From: Gaiellales bacterium
GTDB lineage: Bacteria; Actinomycetota; Thermoleophilia; Gaiellales; JAICJC01
Reading direction: 5' to 3'
Assembly (NCBI GenBank): GCA_036273515.1
Contig: DASUHM010000091.1
Location: 1 to 48,951 of the forward strand
Length of the DNA stretch: 48,951 bases
The notes under the pieces: generated by a model
The model's database searches: none
What the model was told of the DNA's origin: nothing
The model's input: only the letters and a program-made list of their open reading frames with translations
Position numbers and translations under genes: made by a program
Part shown: piece after piece, positions 1 to 48,951 of the stretch
How positions within the stretch are numbered: the stretch's first letter is position 1
How the letters are laid out: each line of letters begins with the position of its first letter

Positions 1-141
1 CAGGTGATCGAGCAGGGCGCCTCCGACTGGATGGACTTCAAGGATCGCAAAGGGCCGTTCCGCGGCCGCCTCGTGCTGACGCCGGAGAAGACGGTCGAGG
101 TGCAGCGGGAGGACGAGCCGGTCGCCACCCAGGCCGCCTGA
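1..141 (+). CDS. C-terminal end of an unidentified protein (partial)
   Basis: The open frame enters from the left edge and ends at TGA 139-141, leaving 46 residues. The visible part is a charged and aromatic stretch (DWMDFKDRKGPFRGRL) followed by a short Glu/Ala-rich tail. No family can be recognised from this fragment. A small convergent gene ends five bases downstream. Confidence 0.6.
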   Translation, partial: QVIEQGASDWMDFKDRKGPFRGRLVLTPEKTVEVQREDEPVATQAA

Positions 142-146
142 CGCCG

Positions 147-389
147 TCAGCGCCGGCTGCGGCGAGCGTGCGAGTCATCGGCCATCGAGCCGGTCGCGCC
201 CAGGACATAGACGACCGCCGGCCCGGTGAGGATGACCGGCAGCGGCGGGGCGAAGATCAGGAGCGGAACGATGATCACACCGCCCGCGACGAGCCCGACC
301 ACGAGCGTCACGGCGACGAGCGCCCCGCGTATGCCGAAGCAGACCGCGCGCAGGAGGAGCGACGGCGCGCCGGCCGGGACTTCGCCCAT
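147..389 (-). CDS. Small two-helix membrane protein, function unknown
   Basis: An 80-residue protein if it starts at the ATG at 389. The frame stays open further upstream, but that part is Arg-rich and looks like a GC-rich shadow. Residues about 21-46 and 48-67 are strongly hydrophobic and separated by a Pro-Pro turn, predicting a helical hairpin in the membrane. The C-terminus is short and basic (ending RRSRR), which suggests a cytoplasmic tail. It is convergent with the partial gene at the left edge. No family is recognised, and the hydrophobic pattern is the main reason to believe it. Confidence 0.5.
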   Translation of the reverse strand: MGEVPAGAPSLLLRAVCFGIRGALVAVTLVVGLVAGGVIIVPLLIFAPPLPVILTGPAVVYVLGATGSMADDSHARRSRR

Positions 390-559
390 TCCCGTTCGAG
401 CGCCTGAGCCCGCCCCGCCGCGGGCCCGCCCGGTTCGAAACGGCTGATCGACGGATGGATGGGTTGTCGCCATGCTCGCGGCCGATGGTCGACCCGCCGT
501 ACGCCGGCGCCGGCCGCTGAGCCGCGCCGCCCGAGAACGGTGACGACCACAATACGGCC

Positions 560-949
560 ATGGCCGACGATCTCTCCGCACTGCGCCCGCACCTCCTCGA
601 CCTGCACCGCCGGCTGCTCGAGGCCGAGCGGGTCGACCTGGAGCGCTACGGCGGCCGCCTCACCGGCGCCGAGTTCCTGCAGATCGCCTCGCAGAGCTTC
701 CGCCTCGCATGGCTGCGCCCGCTGTCCGAGCTCATCGCGGCGATCGACGAGGCGCAGGACGCGTCCGACGCGGAGCCGGCCGCGGAGACCCCCGAGGCGC
801 TCGTGGCACGGGTGCGCGCGCTGGTGGCACCGCCCGATCCGGGCACGCCGTTCGGCCGCCGCTACCTGGCGATGCTCCAGGTCAGCCCGGGCGTCGTGAT
901 GGCCCACAGCGGGCTCGTGGGGGCGCTGCCGCCCAAAGCCGCCCGGTAA
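560..949 (+). CDS. Conserved-looking hypothetical protein, helical
   Basis: A 129-residue soluble protein rich in Leu, Ala, Glu and Arg, predicted to be mostly helical, with no signal peptide or membrane segment. The frame has normal high-GC codon bias and ends at TAA 947-949. That stop overlaps a TAAGCT hexamer that may be the -10 element of the following epimerase gene. No catalytic motif is visible and I do not recognise the family. Confidence 0.65.
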   Translation: MADDLSALRPHLLDLHRRLLEAERVDLERYGGRLTGAEFLQIASQSFRLAWLRPLSELIAAIDEAQDASDAEPAAETPEALVARVRALVAPPDPGTPFGRRYLAMLQVSPGVVMAHSGLVGALPPKAAR

Positions 950-952
950 GCT
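947..952 (+). promoter_or_regulatory. -10-like TAAGCT, 8 nt before the epimerase start
   Basis: TAAGCT fits TANNNT and lies 8 bases before ATG 961, a spacing that would start the mRNA at or next to the start codon. No Shine-Dalgarno sequence precedes the ATG, and no clear -35 is seen. Confidence 0.4.
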
Positions 953-960
953 CCGCCGCC

Positions 961-1884
961 ATGGCCATCACCGCGATCGTCACCGGCGGCGCCGGCTTCA
1001 TCGGCTCCCATGTCGCAGACGCCCTGCTCGCCCGTGGCGACCGGGTCGCGGTCGTCGACGACCTCTCCTCCGGCAAGCGCGAGCGCGTGCCGGCAGGCGC
1101 CGAGTTCCACCAGATCGACATCCGCGACGCGTCCGCGCTGCGCGCGCTCGCATCGGATTTGCGGCCGCAGGCGATCTTCCACCTGGCCGCCCAGGCCGAC
1201 GTGCGCGTGTCGGTCGAGGATCCCGGCCGCGACGCCGACGTGAACGTGCGCGGGACGGCCGAGGTGCTCGAGGCGGCCCGCTTGTGCGACGCCAGGGTCG
1301 TGTTCTCCTCGACCGGCGGGGCGATCTACGGCGAGGTCGACGTGATCCCCTCGCCCGAGTCGACGCCCTGCGCGGCGATGGCGCCCTACGGCGTCGCCAA
1401 GCTGTGCGGCGAGCACTACATCGAGCTCTACAATCGTCTCTACGGCACGCGCCACGTCATCCTCCGGTACGGCAACGTGTACGGGCCGCGCCAGGACCCG
1501 CACGGCGAGGCCGGCGTCGTCGCGATCTTCTTCGGCAAGCTCACCGAGGGAGAGACGCCGCTCGTCTTCGGCGACGGCAGCCAGACGCGGGACTACGTCT
1601 ACGTGGGCGACGTCGTCGCGGCCAACCTGGCCGCGCTCGACTACACCGGCGAGCACGCGATCTTCAACGTCGGCACGGCGGCCGAGACGAGCGTGAACGA
1701 CCTCCTGGCCGAGTGCCAGCGGGCGGCGGGCACCGACGTCACGCCGGAGCTGCGACCGCCCCGCCTGGGCGAGCTCGCCCGCAGCGCCCTCGACCCGTCG
1801 CTGGCCGCGCGCGAGCTCGGCTGGAAGGCGACGACGCCGATCGGCGATGGCCTCGCCGAGACGCTCCGCTCGATCGCCCGCTAG
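961..1884 (+). CDS. NAD-dependent nucleotide-sugar epimerase/dehydratase (GalE/WbpP-like)
   Basis: A 307-residue extended short-chain dehydrogenase. The N-terminus carries the dinucleotide-binding motif TGGAGFIGSHV, and YGVAK supplies the catalytic Tyr-x-x-x-Lys about 145 residues in. The stretch SSTGGAIYGE holds the active-site Ser/Thr. The length and the C-terminal substrate domain (RDYVYVGDVV) match the UDP-glucose 4-epimerase family, which interconverts UDP-sugars for cell-wall or exopolysaccharide synthesis in the cytoplasm. The exact sugar cannot be read from the sequence. The upstream TAAGCT element suggests a leaderless transcript. It is monocistronic here and convergent with a small membrane-protein gene. 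Confidence 0.9.
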   Translation: MAITAIVTGGAGFIGSHVADALLARGDRVAVVDDLSSGKRERVPAGAEFHQIDIRDASALRALASDLRPQAIFHLAAQADVRVSVEDPGRDADVNVRGTAEVLEAARLCDARVVFSSTGGAIYGEVDVIPSPESTPCAAMAPYGVAKLCGEHYIELYNRLYGTRHVILRYGNVYGPRQDPHGEAGVVAIFFGKLTEGETPLVFGDGSQTRDYVYVGDVVAANLAALDYTGEHAIFNVGTAAETSVNDLLAECQRAAGTDVTPELRPPRLGELARSALDPSLAARELGWKATTPIGDGLAETLRSIAR

Positions 1885-1894
1885 GCCGCTGGAC

Positions 1895-2026
1895 TTACCG
1901 CGGCGAGCGGCGGCGGTCGGCGAGGCTCGCGCTCCGCTCGTTCCACCCGATCAGCGCCGCCATCACGACCGCGGCGACCGTGGCCGTGACGACACCCACG
2001 ACCGTCAGTGCATCGCTCAGTCCCAT
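1895..2026 (-). CDS. Small single-helix membrane protein
   Basis: A 43-residue reading frame with one hydrophobic segment (about residues 5-27, VVGVVTATVAAVVMAALIG) followed by a basic tail. A GAGGAG sequence lies four bases before the ATG at 2026, which supports translation. It sits between the epimerase and the nrdR promoter region, reading away from nrdR. Function unknown. It could be a single-pass membrane peptide or a fortuitous frame. Confidence 0.4.
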   Translation of the reverse strand: MGLSDALTVVGVVTATVAAVVMAALIGWNERSASLADRRRSPR

Positions 2027-2139
2027 CAGGCTCCTCGTGCCCCATCGCCGGCCTCCGAAAACCGCAATCCGGCTCCCTGAGCGGGCTTTCGAGTCCGTCC
2101 GGCCCACCTACGAGAATACCTCGCCCCGACCGGTCGTTC

Positions 2140-2155
2140 CCACTAGATATAGGGG
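2140..2155 (+). promoter_or_regulatory. NrdR box 1 (predicted)
   Basis: CCACTAGATATAGGGG matches the NrdR-box consensus acaCwAtATaTwGtgt at all the strongly conserved positions (C4, w5, A6, A8, T9, T11, w12, G13). It lies about 54 bases upstream of nrdR, so NrdR probably represses its own operon including nrdJ. It overlaps the most AT-rich part of the intergenic region, where a -10 element would sit. Confidence 0.65.
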
Positions 2156-2172
2156 TTCGGCAGGGAGACCAC

Positions 2173-2188
2173 CCACGAGATGTAGAAA
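2173..2188 (+). promoter_or_regulatory. NrdR box 2 (predicted, weaker)
   Basis: CCACGAGATGTAGAAA shares the core CCAC-AGAT-TAG with box 1 but has G at positions 5 and 10. It starts 33 bases after box 1. Known paired NrdR boxes are usually 31-32 bases apart, so the phase is close to three helical turns but not textbook. Confidence 0.45.
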
Positions 2189-2208
2189 AGGGCGGGAAGA
2201 GAGACCGC

Positions 2209-2700
2209 ATGAACTGTCCCTATTGCGAGCACGGAGAAACGAAGGTCGTCGACACCCGCGTCGCGGGCAAAGGCGCCATCCGGCGGCGGCGGGAGTGCCT
2301 CCTGTGCGGCCAGCGCATGACGACGTTCGAGCGCGTGGAGCAGGCCGCCCTGCACGTGGTCAAGCGCGACGGCACCCGCCAGCCGTTCGACCGCGCGAAG
2401 CTGATGGCCGGGCTGACCCGGGCGTGCGTGAAACGGCCGGTGCCGCTCGCGGACATCGAGCAGGCGGCCGTGCGGATCGAGGCCGATCTGCGCAACGGCG
2501 TCGGCGACGAGGTGGAGGCGCGCCGCATCGGCGAGCAGGCCCTGCGGGTGCTCCGCGATCTCGACCGGGTGGCCTACGTGCGGTTCGCGTCGGTCTACCG
2601 CGACTTCCAGGACGTGGACGAGTTCGAGCGCGAGCTGGCGCAGCTCGAGGGACGCAAGAAGCCCGCCAAGCGGGTGGCGAAACGAACAGGTGTTCGGTAA
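2209..2700 (+). CDS. nrdR: Transcriptional repressor NrdR
   Basis: A 163-residue protein with the two hallmarks of NrdR. The first is an N-terminal zinc ribbon (C3, C6, C30, C33) with the basic patch GAIRRRREC between the Cys pairs. The second is an ATP-cone domain from about residue 47 to 137 (VVKRDGTRQPFDRAKL). NrdR senses ATP/dATP and represses ribonucleotide reductase genes. Here it is the first gene of an operon with nrdJ, 27 bases downstream, the usual actinobacterial arrangement. Two NrdR-box-like sites precede it, implying autoregulation. The C-terminal tail is Lys/Arg-rich. The ATG at 2209 is set by the CPYC motif, which must lie at the extreme N-terminus. Confidence 0.96.
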   Translation: MNCPYCEHGETKVVDTRVAGKGAIRRRRECLLCGQRMTTFERVEQAALHVVKRDGTRQPFDRAKLMAGLTRACVKRPVPLADIEQAAVRIEADLRNGVGDEVEARRIGEQALRVLRDLDRVAYVRFASVYRDFQDVDEFERELAQLEGRKKPAKRVAKRTGVR

Positions 2701-2727
2701 ACTTCGACTGGTGAGGAGGCGACGGGC

Positions 2728-5460
<2,733 letters not shown>

Positions 5461-5724
5461 GCTGTGATCGGATACGAAGATCTCAGTGGGGTTTGGACGT
5501 GGAATGTCAGTGATCGGACGTCCGAGCGTCAGTTCCTCAGTGACTGACTGCAGATTTCAGCCATGAGCGTCATCGCCTGGAATCCCGAGCAACGCGGTAA
5601 ATCACAACGGCGTGACGCCGCCGGTCGCGAGCGACACGTAGCAGGTGAGCTGGCCGCCCCGATCAGCCCCTGGTAGTAGGCGGTGAGGCCGAAGGCACGC
5701 GGTCAGCGCGAGCACGCTGGCGGC
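5461..5724 (+). other. Intergenic region after nrdJ with short repeats, no gene
   Basis: No convincing gene is seen. The first 90 bases contain a 9-base direct repeat GTGATCGGA (5464-5472 and 5510-5518), three copies of TCAGTG (5483, 5507, 5537) and a perfect palindrome CGGACGTCCG (5515-5524). The base composition is less GC-rich than the flanks. It could hold the nrdJ transcript end or the edge of the degraded region that follows. Confidence 0.4.
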
Positions 5725-6140
5725 GACTAGTAGGTCGTCCAGGACGAGGCGCGTCGCCCTGAGCACCCGCAGGCGCAGGGGTCGACCGTCTCCGTTCCAA
5801 GTACGTAGGGATGCGCGCCCGCTCCGTGCGGGCAGGTGGCGGTCCCGATGTTCGTGGCCGTCGTGTGGACGGCGAGCCCGCCGTCGCCGAGCTCGTCCGC
5901 GATCCGTGGGCACGGCGCGAACGGGTTGACAGCCCGCGGGTGCGACCGTCCAGTTGGCCCAACGCACGAGCCCGTGGATCGCGTTTCGCTTGTCCGGCTC
6001 GCTGAATGGGAGCTGGTGGCGCTCGCCGTCGAGCCCGTAGCAGCCGTCGCGCAGACGGTTCGGCCACGGGATCAGCGCCTGGCCGCGGGCGCCGGAGCAC
6101 ATCTCGCCGGTGGCGTCGCCGTCGAGCAGTCGAGGTTGCC
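5725..6140 (-). pseudogene. Aldose 1-epimerase remnant (galM-like), frameshifted
   Basis: Two non-contiguous frames on this strand give consecutive pieces of an aldose 1-epimerase. The first, from about 6140 to 5932, reads LLDGDATGEMCSGARGQ, then IPWPNRL and then NAIHGLVRWANW. The second, from 5897 to about 5781, reads LAVHTTATNIG and then HGAGAHPY, which holds the conserved His-Pro-Tyr. A third short piece (RATRLVLDD) near 5740 returns to the first frame. The C-terminal third with the catalytic Glu is absent, and the frame is also lost upstream of 6140. The gene cannot make an intact enzyme. At least two frameshifts and a truncation separate it from a functional mutarotase. Confidence 0.75.
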
Positions 6141-6214
6141 AGCTCGCTGCCCGCCGTGGACGAGCTCCGCCTGCGTGCCCGACGGGAGCACCGGCCGGGG
6201 CGAGGGCGCTTCAG

Positions 6215-6616
6215 TCACCGCACCCGGTCCGAAGACCCAGCGCTGGACCCTGCGGCAGCGACAAGGCCCATGGTGGCGGTCGTGGCGGCGGTGAGCGCGC
6301 TCGCGAGCGCGAGCCGCCGGTGTTTCCGGCTGGTGATCGCGAGGGCGGCCATGCTGAGGGAGTGAGTCGCGTCGATGGCTGCGCCGGCGAGCGGCCAGCC
6401 GCGGCCGGGGTGACGAGCGAGCACTGCGCCCTCGACGATGTTGCGGACGCCGAGTAGGCGGGCGACGGTGCGCTCACCGCGTGTGACCCGCCGCTGCGCC
6501 AGCGGCCGCAGGACGCCGTCCGGCTCGGCCACGAGCAATGAGCCGAAGACCAAGCGGCCGGCAACGAGGACGCGGAGGATCACGCCGGCTCCAAGTGTTC
6601 GAGCTCGACGGCGCAT
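6215..6616 (-). CDS. Small integral membrane protein, function unknown
   Basis: A 133-residue protein with several hydrophobic stretches, at about residues 8-30, 53-70, 85-97 and 103-127, separated by short basic loops. This pattern predicts three or four membrane helices. The start overlaps the end of the upstream GH15 gene by 37 bases, so the two are probably translated from one transcript. Actinobacteria commonly carry such unnamed membrane proteins. I do not recognise a family. The coding region ends close to the aldose 1-epimerase remnant. Confidence 0.6.
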   Translation of the reverse strand: MRRRARTLGAGVILRVLVAGRLVFGSLLVAEPDGVLRPLAQRRVTRGERTVARLLGVRNIVEGAVLARHPGRGWPLAGAAIDATHSLSMAALAITSRKHRRLALASALTAATTATMGLVAAAGSSAGSSDRVR

Positions 6617-8376
6617 TCAAGCAGGAGCGCGTGTACGAACGCCTGCGGCAGGTTGCCGCGCATCTGCCGCTCGGTGACGTCGAACTCTTCCGAGAGCAGG
6701 CCGGGCGGGCCGCATGCCGCGCGGCTGCGCTCGAACCAGCGCATCGCCGCCACCCTGTCGCCTTGCTGCGCCCGTGCCAGCGACATCAGAAAACCGCACA
6801 GAAGAAACGCGCCTTCCGCCGCGCCGAGCGGACGCTCGTCGGGGCGGTAGCGGTAGGCGTAGCCGTCCTCGGTGAGCTCGGCGTCGAATGCCTCGAGAGT
6901 CGCCAGCGACCGGGGGTCTTGGGCCGAGATCGCGCCCCGGATCGGGAGCAGCAGCAGCGCCGCGTCGAGCCGTTCGTCACTGGGCGAGCGCTGCCAGCGT
7001 CCGCTCGCGTGAAGCGCGCGCGCGGAGGCGTCAGCCGTGATCGCGTCGGCGAGCGCGAGCCAGCGGGACGCCAGCTCGCCGCCGGGACGCCGACCGCTGA
7101 CCGCGCGCAGCCCCGCGGCGCAGATCATCCGGCTGTGCGTCCACTCGTCGGGGTCGATCTCCCAGATGCCGGCGTCCCGATCGTGCCAGCGCGCTTCGAT
7201 CGCCTCGGCGGCGATCTCGACGGCGCGCCAGCCTTCGGCGTCGAGGTGGTCGTGGCCGGCCGCCGCGGAGAACAGGAGCAGCGCCTCGCCGAAAGCGTCG
7301 AGCTGGAACTGCTTGTTCACCCAGTTGCCGACAACGTCCTGGCCGCCCGGGTAGCCGGGGAGGTCGAGTCGGCGCTCATCGGGGACGGGGCCGCCGCTGG
7401 TGGTGTAGGCCGGCTTCAGATCCGGCCCGTGTTCGAGCAGGCGATCGCGCACAAAGCGGACGGCGTCGTCGAGGAGTGGGTGAGGGCCGTCCTTCGCGAC
7501 CGCCTGGCCGGCGTAGCACTGGTCGCGGATCCACACGTACCGGTAGTCGTAGTTTCGGCCTTGACGGGCGCGCTCCGGCAGCGACATCGTCGCCGCCGCC
7601 ACCATGCCGCCCCCGGTGCTCGTCAGGCCCGAGAGGACGGCGTAGGCGTGGCGTGCGTCACGAGGGGCGATCGTCTGCACGAAGGTGGGGACACGCTCCC
7701 GCCAGCAGGCCTCGGTGCCTGACCAGGCGGTGTCCGGGTCGGGAGGCTCGGCGTTGGCTTGTTGCAGCGCCAGCACCAGGACGAGGTCGTGGTGTTCGCC
7801 CTCGGCAAGGTCGAGCTCGAGGCGCAGGGCCTTGCCGCGCCGGCCGTCGGGCTCGACAGCGGCTCCCTCGGCACCCGTGAAGCACAGGTGCGTCGCACCG
7901 ACGCGGCCGTTCCAGCGACCGGACTCGTCCTGGGATAAACCGGTCAGCGGCTCGGCGCCGAAGCCGCCGCGCGGGTGCAGCAGGACGGCGACGCGCGCCG
8001 TTCCCTGGCGGGCGACCACCCGGCGCAGGACGATCGCCCGGTCGGGTCGAGCGGGCAGCGCGAGCGCCTCGCGGCATTCGATGATCGCGCCGGCGTCCGT
8101 GACCCAGCGGCTGCGCCAGATGAGGCTGCCGGGCTCGTAGTAGCCACCCCAAACGAAACGGTCGCGCGGGGTGACGGCATAGCTGCCGGCGCCGCCGATC
8201 AGTGTGGAGAAGACGCCGTCGCTCTCCCAGCGCGGAAAGCACATCCAGACGAGGTCGCCGCGCGGGCCGATGAGGATGCCCCGTTCGCCGTCGCCAAGCA
8301 GCGCGTACTCGCGAAGGACGTGCGGGACCGCGAAGCCGATTGTCGCCGCGCCCCGGTCCGGGTGTGCATCTGTCAC
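6580..8376 (-). CDS. Glycoside hydrolase family 15 protein (glucoamylase/trehalase-like)
   Basis: A 598-residue cytoplasmic-type enzyme, the usual length for bacterial GH15 proteins. The N-terminal domain opens with IGPRGDLVWMCFPRWESDGVF. The catalytic (alpha/alpha)6 barrel follows, with YVWIRDQCYAG, GIWEIDPDEWTHSRM and the late SEEFDV...GNLPQAFVHALL, which correspond to the conserved acid and base regions. It probably hydrolyses an alpha-glucoside such as trehalose or a maltodextrin, but the family covers glucoamylase, trehalase and dextranase activities and the substrate cannot be told. The GTG start at 8376 overlaps the stop of the upstream SDR as GTGA, so the two are translationally coupled. 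No signal peptide is visible. Confidence 0.88.
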   Translation of the reverse strand: MTDAHPDRGAATIGFAVPHVLREYALLGDGERGILIGPRGDLVWMCFPRWESDGVFSTLIGGAGSYAVTPRDRFVWGGYYEPGSLIWRSRWVTDAGAIIECREALALPARPDRAIVLRRVVARQGTARVAVLLHPRGGFGAEPLTGLSQDESGRWNGRVGATHLCFTGAEGAAVEPDGRRGKALRLELDLAEGEHHDLVLVLALQQANAEPPDPDTAWSGTEACWRERVPTFVQTIAPRDARHAYAVLSGLTSTGGGMVAAATMSLPERARQGRNYDYRYVWIRDQCYAGQAVAKDGPHPLLDDAVRFVRDRLLEHGPDLKPAYTTSGGPVPDERRLDLPGYPGGQDVVGNWVNKQFQLDAFGEALLLFSAAAGHDHLDAEGWRAVEIAAEAIEARWHDRDAGIWEIDPDEWTHSRMICAAGLRAVSGRRPGGELASRWLALADAITADASARALHASGRWQRSPSDERLDAALLLLPIRGAISAQDPRSLATLEAFDAELTEDGYAYRYRPDERPLGAAEGAFLLCGFLMSLARAQQGDRVAAMRWFERSRAACGPPGLLSEEFDVTERQMRGNLPQAFVHALLLECAVELEHLEPA

Positions 8377-9374
8377 CGCACGGCCCGCGCGAGCCCGAAC
8401 GCGGCGGCGCCGGCCCCCGCGAGCGCGGCGGCGACGAGCGGCCGGTGCGTGTTCGCCCACAGCTGGTAGCTGCGATCGTGCGCCTGGTCGTCGAACATCC
8501 CGTGGGTGGCCGCCTCGCGCGGCACCGGCTCGAAGAGGTTGTCGGGCCGGCCGTTCACCGGCATGTCCTGTACCTGCTGCGACTTGTAGCCCGTACGTGC
8601 CAGATACCAGTCGGCGAAGCGCGGCGCCACCTTGTTGCCGAAGATCGCCTTGACGGCGCTGCCGCCGACATCCAGCTCGCGGCGGCGGTGATGGGCAGCC
8701 CAGTAGACAGCCTCCGCGGGCACCTCGGGCTGGTAGATCGGCGGCACGGGCTGCGGGTGATCCGGCAGCTTGGTGCGGCACCAGTTGAACTGTGGAGTGT
8801 TGACCGCGGGCAGCTGGACCATCGTGATCCACACCCCCGATCCGTCGTGCAGGAGCTCCGTTCGGACCGAGTCGGTAAATCCGCGGATCGCGAACTTGGC
8901 GCCGCAATAGGCCGACTGGAGCGGGATCGCACGGTAGGAGAGCGCCGAGCCGACCTGCACGACGGTGCCCCGGTCGCGAGCCGTCATACGCCGAAGCGCC
9001 GACATCGTCCCATAGACGGCACCGAGGTAGGTGACCTCGGTCGCGCGCCGGTACTCCTCCGGCTCCACCTGCAGAAACGGCGCGAAGACGGTGGCCATCG
9101 CGTCGTTCACCCACACGTCGATCGGCCCCAGCGCCGTCTCGACCGCGTTCGCGGCCGCCTCGACCTGCTCGTGGTCGGCGACGTCCGTCGGAAGTGCGAG
9201 TCCCCTCCCGCCGAGCGACTCGACTTCCCGGCGGGCGCCCTCGAGGCCCTCTGCCCCCCGGGCCACCAGGCCCACGGCTGCTCCTCGCCGGGCGAAGGCG
9301 TGCGCGACCGCCCGCCCGACCCCCCCGGACGCCCCCGTAACGACGACGACCTCTCGTTTTCCGTTCTGGCTCAT
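8373..9374 (-). CDS. Short-chain dehydrogenase/reductase with C-terminal extension
   Basis: A 333-residue SDR. TGASGGVGRAVA near the N-terminus binds NAD(P), SALSYRAIPLQSAYCGAK contains the catalytic Ser, Tyr and Lys, and the protein continues about 80 residues beyond a classical SDR. The extension ends in a hydrophobic Ala-rich segment (VAAALAGAGAAAFGLARAV) that may touch or enter the membrane. The ATG at 9374 is chosen because GAGGAAGGGAG lies just upstream; an earlier ATG adds 21 basic residues without such a site. It is the first gene of the SDR-GH15-membrane protein unit. The substrate is unknown. Confidence 0.88.
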   Translation of the reverse strand: MSQNGKREVVVVTGASGGVGRAVAHAFARRGAAVGLVARGAEGLEGARREVESLGGRGLALPTDVADHEQVEAAANAVETALGPIDVWVNDAMATVFAPFLQVEPEEYRRATEVTYLGAVYGTMSALRRMTARDRGTVVQVGSALSYRAIPLQSAYCGAKFAIRGFTDSVRTELLHDGSGVWITMVQLPAVNTPQFNWCRTKLPDHPQPVPPIYQPEVPAEAVYWAAHHRRRELDVGGSAVKAIFGNKVAPRFADWYLARTGYKSQQVQDMPVNGRPDNLFEPVPREAATHGMFDDQAHDRSYQLWANTHRPLVAAALAGAGAAAFGLARAVR

Positions 9375-9679
9375 CTTTGCTCCCTTCCTCAGATACCGGC
9401 TGCATTTGCGGAGAACGCTGCTGGCCCGTTGCGCCACCCACCTTGGCCCTGGCCGATCCAGCCCCGGCGACCCACGACTCCTCCCCTTCGAACGAACGGC
9501 GCCGGATCGCGTGCGCCGGGTTGGTGCTTCGCAGGACGGGCGTCGGGCGCCGCGCAGCTGGCGGTTGTCAGCGCATGCACCGCACCGGCGGGCTCCGGCT
9601 CCCAGACGCTGTGGTCGGATACGTCGAGACGCTCGATCACAACGTCGATGCCAGGACGGCGGTCGCCACCGCGGTGGCT
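9375..9679 (-). other. 305-base intergenic region, no gene seen
   Basis: Open frames exist on both strands but their translations are Arg/Pro-rich with no recognisable motif. The region should contain the promoter of the SDR-GH15 operon and the end of the transcript of the upstream ThDP enzyme. I see no clear hairpin or promoter hexamer pair. Confidence 0.35.
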
Positions 9680-11470
9680 CTACCCGCGACCGGGGATGAT
9701 GGTGTCGGCCATCTGCTTTACCGACTGCGCGATCATTCCGCGGCGGTCGGAGTCGCCGTGCAGCACGGCTTGGGCGAAGTGCGTGGCCTGCTGGAAGGTG
9801 ATGTGTGGCGGCAGTGGTGGCACCGACGGGTCGGTGATCGCCTCCAGCACCACCGGCCGATCGGCGGCGAGCGCCTCATCCCAGGCAGCGCCTACCTGGT
9901 CGGGGTCGTCGACACGGATGCCGCGCAGGCCGACTAGCTCGGCGTAGCGGGCGTAGGGGAAGTCGGGGATGTCCTGCGAAGCGTCGTAGCGTGCATCGCC
10001 CTCCATCGCGCGCTGCTCCCAGGTGACCTGGTTCAGGTCGTCGTTGTGCAGGACCAGCACCACCAGGCGCGGATCGCTCCACCGCTGCCAGTACTTGCTG
10101 ATGGTGATCAACTCGGCGAGCCCATTCATCTGCATCGCCCCGTCGCCGACCATCGCGATCACCACCCGGTCGGGGTGCGCGAACTTGGCCGCGATCGCGT
10201 AAGGGACGCCCGGCCCCATCGTCGCCAGGTTGCCGGACAGCGACGCCATCATCCCCGTGCGAAGCCTCACGTCGCGCGCAAACCAGTTGGCCGACGAGCC
10301 CGAGTCAGAGCTGAGAATCGCACCGTCCGGGAGCCGCTTCGAAAGCTCGAAGAAGAGGCGCTGCGGATTGATCGGGTCGGCGCTCTCGAGCGCCCGCTTC
10401 GCCATCAACTCCCACCACTTCGCGACTCCTTCTTCGACGCCCTCGCGCCAGGAGCGCTCCTGCTTGCGCTCGATGAGCGGGATCAGCTCGCGCAGCGTTC
10501 CCTTCGCGTCGCCGACAAGTTGCACCTCCATCGGGTAACGGATGCCGATCATCCGCGCGTCGAGGTCGATCTGGACGCCGCGCGCCTTACCCTCCTCTGG
10601 CAGGAACTCCGAGTAGGGAAAGCTCGAGCCGACCATGAGCAGCGTGTCGCACCTCATCATCAAATCCCAGCTCGGCTTCGTGCCCAGGAGGCCGATCGCG
10701 CCGGTAACAAACGGCAGGTCGTCAGGCAGGACAGCCTTACCGAGCAGAGCCTTTGCGACGCCGGCACCGAGGAGTTCGGCGACCTCGACCGCCTCGTCGC
10801 CCGCGCCCAGGGCGCCCGCGCCTACCAGCATCGCCACCCGCTCGCCCTCGTTCAGCAGCGCGGCGGCGCGGTGCAGGTCGTCCTGCGCGGGCACGGTCCG
10901 CGGCGGCGAATAGCCCACTGCCGAGTGGATCGTGCCGTGTTCGTGCGGCGGCGACTCGACCGCCGGCATCGACGCGACGTCGTTGGGGACGATCAGACAG
11001 GTGACCGTGCGCTGATCCTTCGCGATCCGGACAGCCCGATCGACGAGGTGGCGCATCTGCTCGGGCACACAGCACATCTCAACGTACTCGTGGGCGACGT
11101 CCTTGAACAGCGTCGTCAGGTCGACCTCCTGCTGATAGGAGCCACCGAGGGCCGACAGCGCCTGCTGGCCGACGATCGCGACCACCGACTGGTGATCGAG
11201 CTTCGCGTCATAGAGACCGTTCAAGAGGTGGATCGCCCCCGGCCCTGACGTCGCCATGCAGACGCCCACCTCCCCGGTGTACTTCGCGTGCGCGCATGCC
11301 ATGAACGCCGCCATCTCCTCATGCCGCACCTGGATCAGCTCCGGATCGCTCTCAGCCCGGCGAAAGGCGCCCAGGATCGCGTTGATGCCGTCGCCCGGAT
11401 ACCCGTAGATGCGGTGGATGTCCCACTCCCGCAAACGGGCGAGCAGAAAGTCTGCAGTGTTCTCAGCCAC
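9680..11470 (-). CDS. Thiamine-diphosphate-dependent enzyme, pyruvate oxidase/dehydrogenase (PoxB)-like
   Basis: A 596-residue three-domain ThDP enzyme. The N-terminal pyrimidine-binding domain has the activating Glu in VRHEEMAAFMA and the motif TSGPGAIHLLNGLYDA. The central domain follows. The C-terminal domain carries the ThDP/Mg motif GDGAMQMNGLAELITI...HNDDLNQVTWEQR. The length and the E-R-MEGD-YDASQDIPDFPYA region are close to PoxB and other acetolactate-synthase-like enzymes, so oxidative or non-oxidative decarboxylation of pyruvate or another 2-oxoacid is likely. The GTG at 11470 is preceded by GAGGGAG at good spacing. It stands alone between intergenic regions in a stretch with other stress-type genes. 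Confidence 0.88.
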   Translation of the reverse strand: MAENTADFLLARLREWDIHRIYGYPGDGINAILGAFRRAESDPELIQVRHEEMAAFMACAHAKYTGEVGVCMATSGPGAIHLLNGLYDAKLDHQSVVAIVGQQALSALGGSYQQEVDLTTLFKDVAHEYVEMCCVPEQMRHLVDRAVRIAKDQRTVTCLIVPNDVASMPAVESPPHEHGTIHSAVGYSPPRTVPAQDDLHRAAALLNEGERVAMLVGAGALGAGDEAVEVAELLGAGVAKALLGKAVLPDDLPFVTGAIGLLGTKPSWDLMMRCDTLLMVGSSFPYSEFLPEEGKARGVQIDLDARMIGIRYPMEVQLVGDAKGTLRELIPLIERKQERSWREGVEEGVAKWWELMAKRALESADPINPQRLFFELSKRLPDGAILSSDSGSSANWFARDVRLRTGMMASLSGNLATMGPGVPYAIAAKFAHPDRVVIAMVGDGAMQMNGLAELITISKYWQRWSDPRLVVLVLHNDDLNQVTWEQRAMEGDARYDASQDIPDFPYARYAELVGLRGIRVDDPDQVGAAWDEALAADRPVVLEAITDPSVPPLPPHITFQQATHFAQAVLHGDSDRRGMIAQSVKQMADTIIPGRG

Positions 11471-11861
11471 GCGAAGCTCCCTCAACTCGAGCGGCCGAGC
11501 ACCCAGGCGGCGAGGCCGTATCCAGCACCTTCCCCGAACTGGCACCGGTAAACCATGTCGGTCGGGAAGGCGGAGCGGCGGTGTATGCCGCGATTGCGCC
11601 GGGCGACGCGAACTGTCCCGTGAGCCGGTTTGACACCAAAACCACCGACGCGGAGTCGAGCGGTGCCAGCGGTCTGGCCATGTGCGCACGCTTGCGGCGG
11701 ACGGCGCGATCCTCCCCGAGCCGAGCGGCCTCGGCGTGTTTGGTGGCGTGCTGCGCCTTCCCCAACCATCACCGTGCAGGGACCGGGGTGGGCACGCGAG
11801 CATCCCCCCGCAGGTGGCGGGCGGGGTGGCGACGAGGACGGTCGCCACCCCGCCAACCCGA
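11471..11861 (-). other. 390-base intergenic region holding a strong hairpin
   Basis: Apart from the inverted repeat at 11820-11854, nothing recognisable is seen. Open frames on both strands lack family signatures or a ribosome-binding site. The part next to 11471 should hold the promoter of the ThDP enzyme. Confidence 0.35.
11820..11854 (-). terminator. Perfect 14-bp hairpin after the ferritin-like gene
   Basis: GGCGGGGTGGCGAC at 11820-11833 is exactly complementary to GTCGCCACCCCGCC at 11841-11854, with a 7-base loop. It starts eight bases beyond the stop of the ferritin-like gene. There is no T-run, which is common for actinobacterial terminators. It could also block read-through towards the ThDP gene. 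Confidence 0.6.
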
Positions 11862-12638
11862 TTACGTGGGTACGTTGTGCTTGATCGGGACCAGGGCGTG
11901 GTCAGGGCCGGTGAAGTTGTGGAACGAGCCCGGCTTGGTGCCCTTCTTGCCGAAGCCGACGCCGGCGTGCTCAAGCGCCGCCACGATCGAGTTGAAGTGG
12001 TGAAGGGTGTAGGCGGCGAAGCCGATGTTGTTCGGCAGCTTCCCTTGGAGGCTGCGCGCGAGGGCGAGGTGCTGCGCCTCGACGGCGCAGGTCTCGCCGG
12101 CGTAGCGGGCCAGCACCGGCTGGCCGCGGCGCGCGAACACGGAGATCGCCTTGAGATAGGCGTTGACGAACAGCGTTTCGGCCACCTCGAGGGTCGCCGG
12201 GACGTTGGCGAGCTTGGTGCCGTAGAACTCGTCGGGGATCCAGAACTTGGTCGTCAGGGGCCGGAAGCCCGCGCCCTTGAGGAACTTGTAGTGATCCCAC
12301 TCGGCCGCGTTCGCCGCCTTGAGGATGGTGCGGGTCGAGGCGTTGAAGACGTTCTGCTGCTCGGCCTTATGGACCACCGACTTCAGATACGTCACCGCGA
12401 GCGCCTCGGCGGTGATCGCGATCGTCCCGGTCTTGTGGATCGTGGGTACGGCGGCGTCCGCGGCGCCCGCGTTTACCATGGACAGCAGCGGCCCGCCGAT
12501 CCCGCCGGCGGCGGCCCCAGCCGCGGCGCTGGTCGCGACCTTTTTCAGTAGCCCGTTGCGCGTGTGCCCCGTCGCCGACGTTTCGGCGAGGACGTTCGCG
12601 ACGACCTGGGTCTCGTCGGCGGCGTATGGCTCGGACAT
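11862..12638 (-). CDS. Ferritin-like domain protein
   Basis: A 258-residue protein. After a 30-residue leader come a basic TRNGLLKK and an Ala/Gly-rich hydrophobic stretch (about 34-60). From about residue 70 there is a four-helix ferritin-like fold with candidate di-iron ligands: Glu before the NVFNAS segment, EWDHYKFL (ExxH), EVAETLF, and ETCAVEAQHLALAR (ExxH). Such proteins bind two metal ions, but their reactions are mostly unknown. The leader looks like a Tat signal of the type TRRxLLKK in which the second Arg is Asn, so export is uncertain. GAAGGGAG lies just before the ATG. A strong hairpin follows the stop. Confidence 0.75.
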   Translation of the reverse strand: MSEPYAADETQVVANVLAETSATGHTRNGLLKKVATSAAAGAAAGGIGGPLLSMVNAGAADAAVPTIHKTGTIAITAEALAVTYLKSVVHKAEQQNVFNASTRTILKAANAAEWDHYKFLKGAGFRPLTTKFWIPDEFYGTKLANVPATLEVAETLFVNAYLKAISVFARRGQPVLARYAGETCAVEAQHLALARSLQGKLPNNIGFAAYTLHHFNSIVAALEHAGVGFGKKGTKPGSFHNFTGPDHALVPIKHNVPT

Positions 12639-12713
12639 GGTGCTCCCTTCGGTTGCGTTGCCGCAGGGATTCGGGGGGCGCCGCGGTGTCGGTTCGCGGC
12701 GCCGGCGCTGGTC

Positions 12714-13178
12714 TTAGCGACGCACGTGAGGGAACACGTTGCCGGCGCTCATGCCGAGCGCGCGCGAGATTGCGGCGCGCGTAGATGCGGTCGGTATCGC
12801 CCGGCGGTCGAGCTCGAGACGGTTGATCGTCGAAACGCTGAGGTTGGCCGCCGCCGCGAGCCTGCGCTGGGAGAAGCCGCGGGTGCGGCGCAGGAGACGC
12901 AGCGGTGTACCACCGCCGACATGCGCAGCGTCGTCCTGGCAAAGGGGGGTGAGGTAGTGGCCGCGGTGGGCCTCGAACCGCGACCAGGCCAAACGCACAG
13001 CGTCTGCGGCCGTGTCGCCCACCGCGACAGGCCCCATCCCGCCGAGGGCCGCGTTCGTCGCCGCCGCGATGTAACGGCCCGTCTCGATCCTGCGGACGGC
13101 AAGGTCAAAGCCGTCCGCGGCGAAGCGTCGCGCGAGCTCCTCCGCCGGCGGTCGTTCGAGTCGGGCGGTTCGTGCCAT
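12714..13178 (-). CDS. XRE-family helix-turn-helix regulator with a HicB-like N-terminal region
   Basis: A 154-residue DNA-binding protein. The C-terminal domain (about 108-152) is an XRE helix-turn-helix: TRGFSQRRLAAAANLSVSTINRLE, with the recognition helix around SVSTINRLE. The N-terminal part (about 20-70) has two short strands (AVRRIETGRYIAAATN) followed by a helix (DTAADAVRLAWSRFEAHR), reminiscent of the degraded RNase H fold of HicB antitoxins. No HicA toxin gene is adjacent. The ATG at 13178 is the most likely start. A TAGGCC hexamer eight bases upstream could be a -10 element for a leaderless mRNA. Targets are unknown; it may regulate the ferritin-like gene downstream. Confidence 0.7.
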   Translation of the reverse strand: MARTARLERPPAEELARRFAADGFDLAVRRIETGRYIAAATNAALGGMGPVAVGDTAADAVRLAWSRFEAHRGHYLTPLCQDDAAHVGGGTPLRLLRRTRGFSQRRLAAAANLSVSTINRLELDRRAIPTASTRAAISRALGMSAGNVFPHVRR

Positions 13179-13649
13179 TGAGGCTTGGCCTACCCAGTTA
13201 TGGCGCGATGCATACACCAATGTCAATCGCGGCGGCCGCCGCGGGTAGGACGGCTGGATCGGAGGCGCTCTGCGGGTCGGGAGGGGGCCCGCACGCGGCG
13301 GCGTTCATGGCCGGGTCGAGCCGGACGGCCATGACAACTGATTTCGGACGATCCACCGCGGCCCCGGCGGTTCGTGGGCCGGTTCCGGAACGTGGTCCCC
13401 GTATCGGAAGGCTGTGGCTGCACCAGATCCCCGGCGATGTCGACGGTGGGCGGGCGGTGCTGCTGATCGGCAAGGCAAAGCCAAGCCTGCACCGCCCGCC
13501 CACGGGCGTTCGTACCGCGTCCGGTGCCGGTTCGCCGTTATTGGACGAGGGTGAGTTTGACGCCGAGGCGCGCCGCTCAGGTTGGGCTTGACCCGATTCT
13601 GTTGGCGCCTTGATAGTTGGCGGCGACGTCAGCGGAGAGGGGCAGCGGG
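13179..13649 (+). other. 470-base region without a recognisable gene, next to an IS remnant
   Basis: Open frames on both strands give low-complexity Arg/Pro/Gly translations without motifs. Just before the transposase remnant, around 13588-13640, the sequence TGACCCGATTCTGTTGG could be the outer end of an IS3-type element, but no matching partner end was found. This is probably decayed mobile DNA plus the promoter of the XRE gene. Confidence 0.3.
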
Positions 13650-13909
13650 ATGGGGCGACTATCGAAGTACCCGCCCGAGTTTCGGGAGGAGGCGATCCGG
13701 CTTTTCCGGGAGGGAGGTTGTCGATCGCGGACACGGCCTGGCGGCTGGGAGTGCACGCACAGACGTTTCGCAAGTGGGTGCGCCAGGCTGAGATCGACGA
13801 GGGGGCGCGGCCGGGCATGACGCGGGAGGGGCACGCGGCGATCGTGCGGCTGCGCCGGGACGTGAAGGCGGCGGCGTATTTCGCCAGGGAGGCCGGTCGG
13901 CTGCCATGA
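13650..13909 (+). pseudogene. IS3-family transposase OrfA remnant, frameshifted and internally deleted
   Basis: Frame one from ATG 13650 reads MGRLSKYPPEFREEAIRLF, the typical OrfA opening. Around 13717 the homology moves to another frame: SIADTAWRLGVHAQTFRKWV followed by QAEIDEGARPGMT, the helix-turn-helix of IS3 OrfA. The usual coiled coil (RRENRELREEREILKKA-type) is mostly missing, and the frame runs directly into VKAAAYFAREAG and stops at 13909. No OrfB follows. The shift lies in the middle of OrfA, not at the programmed OrfA/OrfB slippage site, so this is decay. Confidence 0.8.
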
Positions 13910-14046
13910 CGCATCAGCTGGTCGCAAACGAGCGGGCGCACCACGGTGCCGACCGTGATCCCCTTGGAGAAGAAGGAGACGCCCAGCGCATGGTTCGTCG
14001 CGGGCGCAACCGAGGCCCTCGACGCCTATGAGGCGACCGACTCCGG

Positions 14047-14052
14047 TAGGGT
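14047..14052 (+). promoter_or_regulatory. -10-like TAGGGT, 6 nt before the cupin start
   Basis: TAGGGT ends six bases before ATG 14059. With no ribosome-binding site in the gap, this spacing predicts a transcript beginning at the ATG. No -35 match is evident. Confidence 0.45.
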
Positions 14053-14058
14053 CCGCCA

Positions 14059-14535
14059 ATGGCTGATGATGCGCGCGGGACGGTGCTCGGTCCTGGCGAA
14101 GGTGTATCCGTCGCCAACCCGGTCGGCGGCTCGATCACGTTCAAGGTTCGCGGGCACGAGACCCGGGGAGCCCTGCTTGCGCTCGAGACCGTCGCAGCGG
14201 CCGGGGAGGGTCCTCCGCTGCACACGCACGCCAGCGAGGATGAGTTCCTCTACGTGCTCGACGGGCGCTTCCAATTCCGGCTCGAGGACGAGGTGCACGA
14301 AGCTCCAGCCGGCGGCTGCATGTACGTCCGGCGGGGCGTCCCCCATACGTGGCGCAACGTCAGCGACGGGCCCGCGCGAATGCTCGCCGTCTTCACCCCG
14401 GCTGGGATGGAGACATTTTTCGAGAAGTTCGCTGCGCACGCCGGCACCGCCGAGGCGCCGGCGGCATTCCGCACGCACGGCGAGGCCGCCGGCATGACCG
14501 TCGTCGGCCCGCCGCTCGACGCGCTCCAACCGTAA
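14059..14535 (+). CDS. Cupin-domain protein
   Basis: A 158-residue protein with one cupin beta-barrel. Motif 1 is PPLHTHASEDEFLYVLDGRFQF (two His, the Glu and a Gly) and motif 2 is PAGGCMYVRRGVPHTWRN (the last His ligand). All metal-binding residues, H-x-H, E and H, are present. The family includes dioxygenases, isomerases and sugar-binding proteins, so the reaction cannot be assigned. The C-terminal 40 residues are Ala-rich and helical. It follows the IS remnant and has its own leaderless-type promoter. Confidence 0.85.
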   Translation: MADDARGTVLGPGEGVSVANPVGGSITFKVRGHETRGALLALETVAAAGEGPPLHTHASEDEFLYVLDGRFQFRLEDEVHEAPAGGCMYVRRGVPHTWRNVSDGPARMLAVFTPAGMETFFEKFAAHAGTAEAPAAFRTHGEAAGMTVVGPPLDALQP

Positions 14536-14602
14536 CGAAGACGCCTCGCCGTGCGATGTTGTGGCAGGAGGCTCACGTCTGCCAACCACGGGCGTTCCTG
14601 TG

Positions 14603-14962
14603 ATGCATGGAGAGCTGATCGTCGAAAAACAGCCGGCTGCCTGGTTGCTGAGGCTGCGCGGGGAACATGATCTGGCGACGGTGGACACCCTCGATGCACA
14701 GCTCGAGGCGGTGTTCCTGGACGGCACGAACGTCGTCGTGGACCTCTCCGACGCCGTATTCATCGACAGCTCGACCGTCGGCGCAATCTTCCGCGGCCTC
14801 CGCATGGCGCATGAGGACGAGAAGGGCGCGCTGGTGGTGGCCGCGCCACCGGGGTCGTTCGCCCGGCGCGTGTTCGACCAGGCCGGACTGAGCGACGCCG
14901 TCCCGCTCTTCGACAACCGTCGCGACGCGCTCGCAAGCCTCGAGCGAACGTACGCGAAGTGA
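14603..14962 (+). CDS. STAS-domain anti-sigma factor antagonist
   Basis: A 119-residue single STAS domain of the SpoIIAA/RsbV type. The core reads LRGEHDLATVDTLDAQL, then VVVDLSDAVFIDSSTVGAIFR. The Ser directly after FID aligns with the phosphorylated Ser of SpoIIAA. Unphosphorylated, such proteins bind a kinase/anti-sigma factor and release a sigma factor. The start is uncertain: ATG 14603 is used, but an AGGAGG at 14566-14571 lies too far upstream for it, and GTG 14561 and CTG 14579 are in frame. A second STAS gene follows in the same direction; no kinase is nearby. Confidence 0.85.
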   Translation: MHGELIVEKQPAAWLLRLRGEHDLATVDTLDAQLEAVFLDGTNVVVDLSDAVFIDSSTVGAIFRGLRMAHEDEKGALVVAAPPGSFARRVFDQAGLSDAVPLFDNRRDALASLERTYAK

Positions 14963-15044
14963 CCGTTCACCGCCCGGCCGGCAGAGCGACCCGCGAGCCG
15001 GTTCTGGGTTCATCCGCCGTGCCGGAGGGAAGGCCTTCCAGCAG

Positions 15045-15395
15045 ATGACTGCCGACGACCCACTTCCGCCACCGGGGCGAGTCGCAACCAGGCGTCACGG
15101 CAGCGTGCGCGTCGTGACGTTGTGGGGCGAGCACGACCTCTCGACGGTAGATCTCGTGCGTGACTGCCTTGGCGATGCCGGGGTCGGCGATGGGACCATC
15201 ATCGTCGACCTCGTCGATGCCATCTTCATCGACAGCACCGTCGCCGGTGCCCTGCTCGAGGCGTACCGCCGCGATTCGCCACCCCGGATGCGGTTTGTGG
15301 TCGCCCCGGGCACGTCTCCGAGAGAGCTGTTCACCATGCTCGGCTTCGACGGATCCGTGCCCGTCTTCGAGCGTCTCGAAGACGCGCTCGCCTGA
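15045..15395 (+). CDS. STAS-domain anti-sigma factor antagonist
   Basis: A 116-residue STAS protein, paralogous to the one just upstream: LWGEHDLSTVDLVRDCL, then IIVDLVDAIFIDSTVAGALLE with the phosphorylatable Ser after FID. It is preceded by GGAGGGAAGG, part of which lies in a 12-base palindrome (15028-15039) that could hide the ribosome-binding site. The pair may feed the same or parallel partner-switching circuits. It converges on the large secreted protein gene. Confidence 0.87.
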   Translation: MTADDPLPPPGRVATRRHGSVRVVTLWGEHDLSTVDLVRDCLGDAGVGDGTIIVDLVDAIFIDSTVAGALLEAYRRDSPPRMRFVVAPGTSPRELFTMLGFDGSVPVFERLEDALA

Positions 15396-15410
15396 CTCAG
15401 GCGGCCCGGG

Positions 15411-17930
15411 TCACGCCGGCGGCGTGGTGAACGTCTCCTGGCTTCCACCCCGGAAGGCGCCGCCGGCTATGTCATTGAAAAACGCGTCAGCTTCCAGGTG
15501 GTATGTGGTGTTGGGCGCGAGCCCGGTGAGCGTCGTCGACACGCTCTGCTCCCCGTCCGTACCCGTCACGGGTGTGACCTTCTCGTTCGCCGACGGCGCG
15601 AGGACGTCGCCCCAGTACCACGTAACGAGCCCCCAGTCGCCGGGTATGACCGGAGCGACGGTAGCATTCACCGTTACCGAGGTGGGCGTGATGTCCGTGA
15701 TGGAGTCGAGCTGGATGGCCTTGTACACCTCGCGCCCCGACGGCAGATCGGGTCGGAAGCTCACGCCCCAGACCCCACCTCCGTCGAAGCCGACGAAGAC
15801 ATGGCCGGGAGTCGTCGGATCGATCGCGATGGTGTCGACCGGCCCACCGGTGCTGGTGTTCGTGGCCAGCCCGGTGGTCGTCCACGTCGCGCCGTCGTCG
15901 GTGCTCTGCGAGACGTAGTTGTTCTTGTCCCCGACGTAGACGTCTCCCCCCGCGGCGGCGAGTGCGGTCAGCTCGGTCGGGCTGCCAGGGATCGTCGTCC
16001 AGGTCGTGCCGCCGTCGTCGCTTCGCAGGACGCTCGAGGTGGACGCCTCGTCAAGGATCCCCCAGAGGGCGCCGGAACCCGGGTCGAACGCCGCAATCAT
16101 CCCGCCCGGTCCGTACGGCCCCGACCAGGTATCGCCGCCGTCGCGGCTGACGACGACCCCGTTCGTCGTCCCCACGACGATGTGTTCAGGATCGTCCGGA
16201 TCGATGGCGACTGAGAAGCCCAACGTCGGCATCGTGGCCACGTTCTGCCAGGTCTGACCTCCATCCGTCGTGCGCCAGATGCCGCCCATCCACCAGCAGT
16301 TCCCGCAGACGTCGAACACCACGTCCGGGTCGCCGGGATCGACGGCGAGCGCCTTCGCGCCGCCGTCCAGGGGGGAGTTGGTGACAAACGGGATCGCGTG
16401 CCAGGTAGCGCCGTCGTCGTCGCTTCGGTACGTCCCCTGACCGGTGCACCCGGCGTAGACGATGTTGGGCGCGGACGGTGCGTATGCGGCCGCCGACCCG
16501 TCCACATCGCAGGGTCCGAACGCGTGGCTCCACGTGACGCCGGAGTCCGACGAGCGCGTGAACCCGAACGCCGTCAGGACATCGAGATGCGCAGGGTCGG
16601 AGGCGACCTGCATGATGGCCCGCACCGCACTTCCATCAGGTTCGGTGTACGGGTACCAGTCGTTCATCGGCGGCGCCGCCGGGACGCCGGCAGTCACGGG
16701 ATCGGGCCGCGCCGCGACCCAGGCGCTCGAGCCGCCCTGGGAGTCCGTCACGCGCACGAGGGCGCCGATCACGTCTCCGACGTGGGCGCCTGCGCCGGCG
16801 ACGTCCAGGGTCGACGACGTGCCGGCGTCGAAGCCGTCGATCGTCCAGCGAATGCTGGTCTGGAGCGGATCGCCATCGGCGTCCGTGACGCTCCGTGAGA
16901 TCGCCGCGGTCGCCGTGGCCCAGTCGTAGACCACGGTCGCGCGGCTCAGAATCGGAAGCGAGTTCGTGATCGTCGCGGGTGCAGACGTGGCCTCAGCCGT
17001 CATGGCACCGTCGCTCGCGGTAACCGAGACGGAGACCTGGTCGCCGCGGTCGCCGTTGCCCGGCACGCTGAGATCGAAGGTCGCATCCGTCGCGCCCGCG
17101 ACGGGCGTGCCGTTCACGGCCCACTGATACGCAAGCGAGATCGGATCGCCGTCCGGATCGCCGGCGCCGACGGCGGCGTGCACCGTCTGGTCGGTCGTCG
17201 GCGTGGCCGGATCGACGCCGACCGACGAGATCACTGGTGCGCGGTCGCCCACGACCACCGCCGCAGCCGCGGCCGACACGGCCTTCTGGCCGTCCGCGAC
17301 GCGGTCGGTCAGCGAGACGCGGCAGCCCTGGCGGATGCCGAGATCGGCCGGCGCGATCGTCGCGGCGACAACGCTCCCCGACGGCGATCCCGGACACGTC
17401 CACGACCACGTCCGCCGCTGGGTCAGCCGATCGCCGTCGACGTCCGACGCCCGGAGCGTGGCCGACAGGGTGTCTCGACGAGTCGGCGCAGCCGGATCGA
17501 TCGCAAGTGACGTCACCTTCGGGGCGGCATCGCCGACGATCACGGCCGCGCTCGTCTTGATCGTCGAGCGCGTCCCCGCTACCGCTGTCACGCGAACCCG
17601 AAGGCGATCTCCCTTGCGGAACGCATGCCGGGAAAGCTCGATCGACCTCGACGTGGCGTTGGCGACGAGCTCGCCGTTGCGGAGCCAGCGATACCGCAGC
17701 GTCACCCGATGACCGGGATCTTTCGCCGTGACCTTCACGGTCGCCGTCGACGTCCGGATCAGCACGCGCGGCGCGACCGCCAGCGAGACGATGCTCGGCC
17801 CGGTCGCCGCGGCCGCAACCGCTCCGCTCCCCAGCGTCGACGCAACTGCGAGCACGCCGACGAGGCCGCAGGCAGCGCGGAGCGGCGGCGGGAATCGACC
17901 TATCGGCGGCAGGGCGTTGTTGCGGGACAA
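15411..17930 (-). CDS. Large secreted Asp-box (BNR) repeat protein with Ig-like and FnIII-like modules
   Basis: An 839-residue exported protein. The N-terminus has a basic region and a hydrophobic core (LVGVLAVASTLGSGAVAAAA) ending near an Ala-x-Ala-like site at about 42. About residues 45-400 contain four Ig/PKD-like repeats (VISSVGVDPATPTTD, DPDGDPISLAYQW and similar). From about 410 to 730 come six Asp-box motifs such as SSDSGVTW, SDDDGATW, TTDGGQTW and SRDGGDTW, typical of a beta-propeller as in sialidases and photosystem assembly factors. The C-terminus is a fibronectin-III-like module (TLTGLAPNTTYHLEADAFF). No sialidase active-site Arg triad could be confirmed, so it is probably a surface binding protein. 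TTG 17930 is the best start found; no strong ribosome-binding site is seen. Confidence 0.8.
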   Translation of the reverse strand: MSRNNALPPIGRFPPPLRAACGLVGVLAVASTLGSGAVAAAATGPSIVSLAVAPRVLIRTSTATVKVTAKDPGHRVTLRYRWLRNGELVANATSRSIELSRHAFRKGDRLRVRVTAVAGTRSTIKTSAAVIVGDAAPKVTSLAIDPAAPTRRDTLSATLRASDVDGDRLTQRRTWSWTCPGSPSGSVVAATIAPADLGIRQGCRVSLTDRVADGQKAVSAAAAAVVVGDRAPVISSVGVDPATPTTDQTVHAAVGAGDPDGDPISLAYQWAVNGTPVAGATDATFDLSVPGNGDRGDQVSVSVTASDGAMTAEATSAPATITNSLPILSRATVVYDWATATAAISRSVTDADGDPLQTSIRWTIDGFDAGTSSTLDVAGAGAHVGDVIGALVRVTDSQGGSSAWVAARPDPVTAGVPAAPPMNDWYPYTEPDGSAVRAIMQVASDPAHLDVLTAFGFTRSSDSGVTWSHAFGPCDVDGSAAAYAPSAPNIVYAGCTGQGTYRSDDDGATWHAIPFVTNSPLDGGAKALAVDPGDPDVVFDVCGNCWWMGGIWRTTDGGQTWQNVATMPTLGFSVAIDPDDPEHIVVGTTNGVVVSRDGGDTWSGPYGPGGMIAAFDPGSGALWGILDEASTSSVLRSDDGGTTWTTIPGSPTELTALAAAGGDVYVGDKNNYVSQSTDDGATWTTTGLATNTSTGGPVDTIAIDPTTPGHVFVGFDGGGVWGVSFRPDLPSGREVYKAIQLDSITDITPTSVTVNATVAPVIPGDWGLVTWYWGDVLAPSANEKVTPVTGTDGEQSVSTTLTGLAPNTTYHLEADAFFNDIAGGAFRGGSQETFTTPPA

Positions 17931-17986
17931 TCCAGTCCCATGATGCGGGCGTTGCGAAGGGCCGACGTCCCCCGTCCGAGGCAGGC

Positions 17987-18718
17987 TCAGGCGTCCAGCT
18001 CCTCCACCATGAGCACGTCGACGGCAGTCGACCCGCCGTCGGCCATGATCACGGCGCCGGTGACATATGACGCGTCCGGTGACGCGAGGAAGCAGATCAC
18101 CGCGGCGATCTCGTCGGGCTCCGCGGGCCGTCGCAGCGGGGCGAACCGGGTCACCCTCCTGTAGGTCTCGTCGACCTCGGCGCCGATCCGGCCCATGCTC
18201 GTGTCGGCCATCGGCGTGCGCACCCAGCCGGGGCAGACGGCGTTGGCGCGGACGCCGTGCGGCCCCAGGCGCACGGCCTGCGACCGCGTCCACATGACGA
18301 GGCCCGCCTTCGCCGTGTTGTAGCCCGCGGCGACCGCGCCCGACACGACCGCGGCGGTCGACCCGACCGTCACGATCGCGCCCCGGCGCTCGATCAGGCC
18401 CTGCTCGGCGTGCCCGAGGAGGTTCTCCGCCCCGCCGACGTTCACGTCGAGCACGTCCCGCGATCCGCTCTCGCCGCCCGAGCTCGCGTTGTGCACCAGG
18501 ATGTCGAGCGGACCGGCGGCCGCGACGGCCCGTCGGCAGTCCTCCGCGTGCGTCACGTCGCCGACGACGTAGTGCGGCGAGACGGCAGCCAGCGGCGCCT
18601 CGCGGCGGCCCATCACGGTCACGTGTGCGCCGTCCGCCCGTAGCCTCGCGGCGACGGCGGCGCCGATCCCGGTGCCGCCACCGGTGACGAGCGCGCGCGT
18701 TCCGTCCAGGTTCGCCAT
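17987..18718 (-). CDS. Short-chain dehydrogenase/reductase (FabG-like)
   Basis: A 243-residue classical SDR: TGGGTGIGAAVA binds the cofactor, VHNASSGG is the NNAG-type motif, the catalytic Ser is in GSTAAV and Tyr-x-x-x-Lys in YNTAKAG. PGWVRTPMA and the C-terminal MADGGSTA are family-typical. It is divergent from the Rieske oxygenase gene across 58 bases. The pair may act on the same compound, with the oxygenase hydroxylating or demethylating and the SDR oxidising the product, but this is inferred from position only. Confidence 0.9.
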   Translation of the reverse strand: MANLDGTRALVTGGGTGIGAAVAARLRADGAHVTVMGRREAPLAAVSPHYVVGDVTHAEDCRRAVAAAGPLDILVHNASSGGESGSRDVLDVNVGGAENLLGHAEQGLIERRGAIVTVGSTAAVVSGAVAAGYNTAKAGLVMWTRSQAVRLGPHGVRANAVCPGWVRTPMADTSMGRIGAEVDETYRRVTRFAPLRRPAEPDEIAAVICFLASPDASYVTGAVIMADGGSTAVDVLMVEELDA

Positions 18719-18725
18719 CGCCCCA

Positions 18726-18731
18726 AAGCTA
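18726..18731 (-). promoter_or_regulatory. -10-like TAGCTT, 7 nt before the SDR start
   Basis: On the minus strand TAGCTT ends seven bases before ATG 18718, consistent with a leaderless transcript. It lies in the 58-base divergent region shared with the Rieske gene. Confidence 0.45.
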
Positions 18732-18764
18732 CCGCGGGCCGGGCGTGGGACGGAGACGCGCTGG

Positions 18765-18770
18765 TAGGCT
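18765..18770 (+). promoter_or_regulatory. -10-like TAGGCT, 6 nt before the Rieske gene
   Basis: TAGGCT ends six bases before ATG 18777. No ribosome-binding site fits in the gap, supporting leaderless transcription. Confidence 0.5.
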
Positions 18771-18776
18771 GGCGCC

Positions 18777-19874
18777 ATGGCGGCAGGGCCCATGAAGACG
18801 CTCCCGGGACGGGATTACCACGCCTCCGAGGTGTTCGACATCGAGCGGGAGAAGGTCTTCGCCCGCAACTGGTTCTACGCCGGCCGGGCCGACGCGCTGG
18901 CCGAGCCGGGCGACTTCGTCACCGTCGACGTCGCCGGCGAGAGCGTCATCGTCCTCTGCGGCAGCGACGGCAGACCGCGCGGGTTCTACAACGTCTGCCG
19001 CCACCGCGGCTCGCGACTCTGCGACGAGGTCTCGGGGCGGATGAAGGGCGCCGTCAAGTGCCCGTACCACGCCTGGGCCTACTCGTTCGAGGGCAGCCTG
19101 ATCGGCACGCCGAACGTCGGCAAGGACGAGCTCGACCGCTCGAAGCTCGGCCTCTGGCCGGTGCCCGTCGAGGTCTGGCAGGGGTTCCTCTTCGTCCACC
19201 TCGATCCCGATCCGGCGCCGCTCGGGGAGTGGCTCGGGGCCCAGCACGACCATCCGCTGAAGTTCGACCGGTTCAACCTGGACGAGCTCCGCACGGGCCA
19301 CACGACGGTGAACGAGATCGAGGCGAACTGGAAGATCCTGATCGAGAACTACAACGAGTGCCTGCATTGCCCGACCGTGCATCCGGAGCTCGTCCAGGTC
19401 GTGCCCGCGTTCCGCAAGGGCGCGGTATTCGACAAGAGCCGGGCCGACGGCGGCGTCGCCCTGGCCGACGGCGGGACGAGCTTCACGGCGAACGGCAAGT
19501 CGCGGTTCGGGGTGATGCCCGGGCTCGACGAGCGCGACGCCAACAGCCTGTACGGCTGCACGGTCTACCCGAACATGTTCATCGACGTGACCGGCACCGG
19601 CGCGATCTCGACGATCCTGCTCCCGCGCGACGCCGGGCACACGACGGTCATCACCGAGTACCTGTTCCGGCCCGAGGCGATCGCGGATCCCGGCTTCGAC
19701 CCGTCCGAGATCGTCGAGTTCGTCGAGCTCGTCGCCCACCAGGACTACGTCGTCTGCGAACGCGTCCAGCGCGGCGTGCGCTCGCGCGCCTTTACGCACG
19801 GCGTCCTGGCGGAGAAGGACTCGCTGCTCGATGCGTTCAACGAGCGCTACCTGGCGGAGCGCGGCCCCGCCTGA
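18777..19874 (+). CDS. Rieske non-heme iron oxygenase, alpha subunit
   Basis: A 365-residue ring-hydroxylating-type oxygenase. The Rieske [2Fe-2S] ligands are C74 and H76 (VCRHRG) and C95 and H98 (CPYHAW). The catalytic domain has the mononuclear iron His pair H197 and H202 in NYNECLHCPTVHPE. This motif and the length are most like the single-component group that includes choline, glycine-betaine and carnitine oxygenases and related N-demethylases. The actual substrate is unknown. No reductase or ferredoxin gene is adjacent, so electrons must come from elsewhere. Its 3' end overlaps the convergent LspA-like gene by 28 bases. Confidence 0.92.
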   Translation: MAAGPMKTLPGRDYHASEVFDIEREKVFARNWFYAGRADALAEPGDFVTVDVAGESVIVLCGSDGRPRGFYNVCRHRGSRLCDEVSGRMKGAVKCPYHAWAYSFEGSLIGTPNVGKDELDRSKLGLWPVPVEVWQGFLFVHLDPDPAPLGEWLGAQHDHPLKFDRFNLDELRTGHTTVNEIEANWKILIENYNECLHCPTVHPELVQVVPAFRKGAVFDKSRADGGVALADGGTSFTANGKSRFGVMPGLDERDANSLYGCTVYPNMFIDVTGTGAISTILLPRDAGHTTVITEYLFRPEAIADPGFDPSEIVEFVELVAHQDYVVCERVQRGVRSRAFTHGVLAEKDSLLDAFNERYLAERGPA

Positions 19875-21022
19875 GCCCGCACGAGCGCCGGCACGCGCGG
19901 CGCCGTCACGATCGTCCGCAGGCAGCAGTAGGCCATCAGCACGCCGCCGCCGAACTCGTAGGCGTCGCCCAGGTTGAACGGCGTCGTCCGGAGCGCGCTC
20001 CCGAACCACAGGTAGTCCGTGTCGTACGCCCGCACCGCCACCTCGGCGAGGTTCGTCAGCGTCCCGAGCAGCACGAGCGCGGCCGCGAACAGGAGCAAGC
20101 GGTTCGACCGGCGCACCGCCGCGACGGCGGCACAGGCGACGGCCAGGAGCACGACCAGCTCCACGTACGGCCCCTCGTCGCCCCACAGGCTCATGTGCCG
20201 GTGCAGGTGGGCGCCGCCCAGCCCGAAGTCCACGATGCCGGCGCTGATCCCGACACGCGGGCAGGCCGGCCCGCAGATCACCCGGGCGGCGACGTCGAGC
20301 GCGACGAGCGCGAGCGCGCCCGCCAGCGCTCCGCGCCACGGCACCCGGCGCGGCCGCCGCCGCGGACAGCGCAGGGCGAGCGCCGCGGCGCCCAGGAGCC
20401 CGAGCGCCAGTGCCAGGTCGACCCACGCGCCCGACCGCCCGTGCCCCAGCCGGCTGACCCAGTCGACGGCGAGGCCGGCGATCGCGTGCGCCGGGGGGTT
20501 CGTGCCGACGGCGCCGGCCTGGCGCGCCGTCCGGTAGACGGCCGGGCGCGTCGCGGTGGCGAGGGTGCGCCCGCTCGTCCAGGCGACGTTCGCAAAGCGC
20601 AGGGGGAGCGGGCCCGCCCCGCATTCGACGAGGCTCCGCCGCGGCTGGCGGACGCCCTCGAACACGTCGGTCCTGACGCAGATGAAGAACACGCCCCCGC
20701 GCTCGCGCACCGCGACCCGACCGAGCCCGAGGCGGCTCGAGAGCCGGTATCCCGTCGGCACCTGGGCGATCAGCCGGTTCCCCGCGGCCACGACCTGGTG
20801 CGCGTTCCGGGCATGATCGTGCGCGACCGCATAGGAGGTGAGCGCGACGGCCGACGTGATCCCGGCGGGCGGCGCGGTCAGCGCGAACGCCCACGACTGC
20901 GACGGCGCCTGGGTGCCCGGGGTCGCGGCCCACGCCCCGCGGGCGCCGGAGAAGGCGTAGGCGCCGATCAGCGCGGGCGCGACCAGGGCCCACACGCCGT
21001 AGACGAGCAGCCGCCGCCTCAC
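19847..21022 (-). CDS. Polytopic membrane protein with a C-terminal signal-peptidase-II (LspA)-like region
   Basis: A 391-residue protein. One N-terminal helix (about 6-24) is followed by an extracytoplasmic part (about 30-195), then helices at about 200-218, 230-248, 285-302, 308-328 and 350-372. The last four resemble the LspA fold: ALDVAARV near 240 compares with the LDQxTK motif, GTLTNLAEV (320-328) with GxxxNxxDR, and FNLGDAYE (349-356) with FNxADxxI. The first catalytic Asp is Glu (E327), while D353 is kept. It may be a divergent or inactive lipoprotein peptidase. GTG 21022 overlaps the upstream stop as GTGA, so the two genes are coupled. Confidence 0.7.
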   Translation of the reverse strand: MRRRLLVYGVWALVAPALIGAYAFSGARGAWAATPGTQAPSQSWAFALTAPPAGITSAVALTSYAVAHDHARNAHQVVAAGNRLIAQVPTGYRLSSRLGLGRVAVRERGGVFFICVRTDVFEGVRQPRRSLVECGAGPLPLRFANVAWTSGRTLATATRPAVYRTARQAGAVGTNPPAHAIAGLAVDWVSRLGHGRSGAWVDLALALGLLGAAALALRCPRRRPRRVPWRGALAGALALVALDVAARVICGPACPRVGISAGIVDFGLGGAHLHRHMSLWGDEGPYVELVVLLAVACAAVAAVRRSNRLLLFAAALVLLGTLTNLAEVAVRAYDTDYLWFGSALRTTPFNLGDAYEFGGGVLMAYCCLRTIVTAPRVPALVRAQAGPRSAR

Positions 21023-21513
21023 TGTCCACCCCCGACCGACGCCCGGACGCGGCGCTTGGCGACGGCACACGCGGTCGGCCTGGTCGGCGCGTACGCGATC
21101 CGCACCGCCGCCTCGGGGCCGAAGCGCACGGCAGCGCAGCCGGCCCGTCCCCGCGAGGCGACGAACGAGATCGCCGCCGCGCGCGGCCCGAGCGCGCGGG
21201 CGTGGATGCGAAGCCCGGGCGCATCCGCAAGGGCGACGGCGCTGCGCAGGTGTTCGGCGAGCAGGACCCGGGTCGGCCGCGGATCGAGCGCGGCGGACGT
21301 GAACGCCACCGCCACCGTGTTCGAGACCTGCGGCGGGAGCTGGGCGAGCTGTGCGGCCACGGCGGTCGGGAGCCGCTCGGCCGCGGCCTGCGCCCGCTCG
21401 TACCGTTGCCACAGCCCGAGATAGACGACCGTCGCGACGATGACGGGCGCGATCACCCACACGGCCAGATGCCGGAGCAACGAGACGATGTGTGCGTGCG
21501 GGGGTTGGGTCAT
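21019..21513 (-). CDS. Membrane-anchored protein with an extracytoplasmic domain, function unknown
   Basis: A 164-residue protein when started at ATG 21513, which places one membrane helix at about residues 14-33 (VWVIAPVIVATVVYLGLWQ), followed by a soluble domain of about 130 residues with two Cys near the end (GRAGCAAVRF, PTACAVAKRR) that could pair. An in-frame ATG at 21642 would add a 43-residue Ala-rich leader, and neither start has a good ribosome-binding site. It is coupled by a 4-base overlap to the LspA-like gene, so the two products probably work together at the membrane. Confidence 0.65.
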   Translation of the reverse strand: MTQPPHAHIVSLLRHLAVWVIAPVIVATVVYLGLWQRYERAQAAAERLPTAVAAQLAQLPPQVSNTVAVAFTSAALDPRPTRVLLAEHLRSAVALADAPGLRIHARALGPRAAAISFVASRGRAGCAAVRFGPEAAVRIAYAPTRPTACAVAKRRVRASVGGGQ

Positions 21514-21683
21514 GGTCACGGCGCCGTACGCCCGGATTGCGGCCGTGAGCACTCGAAAGAGGGCGCGACTATCGGCTGCGCCCGCGCCCTTGAGGCGCGC
21601 CGACCCGGCGGCGGCATCTGCGGGCGGCGTCTCAATTCGCATACCCGTCGCCCGGAGCGGGCTAACCCAGGCAGAATCCGGGG

Positions 21684-22718
21684 ATGGTGCTCGACAAGCT
21701 GGAGCTGCCGATCGTGCTCGCACCGCTCGCCGGCGGGCCGTCGACGCCGGCCCTGGTCGCCGCCGTCTGCGAGGCGGGCGCGTTCGGCTTCCTGGCGAGC
21801 GGGTACCTCACGCCGGCGCAGCTCGAGGAGCAGCTGGGGGAGCTGCGGTCGCGCACACGCCGCCCGTTCGGCGTGAACGTCTTCGCCCCGGCGGCGGGCG
21901 CATCCGACCCTGCCGTCTACGCGCCGTACGTCGATGAGATCCGGCGGTGGGCCGGCCAGCGCGGCCTCCAAGTCGGTCAGCCGGCCTTCGACGACGACGG
22001 CTTCGCCGAGAAGGTCGAGCTGCTCGCCCGCGATCCGGCGGCTGTTGTCTCGTTCACGTTCGGGATGCCGAGCCGCGAGACGATCGGCCGGCTGCACGAC
22101 GCCGGTTCGGAGGTGTGGATCACCGTGACGACGCCCTCCGAGGCGGCGCTCGCCATTGACGGAGGCGCAGATGCGCTGGTGGTGCAAGGGGGCGAGGCGG
22201 GCGGCCACCGCGGCTCGTTCGACGACGGCGCCGCCGAGCCGGCGCGCTCGCTGCTCTCACTGCTGCAGCTGCTTGCGGACGCGGACCTGCCGCTCGTCGC
22301 CGCCGGCGGCCTGATGTCGGGATCGGCGATCGCCGCCGCGCTGGCCGCCGGGGCGCGCGCCGCCCAGCTCGGCACGGCCTTCCTGCTCTGTCCCGAGGCC
22401 GGCACGGCGGCCCCGCACCGCGATGCGCTCCGCCGGGCCGGAAAGCCGACCCGGATGACCCGTGCGTTCACGGGCCGGGCGGCCAGAGGCATCGTCAACG
22501 CGTTCATGGACGAGCATGACGGCCGGGCCGTGTCGGCCTATCCGGAGATCCACCACCTCACCGCGCCGCTGCGCCGGGAGGCACGTGCCCAGGGCGATGC
22601 CTCGATGATCAACCTCTGGGCCGGCGAGGCCTACCCGCTCGCCCGCGAGCTGTCGGCGGGCGAGCTCGTCGCGGTGCTGGCCGCCGAGGCCGGCATACGG
22701 CTCAGCGCAGAACGGTGA
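21684..22718 (+). CDS. Nitronate monooxygenase (FMN-dependent, NMO family)
   Basis: A 344-residue TIM-barrel flavoprotein. PIVLAPLAGG opens the barrel, QGGEAGGHRGS is the conserved phosphate and FMN loop of nitronate monooxygenases, AAGGLMSG and QLGTAFLL form the second phosphate-binding region, and TRAFTGRAARGI is the usual C-terminal motif. The family detoxifies propionate-3-nitronate and other nitronates with FMN and oxygen; many members are loosely annotated. It is divergent from the membrane pair by about 170 bases, and its stop overlaps the convergent secreted protein gene by 17 bases. Confidence 0.87.
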   Translation: MVLDKLELPIVLAPLAGGPSTPALVAAVCEAGAFGFLASGYLTPAQLEEQLGELRSRTRRPFGVNVFAPAAGASDPAVYAPYVDEIRRWAGQRGLQVGQPAFDDDGFAEKVELLARDPAAVVSFTFGMPSRETIGRLHDAGSEVWITVTTPSEAALAIDGGADALVVQGGEAGGHRGSFDDGAAEPARSLLSLLQLLADADLPLVAAGGLMSGSAIAAALAAGARAAQLGTAFLLCPEAGTAAPHRDALRRAGKPTRMTRAFTGRAARGIVNAFMDEHDGRAVSAYPEIHHLTAPLRREARAQGDASMINLWAGEAYPLARELSAGELVAVLAAEAGIRLSAER

Positions 22719-24075
22719 AGGCGTCGATGCAGACCGGGGCGCCGTTGCTCGACGCGTCCTTCACCCGCAGCTCCGCGGTGGGGACTCGGCCGGCGACCGA
22801 GTACGTGTAGGAGAACGCCAGCACCCGCGCCCGAGGTGTCGAGCGGGTGAGCGGGACCGTCTGGAGCGTGTACCGGTTCCCCCAGACCGACACGGCCGCA
22901 CTCCCGTACCGCCGCCCTTCCGGGCTGACGAACCCGAGCTCGGCAGCCCGATCGACCAGGATGTAGACGGACCGCCCACCGCGGGTGGCGCACCGCATGC
23001 CCCCGCCGACGGCGTCGGGATCCCGCACGCGCCTCCACCCCGGCGTCCACACGATCCGCGGGTCGCGGTCGTCGATCAGGCCCGTGCTGAACGAGCGGCC
23101 GCTCGCCCACCGGCTCTGCAGGCCGGCCACGTCCGTCGCCCGCACGCGCATCCAGAAGAGCCGGCCGGGGGCGACCCGGCCGTGGAACGTGTGACGGCTG
23201 CCCCGGTAGACCGACGCATAGAGGCTCCCGCCGCGGCGGCGCTCCAGGAGGTTGTGATCGAGCGGGGCGATGGTTGATTGCGTCCAGGACGTCGTGACGG
23301 GGATCGCTCCGCCGACGATCGCCGCGCCGGGCCGGAGCTGCGTGGCGGGCTCGGTGACCTGCGGCGAGGAGGCGTCCCAGTTGACCGGCAGCGTGATCGG
23401 CCCCGACCAGTTCCCGGCACCGTCCTGCCACTGCACGTACACGGCGCCGATCACCCGCGTGTCCGCCGTGATGTCCCAGGGGATCGGCATCCCTGCCCCT
23501 GCGGGATACGAGACGCCGGGCACCAGCTCGCCGTCCGCGTCCGTCCAGTCGAAGTTCGAGACGCGCAGGTGCGTGAGACCGGTGAGGGCGTCCGTCGCGG
23601 CCGTCGTCACGCGGACTGCGGGCGACGTCGTCCAGGCCGACCCGACGTTCGTCGACGCCGTCGCGTCTGGCGGGGTCGTGTCCAGGAGGACGGTCGCCGA
23701 CGTGATCGCCGACCAGCTGCCGCCTCCGTCCTGCCACTGGACATACACGGTGTGAGGGCCGTCGGCGGGGTCGCCGCCGACCGCCGGGTTCGTCAGGGGC
23801 CAGTTCACGAGCGCGCCGCCGCTCTGATAGGCCTGCGTGACCCCCACATCGAGCACGCCCGCGGTCGCCGCGGGGCTGTCGGACAGCCGCCAGGCGACGG
23901 CGTTCGGGTCGCTCGCGATCCCGATCACCGTGGGCACAGTCTTGTTCGTGACGGCGGCGCCGCCGTCGATCAGGACGGTTCCGGACGCCCCCGCCTGTGC
24001 GGCGGAGCCGCCGAGGACGAGTGCGCCGGCGACGATCGCCGGCGCACGAAGCATCACGCGGCGCATGAGTCTCAT
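22702..24075 (-). CDS. Secreted protein with Ig-like repeats
   Basis: A 457-residue exported protein. The signal peptide has basic residues (MRLMRRVMLR), a hydrophobic core and a likely cut after AAQAGA near residue 30. The middle contains two near-identical modules, each with VYVQWQDGxGxWS and a downstream DTTPP or DASSP boundary, typical of bacterial surface Ig-like domains. The C-terminal 180 residues (SLYASVYRGSRHTFHGRV, SVWGNRYTLQTVPL) form another beta-rich unit with two Cys (GGMRCAT, APVCIDA). The function is unknown; surface adhesion or binding is plausible. It is divergent from the amidase by 31 bases, so both may share a promoter region. Confidence 0.75.
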   Translation of the reverse strand: MRLMRRVMLRAPAIVAGALVLGGSAAQAGASGTVLIDGGAAVTNKTVPTVIGIASDPNAVAWRLSDSPAATAGVLDVGVTQAYQSGGALVNWPLTNPAVGGDPADGPHTVYVQWQDGGGSWSAITSATVLLDTTPPDATASTNVGSAWTTSPAVRVTTAATDALTGLTHLRVSNFDWTDADGELVPGVSYPAGAGMPIPWDITADTRVIGAVYVQWQDGAGNWSGPITLPVNWDASSPQVTEPATQLRPGAAIVGGAIPVTTSWTQSTIAPLDHNLLERRRGGSLYASVYRGSRHTFHGRVAPGRLFWMRVRATDVAGLQSRWASGRSFSTGLIDDRDPRIVWTPGWRRVRDPDAVGGGMRCATRGGRSVYILVDRAAELGFVSPEGRRYGSAAVSVWGNRYTLQTVPLTRSTPRARVLAFSYTYSVAGRVPTAELRVKDASSNGAPVCIDAFTVLR

Positions 24076-24094
24076 ACGAGAGTGATCGGACGCC

Positions 24095-24100
24095 TACCAT
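24095..24100 (+). promoter_or_regulatory. -10-like TACCAT, 6 nt before the amidase start
   Basis: TACCAT ends six bases before ATG 24107, with no room for a ribosome-binding site. This fits the leaderless pattern seen at other genes here. Confidence 0.5.
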
Positions 24101-24106
24101 CCCCGC

Positions 24107-24892
24107 ATGAGCCGTCGGCTCGTCATCCTGCTCACCGGCCTGGTCGCGACCGGCCTCCTCGCCCCGGCGGGGCTGGCCACGAGCGCGCACACGCAGCCCG
24201 CTCGCGCGGTCAAGTCGCTGGCCGGCAAGGTGATCCTGATCGACCCCGGGCACAACGTGCGCAACCGCCTGCACCCGGCCGAGATCAACCGGCCCGTGTT
24301 CTACGGCATCCCCGGAGCCACGAAGCCGTGCGACACGACCGGGACCGCCACCAACTCGGGCTACCCGGAGGCGCAGTACACCCTGGCCGTCGGCATGCAC
24401 GTCGTGAAGATCCTGCGCGACATGGGGGCGACCGTCGTGATGACGCACGTGAACGTCCGGCCGTGGGGGCCCTGCATCACCCGGCGGGCCGCGCTCGGGA
24501 ACCAGATCCACGCCGACGCCGCGGTCTCGATCCACGCCGACGGCGCTGCCGCCTCGGCGCACGGCTACTACGTCATCGTGCCCAGCCACCCGCTCCCGAA
24601 CGTCGGCCTCGGCCCGCGCCGGATCGCGCACGACGTCCGCCTCGGCGCGGCCATGCTCAAGGCCTACGGCAAGACGACCGGCATGAGGATCTCCAACGTG
24701 TACACCACCGGCTACCTGCGCTCGGACGCGTACGGCGGCACGAACCTCTCGCACGTGCCCAAGATCTTCATCGAGACCGGCAACATGCGCAGCCCCGGGA
24801 ACGCCGCGAAGCTCGAGTCACGCGCCTTCCGGCATCTCTCGGCCTGGGGGATCGCCTACGGCATCCGCCTGTACCTGACCGGCCACATGTAG
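24107..24892 (+). CDS. N-acetylmuramoyl-L-alanine amidase (Amidase_3)
   Basis: A 261-residue exported zinc hydrolase that cuts the bond between N-acetylmuramic acid and L-alanine in peptidoglycan. An N-terminal signal peptide (about 1-27, ending LATSAHT) precedes the catalytic domain. Zinc ligands are His in LIDPGHN, Glu in EAQYTLA and His in SIHADG; the catalytic Glu is in KIFIETGNM. There is no separate cell-wall-binding domain. The last 25 codons overlap, in antisense, the end of the YdcF-like gene, which is unusual. Role: cell separation or wall turnover. Confidence 0.92.
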   Translation: MSRRLVILLTGLVATGLLAPAGLATSAHTQPARAVKSLAGKVILIDPGHNVRNRLHPAEINRPVFYGIPGATKPCDTTGTATNSGYPEAQYTLAVGMHVVKILRDMGATVVMTHVNVRPWGPCITRRAALGNQIHADAAVSIHADGAAASAHGYYVIVPSHPLPNVGLGPRRIAHDVRLGAAMLKAYGKTTGMRISNVYTTGYLRSDAYGGTNLSHVPKIFIETGNMRSPGNAAKLESRAFRHLSAWGIAYGIRLYLTGHM

Positions 24893-25390
24893 CCCGCCCA
24901 GCTCGGCGATCACCCGGCGCCGCTGGCGGCGCATGAGCGCGACCGCGACCAGCTCGCGCCCGAGCGCCGGCGGGGTCGGCGCCTGCCGGGTGCGCACGTA
25001 GCTGCAGCGGATCCCGTGCCGCGGGTAGACCCCGCCGAAGTAGAAGCGGACGCGGGGCAGGTGCAGCGACCCGCAGACGACGGTCACCTCGCGCACGCCC
25101 CGCTCGACCAGCAGCGGCAGCGTCCGGGACATGTTCTCGGCGGTGATGGTCGCGCTCGTCTCGACGAGCAGCTCGACGTCGTCCGGCCCGTCCCACGCCG
25201 CCCGCATCTGGTCGGCCTCGCTGGGACCGCCCGCGACCGGCGACCAGCCGGTGAAGACGACCACCTGCGGCCGCCGCGCCTCGGCCAGCCGGGCCGCGGC
25301 GCGCACGCACTCGACCGCCCGCGGGCCGATCCGGTACGCGCCGTCGCTTCCGGTGCGGCCGCTGCCGGGAACGACGATCGCCCAGCTCAC
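24818..25390 (-). CDS. YdcF-like (DUF218) protein
   Basis: A 190-residue protein. The DUF218 features are the N-terminal VSWAIVVPGSG, a Gly/Trp turn (VVVFTGWSPVAGG), the conserved ETSATITAENM and VCGSLHLPR. The family includes ElyC and SanA, linked to envelope integrity; the biochemical role is not settled. It lacks the usual N-terminal membrane helix. GTG 25390 overlaps the glycosyltransferase stop as GTGA, so it is coupled to that gene. The final 25 residues are encoded antisense to the amidase and may be an unconserved extension. Confidence 0.75.
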   Translation of the reverse strand: MSWAIVVPGSGRTGSDGAYRIGPRAVECVRAAARLAEARRPQVVVFTGWSPVAGGPSEADQMRAAWDGPDDVELLVETSATITAENMSRTLPLLVERGVREVTVVCGSLHLPRVRFYFGGVYPRHGIRCSYVRTRQAPTPPALGRELVAVALMRRQRRRVIAELGGLHVAGQVQADAVGDPPGREMPEGA

Positions 25391-26115
25391 CGGCGCCGCC
25401 GCATCAGCCGCCAGCCGACGAACAGCGTCCCGGCCACCGTCACGACGAGCCCGACCGCCTTGCGGCCCTGGAGCTTCGACTCGCCGGCGGCGCGGGGACG
25501 CATCTCGACGGGCATCTCCTCGAGGCGCAGACCGGCGCCCGTCACCCGCATGAGCGCCTCGACCTCCGGAGCGCCGCTCGTGTACGGCCGCGAGAGCAGC
25601 TCGGTGGCGACGGACCCGACCGCCCACATCCCGCTCATCGGATCGTGGAACGGCCGCCGCAGGACGACGCCGACGGCGCGGCGGGCGACGGCGGTGCCGA
25701 ACCGGCGCGGGCCTTCGGGCCGGTAGCGGTGGGCCTCGTGGTCATCCCCCGTGAGGTAGCGCGAGCCGACGGCCACGTCGCAACGGCCGGCCTGCACCTC
25801 GGCGATCAGGCGGCGCAGCTCGGCGACCGGGTGCTGGCCGTCGGCGTCCACACGACCGCACACCGCGTAACCGTGCTCGTGCGCATATCCGTAGCCGGCG
25901 GCGATCCCGGCGCGAAGGCCGCGGTTCTCGGGGAAGGCGAGCACATGGGCGCCACGTGTGCGCGCGACCTCGCCCGTCGCGTCGGTCGATCCGTCGTCGA
26001 TGACCAGCACGTCCGCGGCGGGCAGCTCCGCCCCGAGCTCGTTCAGCACGGCGGGCAGGTTCTCCTCCTCGTTCCATGCGGGGATGAAGACGACGACGTC
26101 GGCCACACCAGGCAT
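25387..26115 (-). CDS. Family 2 glycosyltransferase (dolichol-phosphate-mannose-synthase-like)
   Basis: A 242-residue GT-A enzyme: FIPAWNEEENLPAVL and VIDDGSTDAT form the nucleotide-sugar pocket, and GRVDADGQHP is the DxD-type metal site. The C-terminus ends in a hydrophobic segment (VGLVVTVAGTLFVGWRLM) that probably anchors it to the membrane. The length fits the polyprenyl-phosphate sugar transferase group that builds lipid-linked sugars for wall glycans or protein glycosylation. It is first in a two-gene unit with the YdcF-like gene and is divergent from the cNMP-binding gene. Confidence 0.87.
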   Translation of the reverse strand: MPGVADVVVFIPAWNEEENLPAVLNELGAELPAADVLVIDDGSTDATGEVARTRGAHVLAFPENRGLRAGIAAGYGYAHEHGYAVCGRVDADGQHPVAELRRLIAEVQAGRCDVAVGSRYLTGDDHEAHRYRPEGPRRFGTAVARRAVGVVLRRPFHDPMSGMWAVGSVATELLSRPYTSGAPEVEALMRVTGAGLRLEEMPVEMRPRAAGESKLQGRKAVGLVVTVAGTLFVGWRLMRRRR

Positions 26116-26140
26116 CGTGCCACGAAGCCGGCCGCGCCGA

Positions 26141-26146
26141 TATCAT
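26141..26146 (+). promoter_or_regulatory. -10-like TATCAT of the cNMP-binding gene
   Basis: TATCAT lies 23 bases before ATG 26170, leaving a short leader that contains GAGGGGGG, a usable ribosome-binding site. This is a normally leadered arrangement, in contrast to the leaderless genes nearby. Confidence 0.4.
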
Positions 26147-26169
26147 CGGGCCGATCGCGAGGGGGGTGC

Positions 26170-26658
26170 ATGGGGGCCAAACCGGGCGGATTGCTTGTGG
26201 CGGACGGGCTGGCGGGGCTCGCCACCGCGTCGCCGCGCGACCTGCCGCGTGTGTCCCTGCCGGTGCTGGGGCGGGTGCCGCTCTTCGCCAACCTCTCCCA
26301 GCGCAACCTGCGCAAGGTGGCGAAGCTCGTGATGCCGGTGCGCTTCGACGCCGGCGCCGCGATCGTGCGCGAGGGCGCGCAGGGCCACACGTTCTTCGTC
26401 ATCCTCGAGGGCCGGGCCACCGTCGTCCGCCGGGGCGCGCGGCCGGCGAAGCTGCGCCCCGGCGAGTACTTCGGCGAGATGGCCCTGCTCGACCGGCGGC
26501 CACGCTCGGCGACCGTGATGGCCGAGACCGAGCTCGTCGCCCTGCGGATCGCGGCCGGCCCGTTCGCGAAGCTCCTGCGCAGCGAGCCGTCGATCGCGAT
26601 CGCCCTGCTCGAGACGCTCTCGGTGCGCGTTCGCGACCTCGAGCGCCAGATCGTCTGA
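26170..26658 (+). CDS. Stand-alone cyclic-nucleotide-binding domain protein
   Basis: A 162-residue protein in which about residues 30-150 form a single cNMP-binding beta-roll. The phosphate-binding cassette reads FGEMALLDRRPRSATV, with the Glu and Arg that hold the ribose and cyclic phosphate. There is no DNA-binding, kinase or transport domain, so it may act as a sensor that binds a partner, or bind no nucleotide in vivo. The preceding GAGGGGGG supports ATG 26170. Its stop is one base from the end of the convergent MFS gene. Confidence 0.85.
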   Translation: MGAKPGGLLVADGLAGLATASPRDLPRVSLPVLGRVPLFANLSQRNLRKVAKLVMPVRFDAGAAIVREGAQGHTFFVILEGRATVVRRGARPAKLRPGEYFGEMALLDRRPRSATVMAETELVALRIAAGPFAKLLRSEPSIAIALLETLSVRVRDLERQIV

Positions 26659-26659
26659 C

Positions 26660-28096
26660 TCACCCGGCCGACCGCGAGAGCGGCCGCTCGGGCAGGCGCA
26701 GGACGACCGCGAGGGCCAGCGCCGCCAGCGGCGCGGCGACCAGGAAAACGGCCCGCACGGCGTCGATGATGTCGTCGCGCGACCCGGCGCCGAGCGCGCG
26801 CATGCCGCCCTCGCCGACGTGCGTGCCCGCGACCGCGGCGAAGACGGCGCCGAGAACGGCCGCGCCGACCGCGCCGCCGAGGCCGCGGAAGAAGCCGGTG
26901 GCGGCGGTCGCGACGCCGAGCTCGCGCCGGTCGACCCCGTTCTGGACGGCGATGACGAGCACCTGGGTCACCATGCCGAAGCCGAGCCCGAAGAGCGCCA
27001 GGCCGAGGCCGGTTGCGGCGCGCGACGTGGCGGGCGCGACGGCCGCGAGCACGAGCAGCGCGACCGTCATCAACGAGAGCCCGGCGACCGGGAAGCGCTT
27101 GTAGCGGCCCGTGCGGGTGATGCTGCGCCCGGAGAGCGTCGCCGAGACGGTGATCCCCAGCATCGCGGGCACGAGCAGGAGTCCGGCCTCGGTCGGGGTC
27201 GCCCCCGTCGTCGCCTGCAGGTAGAGGGGCACGAAGACGGTCACGGCGAAGAGCGCGGCCGTCGCCAGGAAGAGCGCCGAGCTCGACACGGCGATCGCCC
27301 GCATGCGCAGCATCGTCAGTGGCACGATCGGATCGGCGGCGCGGCGCTCGCGGGCGACCAGCGCCACGGTCAGGACGACGCCGCCGGCGATCAGGGCGAG
27401 GCTCGGTGGGGCGCCCCAGCCGAAGCGGCCGCCGCCGAGGATGCACTCGAGCGTGAGCGCCGTGGTGGCGCCGGCGAGCAGGGCGGCGCCGGCGATGTCG
27501 AGCGGGTGCTCGGGCCGGGCGGGCGGACGACCGGGCAGCCGCAGCTGCAGGCCGACGAGCGCGGCCGCGCCCACGGGCAGGTTCACGAGGAAGACCCAGC
27601 GCCAGCCGGCGCCGTCGACGAGCGCGCCGCCGACCAGCGGGCCGACGATCGTCGCGACCGCGAACGTGGCGGCGATGTAGCCCTGGTAGCGGCCCCGCTC
27701 GCGCGGCGCCACCAGGTCGCCGACGACCGCCATCGCGAGCGTCATGAGCCCGCCGGCGGCCGCGCCCTGGACGGCCCGCAGCGCGACCAGCTGGGGGATG
27801 TCGGCGGCGACGCTACAGAGCGCCGACGTCGCCACGAAGGCGACCAGCGCGACCTGGAGCAGGAGCTTCCGGCCATGGCGGTCGCCGAGCTTGCCCCAGA
27901 GCGGCGTGGCGGCCGCCGCGGCCACGACGTAGGCGCTCACCACCCATGAGACGTCGCTCAGGCTGCCGAGGTCGCCGGCGATCACCGGCAGCGCGACGGC
28001 CAGGATGGTCTGATCGAGGACGGCGGGGAGCATGGCCAGGACGATCGCGGCGAACGCGACGCCGACCCGGGGTGTGGTGTTGGTGTCCGTTGTCAT
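26660..28096 (-). CDS. MFS multidrug exporter, DHA2 (EmrB/QacA) family
   Basis: A 478-residue integral membrane transporter with about 14 predicted helices. Motif A appears as GKLGDRHGRKLLL after helix 2. Motif C-like glycines are in the helix-5 region (GPLVGGALVDGAGWRWVFLVNLPVG), which is typical of the 14-helix drug:H+ antiporters. The DQTI motif in helix 1 is also characteristic. It probably exports toxic organic compounds using the proton gradient. It is divergent from a TetR gene, and a palindrome lies just upstream of its start, so TetR repression is very likely. Confidence 0.92.
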   Translation of the reverse strand: MTTDTNTTPRVGVAFAAIVLAMLPAVLDQTILAVALPVIAGDLGSLSDVSWVVSAYVVAAAAATPLWGKLGDRHGRKLLLQVALVAFVATSALCSVAADIPQLVALRAVQGAAAGGLMTLAMAVVGDLVAPRERGRYQGYIAATFAVATIVGPLVGGALVDGAGWRWVFLVNLPVGAAALVGLQLRLPGRPPARPEHPLDIAGAALLAGATTALTLECILGGGRFGWGAPPSLALIAGGVVLTVALVARERRAADPIVPLTMLRMRAIAVSSSALFLATAALFAVTVFVPLYLQATTGATPTEAGLLLVPAMLGITVSATLSGRSITRTGRYKRFPVAGLSLMTVALLVLAAVAPATSRAATGLGLALFGLGFGMVTQVLVIAVQNGVDRRELGVATAATGFFRGLGGAVGAAVLGAVFAAVAGTHVGEGGMRALGAGSRDDIIDAVRAVFLVAAPLAALALAVVLRLPERPLSRSAG

Positions 28097-28103
28097 GGAT
28101 CAA

Positions 28104-28109
28104 ACTATA
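28104..28109 (-). promoter_or_regulatory. -10-like TATAGT, 7 nt before the MFS start
   Basis: On the minus strand TATAGT ends seven bases before ATG 28096, predicting a leaderless mRNA. It overlaps the left arm of the predicted TetR operator, so bound repressor would block the -10 directly. Confidence 0.5.
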
Positions 28110-28118
28110 GTCACTATA
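28106..28118. promoter_or_regulatory. Predicted TetR operator, 13-bp palindrome
   Basis: TATAGTCACTATA is a perfect inverted repeat of six bases around a central C, an AT-rich island in a GC-rich region. It lies between the divergent MFS and TetR genes, ten bases from the MFS start. Confidence 0.6.
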
Positions 28119-28148
28119 TTTTTCGATGCAAACCATGATTCGAGCAGG

Positions 28149-28154
28149 TACACT
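28149..28154 (+). promoter_or_regulatory. -10-like TACACT, 6 nt before tetR-type gene
   Basis: TACACT ends six bases before ATG 28161. The gap GGAGGC resembles a ribosome-binding site but is too close to the ATG to work well as one, so leaderless initiation is more likely. Confidence 0.4.
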
Positions 28155-28160
28155 GGAGGC

Positions 28161-28814
28161 ATGATCGAACCGGGCCTCCGCGAGCGGAAGAAGGTCCGCA
28201 CGCGCGAGCTGGTCGCGGAAACGGCGCGCACGCTCTTCGCCGAGCGCGGCTTCGAGGCCGTCACGGTGGCGGAGATCGCACGGGCGGCCGAGGTGTCGCA
28301 GCAGACGGTCTTCAACTACTTTCCGACCAAGGAAGACCTCGTGTTCTGGCGCCTCGAGGCCTTCGAGGCCGAGCTGCTCGGGGCCATCCGCGACCGCCCC
28401 GAGGGCGAGCCGGTGGTGGCCGCGTTCGGGCGCTTCGTGCGCCGGCCGAGAGGGCTCCTGGCCGAGCAGGACGCCGCCGCCCGCGAGCGCCTCGCGGGAA
28501 TCACGCGGACGATCGCCGAGAGCCCCGCGCTGCTCGCGCGCGAGCGCGAGACGCTGGCCCGCTACACCGCCTCGCTGGCGGCGCTGATCGCCGAGGAGCA
28601 GGGCGCAGGGCCGGCCGACATCGCGCCGACGGTGGCCGCAAATGCGCTCATGGGCGTCCACCACGCACTGGTCGCGCAGGCCCGGGCCGGCCTGCTCGCC
28701 GGCACGCCCCACGCGGCCCTCGCCCGCCGGCTCGGGGAGGACGCCGACCGCGCGCTGGGGCTTCTCGAGCGCGGTCTCTCCGACTACGCGGTGAAGGGGC
28801 CCGGCGGCGGCTGA
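28161..28814 (+). CDS. TetR-family repressor
   Basis: A 217-residue regulator. The N-terminal helix-turn-helix spans about residues 12-58, with FEAVTVAEIARAAEVSQQTV and FNYFPTKEDLV, the canonical TetR signature. The C-terminal ligand domain is helical and Ala/Leu/Arg-rich. It is divergent from the DHA2 exporter and most likely represses it through the 13-bp palindrome, being relieved by a substrate of the pump. Its 3' end overlaps the convergent STAS gene by 31 bases. Confidence 0.93.
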   Translation: MIEPGLRERKKVRTRELVAETARTLFAERGFEAVTVAEIARAAEVSQQTVFNYFPTKEDLVFWRLEAFEAELLGAIRDRPEGEPVVAAFGRFVRRPRGLLAEQDAAARERLAGITRTIAESPALLARERETLARYTASLAALIAEEQGAGPADIAPTVAANALMGVHHALVAQARAGLLAGTPHAALARRLGEDADRALGLLERGLSDYAVKGPGGG

Positions 28815-29197
28815 GCGACGCCGCTAGGCGGCGGGTCGAACGAGGCCAGGGCCTCGCCGCGGCTCTCGTGCACGGCCACGACCCGGTCGAGCTGGAGCAG
28901 GGCGAGCACCCGGGCCGGGAACCCCCCGGGCGGCGCGACGATCGCGAGGCGGGCGCCGCCGCCCTCCTCGCGCCCACGGCGGGACGCGATCAGCTCCGTG
29001 AGGACAGCCGAGTCGATGAACGTCACCTGCGAGAGGTCGATGATCGCCGCCTCGCTGCGATCGGCGATCGGCGCCAGCCGGTCGTGGATCGCCGCGACGG
29101 TCGACAGGTCATGCTCGCCGTGGAGCTCGAGCACCCACGGCGCGGAGCCGTCGCCCTCGACCCGGATGCTGCCGGGATCACCCTGCGCCACATACAC
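28784..29197 (-). CDS. STAS-domain anti-sigma factor antagonist
   Basis: A 137-residue STAS protein: LHGEHDLSTVAAIHDRL and IIDLSQVTFIDSAVLTELI, with the Ser after FID that is phosphorylated in SpoIIAA-type proteins. The C-terminus has a Pro-rich tail (DPPPSGVAQPPPGPFT) overlapping the end of the TetR gene. The start could be GTG 29197 or GTG 29191; GAGGGGAG abuts the first and is better spaced for the second. It follows the SpoIIE-type phosphatase gene in the same direction, which probably dephosphorylates it. Confidence 0.87.
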   Translation of the reverse strand: MYVAQGDPGSIRVEGDGSAPWVLELHGEHDLSTVAAIHDRLAPIADRSEAAIIDLSQVTFIDSAVLTELIASRRGREEGGGARLAIVAPPGGFPARVLALLQLDRVVAVHESRGEALASFDPPPSGVAQPPPGPFTA

Positions 29198-29253
29198 CTC
29201 CCCTCGGGCCAGGCACGCGGGAACTCTATCCGCGCCGGGCCGGCGTGCCCCGG

Positions 29254-30333
29254 TCAGCCGAGGGACACGGCGACGATCACGATGTCGTCGTTCATCGGGC
29301 CGCCGTTGGCGGCGGCGACCGCCGCGAGGACGGCATCGACGTCACCCTCGCCGAGCGGGGGGCCGGGCGCCGCGAGCAGCTTTTGCAGGCGGGCCGTCCC
29401 GAACGGCCGCGGCCCGTCCGGCGCCGCCCGCCCCTCCACCAGCCCGTCGGTGTAGAAGACGATCGACCAGGGGGCGGCGGGGAGCTCGACGTCGTGCACC
29501 GTCCACTCCGAGTCGTCGGTTATGCCGATGGCCGGGTCGGTGGCGAGGACGTACTCCTGGATGCCGCCGGCGGCGACCAGGATCGGCGGCGGGTGGCCGG
29601 CGAGCACGAAGCAGGCCTTCGAGCCGTCCGGCTCTATGGACGCCAGGCAGAGCGTCGCGAAGAGCACCGGCAGCGAGGCGCGCCGCCGCTCCGCGATCAT
29701 GGTCTCGTTCAGCACGTGGGCGGCGTCGCGGGCGGGCACGCCGGCGCTGGCCAGGCCGCGCCACGACGCGCGCAGGCGGGTGGCGACGGCCGCGGCGCTC
29801 GGGCCGTGGCCGGCGACGTCTCCCACCATCACCGCCAGGGAGCCGCTGGGCTCGCGGATCACGCCGTAGAAGTCGCCCGCGAGCACCTGCGCCTCCTCGG
29901 CGGGCACGTAGCGGCTGACGATGCGGTACGGGCCGACCTGGGGCTCGCGCGACACGGTGACGACGCTGCGGCGCAGCTCGTCGAGGAGCGCTCGGCGCAG
30001 GTCGTCGCCGCGGCGGACGCGGTCGCCGACGATGCCCACGCCGACGGCCACCGGGATCCAGACCAGCGGCGCGGCGTAGGCGTTCTCGCCCACGATCGTC
30101 ACGGCGAGGAACACCGCGATCGCCGTGAGCGCCGCGCCGATGCGCGGGCCCATCACGAACGCGGCCGCGATGCCGACCACCACGAGCAGCGGCCCCGGCA
30201 CCCCGCGCACAGTCGACGGCGACATGACGAGGAACGGCAGGGAGATCGCGAGCTCGGCGAGGATGACACAGGCGATCGTGATCGCACGCACCCTCGGCGA
30301 GCGGAACCGCGGCCCGATGCCCGGCACGCTCAT
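29254..30333 (-). CDS. Membrane-bound SpoIIE/RsbU-type PP2C phosphatase
   Basis: A 359-residue protein. Four hydrophobic segments lie within residues about 18-115 (AITIACVILAELAISLPFLV and following), giving a membrane sensor part. The cytoplasmic PP2C domain (about 150-358) has the metal-binding Asp motifs AGDFYGVI, MVGDVAGHGPSAAAV, FYTDGLVEGR and NDDIVIVAV. It should dephosphorylate an STAS antagonist to switch on a sigma factor, and such an STAS gene lies 56 bases downstream. No matching kinase/anti-sigma gene is present in the window. GAGAG precedes ATG 30333. Confidence 0.9.
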   Translation of the reverse strand: MSVPGIGPRFRSPRVRAITIACVILAELAISLPFLVMSPSTVRGVPGPLLVVVGIAAAFVMGPRIGAALTAIAVFLAVTIVGENAYAAPLVWIPVAVGVGIVGDRVRRGDDLRRALLDELRRSVVTVSREPQVGPYRIVSRYVPAEEAQVLAGDFYGVIREPSGSLAVMVGDVAGHGPSAAAVATRLRASWRGLASAGVPARDAAHVLNETMIAERRRASLPVLFATLCLASIEPDGSKACFVLAGHPPPILVAAGGIQEYVLATDPAIGITDDSEWTVHDVELPAAPWSIVFYTDGLVEGRAAPDGPRPFGTARLQKLLAAPGPPLGEGDVDAVLAAVAAANGGPMNDDIVIVAVSLG

Positions 30334-30387
30334 CGCGCTCTCACCCGTCGGCCCCCCACACGGTCGGCCGATCATATGCCGGTGAAG

Positions 30388-31092
30388 CTACGCGGTGACG
30401 CCGCCGTCCACGACGAGCACGCTCCCGTGGGCGTACGAGGCGTCGGCGGACGCGAGGAACGACACCGCTCCGGCGATGTCGTCGACGGTACCGATGCGGC
30501 GGGCGGGCACGCCTTCCTCGAACTCGCGCATGGCGTCCGGGCGAGACGTTATCCAGTCGGCCATCGGCGTGTCGATCAGGCCCGGGCACACGCAGCAGAT
30601 GCGCACACCGTCGCCGCCGTGGTCGAGCGCCAGGCTGCGGGTCAGGTTGACCACGCCGGCCTTGGCGGCGCAGTAGGCGGCGCGGGTGTGGCCGCCGCGG
30701 ATGCCGGCCGTCGAGGCGATGTTGACGATGCAGCCCGACCCGGCCTCGATCATCGCCGGCAGGAACGTCTTGCAGGTGAGGAACGTGCCCTTCAGGTTCG
30801 TGTCGAGGATCAGGTCCCAGTCATCCGCGGCCAGCTCGGTGATGCGGTGCTCGAAGAACACCCCGGCGACGTTCACGAGCAGCGACGGCGCGCCCAGCCG
30901 GGCCGTCACCTCGCCGCGCAGGCGCTTCACGTCGGCCTCGGAGCGGACGTCGCAGCGGTGGTCGGCGCCGTCGGCCACGTCGGCCCCGGCGACGGCGAAC
31001 CCGTCGGCCGCGAGCCGGGCGGCGACGGCGGCGCCGATGCCGCCGGCGGCCCCGGTGACGACGGCGACACGGCTGTTCGTGTGGCTGCTCAT
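30388..31092 (-). CDS. Short-chain dehydrogenase/reductase (FabG-like)
   Basis: A 234-residue classical SDR: TGAAGGIGAAVA for cofactor binding, VNVAGVF in place of NNAG, the catalytic Ser in NIASTAG and YCAAKAG with Tyr-x-x-x-Lys, then PGLIDTPMAD and the VVDGGVTA end. It resembles the SDR next to the Rieske gene but is not a close copy. It precedes the SpoIIE phosphatase by 54 bases in the same direction; whether they share a transcript is unknown. Substrate unknown. Confidence 0.9.
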   Translation of the reverse strand: MSSHTNSRVAVVTGAAGGIGAAVAARLAADGFAVAGADVADGADHRCDVRSEADVKRLRGEVTARLGAPSLLVNVAGVFFEHRITELAADDWDLILDTNLKGTFLTCKTFLPAMIEAGSGCIVNIASTAGIRGGHTRAAYCAAKAGVVNLTRSLALDHGGDGVRICCVCPGLIDTPMADWITSRPDAMREFEEGVPARRIGTVDDIAGAVSFLASADASYAHGSVLVVDGGVTA

Positions 31093-31101
31093 GGCCGCGC
31101 A

Positions 31102-31107
31102 ACACTA
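31102..31107 (-). promoter_or_regulatory. -10-like TAGTGT, 9 nt before the SDR start
   Basis: On the minus strand TAGTGT ends nine bases before ATG 31092, giving an mRNA with at most a few leader bases. No ribosome-binding site is present. Confidence 0.35.
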
Positions 31108-31312
31108 GATGATCGACTCCGGGCCTCCGCGCGCCTGGACGTCCGGCTGTTGGTGGGGGTTCGGGTCGGTGGCGGGGATGCGCCTCGGTCGCGCCCATAT
31201 CTCAGACCGATATGAACGCTCCCTGCGTCCTTGCGCTGCTCGGTCCGCAACCGCCCAGGACGTCACGGCGGCCCGGACTCGATCATCCTCCGTCCGCTCG
31301 CGGACGGCGAGT

Positions 31313-31340
31313 TTGACCGAAGCGGCACTTGGGCTAGGCT
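31313..31340 (+). promoter_or_regulatory. Predicted sigma-70-type promoter of the REC-EAL gene
   Basis: TTGACC at 31313-31318 and TAGGCT at 31335-31340 are separated by 16 bases, near ideal for a housekeeping sigma factor. Transcription would start around 31347, leaving a leader of about 70 bases before ATG 31418. Confidence 0.55.
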
Positions 31341-31417
31341 CCAGCCACCCTCGGGCATCAAGCCGCACCACTCCTGGGCATGAAGCGGTCGGCAGGGCGT
31401 CGCTCGGCGGCCGCGGC

Positions 31418-32632
31418 ATGACTCAGGGTGTGAGGCTTCGGCCTGCAAAATCGAACCGGGCACATTTGAGCATTCGCGTCCTGATCGCCGACGACGAGCC
31501 ACCGCTGCTGCGGATGGTGGTCGATCTGATCCGGGCGCACGACGGGTTCGAGGTGACGGCGACGGCGGTCGATGCCGACGAGGCGGCCGAGCGGGCGGCC
31601 GAGACCATGCCGGACGTGGCGCTGCTCGACGTGCGCATGCCCGGCGGGGGTGTCTCGGCCGCCCGGGCGATCCGGTCGCGCTCGCCGCAGACGCACGTGG
31701 TCGCCCACTCGGCCTACCACGACACCACCCTCGTGCTCGCGATGCTGCGCGCCGGCGCCAGCGGCTACGTCGTCAAGGGCGCGCCGCCGAGCGAGCTGAT
31801 CGCGGCCCTCGAGGGTGCCGCCCGCGGCACGACCACGCTCTCCGGCGAGGCGATCAGCGGCATGGTGGCGGAGCTCTCCGGCACGCGCCGCGAGACGCAG
31901 CGCACGGCGAACGAGCGGGGCCGCCTGCGGCGCGAGATCCGCGCCGTCATCGACCGCGGCGCGGTCACGAGCGCGCTGCAGCCGATCTTCGACCTGGAGC
32001 GGCTCGAGCCGGTCGGGTACGAGGCGCTGGCCCGGTTCCCCAACCACTCCACCCGGCAGGTGCCGGACTGGTTCGCCGACGCGGCCACGGTCGGCCTGCG
32101 CGCGGAGCTCGAGCTGACCGCGGTCGCCACCGGCATGGGCAGCCTTGCCACCCTTCCGGCCGACGCCTTCCTGGCGGTGAACGCCTCGCCCGAGCTGCTC
32201 GGCGAGCGCACGCTCGGCGAGATGCTCGCCGCCGCTCCGGCCCGCCGGCTCGTCCTCGAGGTGACCGAGCACTCGGAAGTGGCCGACTACGAAGCGCTCG
32301 TGAGCAGCCTGCACGCCCTGCGCAGCGCCGGCTGCCGGATCGCCGTCGACGACGCCGGAGCCGGCTATGCCAGCCTCCGCCACATACTGCGGCTGCGGCC
32401 GGACTACATCAAGCTGGACATGACCCTCACCCGCGACATCGACACCGACGCCGACCGGCGGGCGCTGGCGAGCTCGCTCCTCACGTTCGCGCGCGAGGTG
32501 TCCGCGACGGTGATCGCCGAGGGCATCGAGACCGCGGCCGAGCTCGAGACGCTGCGCGGCCTGGGCGCCACGCTGGGCCAGGGCTTCTACCTGGCCCGGC
32601 CGCGCGAGCCGGCCCAGCTCTTCTCCGCCTAA
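31418..32632 (+). CDS. Response regulator with EAL domain (c-di-GMP phosphodiesterase)
   Basis: A 404-residue protein with an N-terminal receiver (about 18-135): the acidic pair in IADDEPP, the phospho-acceptor Asp in LLDVRMPGG, Ser in HSAYH and Lys in YVVKG. The EAL domain (about 165-400) keeps the catalytic set: GYEALARF, the Asn of VNASPE, LEVTEH, the double Asp in VDDAGAGYASL, IKLD, IAEGIET and GQGFYLARP. It should hydrolyse cyclic-di-GMP under control of a sensor kinase not present here. ATG 31418 is used; TTG 31467, just before the receiver, is an alternative. It may act opposite the PilZ-type protein about 4 kb downstream. Confidence 0.92.
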   Translation: MTQGVRLRPAKSNRAHLSIRVLIADDEPPLLRMVVDLIRAHDGFEVTATAVDADEAAERAAETMPDVALLDVRMPGGGVSAARAIRSRSPQTHVVAHSAYHDTTLVLAMLRAGASGYVVKGAPPSELIAALEGAARGTTTLSGEAISGMVAELSGTRRETQRTANERGRLRREIRAVIDRGAVTSALQPIFDLERLEPVGYEALARFPNHSTRQVPDWFADAATVGLRAELELTAVATGMGSLATLPADAFLAVNASPELLGERTLGEMLAAAPARRLVLEVTEHSEVADYEALVSSLHALRSAGCRIAVDDAGAGYASLRHILRLRPDYIKLDMTLTRDIDTDADRRALASSLLTFAREVSATVIAEGIETAAELETLRGLGATLGQGFYLARPREPAQLFSA

Positions 32633-32645
32633 CCCCCGGTTGGGG
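32629..32645 (+). terminator. Short hairpin after the REC-EAL gene (weak)
   Basis: AACCCC and GGGGT(A) flank the loop CGGTT directly at the stop codon. The stem is only five to six pairs and there is no T-run, so this is a tentative call. Confidence 0.25.
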
Positions 32646-32731
32646 TAGGCACAACCGCTCAGGAATTACGCCAAAGCGGGGAGGCGCGTCGCGCCAATTC
32701 GGGGTCGCATCGAGCGCTCCGGAAGTCCAGG

Positions 32732-33243
32732 ATGAGCGGCATGGGGGTTCCACGAAGGGGTCTCGTGGTGGTCGTCCTCGCGGTCGTCCTGGCAGGGACG
32801 ATCGGGGCAGGCACTGCTGCTGCGCAGACGCTCACACCGCGTGCGGCGCTTCGCGTCGCCATCAACAAGATCCGCGTCAGGTACGGGCTCGGGACCGTGC
32901 GGGGCTCGTCGCAGCTGCGCGCCGTCGCCCTGCGCCACTCGGATGACATGATCCTGCGCGACTACTTCGCGCACACCAGCCCGTCGGGCCAGACGGTCAA
33001 GGACCGCATCATCCGCAGCGGATTCGTCACCGGCTACTCCTGGATCGGCGGCGAGACGCTCGCCTGGGGCACGGGGACGCTGGCCGGCCCGGTGAACACC
33101 GTCAAGGCGTGGATGGGGAGCCCGGAGCACCGGGCGATCCTGCTCTCGCCGCAGTTCACCCGCGTCGGGATTGCCCGCGCCTGCGGGCACTTCCTCGGTC
33201 ACACGGGCGCCTGCGTCTGGACGGCCGACTGGGTCGTGCGCTA

Positions 33244-33247
<4 letters not shown>
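32732..33247 (+). CDS. Secreted CAP (SCP/PR1-like) domain protein
   Basis: A 171-residue exported protein. A signal peptide (about 1-31, LVVVVLAVVLAGTIGAGTAAA) precedes a single CAP domain: LRAVALRHSDDMILRDYFAHTSPSG (the HSxxM and FxHxSP motifs), GGETLAWG, WMGSPEHRAILL and the closing WTADWVVRY. Bacterial CAP proteins are common in Actinobacteria and spore formers, but their activity is mostly unknown. Two Cys near the C-terminus (ACGHF, ACVW) may form a disulfide. The stop overlaps the convergent molybdenum hydroxylase small subunit by four bases. Confidence 0.9.
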
Positions 33248-33717
<470 letters not shown>

Positions 33718-33734
33718 ACCGTCGTCCTCCTTGA

Positions 33735-34637
33735 CTAATCGGCGCCGTGCAGGGCCGGGCTGGCGGGGATGGGCACCGACTCACTCGAGCCGCGGGCACG
33801 GGCGACCGCGGCGACGACGGCCCGGCGGGCGATCACGGCGGCCATCGCCCGGCGGTAGTCCGCCGAGGCGCGAACGTCGGAGATGGGCTGAGACGCGGCC
33901 GCGGCGGCATCGGCGGCGGCCTTCACGGCATCCACCCCTCCGTCGCTGCCGGCGAGGGCCGCCTCGGCGCCCGGCACGCGTACGATCCGCGGCGTGAGGG
34001 CGGTGATCGCCACCCGCGCCGACGCGATGCGGGAGCCGTCGAGGGTCACGCTGCACGTCGCCCCGACGACCGCGATCTCCATCTGGCGGCGGTACTCGAG
34101 CCGGGCGTAGCAGCTGCCTCCGGTCGCGGCAGGGAGCTCGATCGCAACGAGGAGCTCGTCCGGCCGGGCGTCGGTGCGCCCCGGTCCGGTCAGCAGGTCC
34201 TCGACGGCGACGCGCCGCTCGCCCGACTGGGAGGCGAGCACGGCCTCGGCGCCGAAGCAGATCAGCGGCCCGCCGGTCTCCATCGCCGGCGACGCATTCA
34301 TGACGTTGCCGCCGAGCGTGCCGACGTGGCGGGTGGCATGGCTGCCGACGATCGCCGAGGCATCGGCGATGGCCGTGTAGCGGTCGCGCACGGCCGGATG
34401 GCCGACGAGGTCGGAATGGCTCACGAGCGCACCGATGCGAAGGCCGCCGCCGGAGGTCTCGCCGATCCCGCGCAGCTCCGCCAGGCCGTGGATGGCCACG
34501 AGCGAGTCCGGCAGGGCCGCCTTGCCCTGGCGGGCGCCGACGACGAGGTCGGTGCCACCCGCGACCGGGCGGGCGCCGCCGGCGAGGGCGGAGAGGGCCT
34601 CGGGCAGCGTCGCCGCGGCGGTGTAGGTCGCGCTCAT
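33735..34637 (-). CDS. Molybdenum hydroxylase, FAD-binding medium subunit
   Basis: A 300-residue subunit with the CoxM/XdhB-type FAD motifs: [17 protein letters not shown] near the N-terminus, and [19 protein letters not shown] (the TxGGN loop) in the middle. The C-terminal half is the CO-dehydrogenase flavoprotein C-domain. It accepts electrons from the [2Fe-2S] subunit and passes them to NAD or another acceptor. ATG 34637 overlaps the stop of the large subunit as ATGA, which keeps expression in step. Confidence 0.93.
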
Positions 34638-36907
34638 CGCTGCATCGCCTCCCACACACGCAGGGGAGACATCGGCAGGCAGTGGACGCGGCCCGCCACC
34701 TTGGCGATCGCGTTGCCCACCGCGCCCGGGGTCGGCACGCACGGCGGCTCGGCCACCGCCTTGGCGCCGTTCGGGCCGGCGGTGGGGTCGGGCTCGCCGA
34801 CCCACTCCACCTTGATCGAGGGCACGTCCGCGGCGGTCTGGAGCTTGTAGTCGAGCAGATAGGGGTTGAGCTGGCGGCCGTCCTCCGAGAGCTGCGAGCC
34901 CTCCGAGAGGGCCATGCCGATGCCCATCGCGACGCCGCCCTCGACCTGGCCGTTCGCGCCGATCGGGTTCAGCACCCGGCCGGAGTCGTGCGCGGCCGCA
35001 ACCTCGAGCACCCGGACGACACCCGTGGCGCGGTCGACCTTGCACCGCACGGCGTGCGTCATGAACGTCGGCGCCAGGAACGACTCCGAGCCCAGGCGCC
35101 CGGTGCAGCCCGAGATGTCGCAATCCGGGGCAGCCGGAGGCGAGCCCGACCCGCGCCCGAGCAGGAGCTTGTCGCCCGCGGCCTTCTCGGCCAGCTCGGT
35201 GATGTCGACGCCGGTGGAGGGCGAGCCCTTCACCCGCACCCGCCCGTCGACGAGCTCGAGGTCGGCCCGGGCCGCCTCGAGCACCTCCTCGGCCAGCTCG
35301 AGCAGCTGGTTGCGCACGTCGATGGCCGCCTCGACCACCGCGCGGCCGTTGTTCGTGGTCGTCTGCGAGCCGGACGCGCCCGCGTCCCACGGGCCGGCGT
35401 CGGTGTCCTGGTAGACGACGGTGAACTGCTCGGGCCGCATCCCCAGCACCTCGGCGGCCAGCAGCGGCAGCGCCATCACCGATCCGGTGCCGCACTCCTG
35501 CGCGCCGGTGACGATGGTGCCGGAACCGTCGCCGTGCAGCTTCACGTGCGCGCCCGACGGCAGCGCGAAGGTCGGCCACCACCCGCACGCGACGCCGATC
35601 GCCTCGTCTGGCGGGAGCTCGCGCCCGTAGCCGATCATCTCGACCGCCCGCTCGAGCGACTCCGCGGCGGCGATCGTCGTGAGCACCTGCTTGGTCGCGG
35701 TCTCGTCGCCGGGACGGACGATGTTGCGGCGCCGGAGCTCGACCGGGTCCAGCCCGATCGCCTCGGCGACCGAGTCCATGTGCAGCTCGAGCGCCCAGCA
35801 CGACTGCGGCGCGGTGGGCGCGCGCACCGACCCCGACGGGGTGGTGTTCGTGTAGGCCAGATGCGCGTCCACCCAGACGTGGGGGACGCGGTAGGGCCCG
35901 ACGGCCATCATCGCCGCCAGCTGGGGGAAGAAGGGCGCGTCGGCGGCGTAGGCGCCGTTGTCGAGCACCACCCGAGCCCTCCGGGCGACGATCGTGCCGT
36001 CCTTCATGACGCCGGTCTCGAGCTCGAGCACCTGGCCCTCGCGGCGGTGGTCGGGGGCGACGAACTCCTCGCGCCGGGTGAAGACGAGCCGCACCGGCCG
36101 CCGGGCGGCCCGCGCCAGCGCCGCCACGTGCGCCTCGTAGTGGAAGTCGCACTTGCCGCCGAAGCCGCCGCCGAGGTGGGGCACGACGACGCGGACGTCG
36201 GCCTCGGACATCTCGAGCGTCGTCGCGACGCCCGAGCGGGCGATGAACGGCACCTGCGTCGACGTCCACACGGTGACCTTGTCACCCTGCCACTCGGCCA
36301 CGATGGCGCGCGGCTCGATCGGCACCGCGTGCGACATGTCGGCGACGTAACGCTCCTTCACGACCTCGTCCGCGCCGGCCATGCCGGCGTCGACGTCGCC
36401 CTTCTTGATGGACGAGTGGGAGCAGTCGTTGCCCGCGCGGACGACGTCCTCGTTGGCCGAGTAGGCCTCCCAGCCCTCGTGCACGAGCACCGCGCCCGGC
36501 TCGAGCGCCTTCTCCGGATCGGCCACGGCGGGAAGCGGCTCGTAGTCGACCTCGATCAGCTCGACCGCGCGGTCGGCAATCTCCGGGGTCAGGGCGGCGA
36601 CGGCGGCGATCACTTCGCCCTCGAAGCGGACGACGTCGCGGGCGAACAGTGTCCGGTCCTCGACGAAACCGCCGTAGCGCACGTCCGGCACGTCGTCCTG
36701 TGTGACGACCGCAAAGACGCCCGCGAGCGCCTTCGCCCGGCTCGTGTCGACGCGCGTGATCCGCGCGTGGGCGTGATCGGAGTACCGGAAGCGGGCGTGC
36801 AGCATGCCCGTCCGGGCCAGGTCGGCCGTGTAGCGGCCGAGCCCCGTGACCTTGTCCTTCCCATCCTGCCGAATGAACGGCTGGCGCTTTTCCTCGACGA
36901 CCGCCAC
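34634..36907 (-). CDS. Molybdenum hydroxylase, molybdopterin-binding large subunit
   Basis: A 757-residue catalytic subunit of the xanthine dehydrogenase/aldehyde oxidase family. The aldehyde-oxidase hammerhead domain (about 15-130) is followed by the cofactor domain with PHLGGGFGGKCDFHYEAH, SVRAPTAPQSCWALE, GAQECGTGS, SGSQTTTNNGR and a C-terminal AVAEPPCVPTPGAVGNA that holds the catalytic Glu. The active-site Cys loop of CO dehydrogenases (AYxCSFR) is absent, so this is a hydroxylase of an unknown N-heterocycle or aldehyde. GGGAGGGAGAG before GTG 36907 sets the start. No maturation genes (XdhC, cofactor sulfuration) are adjacent. Confidence 0.92.
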   Translation of the reverse strand: MAVVEEKRQPFIRQDGKDKVTGLGRYTADLARTGMLHARFRYSDHAHARITRVDTSRAKALAGVFAVVTQDDVPDVRYGGFVEDRTLFARDVVRFEGEVIAAVAALTPEIADRAVELIEVDYEPLPAVADPEKALEPGAVLVHEGWEAYSANEDVVRAGNDCSHSSIKKGDVDAGMAGADEVVKERYVADMSHAVPIEPRAIVAEWQGDKVTVWTSTQVPFIARSGVATTLEMSEADVRVVVPHLGGGFGGKCDFHYEAHVAALARAARRPVRLVFTRREEFVAPDHRREGQVLELETGVMKDGTIVARRARVVLDNGAYAADAPFFPQLAAMMAVGPYRVPHVWVDAHLAYTNTTPSGSVRAPTAPQSCWALELHMDSVAEAIGLDPVELRRRNIVRPGDETATKQVLTTIAAAESLERAVEMIGYGRELPPDEAIGVACGWWPTFALPSGAHVKLHGDGSGTIVTGAQECGTGSVMALPLLAAEVLGMRPEQFTVVYQDTDAGPWDAGASGSQTTTNNGRAVVEAAIDVRNQLLELAEEVLEAARADLELVDGRVRVKGSPSTGVDITELAEKAAGDKLLLGRGSGSPPAAPDCDISGCTGRLGSESFLAPTFMTHAVRCKVDRATGVVRVLEVAAAHDSGRVLNPIGANGQVEGGVAMGIGMALSEGSQLSEDGRQLNPYLLDYKLQTAADVPSIKVEWVGEPDPTAGPNGAKAVAEPPCVPTPGAVGNAIAKVAGRVHCLPMSPLRVWEAMQR

Positions 36908-37001
36908 GCGCTCTCCCTCCCACTTGGACTGCGCGGCCGATACTACTGGCCGCCGCCTTACATTTCCGCCCTTTCCGGCCGATAACCGGGCCGTGGCCAG
37001 G

Positions 37002-37670
37002 ATGACCCCCCAGAGGATGCTCGAGACGGCCGTCTCGGTGTTGTCGCAGCTTCCGACCCGGCTCGAGATGCTCTCGGAGGACGGCGGCGCGATCGCGCTC
37101 GAGATCACCGGCCACGACGCCGAGACGATCCACGCCCTGGCGCCGGTCGCCGGCGTGCGCGTCGGCCTGCGCCTGCGGCTCCGCGAGCGCACCGAGAAGG
37201 GTGCCGGCCACGACATCGACATGCGCGTCTCCGAGCTCTTCTACGAGTCCGAGCACGCCGCGACGCTCCACCTGACCGTCGAGCGGCTCCGCCGCCGCAG
37301 CGGCCGGCGCACGTCGCCCCGGGCGCGGATGAGCGACCTCGCCCTGGTGGGCGTGCTCTACTCGCGCAAGGTGAAGTCGGACGCCGAGTTCGACGCCCAT
37401 CTGACCGATCTCTCCGCCGACGGCCTCGCGTTCGTCACCGACCAGCCGCTCGCCCCCGGCGACCTGCTCTCGGTGATGCCGACCATCGACCGCCGGCTCG
37501 TGCGCCTGCGCGTGCGGGTGCTGCACATCGCCTCGGCCCACTACGGCCGCCGCCGCGTCGGCTGCGAGGTCACCTCGGTGGCCGGCTCCGAGCGGGCCCG
37601 CCTGGCAGTGCTCGCCACGATGGCGCAGTCGGGCGACTCGCCCGACGAGCGCACGCCGCCCAGCGCGTAG
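37002..37670 (+). CDS. PilZ-type c-di-GMP-binding protein
   Basis: A 222-residue protein with an N-terminal YcgR-like beta domain (about 1-105) and a PilZ-type C-terminal domain (about 106-205). The c-di-GMP motifs can be recognised as RRTSPR (RxxxR-like) and LTDLSADGLAF ([D/N]xSxxG). It probably binds cyclic-di-GMP and changes a partner's activity. GTG 36993, three codons upstream, is an alternative start, and neither has a good ribosome-binding site. It is divergent from the molybdenum hydroxylase operon by 94 bases. The REC-EAL phosphodiesterase about 4 kb away would control the same signal. Confidence 0.78.
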   Translation: MTPQRMLETAVSVLSQLPTRLEMLSEDGGAIALEITGHDAETIHALAPVAGVRVGLRLRLRERTEKGAGHDIDMRVSELFYESEHAATLHLTVERLRRRSGRRTSPRARMSDLALVGVLYSRKVKSDAEFDAHLTDLSADGLAFVTDQPLAPGDLLSVMPTIDRRLVRLRVRVLHIASAHYGRRRVGCEVTSVAGSERARLAVLATMAQSGDSPDERTPPSA

Positions 37671-37706
37671 CGCGTCCATCGCGCCCGGCGACAGGGTGCC
37701 GACCCG

Positions 37707-38169
37707 ATGGCTGCGACGCATCCCACCGCGGCGGGCGGCTTCGACCGTGCCGCAGACGCCTACGAGCGCGCGGACGGCCCGGCCATCCCGCGGAGGCCGT
37801 GGCCCACCTGGCCGCCCACCTCCGCCTCGGCGAGGGCGTCACGGTGCTCGACCTCGCGGACGGTCGCGCAGGCCTTCCACTGGTTCGACGCCGACCGCGC
37901 CGTCGCCGAGATCGCGCGCGTCCTGCGGCCGGGTGGCGGCCTCGGCCTGATCTGGAACACGTTCGACACGTCCGTGCCCTGGGTCGATGCGCTGCGCGCC
38001 CTGGACCGAGGACCTTGTCGACCGGATCGGCTCCACCAGCTACATCGCCACGGTCGCCGAGGCCGAGCGGCTGAAGCTGTTCGACGAGATCCGGGCGCTG
38101 GTGGCCGGCCTGCCCCGGCCGCTGCGTCTCGCCTACCGCACCGACACGTACGTCACCCGCCGGGTCTGA
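37707..38169 (+). pseudogene. Class I SAM-dependent methyltransferase, deleted and frameshifted
   Basis: Three frames carry consecutive parts of a small methyltransferase. Frame A starts [20 protein letters not shown]; frame B then gives [20 protein letters not shown], the SAM motif I region, but the GTG-type loop and about 50 following residues are missing. Frame A resumes with [20 protein letters not shown] and [15 protein letters not shown], and frame C finishes with [20 protein letters not shown] and LAYRTDTYV. At least two frame changes and one internal deletion are needed to explain it. The codon bias is still that of the genome, so the inactivation may be recent, or a sequencing/assembly fault. 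Confidence 0.8.
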
Positions 38170-38234
38170 CCCGCGCCGGGGACGGGATCGGCGCCCGAGC
38201 GCGTAGTACCGTTGATGGAAGAGAGGCGGTGAGG

Positions 38235-38768
38235 ATGCACACGCTCGGCGACGGCGAGCTCGTGGCGCGTGCCCGTCAGGGCTCGCGTGAGGCTGCGGCC
38301 GAGCTCTTCACCCGCCACTGGCCGGGCGCGTGGAAGGTAGCCCGCACGGTCACCGGCCGGCGAGACATGGCAGACGACGTCGCCCAGGACGCCTTCGAGC
38401 GCGCGTTCGCCGCGCTCGGCCGGTTCGACCGGCGCCGGCCCTTCGGGCCGTGGCTGCACCGGATCGTGGTCAACCGCTCGCTCGACCTGCTGCGCAGCGA
38501 GCGGCGCCTGATCGGCCCGGACGCGCTCGATCGCGTCGAGAGCGAATGGCGCGACCGGGCCGGCGAGGACCGCGAGCTGCTCGCCGCGGTCGCCGGTCTC
38601 TCGCCGCAGCGCCGTGTCGTGATCGTCCTGCGCTACGGGATCGGCTACTCGCCGGCGGCGATCGCCGACCTGCTCGACCTGCCCGTGGGCACGGTGCACT
38701 CGCGACTGGCCCGCGCGCTCGAGGACCTGCGCCGACACGAACGGGAGCGAGATGCCGGACGAGCTTGA
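38235..38768 (+). CDS. ECF-type RNA polymerase sigma factor
   Basis: A 177-residue sigma factor with region 2 (about 10-80, [18 protein letters not shown] and [20 protein letters not shown]) and region 4 (about 115-165, [38 protein letters not shown]). No other domain is present. A TACCGT hexamer at 38207-38212 may be the -10. A five-codon frame (ATG 38215 to TGA) sits in the leader just before GAGAGGCGGTGAGG and ATG 38235, so start choice or coupling may matter. The following gene overlaps by 17 bases and probably encodes its membrane regulator. Confidence 0.93.
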
Positions 38769-39939
38769 GGAACGGCTGGAGCGCACGCTGGGCGGGCTCG
38801 AGCCCGGCGCAGACGTGACCGAATGCGCCCGCGCTGCGGCGCTCGGGGCGCTGCCGCCGCCGCGCACACGGTCGCGCAAGCCGCTCGTGCTGGTCGCCGC
38901 CGCCTGCGCGGTGGCGTTCGTGTTCGGCGGGGTCACGCTGGCGGCGACCGGCGGCGGGCTGCCGCTCGTCGGCGGCGGAACGGAGCCGGACCATCCACAC
39001 GGGACGGAGACCCGCCCGCACCGGCGGCCCGGCATCGTCCTCCCCAATGGTGCCGTCGCCTTCGCCGCGGCCGCGAACGGCCGCGTATGGCTCTCGGCGA
39101 GCAGCGGCACGCAGCTCCAGGGCATGCCCGCGACGGCCTACGGGCTCAGCCCCGGCGCGATCTGGTCGATCGTCGGGGCGAAGGGCGGTGTACGCGCCGT
39201 TGGCGTTCAGCAGCACGGCCAGGGGTTCTCGCACGCGGTCGCCGGGACGCCGGTCGCCGCAGCGTGGGCGCCCGCGGGGATCCGCATCGCCTACGTGGTT
39301 CGGACGACGCATGGCGGCCAACTCTTCGACATGTATGGCAACGGCACCCACGACTTTCCCGTCGCGCGCCACGTGGCGTCGGTAACGCCCAGCTGGCGCT
39401 GGGACTCGCAGGCGTTCGCCTACGTCTCTGCCCGCGGTCGCGTGATGGTGCACAACGCGATCGCCGGCTCGACGGCCGTCCTCCCACGCGCCTGCGGGGT
39501 GCGCCGCCCTGCGGCGGTGGCCTACGCCCCCTTCGGCGGCCTGCTCGCGATCGCCGACGCCGCCGGCCGCGTGCAGATCGTGGACACCTTGCACGGCGGC
39601 CCGACCCACTGTGACCGGGGTCAGCCCGGCGCGCCGTCGATCGCGTGGGTTCGGCCACGGCAGGTCATCGTCGGATCGGGAGAGGCGATCACCCGCTACA
39701 ACCTCTACGGCCGGTTCGCCGGGGCGGATGTGACAAACGTCCCCGGCACCGTGGCGGGGCTCGCCGCCGGAATGGACGGGCGCCGACTCGCGCTGGCCAT
39801 CCGCGACTCCCTCGGCGATGTGCAGGTCGTCGAGGCACGCACGCCGCGGTTCAGCTCGGCGGCATACCCACTGCGGGTCTACCGCCTGCTGCTCAGGATC
39901 CGCCACACCGACGGGCCGGTCGCGCTTTCCTGGCAGTGA
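38752..39939 (+). CDS. Membrane-anchored partner of the ECF sigma factor with a beta-propeller-like outer domain
   Basis: A 395-residue protein. The short N-terminal cytoplasmic part (about 1-43, [19 protein letters not shown]) is acidic and helical, as in anti-sigma factors, but lacks the zinc HxxxCxxC motif. One helix (about 45-66, [21 protein letters not shown]) crosses the membrane. The rest (about 90-395) is made of repeated WD-like strands ([46 protein letters not shown]-type turns) suggesting a propeller outside the cell. Overlap with the sigma gene implies coupled synthesis and an anti-sigma role. Confidence 0.72.
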
Positions 39940-40668
39940 TCAGGCGTGGAACGTCACGCCGCGGGTGAGCGCGACCAGGATCGACGCCTTCAGCTTGCTG
40001 GCGTGGGTGCCGGCGTCGGCCCACCAGCCCGGGAGCACGTCGAACGCCATCTCGCCGGACTCGATGTAGGCGTTGTTCACGTCGGTGATCTCGAGCTCGC
40101 CGCGGGCCGAGGGCTCGAGCGTCGAGACGATGTCGAAGACCCGGCCGTCGTACATGTAGCAGCCGGTCACCGCCAGGTCGGAGCGGGGCTGGGCCGGCTT
40201 CTCCTCGATCGCCGTCACCCGATCGCCCGCGACGACGGCGACGCCGAAGCGGCGGGCATCCTCGACCTGCTTCAGCAGGATGCGCGCGCCGGTCGGGCGG
40301 CTGCGGAACGCCTCGACGTACGGCGCCAGGTCGTCCTGGTAGACCTGGTCGCCCAGGATCACGCACACCGGCCCGTCACCCACCTCGGCGCGGGCCCTGG
40401 CCAGCGCGTCGGCGATGCCCGCCTCGCCCTCCTGGTGGGCGTAGGCGATCGACACCCCGAGCGCGCTGCCGTCGCCGAGCAGTGTCCGAACCTGGTCGCC
40501 GTGGCGGCCGACGACGACCACGAGGTCGGTCACGCCCGCCTTCTGCAGCGTCCGGATCGGGAAGTGGATCATCGGCTCGTCGAACAGGTCGAGGACGTGC
40601 TTGTTCACGACCCCCGTCATCGGGCCCAGGCGCGTCCCCAGGCCGCCCGCCAGCACGACTCCCTTCAC
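39940..40668 (-). CDS. rmlA: Glucose-1-phosphate thymidylyltransferase (RmlA-type, short form)
   Basis: A 242-residue nucleotidyltransferase that makes dTDP-glucose from dTTP and glucose 1-phosphate. It shows LAGGLGTRLGPMT with the catalytic Arg, NKHVLDLFDEPMI with the conserved Lys, ILGDQVYQ with the metal Asp, EEKPAQPRSDLAVTG, ELEITDVNNAY and WWADAGTH. It is about 50 residues shorter than enteric RmlA, as in many actinobacterial forms, and lacks the extra C-terminal allosteric part. GTG 40668 overlaps the rmlD stop as GTGA. It is the last gene of the rhamnose operon and abuts the convergent anti-sigma gene. Confidence 0.9.
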   Translation of the reverse strand: MKGVVLAGGLGTRLGPMTGVVNKHVLDLFDEPMIHFPIRTLQKAGVTDLVVVVGRHGDQVRTLLGDGSALGVSIAYAHQEGEAGIADALARARAEVGDGPVCVILGDQVYQDDLAPYVEAFRSRPTGARILLKQVEDARRFGVAVVAGDRVTAIEEKPAQPRSDLAVTGCYMYDGRVFDIVSTLEPSARGELEITDVNNAYIESGEMAFDVLPGWWADAGTHASKLKASILVALTRGVTFHA

Positions 40669-41468
40669 CGCTCGCCCTCCAGGTAGCGTCTCACCGAGTC
40701 GGCCCAGTCTGCCAGAGGCACGCCGAGCGCGCGCGCCCGGTCGAGGGCGAGGACGCTCGAGCGCGGCCGCGGGGCGGGCGCCCCGAACTCCGCGGTCGTG
40801 ATCCGCTCGACCGGGTGGCCGACGGCGATCTCCGCCAGGTCGGCCCACGTGCACGGCTCGCCGGCGCCGGTCACGTGCACGATCCCGGAGACGTCCAGGG
40901 TGACGAGGTAGGCGAGCGCCCGGGCGAGATCGTCTGCGGCGGTCGGCCGGCCGCGCTGGTCGTCGACCACCCGCAAGGTGCGCCCCGCCCGCTCGGCGGC
41001 GAGGATCGCGCGGAAGAAGTTGCGGCCGTCGCCGTACACCCACGACGTGCGCACGACGAGGTTGTCCGGCTGCTCCAGAACCGCGTGCTCGCCGGCGAGC
41101 TTCGAGCGGCCGTAGACCGAGATCGGGCCGGCCGAGTCGCTCTCGGCATAGGGCGCGTCGGAGTCCCCGGCGAACACGTAGTCGGTGGAGAGCTGGATGA
41201 CGCGGGCGCCGGTCTCGGCCACGTGCCGGGCGGCGTCGGCGTTGGCGGCGAAGGCGGCGGCCTCGTCGCGCTCGCAGCCGTCGACGTCCGTCATGGCCGC
41301 CGCGTGGACGACCACGTCGCCGGGCCCGAACGCGGCCCGCACCGCGCCGGCGTCGCGGACGTCGAGCGCCCCGCGGTCGAGGAAGACGGCCTCCGGCAGG
41401 AACCGGCGCAGCGCGCGGCCGACCTGGCCGTCCCCCCCGGTTACGAGAACGCGGGGATCAGATCCCAC
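40665..41468 (-). CDS. rmlD: dTDP-4-dehydrorhamnose reductase
   Basis: A 267-residue extended SDR that performs the last step to dTDP-L-rhamnose with NAD(P)H. It has VTGGDGQVGRAL at the N-terminus, the STDYVFAG strand with the catalytic Thr/Asp and VYGRSKLAGE (Tyr-x-x-x-Lys). GTG 41468 lies inside the end of rmlC (28-base overlap). RRYLEGER at the C-terminus overlaps the rmlA start. Confidence 0.93.
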   Translation of the reverse strand: MGSDPRVLVTGGDGQVGRALRRFLPEAVFLDRGALDVRDAGAVRAAFGPGDVVVHAAAMTDVDGCERDEAAAFAANADAARHVAETGARVIQLSTDYVFAGDSDAPYAESDSAGPISVYGRSKLAGEHAVLEQPDNLVVRTSWVYGDGRNFFRAILAAERAGRTLRVVDDQRGRPTAADDLARALAYLVTLDVSGIVHVTGAGEPCTWADLAEIAVGHPVERITTAEFGAPAPRPRSSVLALDRARALGVPLADWADSVRRYLEGER

Positions 41469-41968
41469 TGGAGGCCGGGGTTCCGGGAGTCGCGCTCGCT
41501 CACGACCGGCGGCCCGTCCAGATGCCAGTCGATGGCGAGGGTGGGATCGTCCCAGGCGACGCCGTTCTCGTCGTCGGGGTCGTACTCGCGCGTGACCCAG
41601 TAGATCAGGTCGATCTCGGTCAGGGCCAGGTAGCCGTGGGCGACGCCCGCGGGCACGTACACAGCGGTCGGCGTCTCGCCGTCGAGCACGAACGAGTGCG
41701 TGACCGGCACGCCCTGGCCCGCCCGCAGGTCGGCCAGGCCCACCTGCGCCCGGCCGGCGACGAGATACCAGAGGTCGGCCTGCTTTCGGTGGTAGTGCAG
41801 GCCGCGCAGCACGCCCCGGGCCGACCGGGAGTGGTTCGACTGCGCCATCGGCTCGGGCAGCGTCGCGGCCCGGAACACCTCGACGAAGCGGCCGCGGTCG
41901 TCGCCGTGTACCTGCGGCCGCCAGATGCGGACGCCGTCGATCGGGCTCGGGACGACCTCAGTCGGCAT
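41441..41968 (-). CDS. rmlC: dTDP-4-dehydrorhamnose 3,5-epimerase
   Basis: A 175-residue RmlC cupin. The catalytic His is in GVLRGLHYHRKQAD, the proton-donor Tyr in TREYDPDDENGVAW, and the substrate-binding PAGVAHGYLAL is intact. It epimerises C3 and C5 of the 4-keto-6-deoxy sugar. The order rmlB-C-D-A with 4 to 28-base overlaps indicates one transcript. Confidence 0.95.
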   Translation of the reverse strand: MPTEVVPSPIDGVRIWRPQVHGDDRGRFVEVFRAATLPEPMAQSNHSRSARGVLRGLHYHRKQADLWYLVAGRAQVGLADLRAGQGVPVTHSFVLDGETPTAVYVPAGVAHGYLALTEIDLIYWVTREYDPDDENGVAWDDPTLAIDWHLDGPPVVSERDSRNPGLQWDLIPAFS

Positions 41969-42950
41969 AGAGCCGCTCCGCCTCGGGGACGAGCGTCTGC
42001 CACCAGCCGGCGTGGTCGCGATACCACGCGACCGTCTCGGCGACCGCGTCCTGCACCGTCCGCGTGGCAGCCCAGCCCAGCGCCGCGACCCGGTCGGTCG
42101 AGACCGCGTAACGGCGGTCGTGCTGGGGGCGATCGTAGGCGCTCAGATAGACCGCGTCCTCGCCGGCGCCCGCCGCCCGCGCGACCATGCGCGCGATCTC
42201 GACGTTCGGCACCGCCTCTCCGGCCGGACCCAGGTTGTAGGCCGTGCCGGGCTCGCCCCTCTCCGCCAGGACGCGCAGGCCCGACACCGCGTCGTCGACG
42301 AACATCCAGTCGCGGATCTGCATCCCGTCGCCCCACACCGGCAGCCGCTCGCCCCGCAGAGCGCGGGTGGCCCAGCGCGGGATGGCCTTCTCCGGGTGCT
42401 GCCAGGGGCCGATGCAGTTGGTCGGCCGCGCGATCACCACCGCCAGCCGGCCGGCGTAGGAGCGGGCCAGGTCGTCGGCGAGCGCCTTGGAGCGGGCGTA
42501 GGCGCTGGTCGCGAGGCCCTCGCCCGGCAGCTTCTGATCCTCGCGGAACGGGTCGGCTGGGCACGGCCCGTAGATCTCGTCCGTCGAGATGTGGACGACC
42601 CGCTCGACGCCCGCCGCGACGGCGGCGTCCAGCACGTTGCGGGTGCCGTCGACGTTCGTGCGGAAGAAGGTGTCGCCGTCGTCCTCGCTACGGGTGACGT
42701 GCGTCTCGGCGGCGAAGTGGACGACGAGCGGCGGCCGCTCGGCCCGCACGAGCTCCGCAAGACCCTCGCCGGAGACGTCCATCCGCACGGTCTCGGCGAG
42801 GCCCGGGCCGACCTCGGCGAGGCGGCGCTCGTCGCCGGCGTAGGTGTCGGCGTCGACGTTCAGCACCGCCTGCCCGTCGGCCGCGAGCGCGCGCACGAAC
42901 GCCGAGCCGATGAAGCCGAGCCCGCCGGTGACGACGACGCGGCCGCTCAC
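41958..42950 (-). CDS. rmlB: dTDP-glucose 4,6-dehydratase
   Basis: A 330-residue extended SDR that converts dTDP-glucose to the 4-keto-6-deoxy sugar. It has VTGGLGFIGSAFV, the dehydratase-specific STDEIYG (catalytic Asp-Glu), YARSKALADD (Tyr-x-x-x-Lys), NCIGPWQHPEKAIPRW and RDWMFVDDAV. GTG 42950 overlaps the glycosyltransferase stop as GTGA, and its 3' end overlaps rmlC by 11 bases. Confidence 0.95.
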   Translation of the reverse strand: MSGRVVVTGGLGFIGSAFVRALAADGQAVLNVDADTYAGDERRLAEVGPGLAETVRMDVSGEGLAELVRAERPPLVVHFAAETHVTRSEDDGDTFFRTNVDGTRNVLDAAVAAGVERVVHISTDEIYGPCPADPFREDQKLPGEGLATSAYARSKALADDLARSYAGRLAVVIARPTNCIGPWQHPEKAIPRWATRALRGERLPVWGDGMQIRDWMFVDDAVSGLRVLAERGEPGTAYNLGPAGEAVPNVEIARMVARAAGAGEDAVYLSAYDRPQHDRRYAVSTDRVAALGWAATRTVQDAVAETVAWYRDHAGWWQTLVPEAERLYAD

Positions 42951-43885
42951 GCGAGCGCGCCCCGGTTGTGCTCCTCGGCCGCCTCCTCGATCGCGGGCTC
43001 GGCGTAGGGGTCGAGCGCGGCCTGGGCGTGCGCGCGGAAGCGGGCGGCGGCGTCGCCGTCGTAGCCGGGCAGGACGCGGGCCAGCGCCGCCCGGGCCAGG
43101 AAGGTGGCCGCGGTCAGCCGCTGCACGGCCCGCTCGCCGCCCGGCCCGTGGTGCTTGCGGGCGTAGATGCCGCGGCTGCGCGCGTGCTGATAGACGCGCC
43201 GCATCGGCACCGCGGCGGTCGAGGAGTTCTCGTGGTGGACGAGCCCGGCCTTCGGGAAGAAGGCGATCTCCCAGCCACGGTCGCGCAGCCGCCGGCACAG
43301 GTCGACGTCCTCGAGGTACATGTAGAAGCCCTCGTCGAGCCCGCCGACGCCCTCGACGGCGTCGCGGCGCACCATCATGGCCGCGCCGTGGATCCAGTCG
43401 ACCCGGCGGATGCGCTCGCCCCCCGACATGATCCAGCCGGCCCGCTGCAGCGTGAGCGTCGTCAGCGCGACCCGGCCGGGCGTGGGGAAGTGGAACGCCG
43501 ACGGCTGCGGGCGCCCGTCCGCATGCCGCAGGCGCGGCCCCGCTGCCGCGACGGCGCCGTTCTGGTCCATGAAGCTGCGCAGGCGGTCGATGCAGCCCGG
43601 GTCGAGCACGGTGTCGTCGTTCAGGATGAAGACGAGCCGGCCCTTCGCCCGGGCGCAGGCGAGGTTGTGGTTCGCGCCGAAGCCGCGCCGGATCCCGCCG
43701 GCGATCACCGTCACGTCGGGATGCGACTCGGCCACCGCGCCGGCGATGCCGACCGCGTTGTCGACGACGATCGTCTCGACGCTCGATCCCTCCGCGGCGG
43801 CGGGAATCGAGTCCAGGCACGCGCGCAGCAGGGCGACGTCCCCGCTGGAGACGATCGAGACGGTCACGTCGGGCGCGGCGGCCAC
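42947..43885 (-). CDS. Family 2 glycosyltransferase, probable rhamnosyltransferase
   Basis: A 312-residue GT-A enzyme: TVSIVSSGD, VDNAVGIAG, FGANHNLACARAKG, FILNDDTVLDPG (the DxD-like site), DWIHGAAMMVRRD and EGFYMYLEDVDLCRRLRDRG, the pattern of WbbL-type rhamnosyltransferases. It heads the dTDP-rhamnose operon, so it likely transfers rhamnose onto a cell-wall or surface glycan. GTG 43885 is chosen because TATTCT lies exactly six bases upstream; an ATG at 43924 would overlap the start of the divergent HIT gene. Confidence 0.87.
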   Translation of the reverse strand: MAAAPDVTVSIVSSGDVALLRACLDSIPAAAEGSSVETIVVDNAVGIAGAVAESHPDVTVIAGGIRRGFGANHNLACARAKGRLVFILNDDTVLDPGCIDRLRSFMDQNGAVAAAGPRLRHADGRPQPSAFHFPTPGRVALTTLTLQRAGWIMSGGERIRRVDWIHGAAMMVRRDAVEGVGGLDEGFYMYLEDVDLCRRLRDRGWEIAFFPKAGLVHHENSSTAAVPMRRVYQHARSRGIYARKHHGPGGERAVQRLTAATFLARAALARVLPGYDGDAAARFRAHAQAALDPYAEPAIEEAAEEHNRGALA

Positions 43886-43891
43886 GGCGGG

Positions 43892-43897
43892 AGAATA
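43892..43897 (-). promoter_or_regulatory. -10-like TATTCT, 6 nt before the glycosyltransferase start
   Basis: On the minus strand TATTCT ends six bases before GTG 43885. It favours this start and a leaderless mRNA for the rhamnose operon. Confidence 0.5.
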
Positions 43898-43922
43898 TGC
43901 CGTGTGCTGGAATAGGGCACCC

Positions 43923-44336
43923 ATGGACGACTGCCTCTTCTGCAAGATCGTGGCCGGCGAGCTGCCCTCGACGCGGGTCTACGAGGACGATCGCGTCGTG
44001 GCGATCATGGACATCTTCCCCGCCACCCGCGGGCACGCGCTCGTGATCCCGCGGGCGCATGCGAGGGACGTGCACGAGGTGGCGCAGGACGACCTGGCCG
44101 CGGCCGCCGCGGCCGCCAAGCACCTGGCCGGCGCCGCGGTGCGCGGCCTCGGCGCGGACGGCGTCACGATCATGCAGTCGAACGGCGCGGCGGCCTGGCA
44201 GACGGTGTTCCACTACCACGTCCACGTGATCCCGCGCTACGACGGCGATCCGCTCGTCCTGCCGTGGAAACCGGGGCCGGCTCCGGCCGATCCAGACGAG
44301 CTGGCCGATATAAGCCGGTCTTATTTTTCAGATTAG
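43923..44336 (+). CDS. HIT-family nucleotide-binding hydrolase
   Basis: A 137-residue HIT protein. It opens with CLFCKIVAGELPSTRVYED and has the histidine triad FHYHVHVIPR. HIT enzymes of this branch hydrolyse phosphoramidates or dinucleotides such as AMP-lysine and Ap4A. The last codons are unusually AT-rich and contain an inverted repeat (44310-44324) next to the promoter of the following operon. It is divergent from the rhamnose operon. Confidence 0.92.
   Translation: MDDCLFCKIVAGELPSTRVYEDDRVVAIMDIFPATRGHALVIPRAHARDVHEVAQDDLAAAAAAAKHLAGAAVRGLGADGVTIMQSNGAAAWQTVFHYHVHVIPRYDGDPLVLPWKPGPAPADPDELADISRSYFSD
44310..44328 (+). terminator. Inverted repeat ATAAG-CCGGT-CTTAT with T-run (terminator or operator)
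   Basis: A five-base stem with a five-base loop followed by TTTT lies inside the last codons of the HIT gene and touches the possible -35 (TTTTCA, 44325-44330) of the flavoprotein operon. The stem is weak for termination; an operator for the operon is equally possible. Confidence 0.3.
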
Positions 44337-44347
44337 AACGGCTTGGG

Positions 44348-44353
44348 TACCAT
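44348..44353 (+). promoter_or_regulatory. -10 TACCAT of the flavoprotein-fumarase-comA operon
   Basis: TACCAT ends seven bases before GTG 44361. TTTTCA at 44325-44330, 17 bases further up, matches TTGACA at four of six positions. Together they predict a leaderless operon transcript starting at or near the GTG. Confidence 0.5.
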
Positions 44354-44360
44354 CCGCTCC

Positions 44361-45557
44361 GTGAGCGATCTCCCCGGGCGTGCGGACGTGCTCGTGATCG
44401 GCAGCGGCGGCGCCGGTCTGGCCGCCGCATGGGCGGCGGCCGACGCGGGCGCCCGGGTTGTCCTCGTGACCAAGGGCTCGCGCGCATCCTGCAACACCGG
44501 CATGGCTCACGGCGGCATCCAGGCCGCCATGCACCCCGACGACTCGCCGGAGCGGCACGCCCGCGACGTGCTCGAGTCCTCGCACGGCACGGCCGATCCC
44601 GAGCTGGTCTCGGTGCTGACGTCCGAGGCGCCCGAGGCGATCGCCTGGCTCGAGTCGATCGGCGTCGAGTTCTCGCGCGACGGTGACGGCTACCGGCTGG
44701 CCCGCTGCGGCGGGTCGAGCATCCCCCGGCTGCTGCAGGTGGGCGACCGCACCGGCCACGTCATCGCCAGGTCGCTGCGGGCCGAGCTCGACCGGCGCGG
44801 CATCGCCATCCACGATCACACCGCCCTCGTCGCCCTCGAGCGGCCGAACGGCCACTTCACCGCGCGCCTGACCCAGGGCGACACGGAGCGCCGGCTCGAG
44901 GCCGGATCCGTCGTCCTGGCGGCCGGCGGCCGCTGCTACAAGGAGGCCCACGACGCGGGCATCCTGACCACGAACCAGCCCGGCTCGACCGGCGAGGCGA
45001 CCGCTCTCGCCCGCGGTCTGGGCGCCGACGTGCGCGACTACGACGCGCTCCAGCACCACCCCACCGGCGGCGCCTGGCCGCCGCCGCTCCAGGGCTTCTC
45101 GATCCCGGAGACGTGCCGCAGCTACGGCGCGACGCTCCGAAACGCCGAGGGAGAGCGCTTCTGCGACGAGCTCGCCCCCCGCGACACGGTCGCCGCCGCG
45201 ATCGTGCGCGAGTGCGAGGAGGGCCGCGGCCTGGCGACGCCCGACGGGCGCCCGGCCGTGCACCTCGACACGACTGCCATCGACCCCGAAATCGCCGGAG
45301 AGGTGATCCCCACAATGCTGCGCCGCTACCGCGCGGCGGGCGTCGACCCGCTGCACGAGCCGATCATGACCTACCCCGTCCTGCACTACCAGAACGGCGG
45401 CCTGCGCATCGACCAGCATGGCCAGACCACCGTCGAGGGCCTGTTCGCCGCCGGCGAGATCTCGGGCGGCGTCCACGGGCGCAACCGGATGATGGGGAAC
45501 TCGCTGCTCGACTGCGTCGTCTTCGGGCGCCGGGCGGGACGGGCGGCGGCCGCATGA
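44361..45557 (+). CDS. FAD-dependent succinate dehydrogenase/fumarate reductase/L-aspartate oxidase-family flavoprotein
   Basis: A 398-residue soluble flavoprotein, shorter than SdhA (about 580) and NadB (about 530). It has VLVIGSGGAGLAAAWAA (Rossmann motif), CNTGMAHGGIQAAM, GGRCYKE, QHHPTGGAW with the active-site His, and HGRNRMMGNSLLDCVVFGRR at the C-terminus. The site that carries covalent FAD in SdhA/FrdA (His in SHT) is Asn here, so FAD is probably non-covalent. It should oxidise or reduce a dicarboxylate-like C-C bond. It is followed with a 4-base overlap by fumarase alpha. An in-frame TTG at 44343 is an alternative start. Confidence 0.85.
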   Translation: MSDLPGRADVLVIGSGGAGLAAAWAAADAGARVVLVTKGSRASCNTGMAHGGIQAAMHPDDSPERHARDVLESSHGTADPELVSVLTSEAPEAIAWLESIGVEFSRDGDGYRLARCGGSSIPRLLQVGDRTGHVIARSLRAELDRRGIAIHDHTALVALERPNGHFTARLTQGDTERRLEAGSVVLAAGGRCYKEAHDAGILTTNQPGSTGEATALARGLGADVRDYDALQHHPTGGAWPPPLQGFSIPETCRSYGATLRNAEGERFCDELAPRDTVAAAIVRECEEGRGLATPDGRPAVHLDTTAIDPEIAGEVIPTMLRRYRAAGVDPLHEPIMTYPVLHYQNGGLRIDQHGQTTVEGLFAAGEISGGVHGRNRMMGNSLLDCVVFGRRAGRAAAA

Positions 45558-46453
45558 GCACCGTCGCATCGACAGATCTCGCCACCGCCGTCGAGGACGC
45601 CGCCGCCCACCTCTACGTGTGGGCGCTCAAGGACATCCCGCAGGACCTGCGTGACGCCCTCCGCGACGCCATGGGCCGCGAGACGCACAAGGTCGGAAAG
45701 CGCATCCTGGAGACGATCAACACCAACGTGTCGGTCGCCGACGAGCGGGGCAACCTCGTCTGCCAGGACACCGGCATCGCCGTCTTCTACGCCCGCGTCG
45801 GCGAGCGCTTCCCGCTGCACCCGGCCCAGATCGAGATCGCGCTGCGCGAGGGCACGCGCCGGGCGACGCTCGACCACCCGCTGCGCTCGAACACCGTCCA
45901 CACGCTGACGCGCAAGGCGACCGGCGACAACACCGGCCACCGCATCCCCCACATCCACTGGGAGTTCGTGCCCGACTGGGACGGCCTCGACGTGAAGTGC
46001 GTGCCGAAGGGCTCGGGCTCCGAGAACATGAGCTTCCTGAAGATGCTCGTGCCGGCAGACGGCGTGAAGGCGATCAAGCGCTTCGTGCTCGACTCGATCG
46101 TCGGCGCGGGCGGCAAGCCGTGCCCGCCCGGGATCGTGGGCGTCGGCATCGGCGGCTCCGCCGACCTGGCCATGCACCTCGCCAAGGAGGCGATCGCGCG
46201 GCCGGTGGGGACGCAGAACGACGACCCCGACGTGGCCGCGCTCGAGACCGACCTCTTCGCGCTCCTGAACGACACCGGCGTCGGGCCGATGGGCCTCGGC
46301 GGCGACACCACCGTGCTCGCCGTCCACGTCGAGCAGGCCCACACCCACATCACCCTGAACCCGGTCGCGGTCAACTACCAGTGCTGGGCGGCCCGCCGGG
46401 CCAGCGCCCACATCTCCGCGACGGGCGCCGTCGACTTCGACCGGGAGGCATAG
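45554..46453 (+). CDS. Class I fumarate hydratase, alpha subunit (N-terminal-type)
   Basis: A 299-residue iron-sulfur hydro-lyase subunit. The three cluster Cys are visible in LVCQDTGIAVF, GGKPCPPGIVG and NYQCWAARR, with KGSGSENMSF and GLGGDTTVLAVHVE as further signatures. With the beta subunit it adds water across fumarate or a similar unsaturated acid; members of the family also use tartrate, mesaconate and related substrates. ATG 45554 overlaps the flavoprotein stop (ATGA). The substrate is discussed in the findings because of the ComA neighbour. Confidence 0.9.
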   Translation: MSTVASTDLATAVEDAAAHLYVWALKDIPQDLRDALRDAMGRETHKVGKRILETINTNVSVADERGNLVCQDTGIAVFYARVGERFPLHPAQIEIALREGTRRATLDHPLRSNTVHTLTRKATGDNTGHRIPHIHWEFVPDWDGLDVKCVPKGSGSENMSFLKMLVPADGVKAIKRFVLDSIVGAGGKPCPPGIVGVGIGGSADLAMHLAKEAIARPVGTQNDDPDVAALETDLFALLNDTGVGPMGLGGDTTVLAVHVEQAHTHITLNPVAVNYQCWAARRASAHISATGAVDFDREA

Positions 46454-46454
46454 C

Positions 46455-47042
46455 GTGGCCCACCACGAGATCACCTTCCCCACCGACGAGGCCGCCGTCC
46501 GCGCGCTCCACGCCGGCGACACGGTCACGATCCAGGGCGAGATCGTCGGCATCCGCGACGCCACCCAGATCCGGATCTTCGACCACGGCCAGGAGCCGCC
46601 GATCCCGCTGCGCGGCGCGGCCCTCCTGCACACCGCCCCGAACGTGCGCAAGCTGGCCGACGGCTCGTACGAGCCGATGTGCATCGGCACGACCACGTCG
46701 GCGCGCATGAGCCGCTTCACCGAGGGCCTGATCCGCGACCACGGCGCCCGCGCCATCATGGGCAAGGGCGGGCTCCTGCCCGAGGCGCTCGAGCCGCTGC
46801 GGGAGCACGGCGGGGTCTATCTGGCCATCGTCGGCGGGGCCGCGGCCCTGGAGACGACCCAGATCGAGGCGATCGAGCAGGTCGAGTGGGAGGACCTGAT
46901 GCCGGAGTGCCTGTGGCGCTTCCGGGTGCGCGACTTCGGCCCGCTCATCGTCGGCATGGACAGCTACGGCGAGAGCCTCTACGAGAACGTCCAGGTCGAG
47001 GCGCGCAGGCGGCTCGACGATTCCATCTACGCGAGGTTATAG
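46455..47042 (+). CDS. Class I fumarate hydratase, beta subunit (C-terminal-type)
   Basis: A 195-residue partner of the alpha subunit: GDTVTIQGEIVGIRDATQIR, LLHTAPNV, GTTTSARMSRFTE, MGKGGLLPEAL and AIVGGAAALETTQIE are the usual fumarase C-terminal motifs. GTG 46455 follows the alpha stop by one base and CCGGGAGG lies upstream, so both are made together. comA begins three bases after its stop. Confidence 0.9.
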   Translation: MAHHEITFPTDEAAVRALHAGDTVTIQGEIVGIRDATQIRIFDHGQEPPIPLRGAALLHTAPNVRKLADGSYEPMCIGTTTSARMSRFTEGLIRDHGARAIMGKGGLLPEALEPLREHGGVYLAIVGGAAALETTQIEAIEQVEWEDLMPECLWRFRVRDFGPLIVGMDSYGESLYENVQVEARRRLDDSIYARL

Positions 47043-47045
47043 ACC

Positions 47046-47828
47046 ATGGTCGAGGAGTTCCTGGGATTGCCGATGCGCCCTCCCAAGCCGCGCGAGCGGG
47101 GCTGGACACACGTCATCGACAAGGGCATGAGCCTGCACGAGGTGCAGGGAATGATCGACATCGCCGGCGACTACGTCGACATCGTCAAGATGGGCTGGGG
47201 CACGTCGTACGTGACGCGCAACCTGGCCGAGAAGATCCGCACCTACCAGGAGGCGGCCATCCCGGTCATGTGCGGCGGGACGCTGCTCGAGGCGGCCATC
47301 GCGCGCGGCCGCGTCGACGAGTTCAAGCGCTGGACGCAGGGCTTCGGCTTCACGCATGTCGAGGTGTCGGACGGGACGATCCAGATCGAGCGCGACTCCA
47401 AGCTCGAGCTGATCTCGTCGCTGGCCGAGGAGTTCGTCGTCCTCTCCGAGGTCGGCTCGAAGGACTCGGAGTGCGTCTTCGCCCCCTACCAGTGGGTGGC
47501 GTGGATCAAGGAGGAGCTCGAGGCCGGCGCGGCCAAGGTCATCACCGAGGCCCGCGAGGGCGGCACGGCCGGCATCTTCCGCGGCTCGGGCGAGGTGCGC
47601 TCCGGGCTGATCGACGAGATCGTGCACGAGGTGCCGCTCGACAACCTGCTCTTCGAGGCGCCGCAGAAGGACCAGCAGGCTTGGTTTATCCGCCACCTCG
47701 GCCCCGAGGTGAACCTGGGCAACATCCCGCCCGAGGAGGTCATCCCGCTCGAGACCCTGCGGCTCGGGCTGCGCTCCGACACCATGGCCGACCTGCTTCT
47801 CCGAGACCTGCCCGTACCCCGCGCATGA
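47046..47828 (+). CDS. comA: ComA-family phosphosulfolactate synthase
   Basis: A 260-residue TIM-barrel protein of the ComA family (PF02679-type), which adds sulfite to phosphoenolpyruvate to give (R)-2-phospho-3-sulfolactate. Family-like segments are THVIDKGMSL, YVDIVKMGWGTSY, VMCGGTLLEAAIARG, HVEVSDGTIQIE, VLSEVGSKDSE and LLFEAPQKDQQ. The product is the entry to coenzyme M in archaea and Xanthobacter and to sulfolactate in Bacillus spores; plant HSA32 is a relative of unknown activity. Its stop overlaps cysH (ATGA), and CysH makes sulfite, the substrate, which strongly supports the assignment. No ComB phosphatase is seen in the window. Confidence 0.87.
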   Translation: MVEEFLGLPMRPPKPRERGWTHVIDKGMSLHEVQGMIDIAGDYVDIVKMGWGTSYVTRNLAEKIRTYQEAAIPVMCGGTLLEAAIARGRVDEFKRWTQGFGFTHVEVSDGTIQIERDSKLELISSLAEEFVVLSEVGSKDSECVFAPYQWVAWIKEELEAGAAKVITEAREGGTAGIFRGSGEVRSGLIDEIVHEVPLDNLLFEAPQKDQQAWFIRHLGPEVNLGNIPPEEVIPLETLRLGLRSDTMADLLLRDLPVPRA

Positions 47829-48532
47829 GCGCCGTGCTGCCCATCTCCGTCGACGAGGCGGCCAGCCTCGCCGACGAGTTCGAGTCGCGCCCGGCCGAGG
47901 ACCTGGTGCGGTGGACGGCCGAGCGCTTCGGCGAGCGCGCCGTGCTCACCTGCTCGTGGCAGAAGCAGAGCTCGGTGCTCGTCCACATGCTCTCGGAGGT
48001 GGCACCGAGCTTGCGGGTGGTCGAGTTCGACACCGGCCTCCTCTTCCCGGAGACCTACGACACGCGGGAGAAGCTGATCGCCCGCTACCCGATCAAGTTC
48101 GAGCGCATCGAGCCGGAGCTGACCGTCGAGCAGCAGGCCGCCGCCCACGGCGACCGGCTCTGGGAGCGGGATCCGGACGCGTGCTGCGGCATGCGCAAGG
48201 TCGCGCCGCTGGAGCAGGCACTGCGCGGGATGGACGCCTGGATCACGGGAATTCGCCGCGAACAGTCGACAACTCGCCAAAACGCACGCAAGATCGAGGT
48301 GGACGACCGTCGCGGCGTCGTCAAGGTGCAGCCACTTGCCGACTGGACAAGTCGCGACGTGTGGCGCTATATCTGGAGGCACGGCATTCCGTACAACACC
48401 CTGCACGACCATGGATATCCGTCGATCGGGTGCATGCCGTGCACGACGTCGGTGAACGGCACGTCATCCGACGAACGGGCAGGACGCTGGCGTGGCACGG
48501 GCAAGATCGAGTGCGGCCTGCACGGCCGCTGA
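47825..48532 (+). CDS. cysH: Assimilatory APS reductase (adenylyl-sulfate reductase, [4Fe-4S])
   Basis: A 235-residue CysH-type reductase. Both Cys pairs of the iron-sulfur APS reductases are present, ACCGMRKVAPL and IGCMPCTTSV, so APS rather than PAPS is the likely substrate. The catalytic Cys lies in IECGLHGR near the end and the nucleotide loop in TCSWQKQSSVL. It reduces adenylyl sulfate to sulfite with thioredoxin. Being translationally coupled to comA, its sulfite could go straight to sulfonate synthesis as well as to cysteine. Confidence 0.93.
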   Translation: MSAVLPISVDEAASLADEFESRPAEDLVRWTAERFGERAVLTCSWQKQSSVLVHMLSEVAPSLRVVEFDTGLLFPETYDTREKLIARYPIKFERIEPELTVEQQAAAHGDRLWERDPDACCGMRKVAPLEQALRGMDAWITGIRREQSTTRQNARKIEVDDRRGVVKVQPLADWTSRDVWRYIWRHGIPYNTLHDHGYPSIGCMPCTTSVNGTSSDERAGRWRGTGKIECGLHGR

Positions 48533-48534
48533 GG

Positions 48535-48567
48535 TCACGACTGATACACAACGAGTTGATCACGACT
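48535..48567 (+). repeat. Direct repeat TCACGACT upstream of cysC
   Basis: TCACGACT occurs at 48535-48542 and 48560-48567, 25 bases apart, in the 57-base gap between cysH and cysC. The distance is near 2.4 helical turns. It could be a regulator site or chance. Confidence 0.25.
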
Positions 48568-48589
48568 CCTTTGGAAAGGAACGAGCAGC

Positions 48590-48951
48590 GTGCACGAGAA
48601 CACTCAAGGCTTCACCCTCTGGTTCACCGGGTTGTCCGGTTCCGGCAAGACGACCATCGCCCGGATCATCGGGCCTGAGATCGAGCGGCGCGGCGTCCTG
48701 GTCGACCACCTGGACGGTGACGTCGTTCGCACGCATCTCAGCAAGGGCCTCGGCTTCTCCCGCGAGGACCGCGACGCGAACATCCTGCGCATCGGCTTCG
48801 TCTCGAAGCTCCTGACCCGCCACGGCGCCGGCGTCATCGTCGCCGCCATCTCCCCGTACGCCGAGACCCGCGGCATGGTCCGCGACATGATCGGCAGCGT
48901 CGGCAACTTCGTCGAGGTGTACGTGGCGACCTCGCTCGAGGAGTGCGCGCG
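48590..48951 (+). CDS. cysC: Adenylyl-sulfate kinase (partial, cut by window end)
   Basis: The first 120 residues of APS kinase, which makes PAPS from APS and ATP. It has the P-loop [11 protein letters not shown], the APS-binding [26 protein letters not shown], and [11 protein letters not shown] in the expected order. The gene continues past the right edge. GTG 48590 is preceded by GGAAAGGAACGAG. With cysH upstream, the cell can route APS either to reduction or to PAPS. The sulfate adenylyltransferase genes that would make APS are not in the window and may follow. Confidence 0.93.

Follow-up and report, generated by a model that had tools for sequence, protein, structure and literature searches.

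A conserved comA gene unit of Thermoleophilia with two comA-linked enzyme subfamilies, possibly a new route to natural sulfonates

Introduction

In the ComA pathways of Bacillus and of methanogens, sulfolactate goes to the spores or, via ComB-E, to coenzyme M (CoM). The XcbB/C/D/E pathway to CoM in Xanthobacter starts with a ComA homologue as well. In bacterial CoM synthesis XcbC, a member of the aspartase/fumarase superfamily (AFS), removes phosphate from phosphosulfolactate, which yields sulfoacrylate. A breakdown route is on record for Roseovarius nubinhibens, which degrades 3-sulfopropionate via sulfoacrylate and sulfolactate according to a thesis cited in PMC11489063.

Here we analyse a comA locus of a soil bacterium of the Gaiellales. 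The window, i.e. the whole stretch of DNA under study, is one whole contig of 48,951 bases from a genome of 4.07 Mb in 98 contigs. In contrast to the Bacillus and methanogen systems, its comA has fumarase-like and fumarate-reductase-like neighbours, and there is no comB in the unit. The proposed pathway begins, like that of Xanthobacter, with a ComA homologue, but it has a class I hydro-lyase and a reductase where Xanthobacter uses AFS lyases and a desulfhydrase. The three intermediates that we propose would be those of the Roseovarius breakdown; whereas that route is catabolic, the gene context here points to biosynthesis.

Results

The unit lies at the right end of the window, where the plus strand carries frdA-like, fumA, fumB, comA, cysH and cysC in this order (all coordinates below refer to that strand). 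It spans from frdA (44343) into cysC (48590) and is cut by the contig end at 48951. The first gene encodes a short flavoprotein of 404 aa from the fumarate reductase/L-aspartate oxidase superfamily (44343..45557; FAD_binding_2, E=3e-73), the exact start of which, a TTG at 44343, is uncertain. It is followed by the genes for the alpha (fumA, 45554..46453; Pfam Fumerase PF05681, E=7e-91) and beta subunits (fumB, 46455..47042; Fumerase_C PF05683, E=5e-30) of a comA-linked hydro-lyase of the class I (Fe-S) fumarase/tartrate dehydratase type; the FumA query for Pfam, NCBIfam and some comparisons began at 45557, one codon after 45554. The phosphosulfolactate synthase homologue ComA (260 aa, PF02679, E=8e-88) is encoded from the ATG at 47046 to the TGA at 47828, the APS/PAPS reductase CysH (235 aa, PAPS_reduct PF01507, E=9e-53) from the ATG at 47825 to the TGA at 48532, and the truncated APS kinase gene cysC (PF01583, E=2e-40) occupies 48590..48951. 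A HIT-domain protein of 137 aa (43923..44336; Pfam HIT PF01230, E=1e-26) is a possible first gene of uncertain membership, and a HIT gene is also located upstream of frdA in two loci (L036 and L209) of the family to which the window genome belongs. No promoter-like site was seen in a promoter scan, and a terminator scan yielded 2 terminator-like sites versus 0.9 expected.

An earlier note on this DNA had claimed that comA and cysH overlap and thereby join sulfite formation and fixation in one unit. The overlap was confirmed in the sequence, as ATGA at 47825-47828 is common to the comA stop and the cysH start. Both genes indeed belong to one unit, but this view was too narrow, since the stretch 47046-48532 covers no more than its central part. 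Moreover, an ATGA overlap is not particular to the comA/cysH pair, because the frdA stop and the fumA start share one too (45554..45557). Exactly four shared bases were counted at 33 of 54 frdA/fumA junctions versus 7 of 62 comA/cysH junctions, with overlap lengths in the relatives being approximate because start codons were picked by a script.

A PF02679 search, the controls of which gave matches only in Bacillus subtilis and Methanocaldococcus, found comA in 103 of 129 genomes of the order. We tallied the main comA locus of 93 of these 103 genomes and left out 10 genomes (fragments, or a divergent second copy only) as well as 7 second-copy loci. Neighbours were named by tblastn with the proteins of the window and counted if they lie on the same strand at loci with sufficient contig; for cysH, 5 more loci were untestable at contig ends. 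At the testable loci, comA is accompanied by frdA in 73/82, fumA in 65/84, fumB in 71/90, cysH, directly after comA, in 64/88, and cysC in 55/82 cases, and frdA or fumB stands beside comA at 82 of the 93 loci. The most common order is frdA-fumA-fumB-comA-cysH-cysC (38 loci). Variants are comA followed by frdA only, in family f2 (f1-f12 are anonymous family labels), frdA-fumA-fumB-comA lacking cysH (10 loci), and comA-cysH-cysC lacking frdA and fumAB (6 loci, each in a different genome). Downstream of cysC, the relatives have TauE-family carriers and either sat or genes of the cysD/N type; in a set of 80 named loci, 10 of those with the unit showed sat and 11 showed TauE. Where genomes with the unit bear a name, they are Thermoleophilia MAGs, including one called Gaiellaceae.

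The adjacency of comA and cysH is thus more than chance, as 64 of the 88 testable loci have cysH immediately after comA in the same orientation. The earlier note, which had taken the coupling to cysH as the functional context of comA and had proposed a comparison of comA neighbourhoods, was right about the link, which proved to be conserved, but it missed the more conserved partners, the FrdA-like flavoprotein and FumAB, and the link itself is absent from families f2, f6 and f10. We therefore rejected the comA-cysH coupling as the essential feature of the locus, since frdA and fumAB are tied to comA at least as closely.

The window ComA scores 294 bits against Pfam PF02679 (cut-off 25.2) with the full domain covered. 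With the NCBIfam equivalog for archaeal ComA (TIGR03849) it attains 260.7 bits and does not reach the cut-off of 280. Over nearly its whole length it falls into the same family as YitD of Bacillus subtilis (PDB 1u83, E=1e-66) and the methanogen ComA (1qwg, E=3e-46), and it shares catalytic-site residues with both. Among the residues common to the two structures, E135 and R239 are present in 134/134 sequences and K139 in 133/134. Lys139 is the equivalent of Lys137 in the M. jannaschii enzyme, a residue with a known role. In this comparison of active sites, of the kind that the earlier note had suggested, ComA keeps what the structurally characterised enzymes of archaea and Bacillus have in common. 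We consider fixation of sulfite by ComA probable and well supported, although neither its residues nor its gene context amount to proof. Phosphatases of the ComB type are encoded in 107 of 129 genomes, including genomes that lack comA, and are unlinked to it; comB adjoins comA only at the divergent second comA copy, and the other matches lie elsewhere. A comA-comB pair of the Bacillus type was not found at the main comA locus.

In the whole class, comA was detected in 185 of 354 genomes. We inspected 40 loci outside the order, which were chosen by hand; when their ORFs were clustered, a comA frame was lacking for 7 of them. In family f6, frdA lies directly upstream of comA in 12 of 12 loci examined, and sat lies downstream in three. 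Among eight f12 loci, fumAB is located directly upstream of comA in two and 7 kb away in one, and TauE is near five. None of these genes was found beside comA in f10 (17 loci) and f11 (3 loci); the f10 comA is placed between LytR_C and polysaccharide genes. The link to cysH is missing both in f2 and f6, where frdA is the sole partner of comA, and in f10, where comA has neither frdA nor fumAB. ComA homologues from Bacteroidota and other phyla are 53-58% identical, yet no sulfur or fumarate gene adjoins them, and no common metabolic neighbour was found (33 loci, 5 without a parsed comA frame). Because of the f10 and f11 loci and the lack of a shared metabolic neighbour in other phyla, the frdA/fumAB/cysH context is a feature of a part of Thermoleophilia and not of the ComA family.

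These observations bear on a reading that gives ComA, as an HSA32-like homologue, a different role and ascribes its proximity to the sulfur genes to other causes. The homologues of Bacteroidota and other phyla without sulfur or fumarate neighbours fit such a role, as does the comA of f10 in its polysaccharide cluster. Nevertheless, the repeated linkage to cysH, cysC, sat, TauE, frdA and fumAB, together with the conserved residues of ComA, makes this reading unlikely.

With regard to the sulfite supply, CysH exceeds the cut-off of the equivalog NF002537 (265 versus 154 bits) and is the only PF01507 protein found in the window genome. Of 71 copies, 70 carry the motif ECGLH or ECGIH and 58 carry CC...CxxC; the window CysH has CC...CxxC and ECGLH, which we take to be the marks of an APS-type reductase. 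As a proxy for sulfite reductase we searched for NIR_SIR, the domain common to siroheme sulfite and nitrite reductases, for which 11 of 14 control genomes were positive. Within the order, 32 of 129 genomes gave a match, as did 15 of the 43 of high quality. Among the genomes with adjacent comA-cysH, NIR_SIR went undetected in 45 of 64, and in 15 of the 23 of high quality. Since a sulfite reductase is undetected in most of these genomes, the sulfite made by CysH plausibly serves ComA. NIR_SIR was likewise undetected in all 11 f12 genomes, and it is present in 26/29 f6, 17/17 f10 and 3/3 f11 genomes. A simple NIR_SIR rule has exceptions on both sides in f1 and f2, and these patterns count against it: the five f1 genomes, including the window genome, carry a NIR_SIR protein (that of the window genome is NirA-like and nearer to nitrite reductase models), and most f2 genomes have none though cysH is not adjacent to comA there.

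The FrdA-like flavoprotein lacks the C-terminal domain of the fumarate reductase/L-aspartate oxidase superfamily and stays below all listed NCBIfam equivalog cut-offs, the best being nadB with 273.6 versus 452.75 bits. Its AlphaFold model (pLDDT 91) shows a complete FAD and capping fold without the C-terminal domain and aligns with E. coli FrdA at a TM score of about 0.88. With a profile (A2) built from 11 comA-linked copies, the window protein scores 692 bits, whereas the NadB and SdhA of the same genome score 246 and 232 bits. In a search of 80 genomes with this profile, full-length comA-type FrdA sequences score 612-692 bits and the next paralogue, of the SdhA/NadB kind, 273 bits. When f2 and f6 are considered, 37 of 38 near-full-length matches adjoin comA, and in the remaining genome (G177) both genes are at contig ends. 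On this basis, the flavoprotein represents a distinct short subfamily tied to comA.

Like NadB, FrdA and SdhA, whose fold it shares, the window protein has the catalytic and proton-relay residues (H239, E256, R259, R280, H348, R382), which are conserved. It differs from them by the missing C-terminal domain, the sub-cut-off scores and two replacements. The Thr of the TEGxR motif, which in structures of fumarate reductase binds a carboxylate of the substrate, is changed to Pro255 in 81 of 81 comA-linked copies, and RGEG is changed to R-x-Y-G in 81 of 81, so that Glu becomes Tyr in the substrate-binding stretch (the 81 are those with data; one paralogous row, L131, was left out). The comA-linked pattern is thus P-E-T/A-x-R-x-Y-G, in contrast to T/S-E-x-x-R-G-E-G in fumarate reductase, SdhA and NadB; in the window genome, NadB has SEAVRGEG and SdhA has TEGCRGEG. 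The residues and the model suggest a C=C reductase in which the second anchoring site has changed, which would fit a sulfonate in place of a carboxylate without proving it. A relationship to the dissimilatory APS reductase (AprA) was rejected, as no APS reductase occurs among the 53 PDB matches at 1e-10 and the fumarate-type residues are kept.

FumA exceeds the cut-off of the NCBIfam fumarate hydratase model NF004885 (312.6 versus 276 bits). Like class I fumarase and L(+)-tartrate dehydratase, the FumAB of the unit is a two-subunit Fe-S hydro-lyase, and the pair keeps the conserved cysteines and the motifs QDTG, TTSAR and GKGG. It departs from those enzymes in FumB, where RDxT is found in 71 of 71 copies and is followed by Gln in 69 (RDxTQ), whereas three PDB relatives (fumarases and a tartrate dehydratase homologue) and the eight ordinary FumB proteins of f12 have RDEAH or RDxAH. 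The eight f12 genomes with ordinary FumAB (RDxAH, GPTTSGRM or close variants) score 377-390 bits to Pfam; three of them also carry a comA-type FumAB (RDxTQ, GTTTSARM; 304-317 bits), so that both forms occur side by side. By these motifs, the comA-linked FumAB is a distinct subfamily. The unit holds the single FumA copy of the window genome. FumAB was rejected as the only fumarase of the cell, since a class II fumarase-like protein is also encoded elsewhere; its best PDB match is a class II fumarase (522 bits), and it stays under both the fumarase and the aspartase cut-offs of NCBIfam. FumA was detected in 0/11 f2, 0/29 f6 and 0/17 f10 genomes tested. As f2 and f6 have FrdA but no FumAB, the two enzymes do not necessarily work as a pair.

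The features of both proteins allow one to weigh a reading in which CysH and ComA, with a phosphatase encoded elsewhere, lead to 3-sulfolactate as in Bacillus spores and the unit goes no further. FumAB and the FrdA-like protein would then be ordinary enzymes of malate, fumarate and succinate, placed in the operon because of their part in carbon metabolism around PEP. The canonical catalytic residues that both retain would agree with ordinary functions, and comA-cysH-cysC does occur without frdA and fumAB in six genomes. On the other hand, both proteins represent distinct subfamilies found with comA where searched, the substrate-binding Thr of FrdA is replaced, the genome has canonical SdhA and NadB and the class II fumarase-like protein at other sites, and f12 genomes have a separate ordinary FumAB. 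We regard an end at sulfolactate as rather unlikely.

It is also conceivable that FrdA and FumAB act upstream of ComA, each forming, from a saturated or hydroxy acid, an unsaturated acid to which ComA adds sulfite, so that one of the two would be enough; the product would be a sulfonated dicarboxylate or a related acid and not phosphosulfolactate. This would account for frdA alone (f2, f6) and fumAB alone (some f12) beside comA. However, ComA keeps the residues common to the phosphosulfolactate synthases of known structure, and we know of no ComA that uses an acceptor other than PEP. An upstream role is therefore quite improbable.

In families without FumAB, a lyase related to XcbC could take its place. 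No XcbC above the family cut-off (575 bits) was detected in 80 genomes, but XcbC-like proteins were found in 21 of 23 f6, 7 of 11 f2 and 5 of 33 f3 genomes tested, whereby the counts include G389, which is really an ordinary ArgH and without which its cell drops from 7 to 6. For three such proteins tested, the best NCBIfam match is XcbC (368-421 bits) versus ArgH (241-247 bits, below its cut-off). The families with FrdA-comA but without FumAB (f2, f6) have an XcbC-like lyase in 28 of 34 genomes tested. When the 64 genomes with comA-linked frdA are sorted, 25 have FumAB only, 28 an XcbC-like protein only, 5 both and 6 neither. This split, seen outside f10 (where comA has neither frdA nor fumAB), is the pattern expected of two alternative sulfoacrylate sources, although the Fisher p of 3e-5 overstates the evidence because the split is mainly a contrast between clades. 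The XcbC-like genes are unlinked to comA, and their neighbours are uninformative.

The same proteins could point to a route to a CoM-like thiol as in Xanthobacter, in which FumAB or the XcbC-like lyase of f2 and f6 would supply sulfoacrylate. Yet no CoM genes were found beside comA, and the Xcb route set out in PMC11507031 contains no step for a reductase such as the one next to comA; we regard a thiol of this kind as very improbable. Xcb-type CoM synthesis proper was rejected, given that none of the 80 genomes holds an XcbC above the cut-off.

Discussion

Gene content and order of the unit, their conservation, the FrdA and FumAB subfamilies tied to comA, the catalytic residues and the mostly undetected sulfite reductase are directly established. 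It is reasonable to propose from them that the unit serves to turn sulfate into an organosulfonate. Activation would be the task of CysC, encoded in the window, and of Sat, encoded downstream in relatives, and CysH would then form sulfite. ComA would condense sulfite with PEP to phosphosulfolactate, which a phosphatase encoded outside the unit, of the ComB type or another, may convert into 3-sulfolactate, a sulfonate counterpart of malate. Dehydration of this compound by the comA-linked FumAB would give 3-sulfoacrylate, the counterpart of fumarate, which the FrdA-like flavoprotein would reduce to 3-sulfopropionate, the counterpart of succinate. Export of the product could fall to a carrier of the TauE family, the gene of which lies downstream in relatives; PMC11489063 names TauE as the probable 3-sulfopropionate exporter of Enterococcus gilvus.

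All substrates after sulfite, the directions of the FumAB and FrdA steps and the end product are inferred. To the whole reading, through to 3-sulfopropionate, we assign a probability of about 0.42; the sulfoacrylate and sulfopropionate steps by FumAB and the FrdA-like protein, taken for themselves, are tentative and somewhat short of an even chance. The six genomes with comA-cysH-cysC but neither frdA nor fumAB, the unlinked comB and the NIR_SIR proteins of f1 count against the whole reading.

A literature search returned no paper joining sulfolactate, fumarase and fumarate reductase; most subscription papers were outside its range, and the pathway may have been published. A term search of the Gaiella occulta genome paper (PMC6741124) found neither sulfolactate nor sulfonate. 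Thermoleophilia and sulfolactate co-occur in one paper, a soil-microbiome study.

The wider finding is a conserved operon of the sulfonate type with two recruited enzyme subfamilies, possibly a new route to natural sulfonates, the later steps being a proposal. In its broadest form, this would be a dedicated path that parallels the reductive branch of the citric acid cycle, sulfite taking the position of CO2 and using recruited relatives of fumarase and fumarate reductase and, in some families, an XcbC-like lyase instead of the fumarase. In many Thermoleophilia of soil and freshwater, namely those without detectable sulfite reductase, reduced sulfate would chiefly end up in this path. We regard this broad version as doubtful, though possible.

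Sulfonates make up a large part of soil organic sulfur. If the proposal is true, these Thermoleophilia are sulfonate producers, and it would explain why sulfate activation and CysH are kept in many of them that have no detectable sulfite reductase. Few bacteria are known to make C3 sulfonates. The unit provides a set of dedicated enzymes and leads to one testable prediction, the path from sulfolactate over sulfoacrylate to 3-sulfopropionate, and it gives a functional setting to one branch of the ComA family, which includes proteins of unknown activity.

Gene neighbourhoods of comA homologues

The unit from frdA to cysC is adjoined in the window by sugar or polysaccharide genes on the minus strand (39940-43945), which encode a nucleotidyl transferase, an RmlD-type protein and a glycosyltransferase. 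In the Thermoleophilia family f10, comA (L189-L204, L208) lies within a polysaccharide cluster comprising genes for a CapD-like epimerase, a LytR_C protein, Wzy and a flippase, and no sulfur genes were found in these clusters around comA. At locus L200 the comA frame (7595-9217) spans 541 aa; the ComA domain is preceded by about 288 residues, for which no Pfam family was matched.

A second, divergent comA sharing 30% identity with the window's comA is located at 9403-10236 of locus L034 (genome G000, contig C43). It is immediately followed on its 3' side by a comB homologue (about 10187-10879), and the pair is adjoined by an ATP-grasp gene and polysaccharide genes. Four further genomes (G120, G067, G093 and G117) have comA and comB matches in the same placement.

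In f6, where frdA stands beside comA without FumAB, a LysR-type regulator gene lies 5' of frdA-comA in all eight parsable loci (L169 3967-4857, assigned by Pfam in this locus, and like positions elsewhere). Orphan XcbC-like lyases, which score below the XcbC cut-off and, in the three proteins compared, have XcbC as best NCBIfam match, are encoded in genomes of f2 and f6 and in a small number from f3; no common sulfur or sulfonate neighbours were recognised at L320, L329, L334 and similar loci.

In four f12 and two f10 loci, comA is directly upstream of a histidine-phosphatase-type gene (L182 9473-10147, the locus analysed with Pfam; also L181, L183, L186, L191 and L199). The encoded protein is a candidate phosphosulfolactate phosphatase.
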